This document shows positions 1-32,630 of a DNA stretch of 32,630 bases, piece by piece (positions within the stretch are counted from its first letter, which is position 1; each line of letters opens with the position of its first letter). The notes beneath the pieces are model-generated. The model saw only the letters and a program-made list of their open reading frames with translations, was not told the DNA's origin and searched no databases. The stretch is from positions 1 to 32,630 of the IMG/VR virus record IMGVR_UViG_3300045996_000216, one strand, 5' to 3'. Source of the stretch: a virus. A program made the position numbers and the translations under genes.

Positions 1-2
1 GC

Positions 3-164
3 GACCACCGGCACGACTACGTGATTAAGCGGGAATGGCTGGACAGCCTGCTGCCAGAGGATCGTGGCCGCATCGCCGCCGTCTTTGAGGACCGCGACAG
101 CGTAGTGCAGATGTGGCGTGACGCTGGACTGACCTGTTATCAGGTCGCTCCCGGCGCGTTCTAA
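3..164 (+). CDS. C-terminal end of a polynucleotide kinase / HAD phosphatase-like protein (partial)
   Basis: Only the last 53 codons lie in the window; the gene starts before position 1. The frame ending at TAA 162-164 encodes a tail containing FEDRDSVVQMWRDAGLTCYQ and ends VAPGAF. This matches, from memory, the end of the HAD phosphatase domain of phage T4 PseT-type polynucleotide kinase/3'-phosphatases, where a DDR-x2-VV-x-MWR-x2-GL-x-C-x-QV pattern recurs. Such enzymes repair RNA or DNA ends (3'-phosphate removal, 5'-phosphorylation). Here D or E residues around FEDRD would belong to the acidic HAD site. The family call is fairly firm; whether a kinase domain precedes it cannot be seen. 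It heads the visible part of the early operon, 14 bases before the next gene. An end-healing enzyme may be relevant to the ribozyme at 4867-4943, whose product would carry a 5'-OH. Confidence 0.7.
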   Translation, partial: DHRHDYVIKREWLDSLLPEDRGRIAAVFEDRDSVVQMWRDAGLTCYQVAPGAF

Positions 165-178
165 CCCGGAGACAAAAC

Positions 179-448
179 ATGATCCCCGCTCTTTCCCTTG
201 ACGCCAGCGACGAGACGGATTCTCCGGCACCTGAGTTTTGCAGATCGGAAGCTCAGCAGCCTGACCGACTGATTCCCGACACCTTGTCGGACATGACCGA
301 CTCGGCTGTACGCAAGCTGGAGCAGCTCTGCTACGCGCAATTCCAGATCGCCACCACCAACGCTGACAAGGCGGATTGGATTCACAACCTGGCCGCTTGC
401 ATGGTGGAACTGCACAAGCGCGGCCTTTCCATAGGAGCCAAAGCATGA
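179..448 (+). CDS. small phage protein of unknown function (89 aa)
   Basis: The ATG at 179 follows a GGAG ribosome site (CCCGGAGACAAAAC). The protein has an acidic, Pro/Ser-rich first third and a predicted helical second half with KLEQLCYAQFQIA and ADWIHNLAACMVELHKRG. There is no signal peptide, membrane segment or catalytic motif that I recognise. The stop overlaps the next start (ATGA at 445-448), so it is translationally coupled to the HTH protein. I recognise no family; it is a small early-operon protein typical of temperate phages. Confidence 0.7.
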   Translation: MIPALSLDASDETDSPAPEFCRSEAQQPDRLIPDTLSDMTDSAVRKLEQLCYAQFQIATTNADKADWIHNLAACMVELHKRGLSIGAKA

Positions 449-666
449 AAACTCAGTACGACGCCATCGGTTCTCTGCTCAAGCGCAAGAAGGGCGCGAC
501 CGCTGCGGAGCTGATCGCCGCAACCATGTCCACCGCCGTCCACAAGAGGATGAGCGAGATGCGGGAGCGCGGCTGGCGCATCACCCGCGAGGCCATCGAC
601 GGCAAGCCATATGGGCGGTACTTCGGCTGCCCGCCTGATCGCGCAGCCAACGCCAACTACTTCTAA
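445..666 (+). CDS. small helix-turn-helix protein (HTH_39-like)
   Basis: A 73-aa protein beginning at the ATG that overlaps the upstream stop. Longer in-frame starts exist upstream, but the ATG at 445 has the coupled position and a GGAG site at 434-437. The sequence is almost entirely one winged-helix unit: YDAIGSLLKRKKGATAAELI is the first helix pair, STAVHKRMSEMRERG the recognition region, and WRITREAIDGKPYGRYFG the wing. This is the pattern of the short phage HTH_39 proteins, so DNA binding is likely. The target is unknown. It sits in the early operon with other small regulators. Confidence 0.72.
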   Translation: MKTQYDAIGSLLKRKKGATAAELIAATMSTAVHKRMSEMRERGWRITREAIDGKPYGRYFGCPPDRAANANYF

Positions 667-677
667 GGAAAACCGCA

Positions 678-896
678 ATGAGTATTGAGCTTGAAAAAGG
701 CATTCCGATCCCGGAGAAGGCGTTCGCCAAGAGCGGCCTGCTCCAGACGCTTAGGACCATGGAAATCGGCGACTCATTCGTCTGGCCGAAGGCCAAGCGG
801 GGAGGCTTGCCGACCTACTTTAGGCAGGTCCACAACGCCAAGTTCACCAGCCGCACCATCGACAACGACAGCGTTCGCGTCTGGCGCACGGAGTAG
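678..896 (+). CDS. small phage protein of unknown function (72 aa)
   Basis: The ATG at 678 lies behind AAGGAAAACCGCA, a good ribosome site. The protein starts MSIELEKGIPIPEK and has an IGDSF pattern followed by a basic stretch and a C-terminal RVWRTE. The order (short basic-hydrophobic N-terminus, then a beta-rich core) resembles small early proteins of many Burkholderia and Pseudomonas phages, but I cannot name a function. Only two bases separate it from the GIY-YIG gene, so the two are co-translated. Confidence 0.65.
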   Translation: MSIELEKGIPIPEKAFAKSGLLQTLRTMEIGDSFVWPKAKRGGLPTYFRQVHNAKFTSRTIDNDSVRVWRTE

Positions 897-898
897 AA

Positions 899-1294
899 AT
901 GGCCCATGGGTTCGTCTACTGCATCGACAACTATCTGGCTATGCCGGGCCTTTACAAGATCGGGCACACGCACAAGTCACCGCACCAGCGGGCCGAGGAA
1001 CTGTCCACAACCGGCGTCCCGCACCCGTTCACGGTCGTTGGCTACATCGACATTGAAAACCCGGATGTGTGGGAGCGGCGCTTTCACAAGTACCTGGAGG
1101 AATACCGCTGCAACACGCGCCGGGAGTTCTTCAAGGCTCCCATGAGCGTGATAGCGCCGCTGTTCCTGTTCAACGAATACAAGAACGGCCTTGTTGACAT
1201 CGACTTCTACCCGGCCTTGTACGTTGAGACGCGGAGCACTGAAGAACCGGCAAATCCTTACCTGACGAACGACTGGCTTAACGCCGAACCCTGA
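899..1294 (+). CDS. GIY-YIG-type T5orf172/MUG113 domain protein
   Basis: A 131-aa protein. The N-terminus GFVYCID (residues 4-10) and GLYKIGHT (about 18-25) form the two strands of a GIY-YIG-like nuclease fold in its T5orf172/MUG113 variant. Family-typical elements follow: QRAEELSTTGVPHPF (about 31-45), WERRFHKYLEEYR and REFF. Members are found in phages and in eukaryotic Mug113 proteins. The biochemical activity is poorly defined; DNA nicking or binding is assumed from the fold. The stop overlaps the next ATG (TGATG at 1292-1296). It may be a free-standing homing-type or host-DNA-directed nuclease, or it may have a replication role given its position just before the initiator-like gene. Confidence 0.78.
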   Translation: MAHGFVYCIDNYLAMPGLYKIGHTHKSPHQRAEELSTTGVPHPFTVVGYIDIENPDVWERRFHKYLEEYRCNTRREFFKAPMSVIAPLFLFNEYKNGLVDIDFYPALYVETRSTEEPANPYLTNDWLNAEP

Positions 1295-2157
1295 TGGCAC
1301 GCGCACGGAACATCAAGCCAGGTCTTTTCAAGAACGAGGTTCTTGGCGTGGCCGACCCGCTCTACACCCTGCTGTTTGAGGGCTTGTGGCTGCTGGCCGA
1401 CCGGGAGGGCCGTCTTGAGGACAGGCCCCTCCGGATCAAGGCCGAACTGTTCCCGTACCGCGATGGGGTGAATGTTGCGTCCATGTTGAGTTGGCTGGAG
1501 GGCGAGGGATTCATCCGTCGCTACCAAGCAAACGGATTGGCGCTCATCCAGATCGTGGCGTTCTCAAAGCACCAGACCCCCCATGGCACGGAGAAAGACA
1601 GTGACCACCCCGACGAGAACGGTATGCACACCGTCCACGTTCGGGGAAAGAACGGATACGCAACTGGCGAAGTGTCGTTAGTTAACAGGTCTTTAACTGT
1701 TAAGGCACCAGAGCCTAACCCCCTGACTCCTGATACCGGATTCCTGATTCCTGATAGCGGATACACCGCACCCCCGGCTGCGCCGGTTCCCGCATCCAAG
1801 CCGAAGAAGCAATCCAAAACCATGATCCCCGCCGACTTCGGAATCTCGGAGCGCGTGCGGAAGTGGGCTGATGGCAAGGGGTACGGGCAGCTTGAGCAGC
1901 ACCTGGAGGCATTCATCGCCAAGTGCAAAGCCAAGGCTTACGAGAACGTGAGCTGGGACGACGCCTTCATGGAGGCCATTCGGGAGGATTGGGCCAAGTT
2001 GCGCGGCAAGACGGTCAACGGCTCGGCCCCTCCCGCCGAAGCCAGGCACTACGAAACCGCCGAAGAGACGGCACGGAAGCTCAAAGCAAACGAGAGCAAC
2101 ACCCGCTCGATTCCCGCTGAGGTCCGCGACTTCGCACGAAAGCTCAAGACAGCATGA
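1294..2157 (+). CDS. phage replication-initiator-like protein with N-terminal winged helix
   Basis: A 287-aa protein. Residues 1-110 carry the pattern ARARNIKPGLFKNE, LFEGLWLLADREGRLEDRP, GEGFIRRY and FSKHQTPH. This is the winged-helix N-terminus found in many phage replication proteins of the O/DnaD-like group. A disordered Pro/Thr/Ser linker follows (about 135-172) with repeated units ending in LTPDTGFLIPDSGY. The C-terminal block (about 175-240) has ERVRKWADGKGY and NVSWDDAFMEAIREDWAKLR, probably a helicase-loader or partner contact domain. The role is inferred from family and operon position; no ATPase motif is present. The DNA of the linker contains an AT-rich inverted repeat and direct repeats described separately as a possible origin, as in lambda O. 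It overlaps the neighbours on both sides. Confidence 0.72.
   Translation: MARARNIKPGLFKNEVLGVADPLYTLLFEGLWLLADREGRLEDRPLRIKAELFPYRDGVNVASMLSWLEGEGFIRRYQANGLALIQIVAFSKHQTPHGTEKDSDHPDENGMHTVHVRGKNGYATGEVSLVNRSLTVKAPEPNPLTPDTGFLIPDSGYTAPPAAPVPASKPKKQSKTMIPADFGISERVRKWADGKGYGQLEQHLEAFIAKCKAKAYENVSWDDAFMEAIREDWAKLRGKTVNGSAPPAEARHYETAEETARKLKANESNTRSIPAEVRDFARKLKTA
1674..1763 (+). other. possible replication origin inside the initiator-like gene
   Basis: Within GC-rich coding DNA there is an AT-rich patch with the inverted repeat TTAACAG-N8-CTGTTAA (1682-1688 and 1697-1703). Tandem repeats follow: CCTGATACCGGATT (1729-1742), CCTGATT (1743-1749) and CCTGATAGCGGATA (1750-1763). In lambda the origin lies inside gene O and has iterons beside an AT-rich segment, so the arrangement is suggestive. 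The repeats also encode a low-complexity protein linker, which could be the only reason for them. Confidence 0.3.
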
Positions 2158-2360
2158 AGACCCTAATCATCATCGAGGTGGAGCACCGCAAGCCGCTCCC
2201 GTTTCTGGCAAACATGATTGCAGGACGCGCTTACACGATTGACGGCGTCACCAACGCCAGCCCGTTCCGCTCCCCTGGCGCTGGGCAGGAGATGAGCGAG
2301 CAAGCCGGATTCACCCTTGACGAACTGCGCCTTGGTGCATCTGACGTGGTGCGGACATGA
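2154..2360 (+). CDS. small phage protein of unknown function (68 aa)
   Basis: Starts at an ATG overlapping the upstream stop (ATGA). The protein begins MKTLIIIEVEHRKPLPFLA and ends in LRLGASDVVRT, a small alpha/beta-looking protein with no motif I recognise. It overlaps the next start by four bases. Gene status rests on the coupled start, preserved spacing and position within an unbroken early operon. Confidence 0.6.
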   Translation: MKTLIIIEVEHRKPLPFLANMIAGRAYTIDGVTNASPFRSPGAGQEMSEQAGFTLDELRLGASDVVRT

Positions 2361-2539
2361 GCCGTTGGGACGCGATCTGGGCTCATCTTCGCTGGGTCTA
2401 TGACCACGCGGGGAAAGCCTATGCCGTGTCCGCTGCTGGCTGGTACGAGAAGAACGAGCCGTGGTGCCTTGCCGGGATGCAGGAGAAGGTACGCAGGGCT
2501 ATCGACAAAAAGGAAGCCGAGCATGGTCAGCCTTCTTGA
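2357..2539 (+). CDS. small phage protein of unknown function (60 aa)
   Basis: Coupled ATG at 2357 (ATGA overlap). Trp-rich N-terminus (SRWDAIWAHLRWVYDHAG) followed by a charged C-terminal helix with KVRRAIDKKEAEHG. No membrane segment. Its 3' end overlaps the next small gene by 17 bases. Function unknown. Confidence 0.55.
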   Translation: MSRWDAIWAHLRWVYDHAGKAYAVSAAGWYEKNEPWCLAGMQEKVRRAIDKKEAEHGQPS

Positions 2540-2675
2540 AGACACCAAGCCTGCCAAGCCTCGCCTGTGGCTGTATCGAGGTTGGTGGAGGTGTGGGAGA
2601 TTGGCTGAGTCCTCCATGACTTGGGCCTGTGGACCTACCCCGCGTGCTGCTTATGAGAACTGGAGCAGGAAGTGA
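2523..2675 (+). CDS. short conserved-type phage protein (50 aa), Trp-rich
   Basis: ATG at 2523 in a different frame from the previous gene, ending TGA 2673-2675. It encodes MVSLLEDTKPAKPRLWLYRG, then WWRCGRLAESSMTWACGPTP, then RAAYENWSRK. The pattern RLWLYRGWWRC...G-x-TP-x-AY-x-NW recurs, in my recollection, in very small proteins beside ninB in lambdoid and Burkholderia phages. The next gene starts inside its last codons (AGTGA). Function unknown. Confidence 0.6.
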   Translation: MVSLLEDTKPAKPRLWLYRGWWRCGRLAESSMTWACGPTPRAAYENWSRK

Positions 2676-2986
2676 GCGCAGTCATGGAACGCCCCCGCCG
2701 GACGCTAGACCAGAACGCGAAGTTCCATGTCGTGATCGAGGAAATCGCGGAGCAAGCCTCGCACCTTGGATCGAAGTGGGACGCGGAGAGCTGGAAGCGC
2801 CTGTTGCTGGACGCCTTCGCTAAAGAGACGAAGCGACCAAGGGGAAAGGTCATCCCCAACCTGACCGGGGATGGAGTGGTGGAGATTGGATTGCAGTCCC
2901 GCAAGTTCACCAAGCAGGACGCTAGTGAGTTTGTGGAGTGGCTGCACGCCTGGGCGGCGACTAACGGGGTGGAGTTGAGCCAGTAA
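2672..2986 (+). CDS. ninB: NinB (Orf-family) recombination protein
   Basis: 104 residues. Family features are RRTLDQNAKFHVVIEEIAEQ (about 9-28), the central SKWDAESWKRLLLDAF, GDGVVEIGLQSRKFTK and DASEFVEWLHAWAATNGVEL. NinB of lambda (Orf) is a recombination mediator that binds single-stranded DNA and can replace RecFOR. At 104 aa this copy is shorter than lambda's roughly 146 aa, with a shortened middle. The start is either GTG 2672 (coupled to the upstream stop, GGAG six bases before) or ATG 2684; I chose GTG for the coupling. It is followed directly by ninG, the usual nin-region pairing. Confidence 0.82.
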   Translation: MSAVMERPRRTLDQNAKFHVVIEEIAEQASHLGSKWDAESWKRLLLDAFAKETKRPRGKVIPNLTGDGVVEIGLQSRKFTKQDASEFVEWLHAWAATNGVELSQ

Positions 2987-3567
2987 TGCTCCGTCGCACC
3001 CGCTGCCCGATGTGCAAGGCAAAGCTCCTAGAGGGGCAAAGGATTCACCCTGATTGCATCGATGGATGGGCCGAAAGACAAGCCGCCAAAGCCAAAGCCG
3101 CCGCCATCAAGGCCGACGCCAAAAGACGAAAGGTGGACAGGGCGACGGACAGAGCAAGGCGCAGGGCGCTGGAGACGATTCCAGAACTGATTAAGGCAGC
3201 ACAGAAGGAATTCAATGCGTACATCCGACAAAGAGACAAAGGCCAGCCCTGCATCTGCTGCGGACGATCTCTTAATGATGCGGGGGTTGGCGGGGCTTTT
3301 GACTGCGGACATTACAGAAGTGTTGGATCTGCTTCGCACCTCAGATTCAACGAGCTTAACGCCAACGGCCAGACAAAACATTGCAACCGCTATGGAGCTG
3401 GTCGGGCGGTTGACTATCGAATTGGTCTTATTGCGCGAGTCGGTCTTGAAGCAGTTGAAGCCCTAGAGAACGACAACACCCCCCACAAGTGGACCGCCGA
3501 CGAACTTAGGTCTATCCGCGAAACCTACAAGCAAAAGCGCAAACAGCTAGAGAAGGAACAAGAGTGA
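2986..3567 (+). CDS. ninG: NinG-family recombination protein
   Basis: 193 aa, near the usual family length of about 200. It has an N-terminal zinc ribbon (C7, C10 with H21, C24), a long basic Ala/Lys helix (about residues 33-65), then ELIKAAQKEFNAYIRQRDKG. A second metal site follows in CICCGRSL and GGAFDCGHYRS, an HNH/recombination-nuclease-like core, and then NELNANGQTKHCNRYGAG. NinG (lambda Rap) resolves branched recombination intermediates; whether this homologue has the same activity is inference. The ATG overlaps the ninB stop (TAATG) and the 3' end overlaps the next GTG start. Confidence 0.9.
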   Translation: MLRRTRCPMCKAKLLEGQRIHPDCIDGWAERQAAKAKAAAIKADAKRRKVDRATDRARRRALETIPELIKAAQKEFNAYIRQRDKGQPCICCGRSLNDAGVGGAFDCGHYRSVGSASHLRFNELNANGQTKHCNRYGAGRAVDYRIGLIARVGLEAVEALENDNTPHKWTADELRSIRETYKQKRKQLEKEQE

Positions 3568-3821
3568 GCTACAGACCCCGAACAGGAAACGTCAAAGCAG
3601 CATGGCTGCTGATGCTCAGTGAAGGAGGCCGCTGGTCCTCCAAGGAAATCTCCACCCGTCTGGGCAAAGACCTTCACTCCCACCTGTACCGCATGACGGA
3701 GCAGGGTTATGTCTCCCGCTACCCCTCCAGCGAGGACGAGCCGGTGCAGTTTGGCGTCACGAACGATTGCAAGGTGCCTCTGGGCGTAACTGTGCGCGAA
3801 TTGATGGAGGCGCAAGGGTAA
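3564..3821 (+). CDS. winged-helix DNA-binding protein, probable
   Basis: GTG start at 3564 coupled to the ninG stop (GTGA). The 85-aa product has NVKAAWLLMLSEGGRWSSKE, ISTRLGKDLHSHLYRMTEQG and YVSRYPS, the three helices plus wing of a small wHTH domain. The C-terminus contains VPLGVTVRELMEAQG. It resembles the following gene in architecture, although the two sequences differ. A regulator in the early operon is the likely role; the target is unknown. Confidence 0.62.
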   Translation: MSYRPRTGNVKAAWLLMLSEGGRWSSKEISTRLGKDLHSHLYRMTEQGYVSRYPSSEDEPVQFGVTNDCKVPLGVTVRELMEAQG

Positions 3822-4171
3822 TGGCACCGCCCCAAGGTAAGAAGCAAGTCAAGCTCAATGCGGTCATGTTCTCCATCATGTTGGAGGACTTGCTTCGCGG
3901 CCCCTGCACGGCTCAAGAGATAGCCGACTCAAGCGGGATGGCTCTCCTGACCACCCAGAAGACCCTGCGCGCCATGTACCGCCGTGGGGTAGTCCATATA
4001 TCAGGCTGGGAACTGGACGCGGCTGGACGGTGCACGGTTCGGGTATTCGCACTCGGAGAGGGTAAGGACGCCCGCAAACCGATCAAGCGCCGCTCTGAGT
4101 TGAACCGCAAGTACAGAGCGAACAGGGTAATGCGCGAGGCGCAGACAGCCTTTTCCAGCCAGTTGGCCTGA
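3821..4171 (+). CDS. winged-helix DNA-binding protein, probable
   Basis: 116 aa from the ATG that overlaps the preceding stop (TAATG); an upstream in-frame ATG at 3767 lies inside the previous gene and is less likely. Residues 13-65 form a wHTH: VMFSIMLEDLLRGPCTAQEI, ADSSGMALLTTQKTLRAMYR and RGVVHISGWE. A basic tail with KPIKRRSELNRKYRANR follows. DNA binding is expected. It lies just before the zinc-binding antiterminator-like gene and could take part in the early/late switch. Confidence 0.62.
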   Translation: MAPPQGKKQVKLNAVMFSIMLEDLLRGPCTAQEIADSSGMALLTTQKTLRAMYRRGVVHISGWELDAAGRCTVRVFALGEGKDARKPIKRRSELNRKYRANRVMREAQTAFSSQLA

Positions 4172-4195
4172 CAACTACAAGAGAGGGGCAGAGGA

Positions 4196-4711
4196 ATGAG
4201 AATCACGGAACGTTACGCCCAAGCGGTCAACTCGGACAACCTCACGGTGGACGAGCGGACGACCTTCTCAGATACGGATGTTCTGGGAGCATCTGGGCTG
4301 GCAGCAAAGAACGGGCACGCCCTAGGAATCGCCCTGACCCGCCTGTTTGCCGATGGCAAGCCCGGCCCGGTGGTGGTGGAGCTGACGGAGATGGCCTTTA
4401 AGCGCTCCCGCACCCTTCGGCTGAAGTTCTCCCGTGTGGAGGCCGAAGACTTGTCTAAGGCTGTTTTGGCATATTACCGGCACGGCATCTGCTTGCCCTG
4501 CGGAGGGACGGGGTACACGGTCATCAAGGACACCCCGATCCAAGGGGATGAGTGCTCCCACTGCCTAGCCACGGGGAAACTGAACTTCGACCGCCAATTC
4601 CCCCATGAAACGCTCGACCTGGCCCGGTGGTTGTCACAGGAGATAGACCGGGCACAGGCTGCGGCAGGTAGTGCGGCTATGGCGATGCTGGCTCCCCGGA
4701 TGGAGCTTTGA
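4196..4711 (+). CDS. zinc-binding phage regulator, candidate Q-type late antiterminator
   Basis: 171 aa. ATG 4196 follows GAGAGGGGCAGAGGA. The diagnostic part is a pair of Cys motifs, CLPCGGTGY (about residues 100-108) and CSHCLATGK (about 120-128). Each has the CxxC-x-G/T-x-G shape of a DnaJ-like zinc finger, as also seen in one class of phage Q antiterminators. The upstream helical region contains RTLRLKFSRVEAEDLSKAVL. It is the last gene of the early operon and is followed by a promoter-like site, a long non-coding leader and a terminator, the exact position of Q in lambdoid phages. The late-regulator role is therefore inferred mostly from position; a zinc-binding protein of other function is possible. 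Confidence 0.5.
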   Translation: MRITERYAQAVNSDNLTVDERTTFSDTDVLGASGLAAKNGHALGIALTRLFADGKPGPVVVELTEMAFKRSRTLRLKFSRVEAEDLSKAVLAYYRHGICLPCGGTGYTVIKDTPIQGDECSHCLATGKLNFDRQFPHETLDLARWLSQEIDRAQAAAGSAAMAMLAPRMEL

Positions 4712-4726
4712 CCTGACGAACGGTAC

Positions 4727-4756
4727 TTGGCGTAGGGGAATTATTTAGTGTAGGAT
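4727..4756 (+). promoter_or_regulatory. candidate late promoter (pR'-like)
   Basis: TTGGCG (4727-4732) and TAGGAT (4751-4756) with an 18-base spacer sit right after the last early gene. Transcription from here would start near 4763 and produce a leader of about 435 bases before the first late start codon. The hexamers are only moderate matches to sigma-70; the location is the main support. Confidence 0.3.
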
Positions 4757-4866
4757 GCGCGGACCTACAAAGTGACGGGCGTTCCGTCGAAAATAATTGG
4801 GGCCTGTCAGTGGGACAGGTGCCTTTAAAAGTCGTGTGTCCCCGGATCGGTACATGGGATAGCTAG

Positions 4867-4943
4867 CCCGACAACTAAACGACTGATGATCGCCTGAGAT
4901 GGCGTGAAACTCGGAAGAGTCTCGTGGAGCCCTCCAAGTCGGG
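4867..4943 (+). ncRNA. hammerhead self-cleaving ribozyme, type I (stem I open)
   Basis: The conserved core is complete. CTGATGA (4883-4889, C3-A9) is followed by stem II CGCC/GGCG (4891-4894, 4901-4904) with loop TGAGAT, then GAA (4906-4908, G12-A14). Stem III ACTC/GAGT (4909-4912, 4917-4920) is capped by a GGAA tetraloop. C17 is at 4921, giving a GTC cleavage triplet. Stem I begins TCGT (4922-4925) pairing with ACGA (4879-4882), continues through an asymmetric internal loop and closes with GTCGGG (4938-4943) on CCCGAC (4867-4872). The base of stem II has T4890 opposite T4905 where a G-C pair is usual. Cleavage is predicted between 4921 and 4922, leaving a 2',3'-cyclic phosphate upstream and a 5'-OH on the late mRNA. 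The six-base loop II facing a stem I internal loop is the usual arrangement for the activating loop-loop contact. Activity itself is inference. Confidence 0.85.
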
Positions 4944-5161
4944 GAATAACTGAGGGCATATGCCGATCGGACAGCCGGGAAAGACCGGCACCAACACAAA
5001 GGGATCGCTTCGGCGGGCCTTTCGCTTTTCTGGCGCCCGCCACCCCAGCACGGGGGAAGCTCGTTAGACACCATTAGGGGGACGCCGCTCGCGCAGCACA
5101 GTCCTGCCACCTCGTCACAGAGCTTCCCCGGCATATTGCCGTTCCACTATCGGAACTTCAC

Positions 5162-5188
5162 AGCCCTCCTAGCGAGGGCTTTTTATTT
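5162..5188 (+). terminator. intrinsic terminator at the end of the late leader
   Basis: AGCCCTC (5162-5168), loop CTAGC, GAGGGCT (5174-5180), then TTTTATTT. It lies between the structured leader and the first late start codon, so late expression must pass it. This is the arrangement of lambda tR', read through under Q control. Its last bases merge into the GGAG ribosome site of the tailspike gene. Confidence 0.85.
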
Positions 5189-5197
5189 GGAGCCTCC

Positions 5198-6928
5198 TTG
5201 TCTGGTCTGCGAGTTGGTCCGATTGGAGAGATTACCTACGACCCTGGGTCGGGGTCGGATCGCTCGGTTCAGGACAAACTGCGCTCCATCGGGATTACCC
5301 CCGGCGACGAGGGAGCGGTTGGGGATGGATCGACCAACGACAGGGTCGCGCTTCTAGCCGCCAACTCTGGAAATGGTCGGGTGCATGGGGATGAGGGCAA
5401 GACTTACCGCATCTCGGCTGATACAACGATTGGGGTGTTCATCGCCAACGGTGCTGTCATTGAGGTTGATTCTGGGCAGACGCTGACCGTAGATCAGGTG
5501 ATTTCAGGCAACGATGTCTGTTTCACGGGTGCGGGGACGGTGGTTATCACCTCCCACTTCTACAACCTGGCATGGTTTGAGGGTGCCACGGCAAACGCGA
5601 AGTTCGACTTCCTCAAGAAGGGGTTGGAGATTAATCGCCAGTGGACGCTGTATATCCCCACCCCCAAGCCGTCCGACCCTGCGGCGATTGAGATTTCAGG
5701 GTTTGGTGAGTTGGCATGGGATCAAACGGCCCCACTGATCTTTGGCGACCCGGAGAACAACTGCACCATTCTGATGGAAGGGTTTCTGATCGCTACGGCG
5801 AGCATGACGGCCCAGATTCAGTTTGGGAACATCGTTGACGAAGAGAAAACCGAGAGCATTCGTGCTCCGTTGGGCTTGAAGCTGTATGGGGATGCGCTGG
5901 CTACGTATGGCCTTTACATCCCGCTGGCCGCGCACATAGACATCCCGCTGATCGAGGCGCACAAGCACCAATCCTCGTTCTGTATCGAGTCTGGGCTGGT
6001 CGCTGCGCTTGCTGTGAACGACATCAGCATTGGCAAGATTTACGGCGCGTATCTCACGGGTTCGATGGTGGACATCATGGGCAAGGCCGGGGTTCTGGCC
6101 GACTCCATCCACATCAAAGAGATTCACTTTGACGGGGCCACGCCCAGCACGGTTAACTCCATCGTGCGGGTCAGGGGTGTTGTGCGAGGTCTGCAGATCG
6201 ACATGATCCGCGACGAGGCCAGCGTCGGGAATGGGTTGTATGACGTTGACACGGCGATTGTCGATGTGAACACGATTACAGACGCTACCCGTGCCCCTGA
6301 AGGCGTGAAGATTGGGACGATCTTCTGGAACATCTCAACCGGCAGTCCCCCAATTGCGCTGAAGGTCCGCAACACAGTGGGAGGGACTGAGCCTGATCCG
6401 AAGAACATCATTTGTGATGACTTCATCTCGCGCACCAACCCATCAGGACATGCGTTTGACCTGACGGTGGGCAGTAATCACCGCGTCAGAGGCCGTGACA
6501 ACGGCAAGACAGTTAACGTAGGTGCAACCTGCACCGACATCTACCTGGACAACTTCCGTATCACGGACTGCACCATCGACAACGCTGCAAGCAACGTGGT
6601 GGTAAACGGCAGTAATCAGCGCAGGGTGGCTATCACCGCTGCAGCAGCAATCTCCATTCCTGTTCCCTCTCATCTGCAGGAGGGGGTCATGCTGAACATG
6701 ACCGCGATGGATGCTGGCGGGACCATGCGTTACCTACAGGCTGCGCTTGAGTGTTCCTCCGGGGCGTCGGCAGTCAAGGTGGCCGGATCGGCAGATGTGG
6801 ACGTGACCACCGGAGCGCTGACTGGCTCCACCGGGACCGCCAGCCGAATCACTGTATCGGCAGACAACGGGTTGATCTACATCGAGAACCGCCTTGCTGG
6901 CACCGAGACGGTTCGCATTGAATTCTGA
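5198..6928 (+). CDS. tailspike / tail fibre with right-handed beta-helix domain
   Basis: 576 aa starting at TTG 5198, with GGAG at 5189-5192 and no in-frame ATG nearby. After a short N-terminal part (VGPIGEITYDPGSGSDRSVQ) comes GDEGAVGDGSTNDRVAL, the motif that opens pectate-lyase-like beta-helix domains of phage spikes. A long stretch of short beta repeats follows (about residues 60-480), then a C-terminal trimerisation-like part ending ENRLAGTETVRIEF. Such proteins bind and often cleave capsule or LPS. No catalytic residues can be assigned by eye. It is the first late gene, upstream of terminase, and not in the usual place after the tail genes. The N-terminal adaptor is short, so attachment to the virion may need the nozzle protein. 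Confidence 0.78.
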   Translation: MSGLRVGPIGEITYDPGSGSDRSVQDKLRSIGITPGDEGAVGDGSTNDRVALLAANSGNGRVHGDEGKTYRISADTTIGVFIANGAVIEVDSGQTLTVDQVISGNDVCFTGAGTVVITSHFYNLAWFEGATANAKFDFLKKGLEINRQWTLYIPTPKPSDPAAIEISGFGELAWDQTAPLIFGDPENNCTILMEGFLIATASMTAQIQFGNIVDEEKTESIRAPLGLKLYGDALATYGLYIPLAAHIDIPLIEAHKHQSSFCIESGLVAALAVNDISIGKIYGAYLTGSMVDIMGKAGVLADSIHIKEIHFDGATPSTVNSIVRVRGVVRGLQIDMIRDEASVGNGLYDVDTAIVDVNTITDATRAPEGVKIGTIFWNISTGSPPIALKVRNTVGGTEPDPKNIICDDFISRTNPSGHAFDLTVGSNHRVRGRDNGKTVNVGATCTDIYLDNFRITDCTIDNAASNVVVNGSNQRRVAITAAAAISIPVPSHLQEGVMLNMTAMDAGGTMRYLQAALECSSGASAVKVAGSADVDVTTGALTGSTGTASRITVSADNGLIYIENRLAGTETVRIEF

Positions 6929-6937
6929 TTGCGACCT

Positions 6938-7342
6938 ATGAATACAAGTCTGCTCAGGACGTTGCTTGGGTCGCGGTACAAGTCGCCCCAGCTCTGGGAC
7001 AACAGGAACGTGACTCTCACGGGGAGCGCGACCCAGTTGGCTTCGGGTGTTTATCGCATCCTGACCGCTGATGGCACTCTGTCCGAGGTATCTCAGATCG
7101 GCCAACCTTTGGTTGTGAACCGCTGGTATGAGGTTTCTCTTCGCATTGACAGCATCGCAACTCTCGGCGGCGGGGTAAAGGTCGGTGCCAACGGGCCGAC
7201 GTTCACCACTGTAGGCGCTCACCGCTCTATCTGGCAGGCCGACACGGCTTTTGCCAACGTCAAGAGGGCGGCGGCAGCAGCAACCGACATCCAGATAAGC
7301 GCCGTCTCTTTCCGAGAGGTGTACGGCAACTACTCCATTTAG
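6938..7342 (+). CDS. probable tail-associated beta-sandwich protein (134 aa)
   Basis: Starts at ATG 6938; a TTG at 6929 directly after the tailspike stop is an alternative. The protein begins MNTSLLRTLLGSRYKSPQLW and continues with beta-rich sequence. The pieces ASGVYRILTADGTLSEVSQI and NRWYEVSLRIDSIATLGGGV look like a carbohydrate-binding-module type jelly roll. I know of no named family. Its position between the tailspike and another small beta protein suggests an accessory receptor-binding or virion surface role. Confidence 0.6.
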   Translation: MNTSLLRTLLGSRYKSPQLWDNRNVTLTGSATQLASGVYRILTADGTLSEVSQIGQPLVVNRWYEVSLRIDSIATLGGGVKVGANGPTFTTVGAHRSIWQADTAFANVKRAAAAATDIQISAVSFREVYGNYSI

Positions 7343-7350
7343 GGAGCCCT

Positions 7351-7803
7351 ATGGCATACAAGAGTCAACCCACCGTCACCCGTCCTGCAAACACCACCGC
7401 CTACACCGCTGGGGATGTGGTGGGAGGGGTTATCACGTTCGACCGACCATCGGACAATGTTCTGCTCATCACCTCGGCAGACTTGGCGATTGACGTTGCC
7501 GCCGTTCCGGCCAGCATGACCAGCTTTCGCCTCCACCTGTACCGGGAGACTCCGGCCAGCGCGATTGCAGACAACGCAGCTTGGGACTTGCCATCCGGCG
7601 ACCGGGCTGCGTACCTTGGGTATATCGACCTCGGCTCCCCCGCAGACACGGGTTCAACTCTGTTTTCCCAGGTCGAACAGGTCAACAAGCAGATTGAGCC
7701 GGGCTCCACTGGCCTGTTTGGATATCTGGTGACTAACGGCGGGTTCACCCCTGCCGCCAACTCTGAAGTCTATCGACCCCGCCTGCACGGAGTCGGCCTC
7801 TAA
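7351..7803 (+). CDS. phage virion-type beta protein (150 aa)
   Basis: ATG 7351 follows AGGGAGCCCT. The N-terminus MAYKSQPTVTRPANTTAYTA then GDVVGGVITF is a motif I recognise from small virion proteins of several phages, in which TAYAAGDVVG recurs. The rest is predicted beta, with FRLHLYRETP and YLGYIDLGSP. No enzymatic motif is present. It is probably an exposed structural protein (decoration or tail-tip); the precise role is unknown. Confidence 0.6.
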   Translation: MAYKSQPTVTRPANTTAYTAGDVVGGVITFDRPSDNVLLITSADLAIDVAAVPASMTSFRLHLYRETPASAIADNAAWDLPSGDRAAYLGYIDLGSPADTGSTLFSQVEQVNKQIEPGSTGLFGYLVTNGGFTPAANSEVYRPRLHGVGL

Positions 7804-7841
7804 CCACTAACCGGACTACACCCGCAAGGGAGGTCTAAAGC

Positions 7842-8123
7842 ATGGACGACCGTAAAGAAGGCCCCAATAGGGGGAACGCAGGCAAGGGACGACCCAAGGG
7901 AGCCCTCAACAAGACCACCAAAGCGGCCAAGGAGGCGATTGCCATCGCAGCCGAGGCATTGGGTGGTGCGGAACGTTTAACGGCTTGGGCGCAGGAAACG
8001 CCTGAGAACGAACGCGCCTTCTGGGTGACGATCTACCCGAAGCTGATCCCGGTCACTCTGGCTGGTGACGAGGAAAACCCGCTTCACTTTGCCGGCTCGT
8101 TGAAGCTCGTCCCGCTGAAGTGA
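7842..8123 (+). CDS. terminase small subunit-like protein
   Basis: 93 aa, ATG 7842 after GGGAGGTCTAAAGC. The basic N-terminus contains NAGKGRPKGALNKTTKAAKE, the GRPKGSLNK-type opening of a family of short terminase small subunits. ERLTAWAQETPENERAFWVT and IYPKLIPVTLAGDEENP follow. The small subunit recognises the packaging site and hands DNA to the large subunit. The large subunit begins inside its last codons (GTGA), supporting the call. It is shorter than typical TerS proteins, so recognition may be simplified. Confidence 0.75.
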   Translation: MDDRKEGPNRGNAGKGRPKGALNKTTKAAKEAIAIAAEALGGAERLTAWAQETPENERAFWVTIYPKLIPVTLAGDEENPLHFAGSLKLVPLK

Positions 8124-9430
8124 GCGACATTGAGATTGGCCTTCCTGAGAAGCTGATTCCAGTCTTCCACGGGGAGGCTGACGTAAGAGGCTCCTACGGT
8201 GGTCGGGGAAGTGCCAAGACCCGCAGCTTTGCCAAGATGGCTGCTGTATGGGGGATGAGGTTCGGACAGGCAGGGATACCGGGGATCATCCTGTGCGCCC
8301 GCCAGTTCATGAACTCGCTGGACGACAGCTCCCTTGAAGAGTGCAAGCGAGCCATTGAGGACGAGCCTGCTCTAGCCGCTTACTACGATGTAGGCGAGAA
8401 GTACATCAAGAGCCGGGATGGGCGGATCAACTTCGCCTTTGCTGGCCTGGACCGGAACATTGCATCGGTCAAGTCGAAGGGCCGGATTCTCCTGTGCTGG
8501 GTGGATGAGGCTGAGCCGGTCACTGACTTGGCTTGGGTCACGCTCATTCCGACATTGCGGGAAGAGGGCGATGGGTGGAACGCGGAGTTGTGGGTAACGT
8601 GGAACCCGGCTCGGAAGGGGTCTGCCACTGACAAGCGATTCAGGGGCAACACGGACCCTCGGTACAAGATCGTTGAGCTGAACTGGCGGGACAACCCCAA
8701 GTTCCCGCAGAAGCTGGAGCGGGACAGACAGCGCGACCTGATCGAACGCCCGGAGCAGTACGACCACATCTGGGAAGGTGGATACGCCACGGTCCAAGAG
8801 GGCGCGTACTTCGCCAAGGGGTTGGTTGAGGCTAAGAACCAGAAGAGGATTGGCAGGGTGTCTGCTGATCCCCTGATGACCATTCGCCTGTTCTGCGACA
8901 TCGGCGGGACGGGAGCTAAGGCTGACGCCTTCGCCATGTGGGCCGCACAGTTCATCGGCAAAGAGATTCGGGTGCTGAACTACTACGAACAGGTGGGCCA
9001 GCCCCTAGCTACTCACATCGCCTGGATGCGAGCGCAGGGCTACACGGCAGACAAGGCGCAGATATGGCTGCCCCACGATGGAGCCACGCAAGACAAGGTT
9101 TATGACGTTTCCTACGCATCTGCACTGAAGCAGGCGGGGTACACGGTCACGGTAGTACCGAATCAAGGCAAGGGCGCTGCAAAGGCCCGGATCGAGGCAG
9201 CTAGACGCCTGTTCCCCTCGATGTGGTTCAACGAGGACACGACCGAGCCGGGCAGAGAAGCCCTTGGCTGGTATCACGAAAAGAAGGACGAGCAGCGAAA
9301 CATCGGGCTCGGTCCAGAGCACGACTGGTCAAGCCACGGAGCGGACGCCTTTGGACTGATGGCGGTTGCTTACGAAGCACCGAAGGCCAAGGACAAGCCG
9401 ATCAAGTACCCCAAGTCAGGAGTGATATGA
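8120..9430 (+). CDS. terL: terminase large subunit (packaging ATPase/nuclease)
   Basis: 436 aa from a GTG coupled to the small-subunit stop. The ATPase domain has Walker A GGRGSAKT (residues 27-34), Walker B ILLCWVDE with catalytic E130, and the coupling motif WVTWNPA (158-164). The RNase-H-like nuclease domain has FCDIGGTGAKADAF with D260 and D269, LPHDGA with D320 and HGADAFGLM near 410. This is the Terminase_3 (PBSX-like) pattern. It pumps DNA into the procapsid and cuts the concatemer. Complete and undisrupted; the stop overlaps the next ATG. Confidence 0.95.
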   Translation: MSDIEIGLPEKLIPVFHGEADVRGSYGGRGSAKTRSFAKMAAVWGMRFGQAGIPGIILCARQFMNSLDDSSLEECKRAIEDEPALAAYYDVGEKYIKSRDGRINFAFAGLDRNIASVKSKGRILLCWVDEAEPVTDLAWVTLIPTLREEGDGWNAELWVTWNPARKGSATDKRFRGNTDPRYKIVELNWRDNPKFPQKLERDRQRDLIERPEQYDHIWEGGYATVQEGAYFAKGLVEAKNQKRIGRVSADPLMTIRLFCDIGGTGAKADAFAMWAAQFIGKEIRVLNYYEQVGQPLATHIAWMRAQGYTADKAQIWLPHDGATQDKVYDVSYASALKQAGYTVTVVPNQGKGAAKARIEAARRLFPSMWFNEDTTEPGREALGWYHEKKDEQRNIGLGPEHDWSSHGADAFGLMAVAYEAPKAKDKPIKYPKSGVI

Positions 9431-9597
9431 GCATCGCTCTGATGAATCGAATCAAGGAGATGGAGCGCGTCATCGCGCTACTGAACCAAGACCAAATGGA
9501 GTGCGCCCTTGAAATCGCAGCGTTAAAGCTGGAGATTGAGAAGCTCCGCGAGAAGCAAAACCGCCCCAAACCCGGACGACCCCCAAAGCATGGCTGA
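9427..9597 (+). CDS. short coiled-coil protein between terminase and portal (56 aa)
   Basis: ATG 9427 overlaps the terminase stop (ATGA). The sequence is one amphipathic coiled coil (MNRIKEMERVIALLNQDQME to LKLEIEKLREKQ) followed by a basic tail RPKPGRPPKHG, which looks DNA-binding or AT-hook-like. It overlaps the portal start by eight bases. No family is known to me. A packaging-motor accessory is possible from position only. Confidence 0.65.
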   Translation: MSIALMNRIKEMERVIALLNQDQMECALEIAALKLEIEKLREKQNRPKPGRPPKHG

Positions 9598-11731
9598 TGA
9601 AAACTCCCTGATTACTGCCATCGAGCAGCACGAGAGCCAGGCCGAGCTGTACGGGACGCTCTCCGAAGATCGCACCAAGTCGCTGGAGTATTACCGTGGC
9701 GAGCCTATGGGCAACGAGGTCACGGGCCGTTCTCAAGTCGTCTCGCGGGATGTCTTTGACACGGTGGAGTGGATCAAGCCGGACATAGCTGAAATCTTCT
9801 GCGGTGGAGATGAGGTTGTCTCCTTCTCCCCGAAGTCTCAAGAGGACGTAAAGGGTGCCGAGCAAGAGACTGATTTCGTTAACCACGTCATCACCCAACG
9901 GAACGACTGGTTCTCCGTGTTCTACGGCTGGAGCCACGACGCCCTGCTGCAGAAGGTGGGCTACGTCAAAGCGTATTGGGACGATTCCGAGGACGAGACG
10001 GAAGAGAAGTACGAAGGTGTAAGCGAAGAGGAATACCAGTTCCTGATGCAAGACCCCGGCGTGGAGTTGGTCGAGTACGAGGAAGGCCAGCAGTTTGTGG
10101 CGGGGATGGTCGAGCCGATCAAGACCTACACCTGCACGTTCAAGCGCAAGACCGGCAAGGACGTTGTTCGGCTGGTCAACGTGGCTCCCGAGAACATCAA
10201 GGTTTCACAGCACTCTAGAAACCTGAGCCTGCAAGACCCGGCCCTTGACTTCTGCGAGCACGAAGAGTCCAAGACCATCTCTCAACTGCGGGAAGAGGGT
10301 TTTGAGGTTGACGACAACATCGCGGACTCCGGCAAGTCTGCTGGGGATTACGAGGACGCCAGCCGGAACCGCTATCAGCCGTTCATGGACATGGATGAGG
10401 GCGGCGAGAACGACCCTTCCATGCGCCGGGTGCGGGTGCGGGAGGTGTGGATTCGCCACGACGATGACGGCGACGGCAAGGCCGAACTGCTCCATGTGAT
10501 TGTGGTGGGCCGGGAGATTCTGCTCAAGGAAAAGGCAGAGTTCGTCCCCATCGTTGCTCTGTGCCCCGCTCCGCTGCCGCACCAGCATTACGGCCTGTCG
10601 CTGGCCGATGCGGTCATGGACCTGCAGCAGATCAAGACGGCTCTGTGGCGCAACGCACTGGACAACCAGTACCTGGCCAACAATGGACGGTACGGTATCG
10701 ACGCGGATAACGTCAACCTGGACGACATGCTGGATAGCCGTCCGGGTGGAATCGTGCGGGTCAAGGGTAATCCGGGACAGGCGATCTTCCCGCTGAACCA
10801 TCCGACCACGGGTGAAATCGCCATCCCGATGCTGGAGTACACCGACCGTATCGGCATGAAGCGTACAGGTGTGAACGAGCAGACCCAGGGGCTCGATTCG
10901 CACACGATCAACAAGAACACGCCATACGCCACGACCGCTGCACTGATGTCCGCAGCACAGAAACGAGTCAGGTTCATCGCCCGGATCATGGCGGAGACGG
11001 GCGTAAAGAGCCTGTTCCTGATCGTCCACGCCCTGACCCTGAAGCACGCCCGCAAGGCGGAGATTGTCAAGCTCAGGAACGAGTTTGTTCCTGTGGACCC
11101 GAGGCATTGGGTCAAGCGCCAGGACATGACTGTTTCCGTGGGTCTGGGGACGGGCGACAAACCACAGCAGATCGCGTTTCTGGAGAAGGTCTTCCAGTTG
11201 CAAGGCGCTGTCGGCCCTCATGGGTTGGCGAGTCCGGCGAAGGTCTACAACACCCTGTCCAAGCTGACGAGGGCTGCAGGATTCAAAGACCCTGGCGAGT
11301 TCTGGGACGACCCGAGCCAAAAGCCGCCCGAGCCGAAACAGCCTCCGCCCGAGGTGTTGGTGGAGCAGATGCGCCAACAGGGTAAGGCTCAGTCCGACCA
11401 GATGAGCGCGCAGATCACCATGCAGCTTGAGCAGGCCAAGGGCGATCTGTCCATGCGGCAGAAACAGGCTGAGTTGGAGCTTCAGGCGCAGAACGACGCG
11501 AGAGACGCTGAGAGAGAGCGGATGCGCGCCGAGATGGACGCGCAGATCAAGGCTCTGGATGCGCAGTATCGGGACCAGCAGCACCAGCGGGAGATGGAAT
11601 TCCAGCGGTGGAAGGCTGAACTCGATGCAGCGGTGAAGATTCAGGTCGCGCAGGTGAGTGCACAGGCCAGTGTGCAGAACGCGGCCACGGCGGCAGCGGA
11701 GCGCGAAGTTAGCCAGGAGGTCCGGCCTTGA
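9590..11731 (+). CDS. portal protein (P22-type)
   Basis: 713 aa from ATG 9590 (an in-frame non-ATG extension upstream is unlikely because it overlaps the small gene further). The N-terminal part contains EDRTKSLEYYRGEPMGNEV, GRSQVVSRDVFDTVEWIKPD and WSHDALLQKVGYVKAYW, which I recognise from portals of P22-like and related podoviruses. The central part has MRRVRVREVWIRHDDDGDGK and GLSLADAVMDLQQIKTALWR. From about residue 590 the protein is a Gln/Glu/Lys/Ala-rich coiled coil, the long helical barrel seen in P22 gp1. It forms the dodecameric DNA channel at the capsid vertex. It overlaps the next TTG start by four bases. Confidence 0.92.
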   Translation: MADENSLITAIEQHESQAELYGTLSEDRTKSLEYYRGEPMGNEVTGRSQVVSRDVFDTVEWIKPDIAEIFCGGDEVVSFSPKSQEDVKGAEQETDFVNHVITQRNDWFSVFYGWSHDALLQKVGYVKAYWDDSEDETEEKYEGVSEEEYQFLMQDPGVELVEYEEGQQFVAGMVEPIKTYTCTFKRKTGKDVVRLVNVAPENIKVSQHSRNLSLQDPALDFCEHEESKTISQLREEGFEVDDNIADSGKSAGDYEDASRNRYQPFMDMDEGGENDPSMRRVRVREVWIRHDDDGDGKAELLHVIVVGREILLKEKAEFVPIVALCPAPLPHQHYGLSLADAVMDLQQIKTALWRNALDNQYLANNGRYGIDADNVNLDDMLDSRPGGIVRVKGNPGQAIFPLNHPTTGEIAIPMLEYTDRIGMKRTGVNEQTQGLDSHTINKNTPYATTAALMSAAQKRVRFIARIMAETGVKSLFLIVHALTLKHARKAEIVKLRNEFVPVDPRHWVKRQDMTVSVGLGTGDKPQQIAFLEKVFQLQGAVGPHGLASPAKVYNTLSKLTRAAGFKDPGEFWDDPSQKPPEPKQPPPEVLVEQMRQQGKAQSDQMSAQITMQLEQAKGDLSMRQKQAELELQAQNDARDAERERMRAEMDAQIKALDAQYRDQQHQREMEFQRWKAELDAAVKIQVAQVSAQASVQNAATAAAEREVSQEVRP

Positions 11732-12018
11732 CTGACAAGCTCCAAGACGCAGTAAACCGGGGACACCGGGCCAAAAACATCCTTGAGGACGAGCTTTTCA
11801 AGGAAGCAGCGGAGCACATCGACGCCGAGTGTTTTCGCAAGTTTTCAGAGGTTCACCCTACAGACGTTGAGGCGCTGGCCCAAGTCGCTGGTATCAAGTA
11901 CCTGCACACGAAGTACAAAGCCTTCCTGACCCGTGCGGTGCAGGACGGAAAGCTGGCCCAGATCGAGATTGAGCGCGAGAGCAAGCTAAAGAAGCTGACT
12001 CGTCGCACGTTTGGTTAG
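11728..12018 (+). CDS. small head-gene protein of unknown function (96 aa)
   Basis: Starts at TTG 11728 with a near-perfect AGGAGG seven bases before; the TTG overlaps the portal stop. The protein is mostly helical and charged (KLQDAVNRGHRAKNILEDEL, EALAQVAGIKYLHTKYKAFL, ending KLKKLTRRTFG). In related phages a protein of this size sits between portal and scaffold. The role is unknown; it may be a portal or terminase accessory. Confidence 0.65.
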   Translation: MTDKLQDAVNRGHRAKNILEDELFKEAAEHIDAECFRKFSEVHPTDVEALAQVAGIKYLHTKYKAFLTRAVQDGKLAQIEIERESKLKKLTRRTFG

Positions 12019-12101
12019 ACGGCTGAAAGCTCCCAGCCACTAAGCCCACACGGGCCTATTGGAGCAGCCCAGCGCAGTGATGCGTCGGCAAAGGAAGACG
12101 A

Positions 12102-13091
12102 TTGAACGAAGTTGACCACGCCCCGTCAGGGGAAGTCGCAACCGGCATGACTGAGGATCAAGCGGCCTCAGAACTGCTGCGTAAATGGGGTGCTACGGAG
12201 GAATCCGACGCATCCACGGAAGGCGAAACCGAAGAGGAAGCGCCAGTAGCGGAAGCCGAAGAGGCCACTCCCGAGACTGACGACGAAACAGAGGAAGACC
12301 CCGACGAAAGCGGTGAAGTTGAAATCGACGTAGCGGGCGAGAAGTTCAAGCTCCCCCCAGCTCTCAAGGAACAAGCAGAGCGCATCCAAGCCAAGGCCAA
12401 AGAGGTTGAGGCCGGTGCGACCCGCAAATTCCAGGAGGCCGCCGATCTTCGGAAAGCCGTAGAAGCCCGCGCAGAGCAAGTAGGACGCATGCAGCAGATC
12501 GCCCAAGCCCAGGCTGATCTTCTGGCTGACCACCGCGTAGTGGTGAAGCGACTAGCGGCCTATGAGCAGATCAACGTCCAGGAGTTGGGTCACAACGACC
12601 CCGCAGCACTGACGCGGATCAATGCTGAATACAACCAGTTGACCGCTGCCAAGCAACGTCTTGAGCAGGCATACGGACAAGCGGTTGCGGCGTATGACGC
12701 ACAGACCCAGCAGGCCAAACAAGCCAGGCAGCAGTCTGTCCATGAATTCGCCAGCAAGAACATCAAAGGATGGGGCGCAGAGAGTAACGACCGTCTGGGT
12801 GAGTACGTGACCAAGAGGGGGATTGAACGCGATTCAGTCCTTGCAGTCCTTGAGCACGACCCACGGTTTCTCCTGATCCTGGAGGACGCAGCTTATGGAC
12901 AAAAGGTCCGCAGCTCCAACCCTCAGAAGGCCCAACCGAAAGCCCAGACTCTCAAACCGGGGGGTTCGGGATTGACCAAACCTGCGAGCGCGCAGAAAGC
13001 CGAACAGTCGATGGCCCGCCTGAAGAAGACAGGCAGCACCGATGACGCTGCGATGGCGCTGCTGGCTCGCTCTGCAATCAGGAAACGCTAA
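12102..13091 (+). CDS. scaffolding protein, probable
   Basis: 329 aa from TTG 12102 with AAAGGAAGACGA before it. The N-terminal 75 residues are extremely acidic (Glu/Asp/Ala/Thr repeats). A helical coiled-coil middle (about 85-210; KEQAERIQAKAKEVEAG, QLTAAKQRLEQAYGQAVAAY) and a basic C-terminus ending AMALLARSAIRKR follow. This acidic-helical-basic design with a basic capsid-binding tail just upstream of the major capsid gene is the standard for phage scaffolds. Its call rests on composition and position, not on a catalytic motif. No separate head protease gene is visible next to it. Confidence 0.8.
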   Translation: MNEVDHAPSGEVATGMTEDQAASELLRKWGATEESDASTEGETEEEAPVAEAEEATPETDDETEEDPDESGEVEIDVAGEKFKLPPALKEQAERIQAKAKEVEAGATRKFQEAADLRKAVEARAEQVGRMQQIAQAQADLLADHRVVVKRLAAYEQINVQELGHNDPAALTRINAEYNQLTAAKQRLEQAYGQAVAAYDAQTQQAKQARQQSVHEFASKNIKGWGAESNDRLGEYVTKRGIERDSVLAVLEHDPRFLLILEDAAYGQKVRSSNPQKAQPKAQTLKPGGSGLTKPASAQKAEQSMARLKKTGSTDDAAMALLARSAIRKR

Positions 13092-13093
13092 TC

Positions 13094-14071
13094 ATGGGAC
13101 AAGCTACCGGAACCACGGACACCTACGACCTCGTAGGTCTTGCCGAAGACATCGAAGACGTGATCTTCAACATCTCGCCTGCTGACACTCCGCTGCTGAC
13201 GCTGGCGAAGAAGAAGACGGCGACCGCCACCCTGCACCAGTGGCAGACCGACACCCTGGCCGCCGCTGCTGCCAACCGCGCGATTGAAGGCGACGACAGC
13301 ACGTATGCCACGGCTGCTCCGACGACCATGCTGTCGAACTACCTGCAGATTTCCAAGAAGACCGTCATGGTTTCTGGTACTGCTGACAAGGTTCGCAAGT
13401 ACGGTCGTAAGGAAGAATTCGCCTACCAGATCGCCAAGCGCGGCAAGGAACTCAAGCGCGACATCGAAACCGCCCTGTGCGGCAACCAAGCCTCTTCGGC
13501 TGGTGGTTCGGCTACCGCTCGTTCCTCGGCTGGCCTGGAGTCCATGATTGCGGGTAACCGCATCATCGGCGGTGGCGGCACGGCTGGCACGACCCCCGGC
13601 TACTCGGCTGGTGTGTGGGCTGCTCCCACGGACGGCACGGCGACCACGACCCTCACGGAAACCAACTTCCTTGATGGTCTGGACGCTGCTTGGACCGATG
13701 GTGGCGATCCGTCCACCATCCTGATGGGCTCGTTCAACAAGCGCAAGGTTGCGGCCTTCGCTGGTGCGAACAAGTTCGCCGGTTTCTACAACCCGAAGCA
13801 GGGCGCTGCTCAAGGTATGGTGATCGGTGGGGTTGACCTGTACGTGTCGGACTTTGGCGAGCACAAGCTGGTACTGGACCGCTTCATGCGCTCCCGTACC
13901 GTGCTTGGCCTGACCCCGGAGTATGTCTCCGTGGCCTGGCTGCGCCCGATCAAGTTTGAAGAGCGTGCGAAGACGGGTGACGCGACCCGTGGCGAACTGC
14001 TGTGCGAATGGACGCTGGTTGCTGACAACCCGGACGCGCACTTCAAGATTCAAGATCTGCCGGTGGCGTAA
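13094..14071 (+). CDS. major capsid protein (SU10/DUF5309-type)
   Basis: 325 aa. ATG 13094 lies two bases after the scaffold stop. The opening TYDLVGLAEDIEDVIFNISP followed by ADTPLLTLAKKKTATATLHQ is the signature of SU10-type (DUF5309) capsid proteins. Other family points are MVSGTADKVRKYGRKEEFAY, ELKRDIETALCGNQ, the PSTILMGSFNKRKVAAFAG strand and GELLCEWTLVADNPDAHFKI at the end. It adopts an HK97-like fold and forms the shell. The gene is noticeably enriched in common codons compared with its neighbours, as expected for the most abundant virion protein. A strong terminator follows. Confidence 0.92.
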   Translation: MGQATGTTDTYDLVGLAEDIEDVIFNISPADTPLLTLAKKKTATATLHQWQTDTLAAAAANRAIEGDDSTYATAAPTTMLSNYLQISKKTVMVSGTADKVRKYGRKEEFAYQIAKRGKELKRDIETALCGNQASSAGGSATARSSAGLESMIAGNRIIGGGGTAGTTPGYSAGVWAAPTDGTATTTLTETNFLDGLDAAWTDGGDPSTILMGSFNKRKVAAFAGANKFAGFYNPKQGAAQGMVIGGVDLYVSDFGEHKLVLDRFMRSRTVLGLTPEYVSVAWLRPIKFEERAKTGDATRGELLCEWTLVADNPDAHFKIQDLPVA

Positions 14072-14078
14072 CGACTGA

Positions 14079-14104
14079 GGGGAGGGCTTCGGCTCTCCCC
14101 TTTT
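14079..14104 (+). terminator. intrinsic terminator after the capsid gene
   Basis: GGGGAGGGC (14079-14087), TTCG tetraloop, GCTCTCCCC (14092-14100) with one G-T pair, followed by TTTT. It lies eight bases after the capsid stop. It would lower expression of downstream head genes relative to capsid unless antiterminated. Confidence 0.88.
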
Positions 14105-14321
14105 ACTCGCCTCTGATTGCAGCGGCGCACTGGTAACACGCACTGCCTTCTGATAGGTCTGGTGCTTTCTCTCCCAATTCCTCGGCAATCATTGCGCACC
14201 GCTCGCGCTCTGCCAGAACGGCCTTGGCAAAGTCTGCATACAAGACCCATTCGCCCGATTCATTAGGGCTCATGTCGGCTGGGCAATCGAGCATCTCATA
14301 GCGTTGGACAGTATTTGTCAT
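14103..14321 (-). CDS. reverse-strand moron, small ERERC-type phage protein (72 aa)
   Basis: Reads against the surrounding late operon. Start at ATG 14321 gives MTNTVQRYEMLDCPADMSPN, then FAKAVLAERERCAMIAEELG and the C-terminus SACYQCAAAIRGE. The LxERERCA...C-AAAIR pattern is a recurring small phage protein type, also present in this window at 29795-30067. A TAAAAT -10-like hexamer ends seven bases before the ATG, which suggests a nearly leaderless mRNA; no ribosome site is visible. The stop abuts the terminator of the capsid gene. Function unknown; own-promoter expression in lysogens is inferred. Confidence 0.6.
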   Translation of the reverse strand: MTNTVQRYEMLDCPADMSPNESGEWVLYADFAKAVLAERERCAMIAEELGEKAPDLSEGSACYQCAAAIRGE

Positions 14322-14346
14322 GCGCAAGATTTTAGGACCATGAACC

Positions 14347-14667
14347 ATGGAACGCCAGTTTGATCCGCTAACCGGCATGTTGACCTCGTTCAAGGTCGAG
14401 GACGGCGAGCTGCGCGTCAACTACGAGCAGAACAACACGGCCATTTATGAGCGTCTGCAAAAGCTCAGGAATGAGCCGGAATATGCCAAGAACGGCATCA
14501 AGAACAACTTCCAACAGGTAGTCCACATCACGGATGCGGACTGCATGAAGATGATCGTGGAGGACGGTTTCAACCCCTACAAGGAGTCGGCCAAGGCCCT
14601 TCGGTTGCACCTTCGCAAGAACCGCGACAAGTACGGCCATCTGTTCGTCACTTCGGGACGGATTTGA
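14347..14667 (+). CDS. conserved-type phage protein of unknown function (106 aa)
   Basis: ATG 14347. Sequence elements: MERQFDPLTGMLTSFKVEDG, LRVNYEQNNTAIYERLQKLR, KNNFQQVVHITDADCMKMIV and a C-terminus LRKNRDKYGHLFVTSGRI. I have seen similar proteins next to SU10-type capsid genes of podoviruses, where they are annotated as hypothetical. The stop overlaps the TTG start of the TPR-glycosyltransferase. A virion or assembly role is possible. Confidence 0.68.
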   Translation: MERQFDPLTGMLTSFKVEDGELRVNYEQNNTAIYERLQKLRNEPEYAKNGIKNNFQQVVHITDADCMKMIVEDGFNPYKESAKALRLHLRKNRDKYGHLFVTSGRI

Positions 14668-16010
14668 GCGTCTACAAAGAGATTGAAGCTCTCATCGGGA
14701 CCGACCCCGACGAAGCAGCCAGGCAGGCGACCCAACTGCTGGAGAAGAACCCGGACGACCCGTTAGCCCTGTTCATTCTCGCTTCGGTGTACGCCAAGGC
14801 AGAGAGATTTGGACTGGCTTTCAACCTCTTCCAGCGGGTTGCGGACATCCGACCGGACAGGGCAGAGGCTTGGAACAACGTAGGGATGGCCCTGCAGGGG
14901 TTGCATCAGTCGGACAGGGCGAGAGAAGCCTTTTTGAAGGCTGGAAAGATTGACAGGAAGTGCCCGAACTACCCCGCAAACGTCGCTTTGACGTTCATGG
15001 AGCAGCGGGATTACGGGAAGGCCATCGAGTGGTGCCAGAAGGCGTTTTCACTCGACCCTGAGCACGCTGGAGCTAAGACAACCTACGGGATGTCGAGTCT
15101 AGCTCTGGGTGATTGGGCCAACGGCTGGAAAGCCTACGGATACGCCCTTGGCGGCAAGTTCCGCAAAGAGGTGGTTTACGGCGATGAGGTGAGGTGGGAT
15201 GGTTCACCGGGCAAGACTCTGGTGGTCTACGGTGAGCAGGGTATCGGGGACGAGGTGATGTATGCGAGTTGCCTACCTGATGCTGTTGCCATCTCAAAAG
15301 AGGTCGTTGTCGAGTGTGATCCAAGGCTTGAAGGGCTGTTCAAACGGTCGTTCCCGACTGCTTTTGTATATGGCACTCGTCGGCAACAAGAAATCGAGTG
15401 GCCCAACAACCACAAGCTAGACGCAAGGTGCCCGATTGGTCAACTGCCGCAGTTTTTCAGGCCGAGCCCTGAGAGTTGCCCTGGAACACCTTACTTGGTC
15501 GCGGACCCTGAAAGACGCCTGCAGTGGAGGGCGCTGTTCGATTCGTGGGGCAAGAAACCCAAGATCGGGCTGGCTTGGTCAGGTGGGTCGAGGCACAACC
15601 ACCCAGAGTCCCGCGATGTGGGCCTGGAGGGGTTTCGGGAACTGATTGAGAGCGTGGACGCCGACTGGGTGTCCCTCCAATACAAAGACCCGCGAGACGA
15701 GATTGAGGAATCCGGGTTGCCGGTGAAGCATTACCCCCGCGCAACCTTGACAGCGGACTACGACGACACAGCAGGACTGGTGGCCGAACTGGATTTGGTC
15801 ATTGGTCCGCATACGTCAGTCCATCACCTTGCGGGGGCACTCGGAGTGCCCTCGCTGATCTTGGTTCCTACTAAGACGAACTGGACGTATGCGAGAGATA
15901 CCTTGAACTGGTATCGAGGCGCTACGTTGGTTCGCCAGGTGGGGACTTGGAAAGACACGATTGAAAACATTAGGTCGCATCCTCTGCTGGTTGGGTTTGC
16001 ACAAGCATGA
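14664..16010 (+). CDS. TPR-repeat glycosyltransferase (GT-B, GT9/GT41-like)
   Basis: 448 aa from a coupled TTG. Residues 1-160 are TPR-type repeats (PLALFILASVYAKAERFGLA; AEAWNNVGMALQGLHQSDRA; NVALTFMEQRDYGKAIEWCQ). The C-terminal half is a GT-B domain with GEQGIGDE (190-197), IGLAWSGGSRHNHPESRDVG (301-320) and the nucleotide-site region DLVIGPHTSVHHLAGALGVP (377-396). The combination of TPRs with a GT9/O-GlcNAc-transferase-like domain suggests protein or glycan glycosylation; donor and acceptor are unknown. It sits between capsid and adaptor genes in the late operon with a second glycosyltransferase and a methyltransferase, so a virion protein or host surface glycan are both candidate targets. 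No signal peptide, hence cytoplasmic. Confidence 0.82.
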   Translation: MSVYKEIEALIGTDPDEAARQATQLLEKNPDDPLALFILASVYAKAERFGLAFNLFQRVADIRPDRAEAWNNVGMALQGLHQSDRAREAFLKAGKIDRKCPNYPANVALTFMEQRDYGKAIEWCQKAFSLDPEHAGAKTTYGMSSLALGDWANGWKAYGYALGGKFRKEVVYGDEVRWDGSPGKTLVVYGEQGIGDEVMYASCLPDAVAISKEVVVECDPRLEGLFKRSFPTAFVYGTRRQQEIEWPNNHKLDARCPIGQLPQFFRPSPESCPGTPYLVADPERRLQWRALFDSWGKKPKIGLAWSGGSRHNHPESRDVGLEGFRELIESVDADWVSLQYKDPRDEIEESGLPVKHYPRATLTADYDDTAGLVAELDLVIGPHTSVHHLAGALGVPSLILVPTKTNWTYARDTLNWYRGATLVRQVGTWKDTIENIRSHPLLVGFAQA

Positions 16011-16080
16011 AGAAGTGCATTGGGACACCATCCACGCCAATCTGAAGTGCAAATGTTGCGGGCAGTATTGGAGTGACTAA
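15961..16080 (+). CDS. tiny zinc-ribbon protein (39 aa), overlapping
   Basis: An open frame from TTG 15961 to TAA 16078-16080, with GGAAAG eight bases before the TTG. It overlaps the end of the TPR-glycosyltransferase and the start of the next gene. Translation: MKTLGRILCWLGLHKHEEVH then WDTIHANLKCKCCGQYWSD. The LGLHK...KCKCCG-x-W arrangement resembles very short DUF1660-type phage proteins with one CxxC knuckle. It also fills the otherwise non-coding gap at 16011-16072. The start could instead be TTG 15991 or 15997. Confidence 0.5.
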   Translation: MKTLGRILCWLGLHKHEEVHWDTIHANLKCKCCGQYWSD

Positions 16081-16771
16081 CTACCCCATCCCTGTCTATG
16101 CTGGCTTTGACGAGCGCGAAGAGGTCGGGTTTCACGCCTTCTGTGCGTCCCTGATCCAATACGCCACGGAGCCGGTGAGCATCACTCCACTGTCTCTGCA
16201 GATGGTGAGCAAGATTTACGGAGAGGGCCACAGGGACGGAACCAACGGGTTCATTTACCTGCGGTTCCTGATCCCATACCTCCAGACGTTTGAGGGCTGG
16301 GCGATCTTTGTAGACGGCGCGGACATGGTTCTGGACGCTGACATTGCGGAACTGTGGGCCTTGCGTAACCCGTTCAAGGCGGTGCAAGTCGTAAAGCACG
16401 ACTACAAGACCAAATTTCCGAGGAAGTACATCGGAACAAAGATGGAAGCGGCCAACGCCGACTATCCGAGGAAGAATCAAAGCAGCGTGATGCTGATTAA
16501 CTGCGCGCACTACGCCTGGCGGGACATGACCCCGGAGAAAGTGGCGCAGATGCCGGGGAGCTATCTGCATCGGTTTGAGTTCATTCCTGAGCGGTACATC
16601 GGAGAGATTCCGGTGGAGTGGAACTGGCTGGCAGACGAGAGCGGAGTCAACGACCAGGCCAAGCTTCTTCATTGGACCTGCGGGATTCCGGGGTTCGGTC
16701 ACTACAAGGACGCACCCCACGCGGACAAGTGGTTTCGGGCGCATCTGAGGGCCAACCATGCAACTGATTAG
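16073..16771 (+). CDS. GT-A glycosyltransferase (GT8-like)
   Basis: 232 aa from GTG 16073. Opening PIPVYAGFDEREEVGFHAFC, then GFIYLRFLIPYLQTFEGWAI and the metal/nucleotide site FVDGADMVL (DGAD at 81-84) followed by DADIAELW. Later elements are SSVMLINCAHYAW and EIPVEWNWLAD with KLLHWTCGIPGF near the end. This is the GT8 or glycogenin-like layout of a GT-A enzyme that uses a nucleotide-sugar and a divalent metal. The acceptor is unknown. It is the middle gene of a three-gene sugar/methyl cassette and overlaps the methyltransferase start by 14 bases. Confidence 0.78.
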   Translation: MTNYPIPVYAGFDEREEVGFHAFCASLIQYATEPVSITPLSLQMVSKIYGEGHRDGTNGFIYLRFLIPYLQTFEGWAIFVDGADMVLDADIAELWALRNPFKAVQVVKHDYKTKFPRKYIGTKMEAANADYPRKNQSSVMLINCAHYAWRDMTPEKVAQMPGSYLHRFEFIPERYIGEIPVEWNWLADESGVNDQAKLLHWTCGIPGFGHYKDAPHADKWFRAHLRANHATD

Positions 16772-17279
16772 TCCTGAGTACCGCCAGGAGCAGGAGAGGC
16801 TGCACGCCAAAGGCAACTACGGCACCGCGTCTCTGCAGTTCGGGGAGATTGTCTCGGAACTGGTTGAAAAGACCGGCGCTGAGACTCTGCTGGATTACGG
16901 CTGCGGGTCCATGCAAAACCTGCGCAAAGTGCTGGACTGCGATGTTTTGTATCTCGGATACGACCCCGCAGTGCCAGAGTTTTCCTGCAAGGTGCCTAGC
17001 GATCTAGTCACCTGCATTGACGTTCTGGAGCACATCGAGCCGGAACTACTGGAGAACGTCCTGGACGACCTCCAGAGCCTGACCAAGCGTTGGGCATTCA
17101 TGACGGTCCACACCGGCCCCGCCCGGAAGACCTTGAGCGACGGGCGTAACGCCCACTTGATCCAACAACCGCCTTGCTGGTGGTTGCCCAAGTTCTTCAG
17201 CCGTTGGGACGTTCATTCGTTCCAGGCCATGCCTCAAGGGTTTTCCATCCTATGCCGTTCAGCACGTACACAGAGCTAA
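16758..17279 (+). CDS. class I SAM-dependent methyltransferase
   Basis: 173 aa. Motif I is LLDYGCG (44-50), the acidic residue after strand 2 is in LGYDP (D69), and motif IV is CIDVLEHIEPE (86-96). This is the methyltransferase-11/23 layout. WAFMTVHTGPARKTLSDGRN and LIQQPPCWWLPKFFSRW follow. These small enzymes commonly modify sugars or small molecules. The substrate is not visible, but the two neighbouring glycosyltransferases make a glycan plausible. Its 3' end overlaps the start of the adaptor gene. Confidence 0.82.
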   Translation: MQLISPEYRQEQERLHAKGNYGTASLQFGEIVSELVEKTGAETLLDYGCGSMQNLRKVLDCDVLYLGYDPAVPEFSCKVPSDLVTCIDVLEHIEPELLENVLDDLQSLTKRWAFMTVHTGPARKTLSDGRNAHLIQQPPCWWLPKFFSRWDVHSFQAMPQGFSILCRSARTQS

Positions 17280-17848
17280 AGGCCAAGGTCGCAAGCGACT
17301 ACAAGCGTGATGACCTCACCGCCGAAATTGTCGATGCCATCGCCTTGGCCGAAGCGGAAATGCAGATCGAATGCAAGATCATCGAGCTTGAGTCGGACGC
17401 ATCCATCACGATCACCTCCGGCTCCGGTCCTCTCCCTACGGGCTTCCTCGGCATGAGGTCCTGCTATTGGGACGGCGACACCAAAACCCCCCTCAAGTAC
17501 ATCACCCCTGACGGCTTCGACTCCCTGCGGAACAACTCCGGGGATACGCCCGCCTACTACACGATCAGCGGCACGACCATTCGTGTCAATGAAGGCGCGA
17601 GCGGGACGCTCAAAGCCATGTGCAATGTCCGCTTCACCCCTCTTTCGGGGTCGCAAGCCTCCAACGACATCCTCGCTTACTTCCCCAATGCCTACCTGTA
17701 CGGTGCCCTGAAGCACTTGGCAATCGTCACTCAGGATGACGCCTCTTTGCAGAAGTACGGTGTGCTGTTCAACGCAGCGATGGGGAGTATCAAGGCGAAT
17801 AACAAGGACCGCAAGTACGCCGGTCCCCTGCAGGTCCGTCCGCGATGA
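17252..17848 (+). CDS. head-tail adaptor (gp4-like)
   Basis: 198 aa from ATG 17252; an upstream ATG at 17174 would run deep into the methyltransferase gene. The N-terminal STYTELKAKVASDYKRDDLT plus IALAEAEMQIECKI is typical of the short-tail adaptor family related to P22 gp4. A beta-rich centre and LAYFPNAYLYGALKHLAIVT with GVLFNAAMGSIKANNKDRKY at the end follow. It would form the ring below the portal. It overlaps the nozzle gene by four bases. Confidence 0.8.
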   Translation: MPFSTYTELKAKVASDYKRDDLTAEIVDAIALAEAEMQIECKIIELESDASITITSGSGPLPTGFLGMRSCYWDGDTKTPLKYITPDGFDSLRNNSGDTPAYYTISGTTIRVNEGASGTLKAMCNVRFTPLSGSQASNDILAYFPNAYLYGALKHLAIVTQDDASLQKYGVLFNAAMGSIKANNKDRKYAGPLQVRPR

Positions 17849-19566
17849 AAGTCACGTTCGGTCAGGGCCTCACCGACGCACTAGGGTCTGAGGCTGCGGA
17901 TGGGTTCGTCACCGACTGCTCCGGGTTCCGCTTTCGTGGTGGGTTTGCGGAGCTTGTGGGCGGGACGACCTCCACCGGAGTGTCTTTCACCGGGAATACG
18001 GGCGGTGACCTGGCGCAGCTCTACACCTCGACGGACACCTACATTGTCTGCTCGACCGACGACGCCACGGAGGTCTACACGGTTGGTGGTTCCACCACTC
18101 CCACCGCGATCACCCGCAAGACCGAAGGCCGGGTCATCTCCAACGCCACGGCTGCAGGAACTACGGTCACGATCACCACGGCGGTCGCCCACAACCGGAC
18201 CACTGGTGACATCATCTCTGCGTGGGGGTTCACTCCATCGACATACAACGCAGAATCTGTAGCGATCACCGTTACCAGTGCGACGGTCTTTACCTACACG
18301 GTCGCATCTGCCCCCGCTACTAGCCCTGCTACCGCTTTCGGGATGTACTCGGTGGCCGCCGACAACCATGTCAGCGTCACGCGCGGCGGTGAGTTGAGCG
18401 GTGTTCTGATCCTCAATTCCACGACTGGCGGTTGCTACTATTGGGGCGGGGATACCTCTATCCCCATCCGCAAGGTGGTGGGTTCGTACACCGCCCGCGT
18501 CTCGGTCCCGTTCGGGAATTACATCGTCCAACTGGCCCCGACGATCAGCTCTGTCGAATACCCGTTCCGCATCTGCTGGAGCAATGCGTCGGAGCCTGGA
18601 ACTGTCCCGCACAACGGGTTTACCGCGTCCCTGACGAACCAGGCCGGTGATGTGGACAAACCAGAGATTGGCGAGATGGTCTGGGCTCAACCCCTTGGGG
18701 ACGATTTGATCGTCTACGGCACCAAGGGTAGGTTGGTGATGCGGTACATCGGCGGTAACGATGTATTCCAGTTCACCAAGCTCCCCGGAGACGAGGGGTT
18801 GTATGCCGCTCGGATGGTGGCTGACTTCCCCGGTGGGCATGTGTTCGTGGATCGGGACAGGCACATTCGCGTCCACTCTGGTGGGGTCACGAAGGACATT
18901 TCCATCGGGAAGGTCCAGAACATCCTCGGTCGAGGAAGAACGTCGGGTAGCGGGGAGGCTGTCAGCATTTCGTGGGTTGTCGCCCATGCTCGCCAAAACG
19001 AGGTCTGGATTGGCTATATCGACCCGCCCGTAGCGGCTGGATTCCAGTCAAGTGACGCCCTGATCTGGAATTGGGTAGACGACACTTGGGGCAAGGTGTC
19101 GGTGTCTAACAAGAACGACGCCATCTCCGTCCGCTCCAACACTGAAGATAACCTCAAGCTCTACTCCACTGGCGGGTCTTCTTCGGCTGGGTTGGTCATT
19201 CTTGATGACAACGCAACCACGATCACAAGCTACTACATCGAGCGCAAAGGCATCGACGCAGGCAGCGCGGACACATTCAAGAACCTCCAGCGGTCCAGGT
19301 GGTTGATTGACACCGTGACCGGCTACACGGTGGCTTACACCGTCTCCCACGGCTCGCACAAGTTCACCGACACGGCCCCGACCTACGCCACGGGAGTGAC
19401 CTACACCCCCGGCACCACGGACTACTGCAACGCTCGCGCAACGGGTGGACGGTACTTGGCGGTGAAGCTCTCCATCACGACCTCCGCAGCCCCATCGAGC
19501 TTCCCGTACTACCAAGTCCGCGTCCGCTCCGCTGATCTGGACTTCACCACTGGAGGCAAGCGGTGA
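17845..19566 (+). CDS. tail nozzle / stabilisation protein (gp10-like)
   Basis: 573 aa. Starts MKVTFGQGLTDALGSEAADG. The body is beta-rich with repeated Thr/Gly/Val segments, as expected for the beta-propeller-like nozzle of short-tailed phages. GTKGRLVMRYIGGNDVFQFT, LPGDEGLYAARMVADFPGGH and VFVDRDRHIRVHSGG resemble P22 gp10-family stabilisation proteins. It would plug the adaptor and carry the spike. The family call is from pattern only. Confidence 0.75.
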   Translation: MKVTFGQGLTDALGSEAADGFVTDCSGFRFRGGFAELVGGTTSTGVSFTGNTGGDLAQLYTSTDTYIVCSTDDATEVYTVGGSTTPTAITRKTEGRVISNATAAGTTVTITTAVAHNRTTGDIISAWGFTPSTYNAESVAITVTSATVFTYTVASAPATSPATAFGMYSVAADNHVSVTRGGELSGVLILNSTTGGCYYWGGDTSIPIRKVVGSYTARVSVPFGNYIVQLAPTISSVEYPFRICWSNASEPGTVPHNGFTASLTNQAGDVDKPEIGEMVWAQPLGDDLIVYGTKGRLVMRYIGGNDVFQFTKLPGDEGLYAARMVADFPGGHVFVDRDRHIRVHSGGVTKDISIGKVQNILGRGRTSGSGEAVSISWVVAHARQNEVWIGYIDPPVAAGFQSSDALIWNWVDDTWGKVSVSNKNDAISVRSNTEDNLKLYSTGGSSSAGLVILDDNATTITSYYIERKGIDAGSADTFKNLQRSRWLIDTVTGYTVAYTVSHGSHKFTDTAPTYATGVTYTPGTTDYCNARATGGRYLAVKLSITTSAAPSSFPYYQVRVRSADLDFTTGGKR

Positions 19567-19817
19567 GCCTGTTTGAGAAGCCGAGAAAGCTCCCTGCGGA
19601 GTACGACGCTAGAGCGGTGGAACAGGTCATTCAGGACATCTACAACGCGATTAACAGCGGATTCATGAGCGTTAGATACCAGGTGCGTAGAGAAGAACCC
19701 GACAAGGTTTATGCGCACATGACAGTAATCGCTGACGGGACGAATTGGGACCCCGGCTCTGGGTCTGGGATGTACCGCAGGAACGGAAGCAATACCGCTT
19801 GGGTATTCATTGGCTAA
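19563..19817 (+). CDS. small tail-associated protein (84 aa)
   Basis: GTG 19563 overlaps the nozzle stop. Start MSLFEKPRKLPAEYDARAVE, a short helix and then a beta segment ending GSGSGMYRRNGSNTAWVFIG. That GxGMYRRxG...WVFIG ending recurs at the tail end of phage fibre and tail-tip proteins. Probably a small virion component. The exact role is unknown. Confidence 0.65.
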   Translation: MSLFEKPRKLPAEYDARAVEQVIQDIYNAINSGFMSVRYQVRREEPDKVYAHMTVIADGTNWDPGSGSGMYRRNGSNTAWVFIG

Positions 19818-19830
19818 TCAAGAGGAACAC

Positions 19831-21111
19831 ATGGCAGACCCCTACCAATACGACCCCAGCAAGCTCTACACGTCCGATGGGCTCAACCATCAGAACCCGT
19901 ACAACCAAGGGATTGGCGACTTCTGGGGCAACAAGGACAAGTGGCGGGATATGCAGACGGGGCAGCAACTGACCCCGGAGCAGGTCGCGTACATCAACGA
20001 CATCAACAAAAACGGTGTTGATCCGTCCAGAACCTGGATGGACAACGGCGACCCTCATGGGGCCGAGTCTCAGAAGCTGTACGACGCCATGAAGACGTAC
20101 ACGTACATGGGCGATGACGGCAAGAAGTACATGGTTGGCGGGAACTACTACCGTGGCGGCCCTGTCGATCAAGAAGCTGGAGCGTCCAGTAAGTACGACT
20201 TCATGTTTGGCGGCGCTGTTGACGGTGCTGGGCGAAAGCCCGGAGAGATGGCGTACTCCGCCACTGCGTATCGCCCCGATTGGGATGGAGACTTGGGGGC
20301 GTACAACGGCCAAGGCTTCGACATCTTCGACAGGAAAGGCGATTATGTCGGGGGCAACGTCCCCAGCACTCTAGGCGACAAGTCTTGGGATCGGTGGCAG
20401 TTGACGGTCCTTGCCTCCATGGCCGCTGCTGGTCTGGGTGCGTACATGGCCCCTGCAACGACTGGCACTTCCGCTGTAGGCACTGGCGCGACCATGGGCG
20501 AGGGTGCTCTGGCTGCTTCAGGGAACTTCGGCGTGAACGCTGGTACGGCTGGTGCTGCGGGTGCCAACGCTGCAGCGGCTGGCGGCGCTGGGGTTGGCAC
20601 TGTCGGCGCGACCGGGGGTGACGGCGCCTTCCTCGGTGAAGGCGTCCAGTCCGGTGTGGGTGCGTGGGACGGTGCTGCCGGTGGTGCTGCTGGTGGGTAT
20701 GGGACGGTTCCGCTTCAAGGTGTGGGCGCTCCTACTGCTTCTGGCTACGGCTCTACGGGCACGGGAAGCATGTTCGGCTCCGGCTCTAGTGCTGGAGGCT
20801 CTGGCGGGATGTTCGGTGGTTCGGTGAACATCCCCGGTCTGGGGTCTGTGGCTACCTCCGACATCATGAAGATCGCACTCCCTCTGCTCGGTGCTCTGGG
20901 TGGGTCGGAGGGGCAGGAACAAACCACCACCTCCACCAAGGAACTGCCTGAGTGGCTGCAGGGCCCGGTGTACGGTCAAGGCGGCTTGATTCCTCAGTCT
21001 CAGTGGTTGATGAACCAGCAACTGAATAACCCCGGAATGCTGAATCAAGGTCTTCTCAGGACCGTCAACAAGAAGACCGACAAGAAGAAAGCCAAGCGCG
21101 GACTTCTCTGA
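19831..21111 (+). CDS. internal virion (ejection) protein candidate, Gly/Ala-rich
   Basis: 426 aa from ATG 19831 with AGAGGA seven bases before. Residues 1-190 are polar and aromatic with many Tyr/Asp/Asn. Then comes a hydrophobic Ala/Gly helix (LTVLASMAAAGLGAYMAPAT) and a long Gly/Ala/Ser low-complexity tract (about 210-340). The basic C-terminus ends KKTDKKKAKRGLL. Placement directly after the nozzle gene and before other low-complexity proteins fits ejection proteins that leave the head with the DNA and act at the host envelope. No motif proves this. Confidence 0.62.
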   Translation: MADPYQYDPSKLYTSDGLNHQNPYNQGIGDFWGNKDKWRDMQTGQQLTPEQVAYINDINKNGVDPSRTWMDNGDPHGAESQKLYDAMKTYTYMGDDGKKYMVGGNYYRGGPVDQEAGASSKYDFMFGGAVDGAGRKPGEMAYSATAYRPDWDGDLGAYNGQGFDIFDRKGDYVGGNVPSTLGDKSWDRWQLTVLASMAAAGLGAYMAPATTGTSAVGTGATMGEGALAASGNFGVNAGTAGAAGANAAAAGGAGVGTVGATGGDGAFLGEGVQSGVGAWDGAAGGAAGGYGTVPLQGVGAPTASGYGSTGTGSMFGSGSSAGGSGGMFGGSVNIPGLGSVATSDIMKIALPLLGALGGSEGQEQTTTSTKELPEWLQGPVYGQGGLIPQSQWLMNQQLNNPGMLNQGLLRTVNKKTDKKKAKRGLL

Positions 21112-21148
21112 AATCAACCCCTAACGCTGCGACAGCGCCGGAGTAAAT

Positions 21149-22132
21149 ATGGCAATCATCACCCCCAACAAGCCGACTGGTCCCACCCCCGGCCAGAAGA
21201 CGCCCGCCCAACGCCAAGGCCCGGCTATCTCCCTTGGACAGCAGATGTTCAACCAGGGCAGCGGGCTTCTGGGTAGTCCCATCGCTGGCAACGGGTTCAA
21301 CCAGGTTCAGATGCCACGAGGCCCTGCCATGCCCACCTCCAACGTGGCTCCGAACTCGTTTGGTGGTGGGTACGGTGGCCCGTTCGCCCCTGACAAGGGG
21401 ACTGGTTACGGGATGGAACGAATGGGTATGCCCACTGGCCCCATTGCCCCGGACAAGATGCCGGGAATGGGCATCAATCCAAGGCAGATGCCGGGGCAAG
21501 GTGGGTACGGCCCGCAACTCAACCCCACGGCCCCGTCTAACCCTTGGCTGCAGCAGCAGGGTCAGGGGATCATGAACCAGACCAACCAGATGTTGGGACA
21601 GAACCTGCTTGGTATTCAGGGTAACTCTGTCGCTTCTGGTGGGTTGGGTGGGTCGCGTCAAGGTGTCGCTCAAGGTACGGCTCTGGGGCAAGCCTCCAAC
21701 TACCTGTCCTCCAACCTCGCCGATATGTACGGGTCCGCGTATGAGAACGACGCGAACCGGAACATGCAGAAGTACGGCATTGACACGAACTCGTTCGTTG
21801 GTCAGCGGGGTCAGGACATCACGATGCGCGGCCAAGACCTGCAGAACTACAACCAGGGCATGGATCGGGGCCTGCAGCAGTACCAGGGTGATCAGAACTT
21901 CTACACCTCCCAAAGAGGGCAAGACCTCGCCACGGCTGGTCTGGGGTCGGGACTCATCACGCAAGGTCTGAACACTCAGTGGCTCCCGATGCAGAACGCC
22001 TCGGACGTTTACGCCAAGTTTGCGGGCAACGGCACGACCACGAACACCTCTAGTTCCGGTGGTGGCTGGATGGGTGCTCTGGGTGGTGCGGCTGGTATCT
22101 ACCAGATGGGTAACGCTGGGGGGTGGTGGTAA
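21149..22132 (+). CDS. internal virion (ejection) protein candidate, Gln/Gly/Pro-rich
   Basis: 327 aa, ATG 21149. The first 150 residues are Pro/Gly/Met/Gln-rich and disordered, with a repeated PxGP-IAPDK unit at two places (TGPIAPDKMPG, GGPFAPDKGTG). The second half has helical repeats such as GQRGQDITMRGQDLQNYNQG and QRGQDLATAGLGSG, then a Gly/Trp-rich end. It resembles low-complexity proteins of podovirus ejection clusters. The stop overlaps the next ATG (TAATG). Confidence 0.6.
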   Translation: MAIITPNKPTGPTPGQKTPAQRQGPAISLGQQMFNQGSGLLGSPIAGNGFNQVQMPRGPAMPTSNVAPNSFGGGYGGPFAPDKGTGYGMERMGMPTGPIAPDKMPGMGINPRQMPGQGGYGPQLNPTAPSNPWLQQQGQGIMNQTNQMLGQNLLGIQGNSVASGGLGGSRQGVAQGTALGQASNYLSSNLADMYGSAYENDANRNMQKYGIDTNSFVGQRGQDITMRGQDLQNYNQGMDRGLQQYQGDQNFYTSQRGQDLATAGLGSGLITQGLNTQWLPMQNASDVYAKFAGNGTTTNTSSSGGGWMGALGGAAGIYQMGNAGGWW

Positions 22133-23520
22133 TGGCTGGTCTTCTGGACAACATCTTTGCGTCCAGCACGGACGATCCCCGCTACGCATCCAACATGGCC
22201 CTGTTCGGGAAAATGGTGCAGGGTGACTTCGGCGGCGGTCTTCTGGCTGCTGGTGAGGCTGGCGCGAAATCAAAACAGGCGCAGCAGGAAGCCCAATACC
22301 GCGCCATGCAGATTCAGAACATGCAGGCAGAGGCTCAGGCACGCCAGCAGAAGGCCGCGCAGGAACAAGCTGAAATTGAACGCCAACGCGCAATCCAGCA
22401 AGCCCTGCCGAGCCTGTACGGAATGCAGCCTCCTGGCGGTCAGCCGCAAGGCCAAGGAATGCCGCAAGCCATGCCCCAGCGGATGCCGCAGGCCATGCCG
22501 ATGCCGGAGGGGCAGGGCGAGCCTCCAATGGAGCCCATGCAAGCTCCGATGCAGGCTCCGCAGATGCAACCCCAGATGCAGCCGCAAGGTGGTGGCCGCT
22601 TTGATGCCCATCGGGCTGCGCTGATGGGTATGCACCCCGACATGATTCAGAAGTACGCGGCTATCGACAGCATCGGCCGCCAGGAGGTCGCTCGCCTTGT
22701 CAATGTGCCAGGCCCCAACGGGGAAAAGATGGTGCAGCAACTCGACAAGTTCGGCCAGCCGGTGGGTAAGCCCATGACCGAGTTTGAAGCTGCGCAACTG
22801 GTCAACCTCGGCGACCGTCAAGCCGCTGTCATCCCGCGTGCTGGTATGTCCCTGCCCATGGGTATGTCGCCGGAAGCGAAAGCCTCCAACGCGCTGGGCT
22901 GGGCCAATCACGGCCTGACCAAGCGCGGGCAGGACATGACCGATGCGCGGGCACGGGAAAGCAACGTCACCGGGAAGGCCCCTGCTGGGTATCGGGTTGC
23001 TGCCGATGGAAAGAGTCTGGAATTCATCCCCGGTGGTCCTGCCGACCCAAACGCGGCCAAGAAGGCAGCTCCTACGGAGTTCCAAGGCAAAGCCGCGATG
23101 TTCGGAAGCCGCGCAGCGGAAGCGGACAAGATCATCCAAAGCCTAGACGGCAAATACAGCCCCAGCGCGATCAACACCAAGAAGGCCCTTGGCAACGTGT
23201 GGGGTGTCGGCGGGGCGCTGGAGTCGGTGGGTAACGCGGCTCTCCCAGCAAACGCACAGAAGGCGGAGCAGGCAGAGCGCGACTTTGTGAACGCCGTCCT
23301 TCGCCTAGAGTCCGGCGCAGCTATCGGCAAGGACGAATTCGACAACGCCCGCAAGCAGTATTTCCCGCAACCCTTCGACTCTGCAGCCGTTAAGCAGCAG
23401 AAGGCCGAGAACCGCGCAAGGGCCATCCAAGGACTGATGGACAACGCGCGTACCTCTGGCGGGGCTTCGCAGTCTAGCGGCGGCGCTTCTGGTGGCTGGT
23501 CTATCCAACGAGTGAACTGA
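22132..23520 (+). CDS. internal virion (ejection) protein candidate with Gln/Met-rich hinge
   Basis: 462 aa from ATG 22132. An N-terminal hydrophobic/helical segment (FGKMVQGDFGGGLLAAGEAG) and a coiled-coil with many Gln/Ala (residues 45-85) come first. A Pro/Gln/Met tract made of PQAMPQRM-like repeats (about 95-150) follows. The C-terminal part is ordered, with APAGYRVAADGKSLEFIPGG and a helix-rich block NAVLRLESGAAIGKDEFDNA; this part recurs in internal proteins of several podoviruses. An injected virion protein is the most likely role. Confidence 0.68.
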   Translation: MAGLLDNIFASSTDDPRYASNMALFGKMVQGDFGGGLLAAGEAGAKSKQAQQEAQYRAMQIQNMQAEAQARQQKAAQEQAEIERQRAIQQALPSLYGMQPPGGQPQGQGMPQAMPQRMPQAMPMPEGQGEPPMEPMQAPMQAPQMQPQMQPQGGGRFDAHRAALMGMHPDMIQKYAAIDSIGRQEVARLVNVPGPNGEKMVQQLDKFGQPVGKPMTEFEAAQLVNLGDRQAAVIPRAGMSLPMGMSPEAKASNALGWANHGLTKRGQDMTDARARESNVTGKAPAGYRVAADGKSLEFIPGGPADPNAAKKAAPTEFQGKAAMFGSRAAEADKIIQSLDGKYSPSAINTKKALGNVWGVGGALESVGNAALPANAQKAEQAERDFVNAVLRLESGAAIGKDEFDNARKQYFPQPFDSAAVKQQKAENRARAIQGLMDNARTSGGASQSSGGASGGWSIQRVN

Positions 23521-25316
23521 TGGCAACCTACCGCATTACCGGGCCGGATGGGGGGACTTATGAAGTCACCGCCCCCGATGGTGCTTCTCAGGCCGATGTC
23601 TTGGCCTATGCCCAAAAGAACTACGCCAAGAAGGAGCCCAGCCTTCCTCCGCTGACTGCGGACCCGACCGATGGCATGAGCGGAACCGAGAGGTTCCTTG
23701 CTGGCGCTGGCAAAGCCTTCGCGGACCTTGGGCGCGGCGCTGGTCAGTGGGTTGGTGCCGTGGACCGCAAGGACGTTGCAGAATCGCGCAAGCGTGATGC
23801 CGCCTTGATGAACACTGGCGCTGGCATGGGCGGAAACATCGCCGGGAACGTAGCCGCACTTCTGCCTACCGCGATGATCCCGGGGGCCAACACCTACACC
23901 GGGGCGGCAGCAATCGGGGCGGTGACTGGCGCTCTGCAGCCATCCGTTAGCACGGCGGAAACGGCTGGGAACATCGGATTGGGCGGGGTTGTGGCTCCCG
24001 CTACCCTTGGGGCTGTCCGTGGCGCTCAAGCTCTCTATCAGGGCGGCAAGGGCCTTGTTGAGCCTTTGACGAAGGCGGGCCAGGAGCGGATCGCGGCTGA
24101 CGTTCTGCGCCGCTCGGCAACCAACCCGCAGCAGGCGATGCAGATGGCCGGGCAGGCGAAACCGCTGGTTACAGGCTCTCAGCCGACCTTGGCGCAGGTT
24201 GCCCAAGACCCTGGCTTGGCGCAGTTGGAGCGGACCATCCTGAATAACCCGGAATACGCCGGAGCCCTGCAGCAGCGCCTTGGGGATCAGAAGGTCGCCC
24301 GCCTAAGCGCGATCAAGGATATTGCTGGTCGCGGGGATCATTACGACGAAATCGAGGCCGGGCGCAGGCTCTTTGCCAATCAGGATTACGCCGAGGCGAT
24401 GAAGGCCGGAGTTGATCCGAAGATGGCGAAGGCCATGGCCCCGCAGATTCAGAGCCTGATGGAGCGGCCATCGATTCAAGCGGCACAGAAAGACGCCGTT
24501 CGACTGGCAAAGGAGAGTGGGGTAGAGCTGTCCGACACGACCTCTCTGCAAGGGTTGGATTGGATCAAGAAGGCGCTGGACAACAAGATCAGCATGGCGA
24601 CCCAGCCCGGTTCTTCCATCGGCAAAGAAGACCTGCGCGCATTGGTGCAGACCAAGAATGACCTGATGAAGACGCTGGAGCAGATCGCCCCGGCATACAA
24701 GCAGGCCAACGACAACTACGCGGCGATGTCGGGACAGTTGAACAGCATGGACGTAGCCCGTGGGTTGCTGGACAAGCTGAACAAGCCTGGCTCTCGGTAC
24801 ATGCAACCGGGTACTGCCAGGGAGATGGGGGACGCCTACTCTGACGCTCTCGCCAAGTCTTTCGACTCGGTGAAGAAGGCGACCGGGATGGACAAGGACA
24901 TTACGCAAGTCATGTCCAAACAAGACATCAAGGTTCTGGAGAACGTCGCCCGCGACCTTGGAAGAAAGTCCTTCGCTCAGGAGGCCGGGAAGGCTACCGG
25001 GTCGAACACCGCTCAGAACCTGGCAAGCCAGAACATGCTGCGCCGGATGCTTGGGCCGACTGGACTGCCTGAGACTTGGGCGGAATCGACCATGCTGCAA
25101 AGCCTGCTGTCCCCGGTGCAGATGGGCAGCAAGTTGAGCGGCGCTGACAAGAAGATCATGGACCGTATCGCCCAAGGGTTGCTGGACCCCATGGAAGGCA
25201 TCGGTCTGCTTTCTTCACCACAGACGATTCCCAATGTCGGGCTGTTGGGTGCGCCAAGCTCCCAGCGGTATTTGCCCGCGCTAGGTCTTCTGGGTGTTAC
25301 GCAGAGGCCGCAGTAG
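23520..25316 (+). CDS. large internal virion (ejection) protein
   Basis: 598 aa, ATG 23520 coupled to the upstream stop. The opening TYRITGPDGGTYEVTAPDGA followed by SQADVLAYAQKNY is a short beta-hairpin/helix domain found at the start of many phage internal proteins. A strongly hydrophobic Gly/Ala zone (about residues 95-165) could span or disturb a membrane. A long helical region with RLGDQKVARLSAIKDIAGRG and many Ala/Gln/Lys follows. It is the largest of the set and closes the late virion operon. Not recognised as carrying a lytic transglycosylase domain. Confidence 0.72.
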   Translation: MATYRITGPDGGTYEVTAPDGASQADVLAYAQKNYAKKEPSLPPLTADPTDGMSGTERFLAGAGKAFADLGRGAGQWVGAVDRKDVAESRKRDAALMNTGAGMGGNIAGNVAALLPTAMIPGANTYTGAAAIGAVTGALQPSVSTAETAGNIGLGGVVAPATLGAVRGAQALYQGGKGLVEPLTKAGQERIAADVLRRSATNPQQAMQMAGQAKPLVTGSQPTLAQVAQDPGLAQLERTILNNPEYAGALQQRLGDQKVARLSAIKDIAGRGDHYDEIEAGRRLFANQDYAEAMKAGVDPKMAKAMAPQIQSLMERPSIQAAQKDAVRLAKESGVELSDTTSLQGLDWIKKALDNKISMATQPGSSIGKEDLRALVQTKNDLMKTLEQIAPAYKQANDNYAAMSGQLNSMDVARGLLDKLNKPGSRYMQPGTAREMGDAYSDALAKSFDSVKKATGMDKDITQVMSKQDIKVLENVARDLGRKSFAQEAGKATGSNTAQNLASQNMLRRMLGPTGLPETWAESTMLQSLLSPVQMGSKLSGADKKIMDRIAQGLLDPMEGIGLLSSPQTIPNVGLLGAPSSQRYLPALGLLGVTQRPQ

Positions 25317-25442
25317 CAGGCGTTTGAGTTTGCCGTCCCGCATCCAGCGGTGAACGGCTAGGCGAGCTGGCAGGCAGATCAAGCCAAAGACCAGCAGGGC
25401 GATAAATGGTTTCAGTACCAGGGACAGCAGCCAAGGTTCCAT
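25281..25442 (-). CDS. small single-pass membrane protein on the reverse strand (53 aa)
   Basis: ATG at 25442. The sequence is MEPWLLSLVLKPFIALLVFG, LICLPARLAVHRWMRDGKLK and RLLLRPLRNTQKT. One strong hydrophobic segment (about residues 5-25) is followed by a very basic tail, so an N-out/C-in inner-membrane protein is expected. It is the second gene of a reverse pair behind the lipoprotein (nine bases apart) and its 3' end overlaps the end of the ejection protein gene. Function unknown; possibly a lysogeny-expressed surface or exclusion protein. Confidence 0.6.
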   Translation of the reverse strand: MEPWLLSLVLKPFIALLVFGLICLPARLAVHRWMRDGKLKRLLLRPLRNTQKT

Positions 25443-25451
25443 CCCGGCATC

Positions 25452-25697
25452 TTACCCCTTAGCCCAGAACAAGTAACCATCCCTGCACTGACAGAGGATG
25501 GAAAGGTCACGGAAGGAGCCGTCAGGGTGGAATCTCTGGCGTTCCTTGATGTAGATGTGACCCAGCCCGGTACGGGTGGAGCAGGTTTCCTCTGCGGATT
25601 CCATGGCAGCGCGTCTCGATGCTTCTATGGATGGGTCGGGATCATCCCCGCCACCGCAACCGGCGATTAAGGCGCACAAGACCGCTGCTCGGATCAT
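25452..25697 (-). CDS. small lipoprotein, probable moron (81 aa)
   Basis: ATG 25697 behind AAGGGAGAAACC, a strong ribosome site. The N-terminus MIRAAVLCALIAGC has a hydrophobic core and a lipobox (IAGC, lipidated Cys14), followed by GGGDDPDPS. The mature part has four more cysteines and ends in CQCRDGYLFWAKG. It should be anchored in the envelope. It reads against the late operon and leads a two-gene unit with the membrane protein at 25281-25442. Independent expression in the lysogen, perhaps for superinfection exclusion, is an inference from position and type only. Confidence 0.68.
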   Translation of the reverse strand: MIRAAVLCALIAGCGGGDDPDPSIEASRRAAMESAEETCSTRTGLGHIYIKERQRFHPDGSFRDLSILCQCRDGYLFWAKG

Positions 25698-25745
25698 GGT
25701 TTCTCCCTTGGGTGGCTGAGCTTAATAGCCACTGAGATTCAACGC

Positions 25746-25773
25746 AACCCGTCCTTTTGGCGGGTTTTCTTTT
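25746..25773 (+). terminator. intrinsic terminator before the lysis genes
   Basis: AACCCG (25746-25751) pairs with CGGGTT (25761-25766); inner CC/GG pairs close a TTTT loop, with one bulged T, and TTCTTTT follows. It stands between the ejection/lipoprotein block and the lysis cassette. A read-through-competent late transcript would be needed to reach the holin genes. Confidence 0.75.
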
Positions 25774-25785
25774 GTGCGAGGCCCT

Positions 25786-25992
25786 ATGCGGAAGTTCTAT
25801 GTATCCCTGTGCCGCAGATGGGGGCCTTGTGGCATGACGTTTTCTGCCTATTCGTGGAAGGTAGCGCAGGAGACGGGCGACACATTCTGGAGGGATCGTA
25901 TTGACGGCCTCTGGCTACTTCTCGGGCTAGGGCATCACCACTGCCAAAGCTCCTACCAGCGCGAACGCGCTTCACAAAGCACATCTGACTAA
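25786..25992 (+). CDS. small phage protein before the holin (68 aa)
   Basis: ATG 25786 (a GTG at 25774 is an alternative). MRKFYVSLCRRWGPCGMTFS, then KVAQETGDTFWRDRIDGLWL and LGLGHHHCQ. A weak hydrophobic stretch is present but no clear membrane helix. Three cysteines and the HHHC cluster could bind metal. It is the first gene after the terminator and 19 bases before the holin, so it may belong to the lysis unit. I recognise the sequence type from other phages but no function. Confidence 0.58.
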   Translation: MRKFYVSLCRRWGPCGMTFSAYSWKVAQETGDTFWRDRIDGLWLLLGLGHHHCQSSYQRERASQSTSD

Positions 25993-26011
25993 CTCTGTTG
26001 GAGTGCCGCCT

Positions 26012-26209
26012 ATGAAGGCTAGGCCCATGTCGAACCTCAGTGAGAACACCAAGATGGCTATTGACGGACTGTCCGTTGCAACAGCGATTGCAACCCTGGC
26101 CGCTTGGCTCCCTCCCTTGGCGGCGTTTGCCTCCTTGGTGTGGACTCTCATCCGAATCTACGAAACCGCCACTGTGCAGCGGTGGATCAAGCGGTGGAGG
26201 GGTGCGTGA
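26012..26209 (+). CDS. holin, with possible dual start
   Basis: 65 aa from ATG 26012 (GGAG eight bases before). Residues 18-50 are hydrophobic with a PP turn (SVATAIATLAAWLPPLAAFA and SLVWTLIRIYE), consistent with two short helices, and the C-terminus is basic (RWIKRWRG). A second in-frame ATG at 26027 has AAGG eight bases before. The longer form adds MKARP with two extra positive charges at the N-terminus, the same logic as the antiholin/holin pair of lambda S. Holins set lysis time by permeabilising the inner membrane. Located directly before the rest of the lysis genes. Confidence 0.75.
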   Translation: MKARPMSNLSENTKMAIDGLSVATAIATLAAWLPPLAAFASLVWTLIRIYETATVQRWIKRWRGA

Positions 26210-26388
26210 ACCTCCAGACCTTCGGCGGCAGGAAGTTCTTGCTAACCCTTGGCTGCGGGCTGGTGACGACTGTTCTTGTGTGGTTCCAGAAGATAGATGG
26301 CGCTACCTACTCCCTTGTGATCCTCGGGACCGTAGGTGCCTACATCACCGGCAACGTAGTCCAGAAGGGCAAAAGTGAAAACGTCTGA
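26206..26388 (+). CDS. second holin-like two-helix membrane protein (60 aa)
   Basis: Best start is GTG 26206, coupled to the holin stop, with GGAGG seven bases before. Helix 1 is KFLLTLGCGLVTTVLVWFQK and helix 2 is YSLVILGTVGAYITGNVVQ, so two membrane segments with both ends probably cytoplasmic. Such short proteins accompany holins in many phages and may be pinholin or antiholin partners. The endolysin start lies inside its last codons. Confidence 0.7.
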   Translation: MNLQTFGGRKFLLTLGCGLVTTVLVWFQKIDGATYSLVILGTVGAYITGNVVQKGKSENV

Positions 26389-26848
26389 GCGTGGTGTAGA
26401 CCTCATCAAGCACTTTGAATCCTGCCACCTGAAAGCCTACCCCGACCCAAAGACGGGCGGGGCTCCGTGGACCTGCGGATGGGGCGAGACGAGGGGAGTT
26501 ACCCCCGATACTTGGTGGACGCAGGACGAGGCCGATAGACGCCTTGCTGAGTCCATCCGTGAGGTGGAGAACATCGTCTGCAAGCACGTTACCCACGAAA
26601 TGACTCAGGGGCAGTTTGACGCCTTCGTGTCCATCATCTTCAACGTGGGGCCGGGCAATCAGTGGAAAGACGGCATCTGTCGTCTCAAGGACGGTAGACC
26701 CTCCACCCTTCTGCGTAAGTTCAACTCTGGCGACATTGGCGGCGCAGAGACTGAGTGGGTCCGCTGGATCAGTCCAGGCTCCAACGTGGAGCGCGGCTTG
26801 CTTCGTCGGCGTCAGGCAGAACTGAAGCTGTTTCGGGGTGAGGCATGA
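26375..26848 (+). CDS. endolysin, GH24 lysozyme
   Basis: 157 aa from GTG 26375. The catalytic triad of T4/P22-type lysozymes can be placed: E15 in KHFESCH, D24 in AYPDPKTG and T33 in PWTCGWGET. FDAFVSIIFNVGPGNQWKDG follows, with the RWISPGSNVERGLLRRRQAE tail common to this family. The enzyme hydrolyses peptidoglycan between MurNAc and GlcNAc. No signal-anchor-release segment is present, so it should need the holin for release. It overlaps the Rz gene by four bases. Confidence 0.92.
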   Translation: MKTSERGVDLIKHFESCHLKAYPDPKTGGAPWTCGWGETRGVTPDTWWTQDEADRRLAESIREVENIVCKHVTHEMTQGQFDAFVSIIFNVGPGNQWKDGICRLKDGRPSTLLRKFNSGDIGGAETEWVRWISPGSNVERGLLRRRQAELKLFRGEA

Positions 26849-27288
26849 CCCTTCTCCTGAATTGGCGGCTGTGGGCCGCGCTGATCGTGGCCGGTGGCTT
26901 GGCCTTCTCTCACTTCACCGCATACCGTAATGGCAAACAGAATGTACGGAACGAATGGACTGTGGCAGTGGCTGAAGCAAACGCTGACGCCCGCAAGCTG
27001 GAAACGCTCCGCCAAAGCCGCGTGGACGAAGCTGCAAGAGCTGCCGTGGGGAGAACTGCTGTTCTACGGCGCGATGCTGAGCGTGCTCGTTCTAGCGTTG
27101 ACAGCCTGCGCGGTGCCCTCGACCTTGCCAACAGAGCCCGCGAGGAATCCGCAGACGCCGCAGCTAAGCGAGCCGCTGCCCTCGGAGAGTTACTTGCAGC
27201 AGGCGCAGAAGCTCATAGAGAGCTGGCGCAAAAGTGTGACCGGCATGTGAACGATCTTAGGTTGCTGCTGGAGGCTTGGCCGAAATAG
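26845..27288 (+). CDS. Rz-like i-spanin
   Basis: 147 aa. N-terminal membrane anchor LLNWRLWAALIVAGGLAFSH (about residues 4-23), then a long Ala/Arg/Glu coiled coil across the periplasm (QSRVDEAARAAVGRTAVLRR, LRGALDLANRAREESADAAA) and a C-terminus LRLLLEAWPK. This is the i-spanin plan: inner membrane anchor plus periplasmic helix that reaches the o-spanin. The gene contains the complete o-spanin frame (27074-27250). It follows the endolysin, the usual order. Confidence 0.85.
   Translation: MTLLLNWRLWAALIVAGGLAFSHFTAYRNGKQNVRNEWTVAVAEANADARKLETLRQSRVDEAARAAVGRTAVLRRDAERARSSVDSLRGALDLANRAREESADAAAKRAAALGELLAAGAEAHRELAQKCDRHVNDLRLLLEAWPK
27074..27250 (+). CDS. Rz1-like o-spanin lipoprotein, embedded in the Rz gene
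   Basis: 58 aa in another frame wholly inside the i-spanin gene. MLSVLVLALTAC carries a signal sequence with lipobox LTAC (Cys12). A Pro-rich mature part (PSTLPTEPARNPQTPQLSEP) and a short helix SYLQQAQKLIESWRKS follow. Outer-membrane lipoprotein, Pro-rich and embedded: the classic Rz1 layout. The start is the ATG nearest the signal; a longer frame from 26894 exists but lacks a signal at its N-terminus. It would fuse inner and outer membranes with Rz at the last step of lysis. Confidence 0.85.
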   Translation: MLSVLVLALTACAVPSTLPTEPARNPQTPQLSEPLPSESYLQQAQKLIESWRKSVTGM

Positions 27289-27466
27289 GTGGGGCCGATT
27301 GGTGCCGCGCCTTCTCGCTTGCCTTGTGCCTGTCGCTGCCGAAGGGCATTTCGCTATCAGGCACAGGCTCGTCGTTCGCGTAGTCCCACACGTAGCGGAT
27401 CGTCTTGTCTCCGCTGGAGACGGTCATTCCGCCGTAAGCCTTGCAGATTCGTCGCAGTCCGCTCAT
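27257..27466 (-). CDS. small phage protein on the reverse strand (69 aa)
   Basis: Start ATG 27466: MSGLRRICKAYGGMTVSSGD, KTIRYVWDYANDEPVPDSEM and PFGSDRHKASEKARH. The RRICK-x-YGGM...VWDYA-x-DEPV...EMP-x-GS-x-R-x-KASE pattern recurs in small proteins of many temperate phages, in my recollection. No signal or membrane segment. It overlaps the 3' end of the Rz gene on the other strand, so the lysis operon and this gene converge. Function unknown. Confidence 0.65.
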   Translation of the reverse strand: MSGLRRICKAYGGMTVSSGDKTIRYVWDYANDEPVPDSEMPFGSDRHKASEKARHQSAPPISAKPPAAT

Positions 27467-27723
27467 TGCATCCCCAGTTCAATAGAAGTGATGCGGGCAG
27501 GGCGCTACTCCTGCTATGCCATACGCGGTCTAGAAATCCTTGGGTACTCGGCTTGGCTGCCGCCCATCAGCTCCTTCTCGCGCTCGCGTGTCTGCTTTCC
27601 ACGCCGCCGCATCACTAGTGATTTTAAGCGGTAGCTCGCTTCTATAGAAGCCCGCCTATCCGAGATTCTCCGCCGTCACGTAGTCAAGCAGCCAAGTTCC
27701 CCTAGTCCCTCTGGAGGTTTCCC
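27467..27723. other. intergenic region with two perfect palindromes
   Basis: No gene that I can support lies here; a 32-codon reverse-strand frame (27514-27612) has no ribosome site. It contains ATCACTAGTGAT (27611-27622) and GCTTCTATAGAAGC (27638-27651), both perfect palindromes, 15 bases apart. This is the space between a reverse gene and the forward moron unit starting at 27724, so promoters and operators are expected. The AT-rich TGATTTTAAG at about 27619-27628 is between the palindromes. Repressor-binding sites are a hypothesis. Confidence 0.35.
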
Positions 27724-28026
27724 ATGCGTTCAATCATTGCAGCTCTAGTAGCTGCCAGCTTTGCCGTGTCTGCCAATGCAGACGAACAGGTGCTTATCGC
27801 CAGAAATGGTGAGAACTCCGTTCGGATCATGAAGGCCCGGTGTCATGCGGATGTGCGGGCGGCTTTCCCCCATACGGAGGAATGGAGCCAAGCTGTAGCG
27901 GTGGTCAACGGGCAAAGGTACATCGGCTGCTGGGAAGTGCGCGGCCCCGTGGTTGTCCTGCAGTATCTGGACGGCGACGTTGGGGCGGTTCCCGTTGGGA
28001 TGTTCACGCAAGATCACGGCGCATGA
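27724..28026 (+). CDS. secreted small protein, probable moron (100 aa)
   Basis: ATG 27724 after TCTGGAGGTTTCCC, a strong ribosome site. Signal peptide MRSIIAALVAASFAVSANA with cleavage before DEQ. The mature part has two cysteines that could pair (ARCHADVRAAF, RYIGCWEV), giving a small disulphide-bonded periplasmic protein. No family known to me. Its start follows the palindrome region and its stop overlaps the Ntn hydrolase start, so the two are coupled. Confidence 0.7.
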   Translation: MRSIIAALVAASFAVSANADEQVLIARNGENSVRIMKARCHADVRAAFPHTEEWSQAVAVVNGQRYIGCWEVRGPVVVLQYLDGDVGAVPVGMFTQDHGA

Positions 28027-28445
28027 CCACGATCTTTGCAGACGCCCGCAAAGGGGTGATGGTTGCCGACTCCAAGGCAACCAGCGGGGATCAGTGGTGG
28101 GAAGACCCCAACAAGGTAGTCCGCATCGGAGACGAGCTGATCGGCTTTTGTGGAGTGGCTACGGAGGGCGACAGGTGGCTGGCTTGGTACAGGGCTGGGA
28201 TGAACGGTCCTGCCCCGAAGATCACCAATTCCAGCGCACTCATCTTAGGCCCAAATGGGCTTAGGGTTCTGGACAGCGCCGGGGGCTACTTCGTGATGGA
28301 CCGTGGCTACATGGGGATCGGTTCTGGCGGAAGTCTTGCGCTGGCTGCGTACCTTGCTGGTGCGGACGCCAAGAAGGCGGTAGAGATTGCCTGCCAGATC
28401 GACAACCTGTCGGGCGGCAAGGTCTACGTCCACAAGCTGAAATGA
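28023..28445 (+). CDS. HslV/proteasome-beta-like Ntn hydrolase
   Basis: 140 aa from ATG 28023 (a longer upstream frame lacks a matching ribosome site). The start MTTIFADARKGVMVADSKAT lines up with HslV [21 protein letters not shown]. After removal of Met the N-terminal Thr would be the nucleophile, with D16 and K31 (in NKVVRI, Met numbering) in the places of HslV D17 and K33. IGSGGSLALAAYLAGADAKK with KAVEIACQIDN matches the late helices of the fold. HslV is a protease chamber that needs HslU; no ATPase partner lies nearby. The substrate is unknown. Several phages carry such genes, in my recollection without a proven role. Confidence 0.8.
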   Translation: MTTIFADARKGVMVADSKATSGDQWWEDPNKVVRIGDELIGFCGVATEGDRWLAWYRAGMNGPAPKITNSSALILGPNGLRVLDSAGGYFVMDRGYMGIGSGGSLALAAYLAGADAKKAVEIACQIDNLSGGKVYVHKLK

Positions 28446-29599
28446 TGGACACCCAGCTTGCCTCATACGCCACGGTAAGGGAGCTGGAATACCTTGAAGC
28501 TGTAGACAAGCACGGCTCCCAAAGAGCAGCCGCCAAGGCGCTAAAGGTTGATGGCAAGACGCTCAGGGCCGCACTCCAACGAGTCAAGGCAAGGGCGGCG
28601 AGCAAGGGCTACTCTCCTGAGCATGACCTGACCAGAACCGTTCCTGACGGCTACAAGGTCAAGGGAGTTTCATCCCTGTACGTGGATGGGAAGCTGTCGT
28701 CCCAATGGGTTAAGAGCACGGCAGACGAGGACCGCAGGCAAGAGCTAATCCGGGCTGCTTATGAAGCGATGGCGCAGGACTTGCCATGTTTACCGCCTGT
28801 ACAGGTGCCGGTGAACCTGTCTAAAAATCTCGCAACTTTATACACGTTGACCGATAGCCACGTAGGCATGCTCGCCTGGGCCAAGGAGGGCGGGGCGGAT
28901 TGGGACTTGAGCATCGCGGAGGCTACGCTTGTCGGCTGCTTCGCCCAGATGGTCAACGCATCCCCTGCCTCGCGCGTTGGGTTCGTCAACCAACTTGGAG
29001 ACTTTCTCCACTACGACTCCGCCGTAGCGCCGGTCACTCCGCAGCACGGCCACATCCTCGATTCTGACGGTCGGTTCTCCAAGATGGTGTCCACAGCGGT
29101 ACGCATCTTGCGCAGGGTAATCGACCTTGCCCTGGCCAAGCATGAAAAGGTGGTTGTCCTGATGGCAGAGGGCAATCACGACATGGCGTCTTCCGTGTGG
29201 CTGCGGGTGATGTTCCGGGCCCTGTACGAGAACGAGCCACGGGTTGAGGTCATCGACTCCGAACTACCGTACTACGTCCATCAGCATGGGAAGACCATGC
29301 TTGCCTTCCACCACGGGCACCTGAAGAAGAACGACCAGCTCCCGATCCTGTTTGCCGCTCAGTTCCCAAAGGTCTGGGGCGAGACTACCAAGCGGTACGC
29401 CCATTGCGGCCACCGTCACCATGCGGAGGAAAAGGAGCACTCAGGGTTGACGGTCATCCAGCATCCGACCCTGGCTGCTAGAGACGCCTACGCATCGCGG
29501 GGAGGGTGGATCGCTGAAAGACAGGTCACGGCGATTACCTATCACTCGGAGTACGGCCAGGTAGCTAGGGTCACCGTCACTCCTGAAATGGTGGCGTAA
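28442..29599 (+). CDS. metallophosphoesterase with N-terminal helix-turn-helix
   Basis: 385 aa. Residues 11-50 form an HTH (VRELEYLEAVDKHGSQRAAA, KALKVDGKTLRAALQRV). The C-terminal part is a calcineurin-like phosphoesterase with TDSH (137-140), GD (186-187), GNHD (244-247), HGH (291-293) and GHRHH (323-327), so the full set of metal ligands is present. It may cleave a nucleic-acid or nucleotide phosphodiester; the HTH could direct it to DNA. The fusion occurs in other phages in late or moron positions. The ATG overlaps the upstream stop. Confidence 0.82.
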   Translation: MMDTQLASYATVRELEYLEAVDKHGSQRAAAKALKVDGKTLRAALQRVKARAASKGYSPEHDLTRTVPDGYKVKGVSSLYVDGKLSSQWVKSTADEDRRQELIRAAYEAMAQDLPCLPPVQVPVNLSKNLATLYTLTDSHVGMLAWAKEGGADWDLSIAEATLVGCFAQMVNASPASRVGFVNQLGDFLHYDSAVAPVTPQHGHILDSDGRFSKMVSTAVRILRRVIDLALAKHEKVVVLMAEGNHDMASSVWLRVMFRALYENEPRVEVIDSELPYYVHQHGKTMLAFHHGHLKKNDQLPILFAAQFPKVWGETTKRYAHCGHRHHAEEKEHSGLTVIQHPTLAARDAYASRGGWIAERQVTAITYHSEYGQVARVTVTPEMVA

Positions 29600-29636
29600 A
29601 AGTGAACAGAACGCCCGTTCCATGTAGGTATACGTT

Positions 29637-29798
29637 ATGAAGTACGGGCCGCTGATCTGGCTAGGCATCCCGCTGGTGATGTACCTCGGCCAGTCGGTCT
29701 TTGTCTACCTGGAGCAAGGGCGGTACGGGATGGCCCTTTGTGTCGCGGCCTACAGTTTGGCGAACGTGGGACTCATCCTCGACGCTTACGGTATCTAG
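29637..29798 (+). CDS. small two-helix membrane protein (53 aa)
   Basis: ATG 29637: MKYGPLIWLGIPLVMYLGQS, VFVYLEQGRYGMALCVAAYS and LANVGLILDAYGI. Two hydrophobic segments flank a polar turn EQGRYG. The ribosome site is weak (TAGG nine bases before). Convergent with, and just touching, the reverse gene at 29795-30067. Inner membrane protein of unknown function, last of the forward moron unit. Confidence 0.58.
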   Translation: MKYGPLIWLGIPLVMYLGQSVFVYLEQGRYGMALCVAAYSLANVGLILDAYGI

Positions 29799-30067
29799 CC
29801 TTTGCGGATGGCGGCGGCACAGTGCCCAGCGCCCGCCTCGTAACCGTACCCGTAGTCTTCCAGCCCCTCGATACTCTCGACGCTTTCGCACACCTTTGCC
29901 GCGCGCTCCCTCTCTAGCAGGATACACTGCTCTCCCCAAGCCTTGACGTACTTCTCCAGTTCTTCCCACATCTCTTGAGCATGGAGCGTGTGCGCGGTGC
30001 GATAGTTCAAGGCGTGCCAGCCTAAGCATTGCTCGGCTTCTTCGCCATCTAGCGGTGGTAGTTCCAT
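29795..30067 (-). CDS. small ERERC-type phage protein (90 aa)
   Basis: Best start is ATG 30067, with GAGAGAG before it; further in-frame starts at 30079 and 30100 lie in the operator-like region. MELPPLDGEEAEQCLGWHAL then YVKAWGEQCILLERERAAKV and GAGHCAAAIRKG. The ending shares the ERERxA...CAAAIR(K/G) pattern with the reverse-strand gene at 14103-14321. Helical and acidic with no catalytic motif. Function unknown. It is part of a reverse-reading block with 30174-30560. Confidence 0.65.
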   Translation of the reverse strand: MELPPLDGEEAEQCLGWHALNYRTAHTLHAQEMWEELEKYVKAWGEQCILLERERAAKVCESVESIEGLEDYGYGYEAGAGHCAAAIRKG

Positions 30068-30077
30068 CTCTCTCTCC

Positions 30078-30092
30078 ATATCTGATAGATAT
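30078..30092. promoter_or_regulatory. inverted repeat upstream of the reverse small gene
   Basis: ATATCT-GAT-AGATAT, perfect six-base arms, sits 11 bases upstream of the preferred start of 29795-30067. A looser inverted repeat CTGCC-N12-GGCAG follows. Operator for a phage regulator is a possibility; nothing in the window identifies the binder. Confidence 0.35.
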
Positions 30093-30128
30093 ACTGCCAA
30101 TATCGGTAAAGGCAGGATACCGTCTATT

Positions 30129-30170
30129 TCACTTGGGCTCGTCCGCTTGATCGGGCGGAGAATCTTTCAT
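30129..30170 (-). CDS. very short frame in a repeated element (13 aa)
   Basis: ATG 30170 begins three bases after the stop of the gene at 30174-30560 and encodes MKDSPPDQADEPK. The first 15 bases and a later 10-base block recur inverted at 32517-32551, where a forward frame MKDSPNGRRTSPH can be read. Either a translated leader-like peptide, or the remnant of a gene whose ends were duplicated by recombination. I would not call it a gene with confidence. Confidence 0.25.
   Translation of the reverse strand: MKDSPPDQADEPK
30135..30170 (+). repeat. copy A of an inverted pair of elements around the integration module
   Basis: GGGCTCGTCC (30135-30144), 11 bases, then CGGAGAATCTTTCAT (30156-30170). 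Copy B is at 32517-32551 on the opposite strand with a 10-base gap. Confidence 0.75.
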
Positions 30171-30173
30171 GGG

Positions 30174-30560
30174 CTAAATGAAGCCGTGCAACTTCACGGC
30201 ATCGCGCGGGTTGAAGTGAATGCCTTGTCCAAACATGCTGCCAAATACATAGGCTGTGTTCTCGGGGATTGCGGAAGTGGTGCCGAACGTCGCCAGCAGC
30301 CACGCATCCGTCTCGGCCTGCTGTTCCTTTGTCAGAAGCTCGAACTCGTCGCCGTACTTCGTGCGGACCTTGTAGTTCAGCCTGACCTTCGGGAATTCTG
30401 GAGCGATGAAAACCGGCATGCCAAACAGGCTCATGCCCGAATCTCGCGGCGGCATGAGGTGTTTCAGTTCGTCCATCGTCTCGCGCAGTCGGGCCAATGT
30501 GAGACTCTCCGCCGTCCCGGTGGGCACTGCCACATCTGCCTTATGGTTTTGGTCTTCCAT
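30174..30560 (-). CDS. phage protein of unknown function (128 aa)
   Basis: ATG 30560 behind AAAGGAGAAAGAG, a very strong ribosome site. MEDQNHKADVAVPTGTAESL, RETMDELKHLMPPRDSGMSL, FGMPVFIAPEFPKVRLNYKV and LTKEQQAETDAWLLATFGTT. Alpha/beta-looking, soluble, no signal. I recognise the type as a hypothetical protein of Burkholderia-like phages. It is upstream of the very short frame and of 29795-30067 on the same strand. Confidence 0.68.
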   Translation of the reverse strand: MEDQNHKADVAVPTGTAESLTLARLRETMDELKHLMPPRDSGMSLFGMPVFIAPEFPKVRLNYKVRTKYGDEFELLTKEQQAETDAWLLATFGTTSAIPENTAYVFGSMFGQGIHFNPRDAVKLHGFI

Positions 30561-30611
30561 CTCTTTCTCCTTTAAGGATGCCTACAGGCTCGCTGCAATC
30601 TGCTTGGAAAG

Positions 30612-30800
30612 CTTCTAACGCCGTTTGCCCGCCCCTCTAAGAACGAGCCTCAATTCTCATTCTGCCGGTTAGAAGAAAACTCCGTAAGTCGTTGATTCAT
30701 TGGACTTGGCGATCTGCCTTCTAAGCAGGTTGTCGGGGGTTCGATTCCCTCCGGGCAGGCCATCCTCAACTTCTAACGGCGGGCGATTCTTCTAACGGCG
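30612..30800 (+). other. attP: phage attachment site attP with arm-type repeats
   Basis: The core is the 3' part of a tRNA-Arg(TCT) gene (30713-30762). Around it are four copies of a 12-base word: CTTCTAACGCCG (30612-30623), its inverse form GCCGGTTAGAAG (30664-30675), CTTCTAACGGCG (30770-30781) and CTTCTAACGGCG (30789-30800). The anticodon loop itself supplies a related CTTCTAAGCAGG (30718-30729). Tyrosine integrases bind arm sites on both sides of the core in attP, so this is a plausible complete attP. The integrase gene lies 370 bases to the right on the other strand. Confidence 0.75.
30713..30762 (+). pseudogene. 3' part of a tRNA-Arg(TCT) gene (att core)
   Basis: Anticodon arm TCTGC-CTTCTAA-GCAGG with anticodon TCT (30720-30722), variable loop TTGTC, T-arm GGGGG-TTCGATT-CCCTC (30735-30751), acceptor strand CGGGCAG, discriminator G and encoded CCA (30760-30762). 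No D-arm or matching 5' acceptor strand (CTGCCCG) precedes it, so it is not a functional tRNA. On integration it would rebuild the 3' end of the host tRNA gene. Confidence 0.85.
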
Positions 30801-31172
30801 AAGGTCGTCCGGGTGGATGCCAAACAGCTTGGCTACCGGCTCACGCAGACCGTCCCGCGCTTCCCGCAACTGTGCCTCCAGTTCGGCTATCCTGGCCTCC
30901 ATGTGCGTGACGGCAGGGTCTTCCGCCAGCCTTTGTGCTGCGCCGTAGGTTGCATCGCTGACGTAGCTCAGGTCGGCATAGCCGCTCAAGCTGTATCCGA
31001 TCAGTTGGGAGAATTGCTCCCGGTCGTCCTGGCTGAAGTCCATCGCCGCCATTTCGTTCAGGCCCATGCCACGGGATTGAGCCCAGTCCAGCAGATGCGA
31101 AACCATCCTGTTTTCCTTGAAGCGCAGAACGCCCTGGGCGTCCGTTGCCAGCGGCTGAATAGGGTTCGTCAT
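30792..31172 (-). CDS. conserved phage protein next to integrase (126 aa)
   Basis: Start ATG 31172, coupled to the integrase stop (ATGA). MTNPIQPLATDAQGVLRFKE, DFSQDDREQFSQLIGYSLSG, YADLSYVSDATYGAAQRLAE and the end GLREPVAKLFGIHPDDLRR. This FKEN...L-x-DFS-x2-DREQF-x-QLIGYSLSG pattern is common in temperate phages of Gram-negative hosts, with unknown function. A C-terminal coiled coil (MEARIAELEAQLREARDGLR) is present. Its stop codon lies within one attP arm repeat. Confidence 0.78.
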   Translation of the reverse strand: MTNPIQPLATDAQGVLRFKENRMVSHLLDWAQSRGMGLNEMAAMDFSQDDREQFSQLIGYSLSGYADLSYVSDATYGAAQRLAEDPAVTHMEARIAELEAQLREARDGLREPVAKLFGIHPDDLRR

Positions 31173-32284
31173 CGTGTCGCTCCTGTTTCCTGCGCTTCCA
31201 TCTCCCGCACATAGTCCACCGTCTGTCCTTCGGTGCTGTGCGCGCCCATGATCTGCGCATCCTTGATGCCGCGCTGCTTCTTCGTGTCCGTGATGGCCTT
31301 GGCCCTCAAGTCGTGGAAGTGCAGCCCCTTGATGCCCGCTCGGTCGCAGGCCCGCCACCATGCCGTGGCGAAGGTGGAATACAGCAGCCGCTTGCCGTCC
31401 TTGTTCGTCATCACGTAGCGGGCGGCGTCCAGCGACACCACTGCGGGCCGCTCAAACGCCTTGATGCGCGCCACCACCGCTTGGAGCTTCGGCGTCCAGG
31501 TGATGACCACCTTTGCCCCGGTACTGCCTGCCGTCTTGCTCGGCTTGAAGTACAGCCCTTCGCGGGCGATGTAGGGGGCTACAACCTCCCCGCCTTCCGT
31601 GGCCGCTCGCTTGTCCCAGCGCAGGTCCAGCAGGTCGCCTACCCGTTGGCCGGTGAGGTAGGCCAGGTCAATCAGGGCTGCGAGCATGGGGCCGGACTTC
31701 GTGCGGTGCTGGTCGCCCCATCGCCCCGGTCGGCTGACGATGGCGTGATACTTGATCCTGCGGACTTCGCTGTCGGTCGGGTAGCGGTCACGGGCGGGAG
31801 TGCTCATGCGCTTGATGCTTGCTACCGGGTTGCTGTTCGGCGGGCGGTAGGGCTCGCCTTCGTGGGCCTTTCCTTCGGCGTACCGCATCAGCTCCATGAG
31901 CGCGTGGCGCATCAGGTTGTGCGTGCGCGGCCGGTCCTTGTAGTCCTTCAGGAACTCCAGGCACAGCGGCGTAGTGACTTCCTTGGCGCGGAACTCGGCA
32001 AACTCCGCAGCAATCGCCCCCATGGCCCAGCGGTCGTTCTCCTGCGTCTTCTTGGCGTGCGCTGGCATCACCTCGGCCTGCCAGTCGGCCACCAGCGCTG
32101 GGATGCGGTCAGGCGCGGCGACGGCCGCGCCCAGCCGGGACAACTCCTGATAGAAGGCAGGCAGTCCAGCGGCGACGAGGCTGATCTTGACCCACACCCG
32201 TTTCTTGCCATCGGGGCGAACGCGGTAGTACCACCGGCCCTTGGCGGTGTAGCCCTGCGGCAGTTCCGGGTGTTGTCGTGTCAT
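31169..32284 (-). CDS. int: tyrosine-recombinase integrase
   Basis: 371 aa. N-terminal arm-binding region with a basic beta-strand cluster (GRWYYRVRPDGKKRVWVK), a core-binding domain (about 60-160; MRHALMELMRYAEGKAHEGE) and a catalytic domain. Catalytic residues can be placed: R214 in LTGQRVGD, K250 in KPSKTAG, H324 and R327 in FHDLRAKA, H349 in GAHST and Tyr358 in QTVDYV. It should catalyse attP x attB recombination in a tRNA-Arg(TCT) gene. The arm-type repeats beside the core are its likely arm sites. Preceded by the DUF4224 gene in an overlapping operon. Confidence 0.93.
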   Translation of the reverse strand: MTRQHPELPQGYTAKGRWYYRVRPDGKKRVWVKISLVAAGLPAFYQELSRLGAAVAAPDRIPALVADWQAEVMPAHAKKTQENDRWAMGAIAAEFAEFRAKEVTTPLCLEFLKDYKDRPRTHNLMRHALMELMRYAEGKAHEGEPYRPPNSNPVASIKRMSTPARDRYPTDSEVRRIKYHAIVSRPGRWGDQHRTKSGPMLAALIDLAYLTGQRVGDLLDLRWDKRAATEGGEVVAPYIAREGLYFKPSKTAGSTGAKVVITWTPKLQAVVARIKAFERPAVVSLDAARYVMTNKDGKRLLYSTFATAWWRACDRAGIKGLHFHDLRAKAITDTKKQRGIKDAQIMGAHSTEGQTVDYVREMEAQETGATR

Positions 32285-32514
32285 CGGTTGGCCTGGCGGT
32301 GTTTGCGCAGCATGGGCTGATTGGCGGCGTTCACGGCCGCGCCGAGCCCCTGCGCCACCGCATCATAGTGGGGCCGCTCCAACACCACCTCTCCTGTCAC
32401 CTTCGCCAGCCGAGCGCGGTAGAACCCCTGCGCCTTCAGCTCGCGCAGTTGGTCCGCTGGACGCTTGTAGCCCGTCAGCCGCTCGATGGTGTCGGCGTCG
32501 ATGAGGTCAGACAT
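32281..32514 (-). CDS. DUF4224 excisionase-like protein (77 aa)
   Basis: ATG 32514. MSDLIDADTIERLTGYKRPA, DQLRELKAQGFYRARLAKVT and GEVVLERPHYDAVAQGLG. TGY-x3-A-x-Q-x2-x-L-x3-G with the following FYRARL and LERPHYDAV is the DUF4224 pattern, which almost always sits directly before a tyrosine integrase. By position and small size it is a candidate recombination directionality factor, but biochemical proof for the family is not known to me. Coupled to integrase by an ATGA overlap. Confidence 0.82.
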   Translation of the reverse strand: MSDLIDADTIERLTGYKRPADQLRELKAQGFYRARLAKVTGEVVLERPHYDAVAQGLGAAVNAANQPMLRKHRQANR

Positions 32515-32630
32515 CTATGAAAGATTCTCCGAATGGAAGGAGGACGAGCCCACATTGAATTGAAGGCTGTTTGTCACTCATAGGCTATATAGATAACTCT
32601 GGAGTCAGAAGGGGGAGGGGAGATGCTTTT
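32515..32630. promoter_or_regulatory. upstream region of the integration operon
   Basis: Contains repeat copy B (32517-32551). On the reverse strand TATCTATATAGCC (around 32587-32599) offers -10-like sequences, but no convincing -35 is visible. The forward strand ends with a GGGGGAGGGGAG ribosome-site-like run and ATG at 32623, which could open a gene leaving the window; too little is visible to call it. Confidence 0.3.
32517..32551 (-). repeat. copy B of an inverted pair of elements around the integration module
   Basis: On the reverse strand: GGGCTCGTCC (32551-32542), 10 bases, then CGGAGAATCTTTCAT (32531-32517). It matches copy A (30135-30170) in both blocks and order. Confidence 0.75.

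Follow-up and report, generated by a model that had tools for sequence, protein, structure and literature searches.

The window, a 32,630-nt stretch of viral DNA, carries on its plus strand a larger conserved RNA element in which a hammerhead is embedded. Comparative evidence indicates that this hammerhead is real, and self-cleavage between 4921 and 4922 is predicted with high confidence. Overall, the best explanation is probably that of a type I hammerhead within a phage RNA family that may make and shield defined RNA ends. Sequence comparison supports the structure, the hammerhead core, the rule at the cleavage site, the permuted and hammerhead-free forms, the late-leader and tRNA contexts and the exchange of the element as a block.

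The conserved element and its hammerhead

Two covariance models were built with the window left out. The first (R1), which had a poor automatic structure, gave a sole match in the window (93.4 bits, E 6e-23); the second (R2), built from 21 relatives with a structure set by hand, confirmed this result with a sole match at the same position (114.7 bits, E 1.1e-30). Unrelated control loci, many of which were picked for containing the seed 15-mer, reached at most 16.2 bits, and hammerhead-free and permuted members of the family scored 40-70 bits. The covariance check was thus positive with models from true relatives and negative with the Rfam hammerhead model. That is, Rfam 15 contained no hammerhead match in the window at gathering level and none in 4500-5300 even at E values up to 10, and permissive thresholds yielded nothing beyond chance-level matches in the window, in one hammerhead-free member and in the leader of one related contig (L183). 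A loose hammerhead core pattern matched the window twice, against 1.19 matches expected by chance. Rfam and this pattern alone would make a weak case; the significance arises because the models from relatives match. Chance resemblance was therefore rejected, though the loose pattern alone is non-significant, and the hammerhead identity advanced in the original prediction is strongly backed by these models and by core rules that hold across the family. Two overlapping minus-strand open reading frames (4745-5134 and 4825-5043) were set aside because the plus-strand structure covaries.

All bases previously assigned to the core, to stems I-III and to the T4890/T4905 mismatch were confirmed at their positions. 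The extent given earlier, 4867-4943, was correct in its bases, but the conserved unit is larger (approximately 4830-4975). Similarly, CCCGAC and GTCGGG, first drawn as an outer part of stem I, do pair, but they form one of four scaffold helices (helix C, Table 1). The window element has three helices round the core with an open stem I, CUGANGA followed by GAA, the A15.1-U16.1 pair and a base other than G at H17, as in type I hammerheads. The usual G-C at 10.1-11.1 is not present, and the U-U in its place is the weakest point of the type I assignment. This mismatch falls within the range known to be tolerated: U-U has been found in active natural hammerheads and was the best tolerated mismatch (PMC3088659). 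We regard the hammerhead as type I with one unusual but precedented pair.

Table 1. Features of the element and of the neighboring genes in the window.
Feature	Position	Strand	Remarks
NinB and NinG genes, lambdoid nin region	2672-3567	+	Pfam NinB 4.9e-23, NinG 1.7e-45
Q-position gene, Cys-rich	4196-4711	+	assigned by position only
Whole conserved RNA element (scaffold and embedded hammerhead)	4830-4975	+	only R1/R2 match in the window
Half 1 motif N-CGUGUG (family N-CGUGGG)	4832-4838	+	conserved in 75 members
Helix A, 5' strand GTCCC	4838-4842	+	pairs with GGGAT 4856-4860; covaries in family
Helix B, 5' strand, inside loop of A	4845-4851	+	pseudoknot with GCCGATC 4962-4968; covaries
Helix A, 3' strand	4856-4860	+	
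Helix C, 5' strand CCCGAC	4867-4872	+	6/6 paired in all 75 unpermuted members
Stem I, 5' strand ACGA	4879-4882	+	pairs with TCGT 4922-4925
Hammerhead core C3-A9, CUGAUGA	4883-4889	+	CUGANGA in 60/61 family hammerheads
Stem II, CGCC 4891-4894 / GGCG 4901-4904, loop UGAGAU	4890-4905	+	
Position 10.1-11.1, base of stem II	T4890 opposite T4905	+	U-U
Hammerhead core GAA (12-14)	4906-4908	+	61/61 in family
Stem III, ACUC 4909-4912 / GAGU 4917-4920, loop GGAA	4909-4920	+	
A15.1-U16.1 pair	A4909-U4920	+	C17 = C4921
Predicted cleavage, C17/U	4921/4922	+	family H17: C 46, A 13, U 2, G 0
Half 2 motif N-CGUGGAG	4922-4929	+	first 4 nt = stem I, 3' strand
Helix D, 5' strand GCCCUC	4929-4934	+	pseudoknot with 4952-4957
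Helix C, 3' strand GUCGGG	4938-4943	+	
Invariant linker GAAUAACU	4944-4951	+	identical in 75/75 unpermuted members, partly by construction: AATAACTG belonged to the search seed
Helix D, 3' strand GAGGGC	4952-4957	+	
Helix B, 3' strand GCCGAUC	4962-4968	+	
Intrinsic-terminator-like hairpin, between element and tailspike gene	5162-5189	+	1 found vs 0.5 expected in shuffles

The RNA family, its core rules and its symmetry

When 4600-5300 was searched sensitively at the DNA level against 50,697 phage records, 101 bases of it matched the Arthrobacter phages Constance and Karkharias at 77% identity (E 3e-12), and the rest of the query had no match. On alignment, stem I differs by paired changes, N7 varies and a G-C replaces the U-U of the window. 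Further members were gathered from IMG/VR, using a conserved 15-mer and a looser pattern, and from GTDB contigs. The search seeds contain GGGGAATAACTG, and its conservation is therefore partly by construction. We obtained 75 distinct copies in the unpermuted order, of which 61 contain a hammerhead and 14 lack it; a reversed-order scan found a circularly permuted form in 22 contigs. Both forms come mostly from phage, the hosts being Proteobacteria, Actinobacteria and Cyanobacteria; contigs labelled Clostridia also contributed. Four members (L142, L143, L140 and L144) came from metagenome-assembled genomes labelled archaeon, Gemmatimonadales, Clostridia and Lachnospiraceae, respectively, and are probably phage sequence within these bins. 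Plasmids gave no match to the element, and six phages with related terminases did not carry it. Among 289 genomes sampled from the class of one member's genome (L141), the sole match was the source genome itself, indicating that the element is rare in chromosomes. E. coli phage PD205 (L148:2487-2567, 17.4 bits with R1) has a divergent hammerhead whose scaffold is simplified, perhaps a one-half relative.

The 61 hammerheads follow common rules. N7 of CUGANGA takes all four bases, and U16.1 is kept in 61/61. The lack of any G at H17 has a chance of approximately 2e-8 assuming equal bases and independent members, though the members are related. Position 10.1-11.1 is A-A in 23 members, G-C in 18, U-U in 15, C-A in three and another combination in two, and the U-U members keep the remaining core. 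Most permuted members, in turn, have the classic G-C; a permuted copy of the E. coli type scored 24.7 bits (E 0.00057) with the Rfam type I model, for which the cut-off is 34 bits. An earlier survey discarded 10.1-11.1 mismatches by default (PMC3088659), and this filter may explain why the family was overlooked. The UGAGAU sequence of loop II recurs in the family, and other members have short tetraloops there; the scaffold may replace the tertiary contact between stems I and II. Five members (L071, L083, L089, L111 and L140) have a long stem III with an extra insert (TTATGAATGTCAA in several), which is possibly another nested RNA.

Mycobacterium phage Gaia (L094, L149) has the core TTGATAA, in which C3 is changed to U3 together with G8 to A8. 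A contact between positions 3 and 8 is known from hammerhead structure, and the double change could preserve it. The Gaia core is a natural test of this contact.

The scaffold consists of four helices, which in their family forms are A (GUUCCC/GGGAAC), B, in which the loop of A pairs with the 3' end, C (CCCGGC/GCCGGG) and D (GUCCUC/GAGGAC), with the 5' strand of D inside C and its 3' strand outside. B and D are pseudoknots, and the three hammerhead stems bring the total to seven helices. In an alignment of 21 sequences without the window, 98.7% of the cells of 37 pairs were paired, and compensatory changes occurred in 27 of these pairs, with every helix represented. The covariation score was 0.706, compared with 0.176 ± 0.015 for shuffled and 0.04-0.10 for slid alignments.

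The fold divides into two similar halves. Half 1 comprises N-CGUGGG, hairpin A and tail C, half 2 comprises N-CGUGGA, hairpin D and tail B', and each hairpin loop pairs with the tail of the opposite half. The position of the hammerhead is constant, directly before half 2. Each CGUGG motif is preceded by a base N, and in 69/75 members both motifs have the same one (shuffle mean 29.9, maximum 47). This count is inflated by related sequences, yet 41/44 agreed once the set was thinned; three of the six mismatches resemble parsing slips. The same identity was found in 13/14 hammerhead-free members and in all ten permuted members inspected. In the hammerhead-free members, a short loop links CCCGGCA to CGUGGAG, and the remainder of the scaffold, including both CGUGG motifs, is kept; the scaffold therefore has a function independent of the hammerhead. 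The permuted order is hammerhead, half 2, linker hairpin and half 1, indicating that the folded pieces are conserved and not the strand order. In one permuted contig (L166) the element has no hammerhead and follows a tRNA-like 3' end.

Genomic context and exchange of the block

The window runs from NinB and NinG through the Q-position gene, the element and the terminator-like hairpin to tailspike, terminase and portal. That is, the element lies where a lambda-type late leader lies, past the nin genes and the Q position and ahead of the late genes. The Q-type regulator claimed upstream is correct as to position, but its protein had no match in PHROGs, Pfam or NCBIfam. A sigma-70 consensus promoter was looked for and none was found. 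Positions 5052-5132, past the element and ahead of the tailspike gene, contain another long stem (GGGGAAGCTC/GAGCTTCCCC) that encloses an inner structure; 4975-5195 folds with a z of -3.5 and is conserved in three related contigs (L183-L185).

The permuted element is present in 15 of 5,426 complete E. coli genomes, and no annotated feature lies under it in any of the 15. In two E. coli prophages examined, the permuted copy lies between antitermination gene Q and the holin gene; a third E. coli copy is antisense, between terminase and portal. At several permuted loci the element is, by eye, directly 3' of a terminator-like hairpin. A terminase lies downstream of the element in three tested loci. 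Elsewhere, the EhYP copy lies between the capsid and tail tube genes, and that of Pectobacterium phage Pappous adjoins tRNA-Met. A tRNA gene was found within 500 nt in 23/75 members, on the same strand every time, this count being a lower bound as some loci are short. Hammerhead-free members lay near a tRNA gene more often than hammerhead-bearing ones (9/14 vs 14/61; Fisher p 0.008, with members taken as independent). The late-operon leader claimed in the original prediction is therefore supported for the window by NinB/NinG, the Q-position gene, the Q-holin copies of two E. coli prophages and the terminase genes downstream in some other members, but approximately one third of the members lie near tRNA genes instead.

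The site itself has been exchanged as a block, since alternative contents occupy it in relatives of the window and in E. coli. The three related contigs have the Q-position gene at 96-98% identity and leader DNA on both sides of the block that is 91-94% identical in L184 and L185 and 77-79% identical in L183. The block 4826-4989 is missing from all three, other sequence of 62 or approximately 250 nt stands in its place, and R2 found no element in them. The replacement sequences appear structured (L184:3629-3690 and L183:1510-1759); that of L183 had no Rfam match. In E. coli A28 (L173, approximately 1565-1665), a docking stem (GGAAAGAGCA/TGCTCTTTCC) encloses a tRNA-like insert with a GGTTCGA T-arm; the same stem encloses the element in other E. 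coli prophages. Loss of the core in related phages had been named beforehand as evidence against the hammerhead. The element is indeed absent from the three contigs, but because the whole block was exchanged, not because the core decayed.

Possible roles and relation to known systems

We propose that the hammerhead, standing between the halves, cuts just before half 2, and that the inter-half helices B and C hold the cleaved pieces together. A nascent late transcript would thereby become a leader and a late mRNA; held by B and C, both new ends would stay packed in one compact knot. That the pieces stay together is likely. The unit would produce RNA ends at defined positions and shield them within long phage transcripts that are not translated, such as late leaders and tRNA arrays, and would act as an exchangeable cassette; end-making and shielding as its main role is put forward tentatively. 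To our knowledge, E. coli has no 5'-to-3' exonuclease; therefore, shielding of 5' ends there would need to act on RNase E or other routes. The matching base N in both halves is not accounted for by end shielding and counts against it, as do the members in structural operons rather than leaders (EhYP, Pappous and the antisense E. coli copy). We consider it evenly balanced whether the family is a distinct class of phage non-coding RNA, i.e., a pseudo-symmetric, domain-swapped double pseudoknot that forms a particle independent of strand order, with a hammerhead, or the processing of neighboring tRNA, as its maturation step and a stable late-infection RNA as its product.

Alternatively, the hammerhead may do no more than separate the leader from the late mRNA, as already proposed for prophages, with the scaffold as its tertiary stabilizer. 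Stem I does run continuously into helix C, prophage hammerheads flank genes and have a proposed part in processing phage RNA, and pseudoknots often stabilize hammerheads (PMC3088659). However, 14/75 members keep the scaffold without a hammerhead and hence have a use for it, and we consider this explanation somewhat unlikely. A mobile RNA cassette, possibly spread via circular RNA, appears quite unlikely. Opening of such a circle at differing points would account for the permuted copies, and both orders do exist; a 94.8% identical copy is shared by an E. coli prophage and an Enterobacter autographivirus, the left flanks differ among E. coli copies, and the block is exchanged among relatives of the window. 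On the other hand, ordinary recombination could achieve the block swap, hammerhead-free copies would be unable to self-process, and no target duplication was seen by eye. It is decidedly improbable that the scaffold is a cis-acting, put-like antitermination RNA that binds RNA polymerase for long untranslated transcripts: late leaders and tRNA arrays do contain it, the phages that carry it infect distant hosts and several members lie directly after a terminator-like hairpin, but the hairpin of the window lies downstream of the element and permutation is not obviously compatible with such a role. That the U-U pair marks the window hammerhead as a decayed, inactive relic, as the failure of Rfam to recognize it might suggest, is highly improbable given the U-U of active natural hammerheads (PMC3088659) and the 15/61 members that share it with the rest of the core intact.

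The family bears on a wider question, as what hammerheads do in prokaryotes has been described as open (PMC6155905). A ribozyme with a fixed, conserved partner RNA makes this role testable, because the scaffold occurs in hammerhead-bearing, hammerhead-free and permuted forms, the last of which is found in prophages of E. coli, a host readily accessible to genetics. The element also marks late-gene leaders and tRNA-gene regions in phages of very different bacteria and adds a strongly covarying, pseudoknotted RNA family that is missing from Rfam.

Phage hammerheads and their proposed role in mRNA processing have been published (PMC3088659, PMC6155905), as have hammerheads flanking prophage genes (PMC3088659). 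The novelty of placement claimed at the outset thus does not extend to hammerheads beside prophage genes; it holds for the composite RNA within the open literature, since no description of the approximately 145-nt scaffold was found in Rfam 15 or the openly searchable literature. With type I hammerheads (RF00163), the element shares the three-stem core, CUGANGA, GAA, A15.1-U16.1, an NUH site and an open stem I; it differs in the U-U at 10.1-11.1, with A-A, U-U or C-A in most of the family, in copies that fall below the Rfam cut-off and in being embedded in a larger conserved scaffold. The hammerheads of Perreault et al. 2011 (PMC3088659), such as those of PaP3 and Bcep176, likewise lie in phage intergenic DNA with a suggested part in transcript processing, but the covariance models found no element in either phage, and the hammerhead-like core of PaP3 (near base 44106, minus strand) lies outside this scaffold. 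HRIMA motifs are not the same, being metatranscriptome RNAs of another kind. Theta ribozymes (PMC10879173) are also self-cleaving RNAs associated with phage tRNA genes; they have the HDV fold, whereas the scaffold has, by inspection, no HDV-type P3. An HDV-like fold was rejected, as only approximately 6 nt separate B and A' in the alignment and Rfam gave no HDV match. GOLLD and ROOL (PMC12286853) are likewise conserved phage non-coding RNAs known near tRNA genes, but they are far larger and there is no Rfam match between the families. Finally, the permuted two-piece tmRNA (as cited in PMC10085705) resembles the element in its permuted gene order and its two cooperating pieces; its sequence is unrelated, and here the cut is predicted to be made by a built-in ribozyme.
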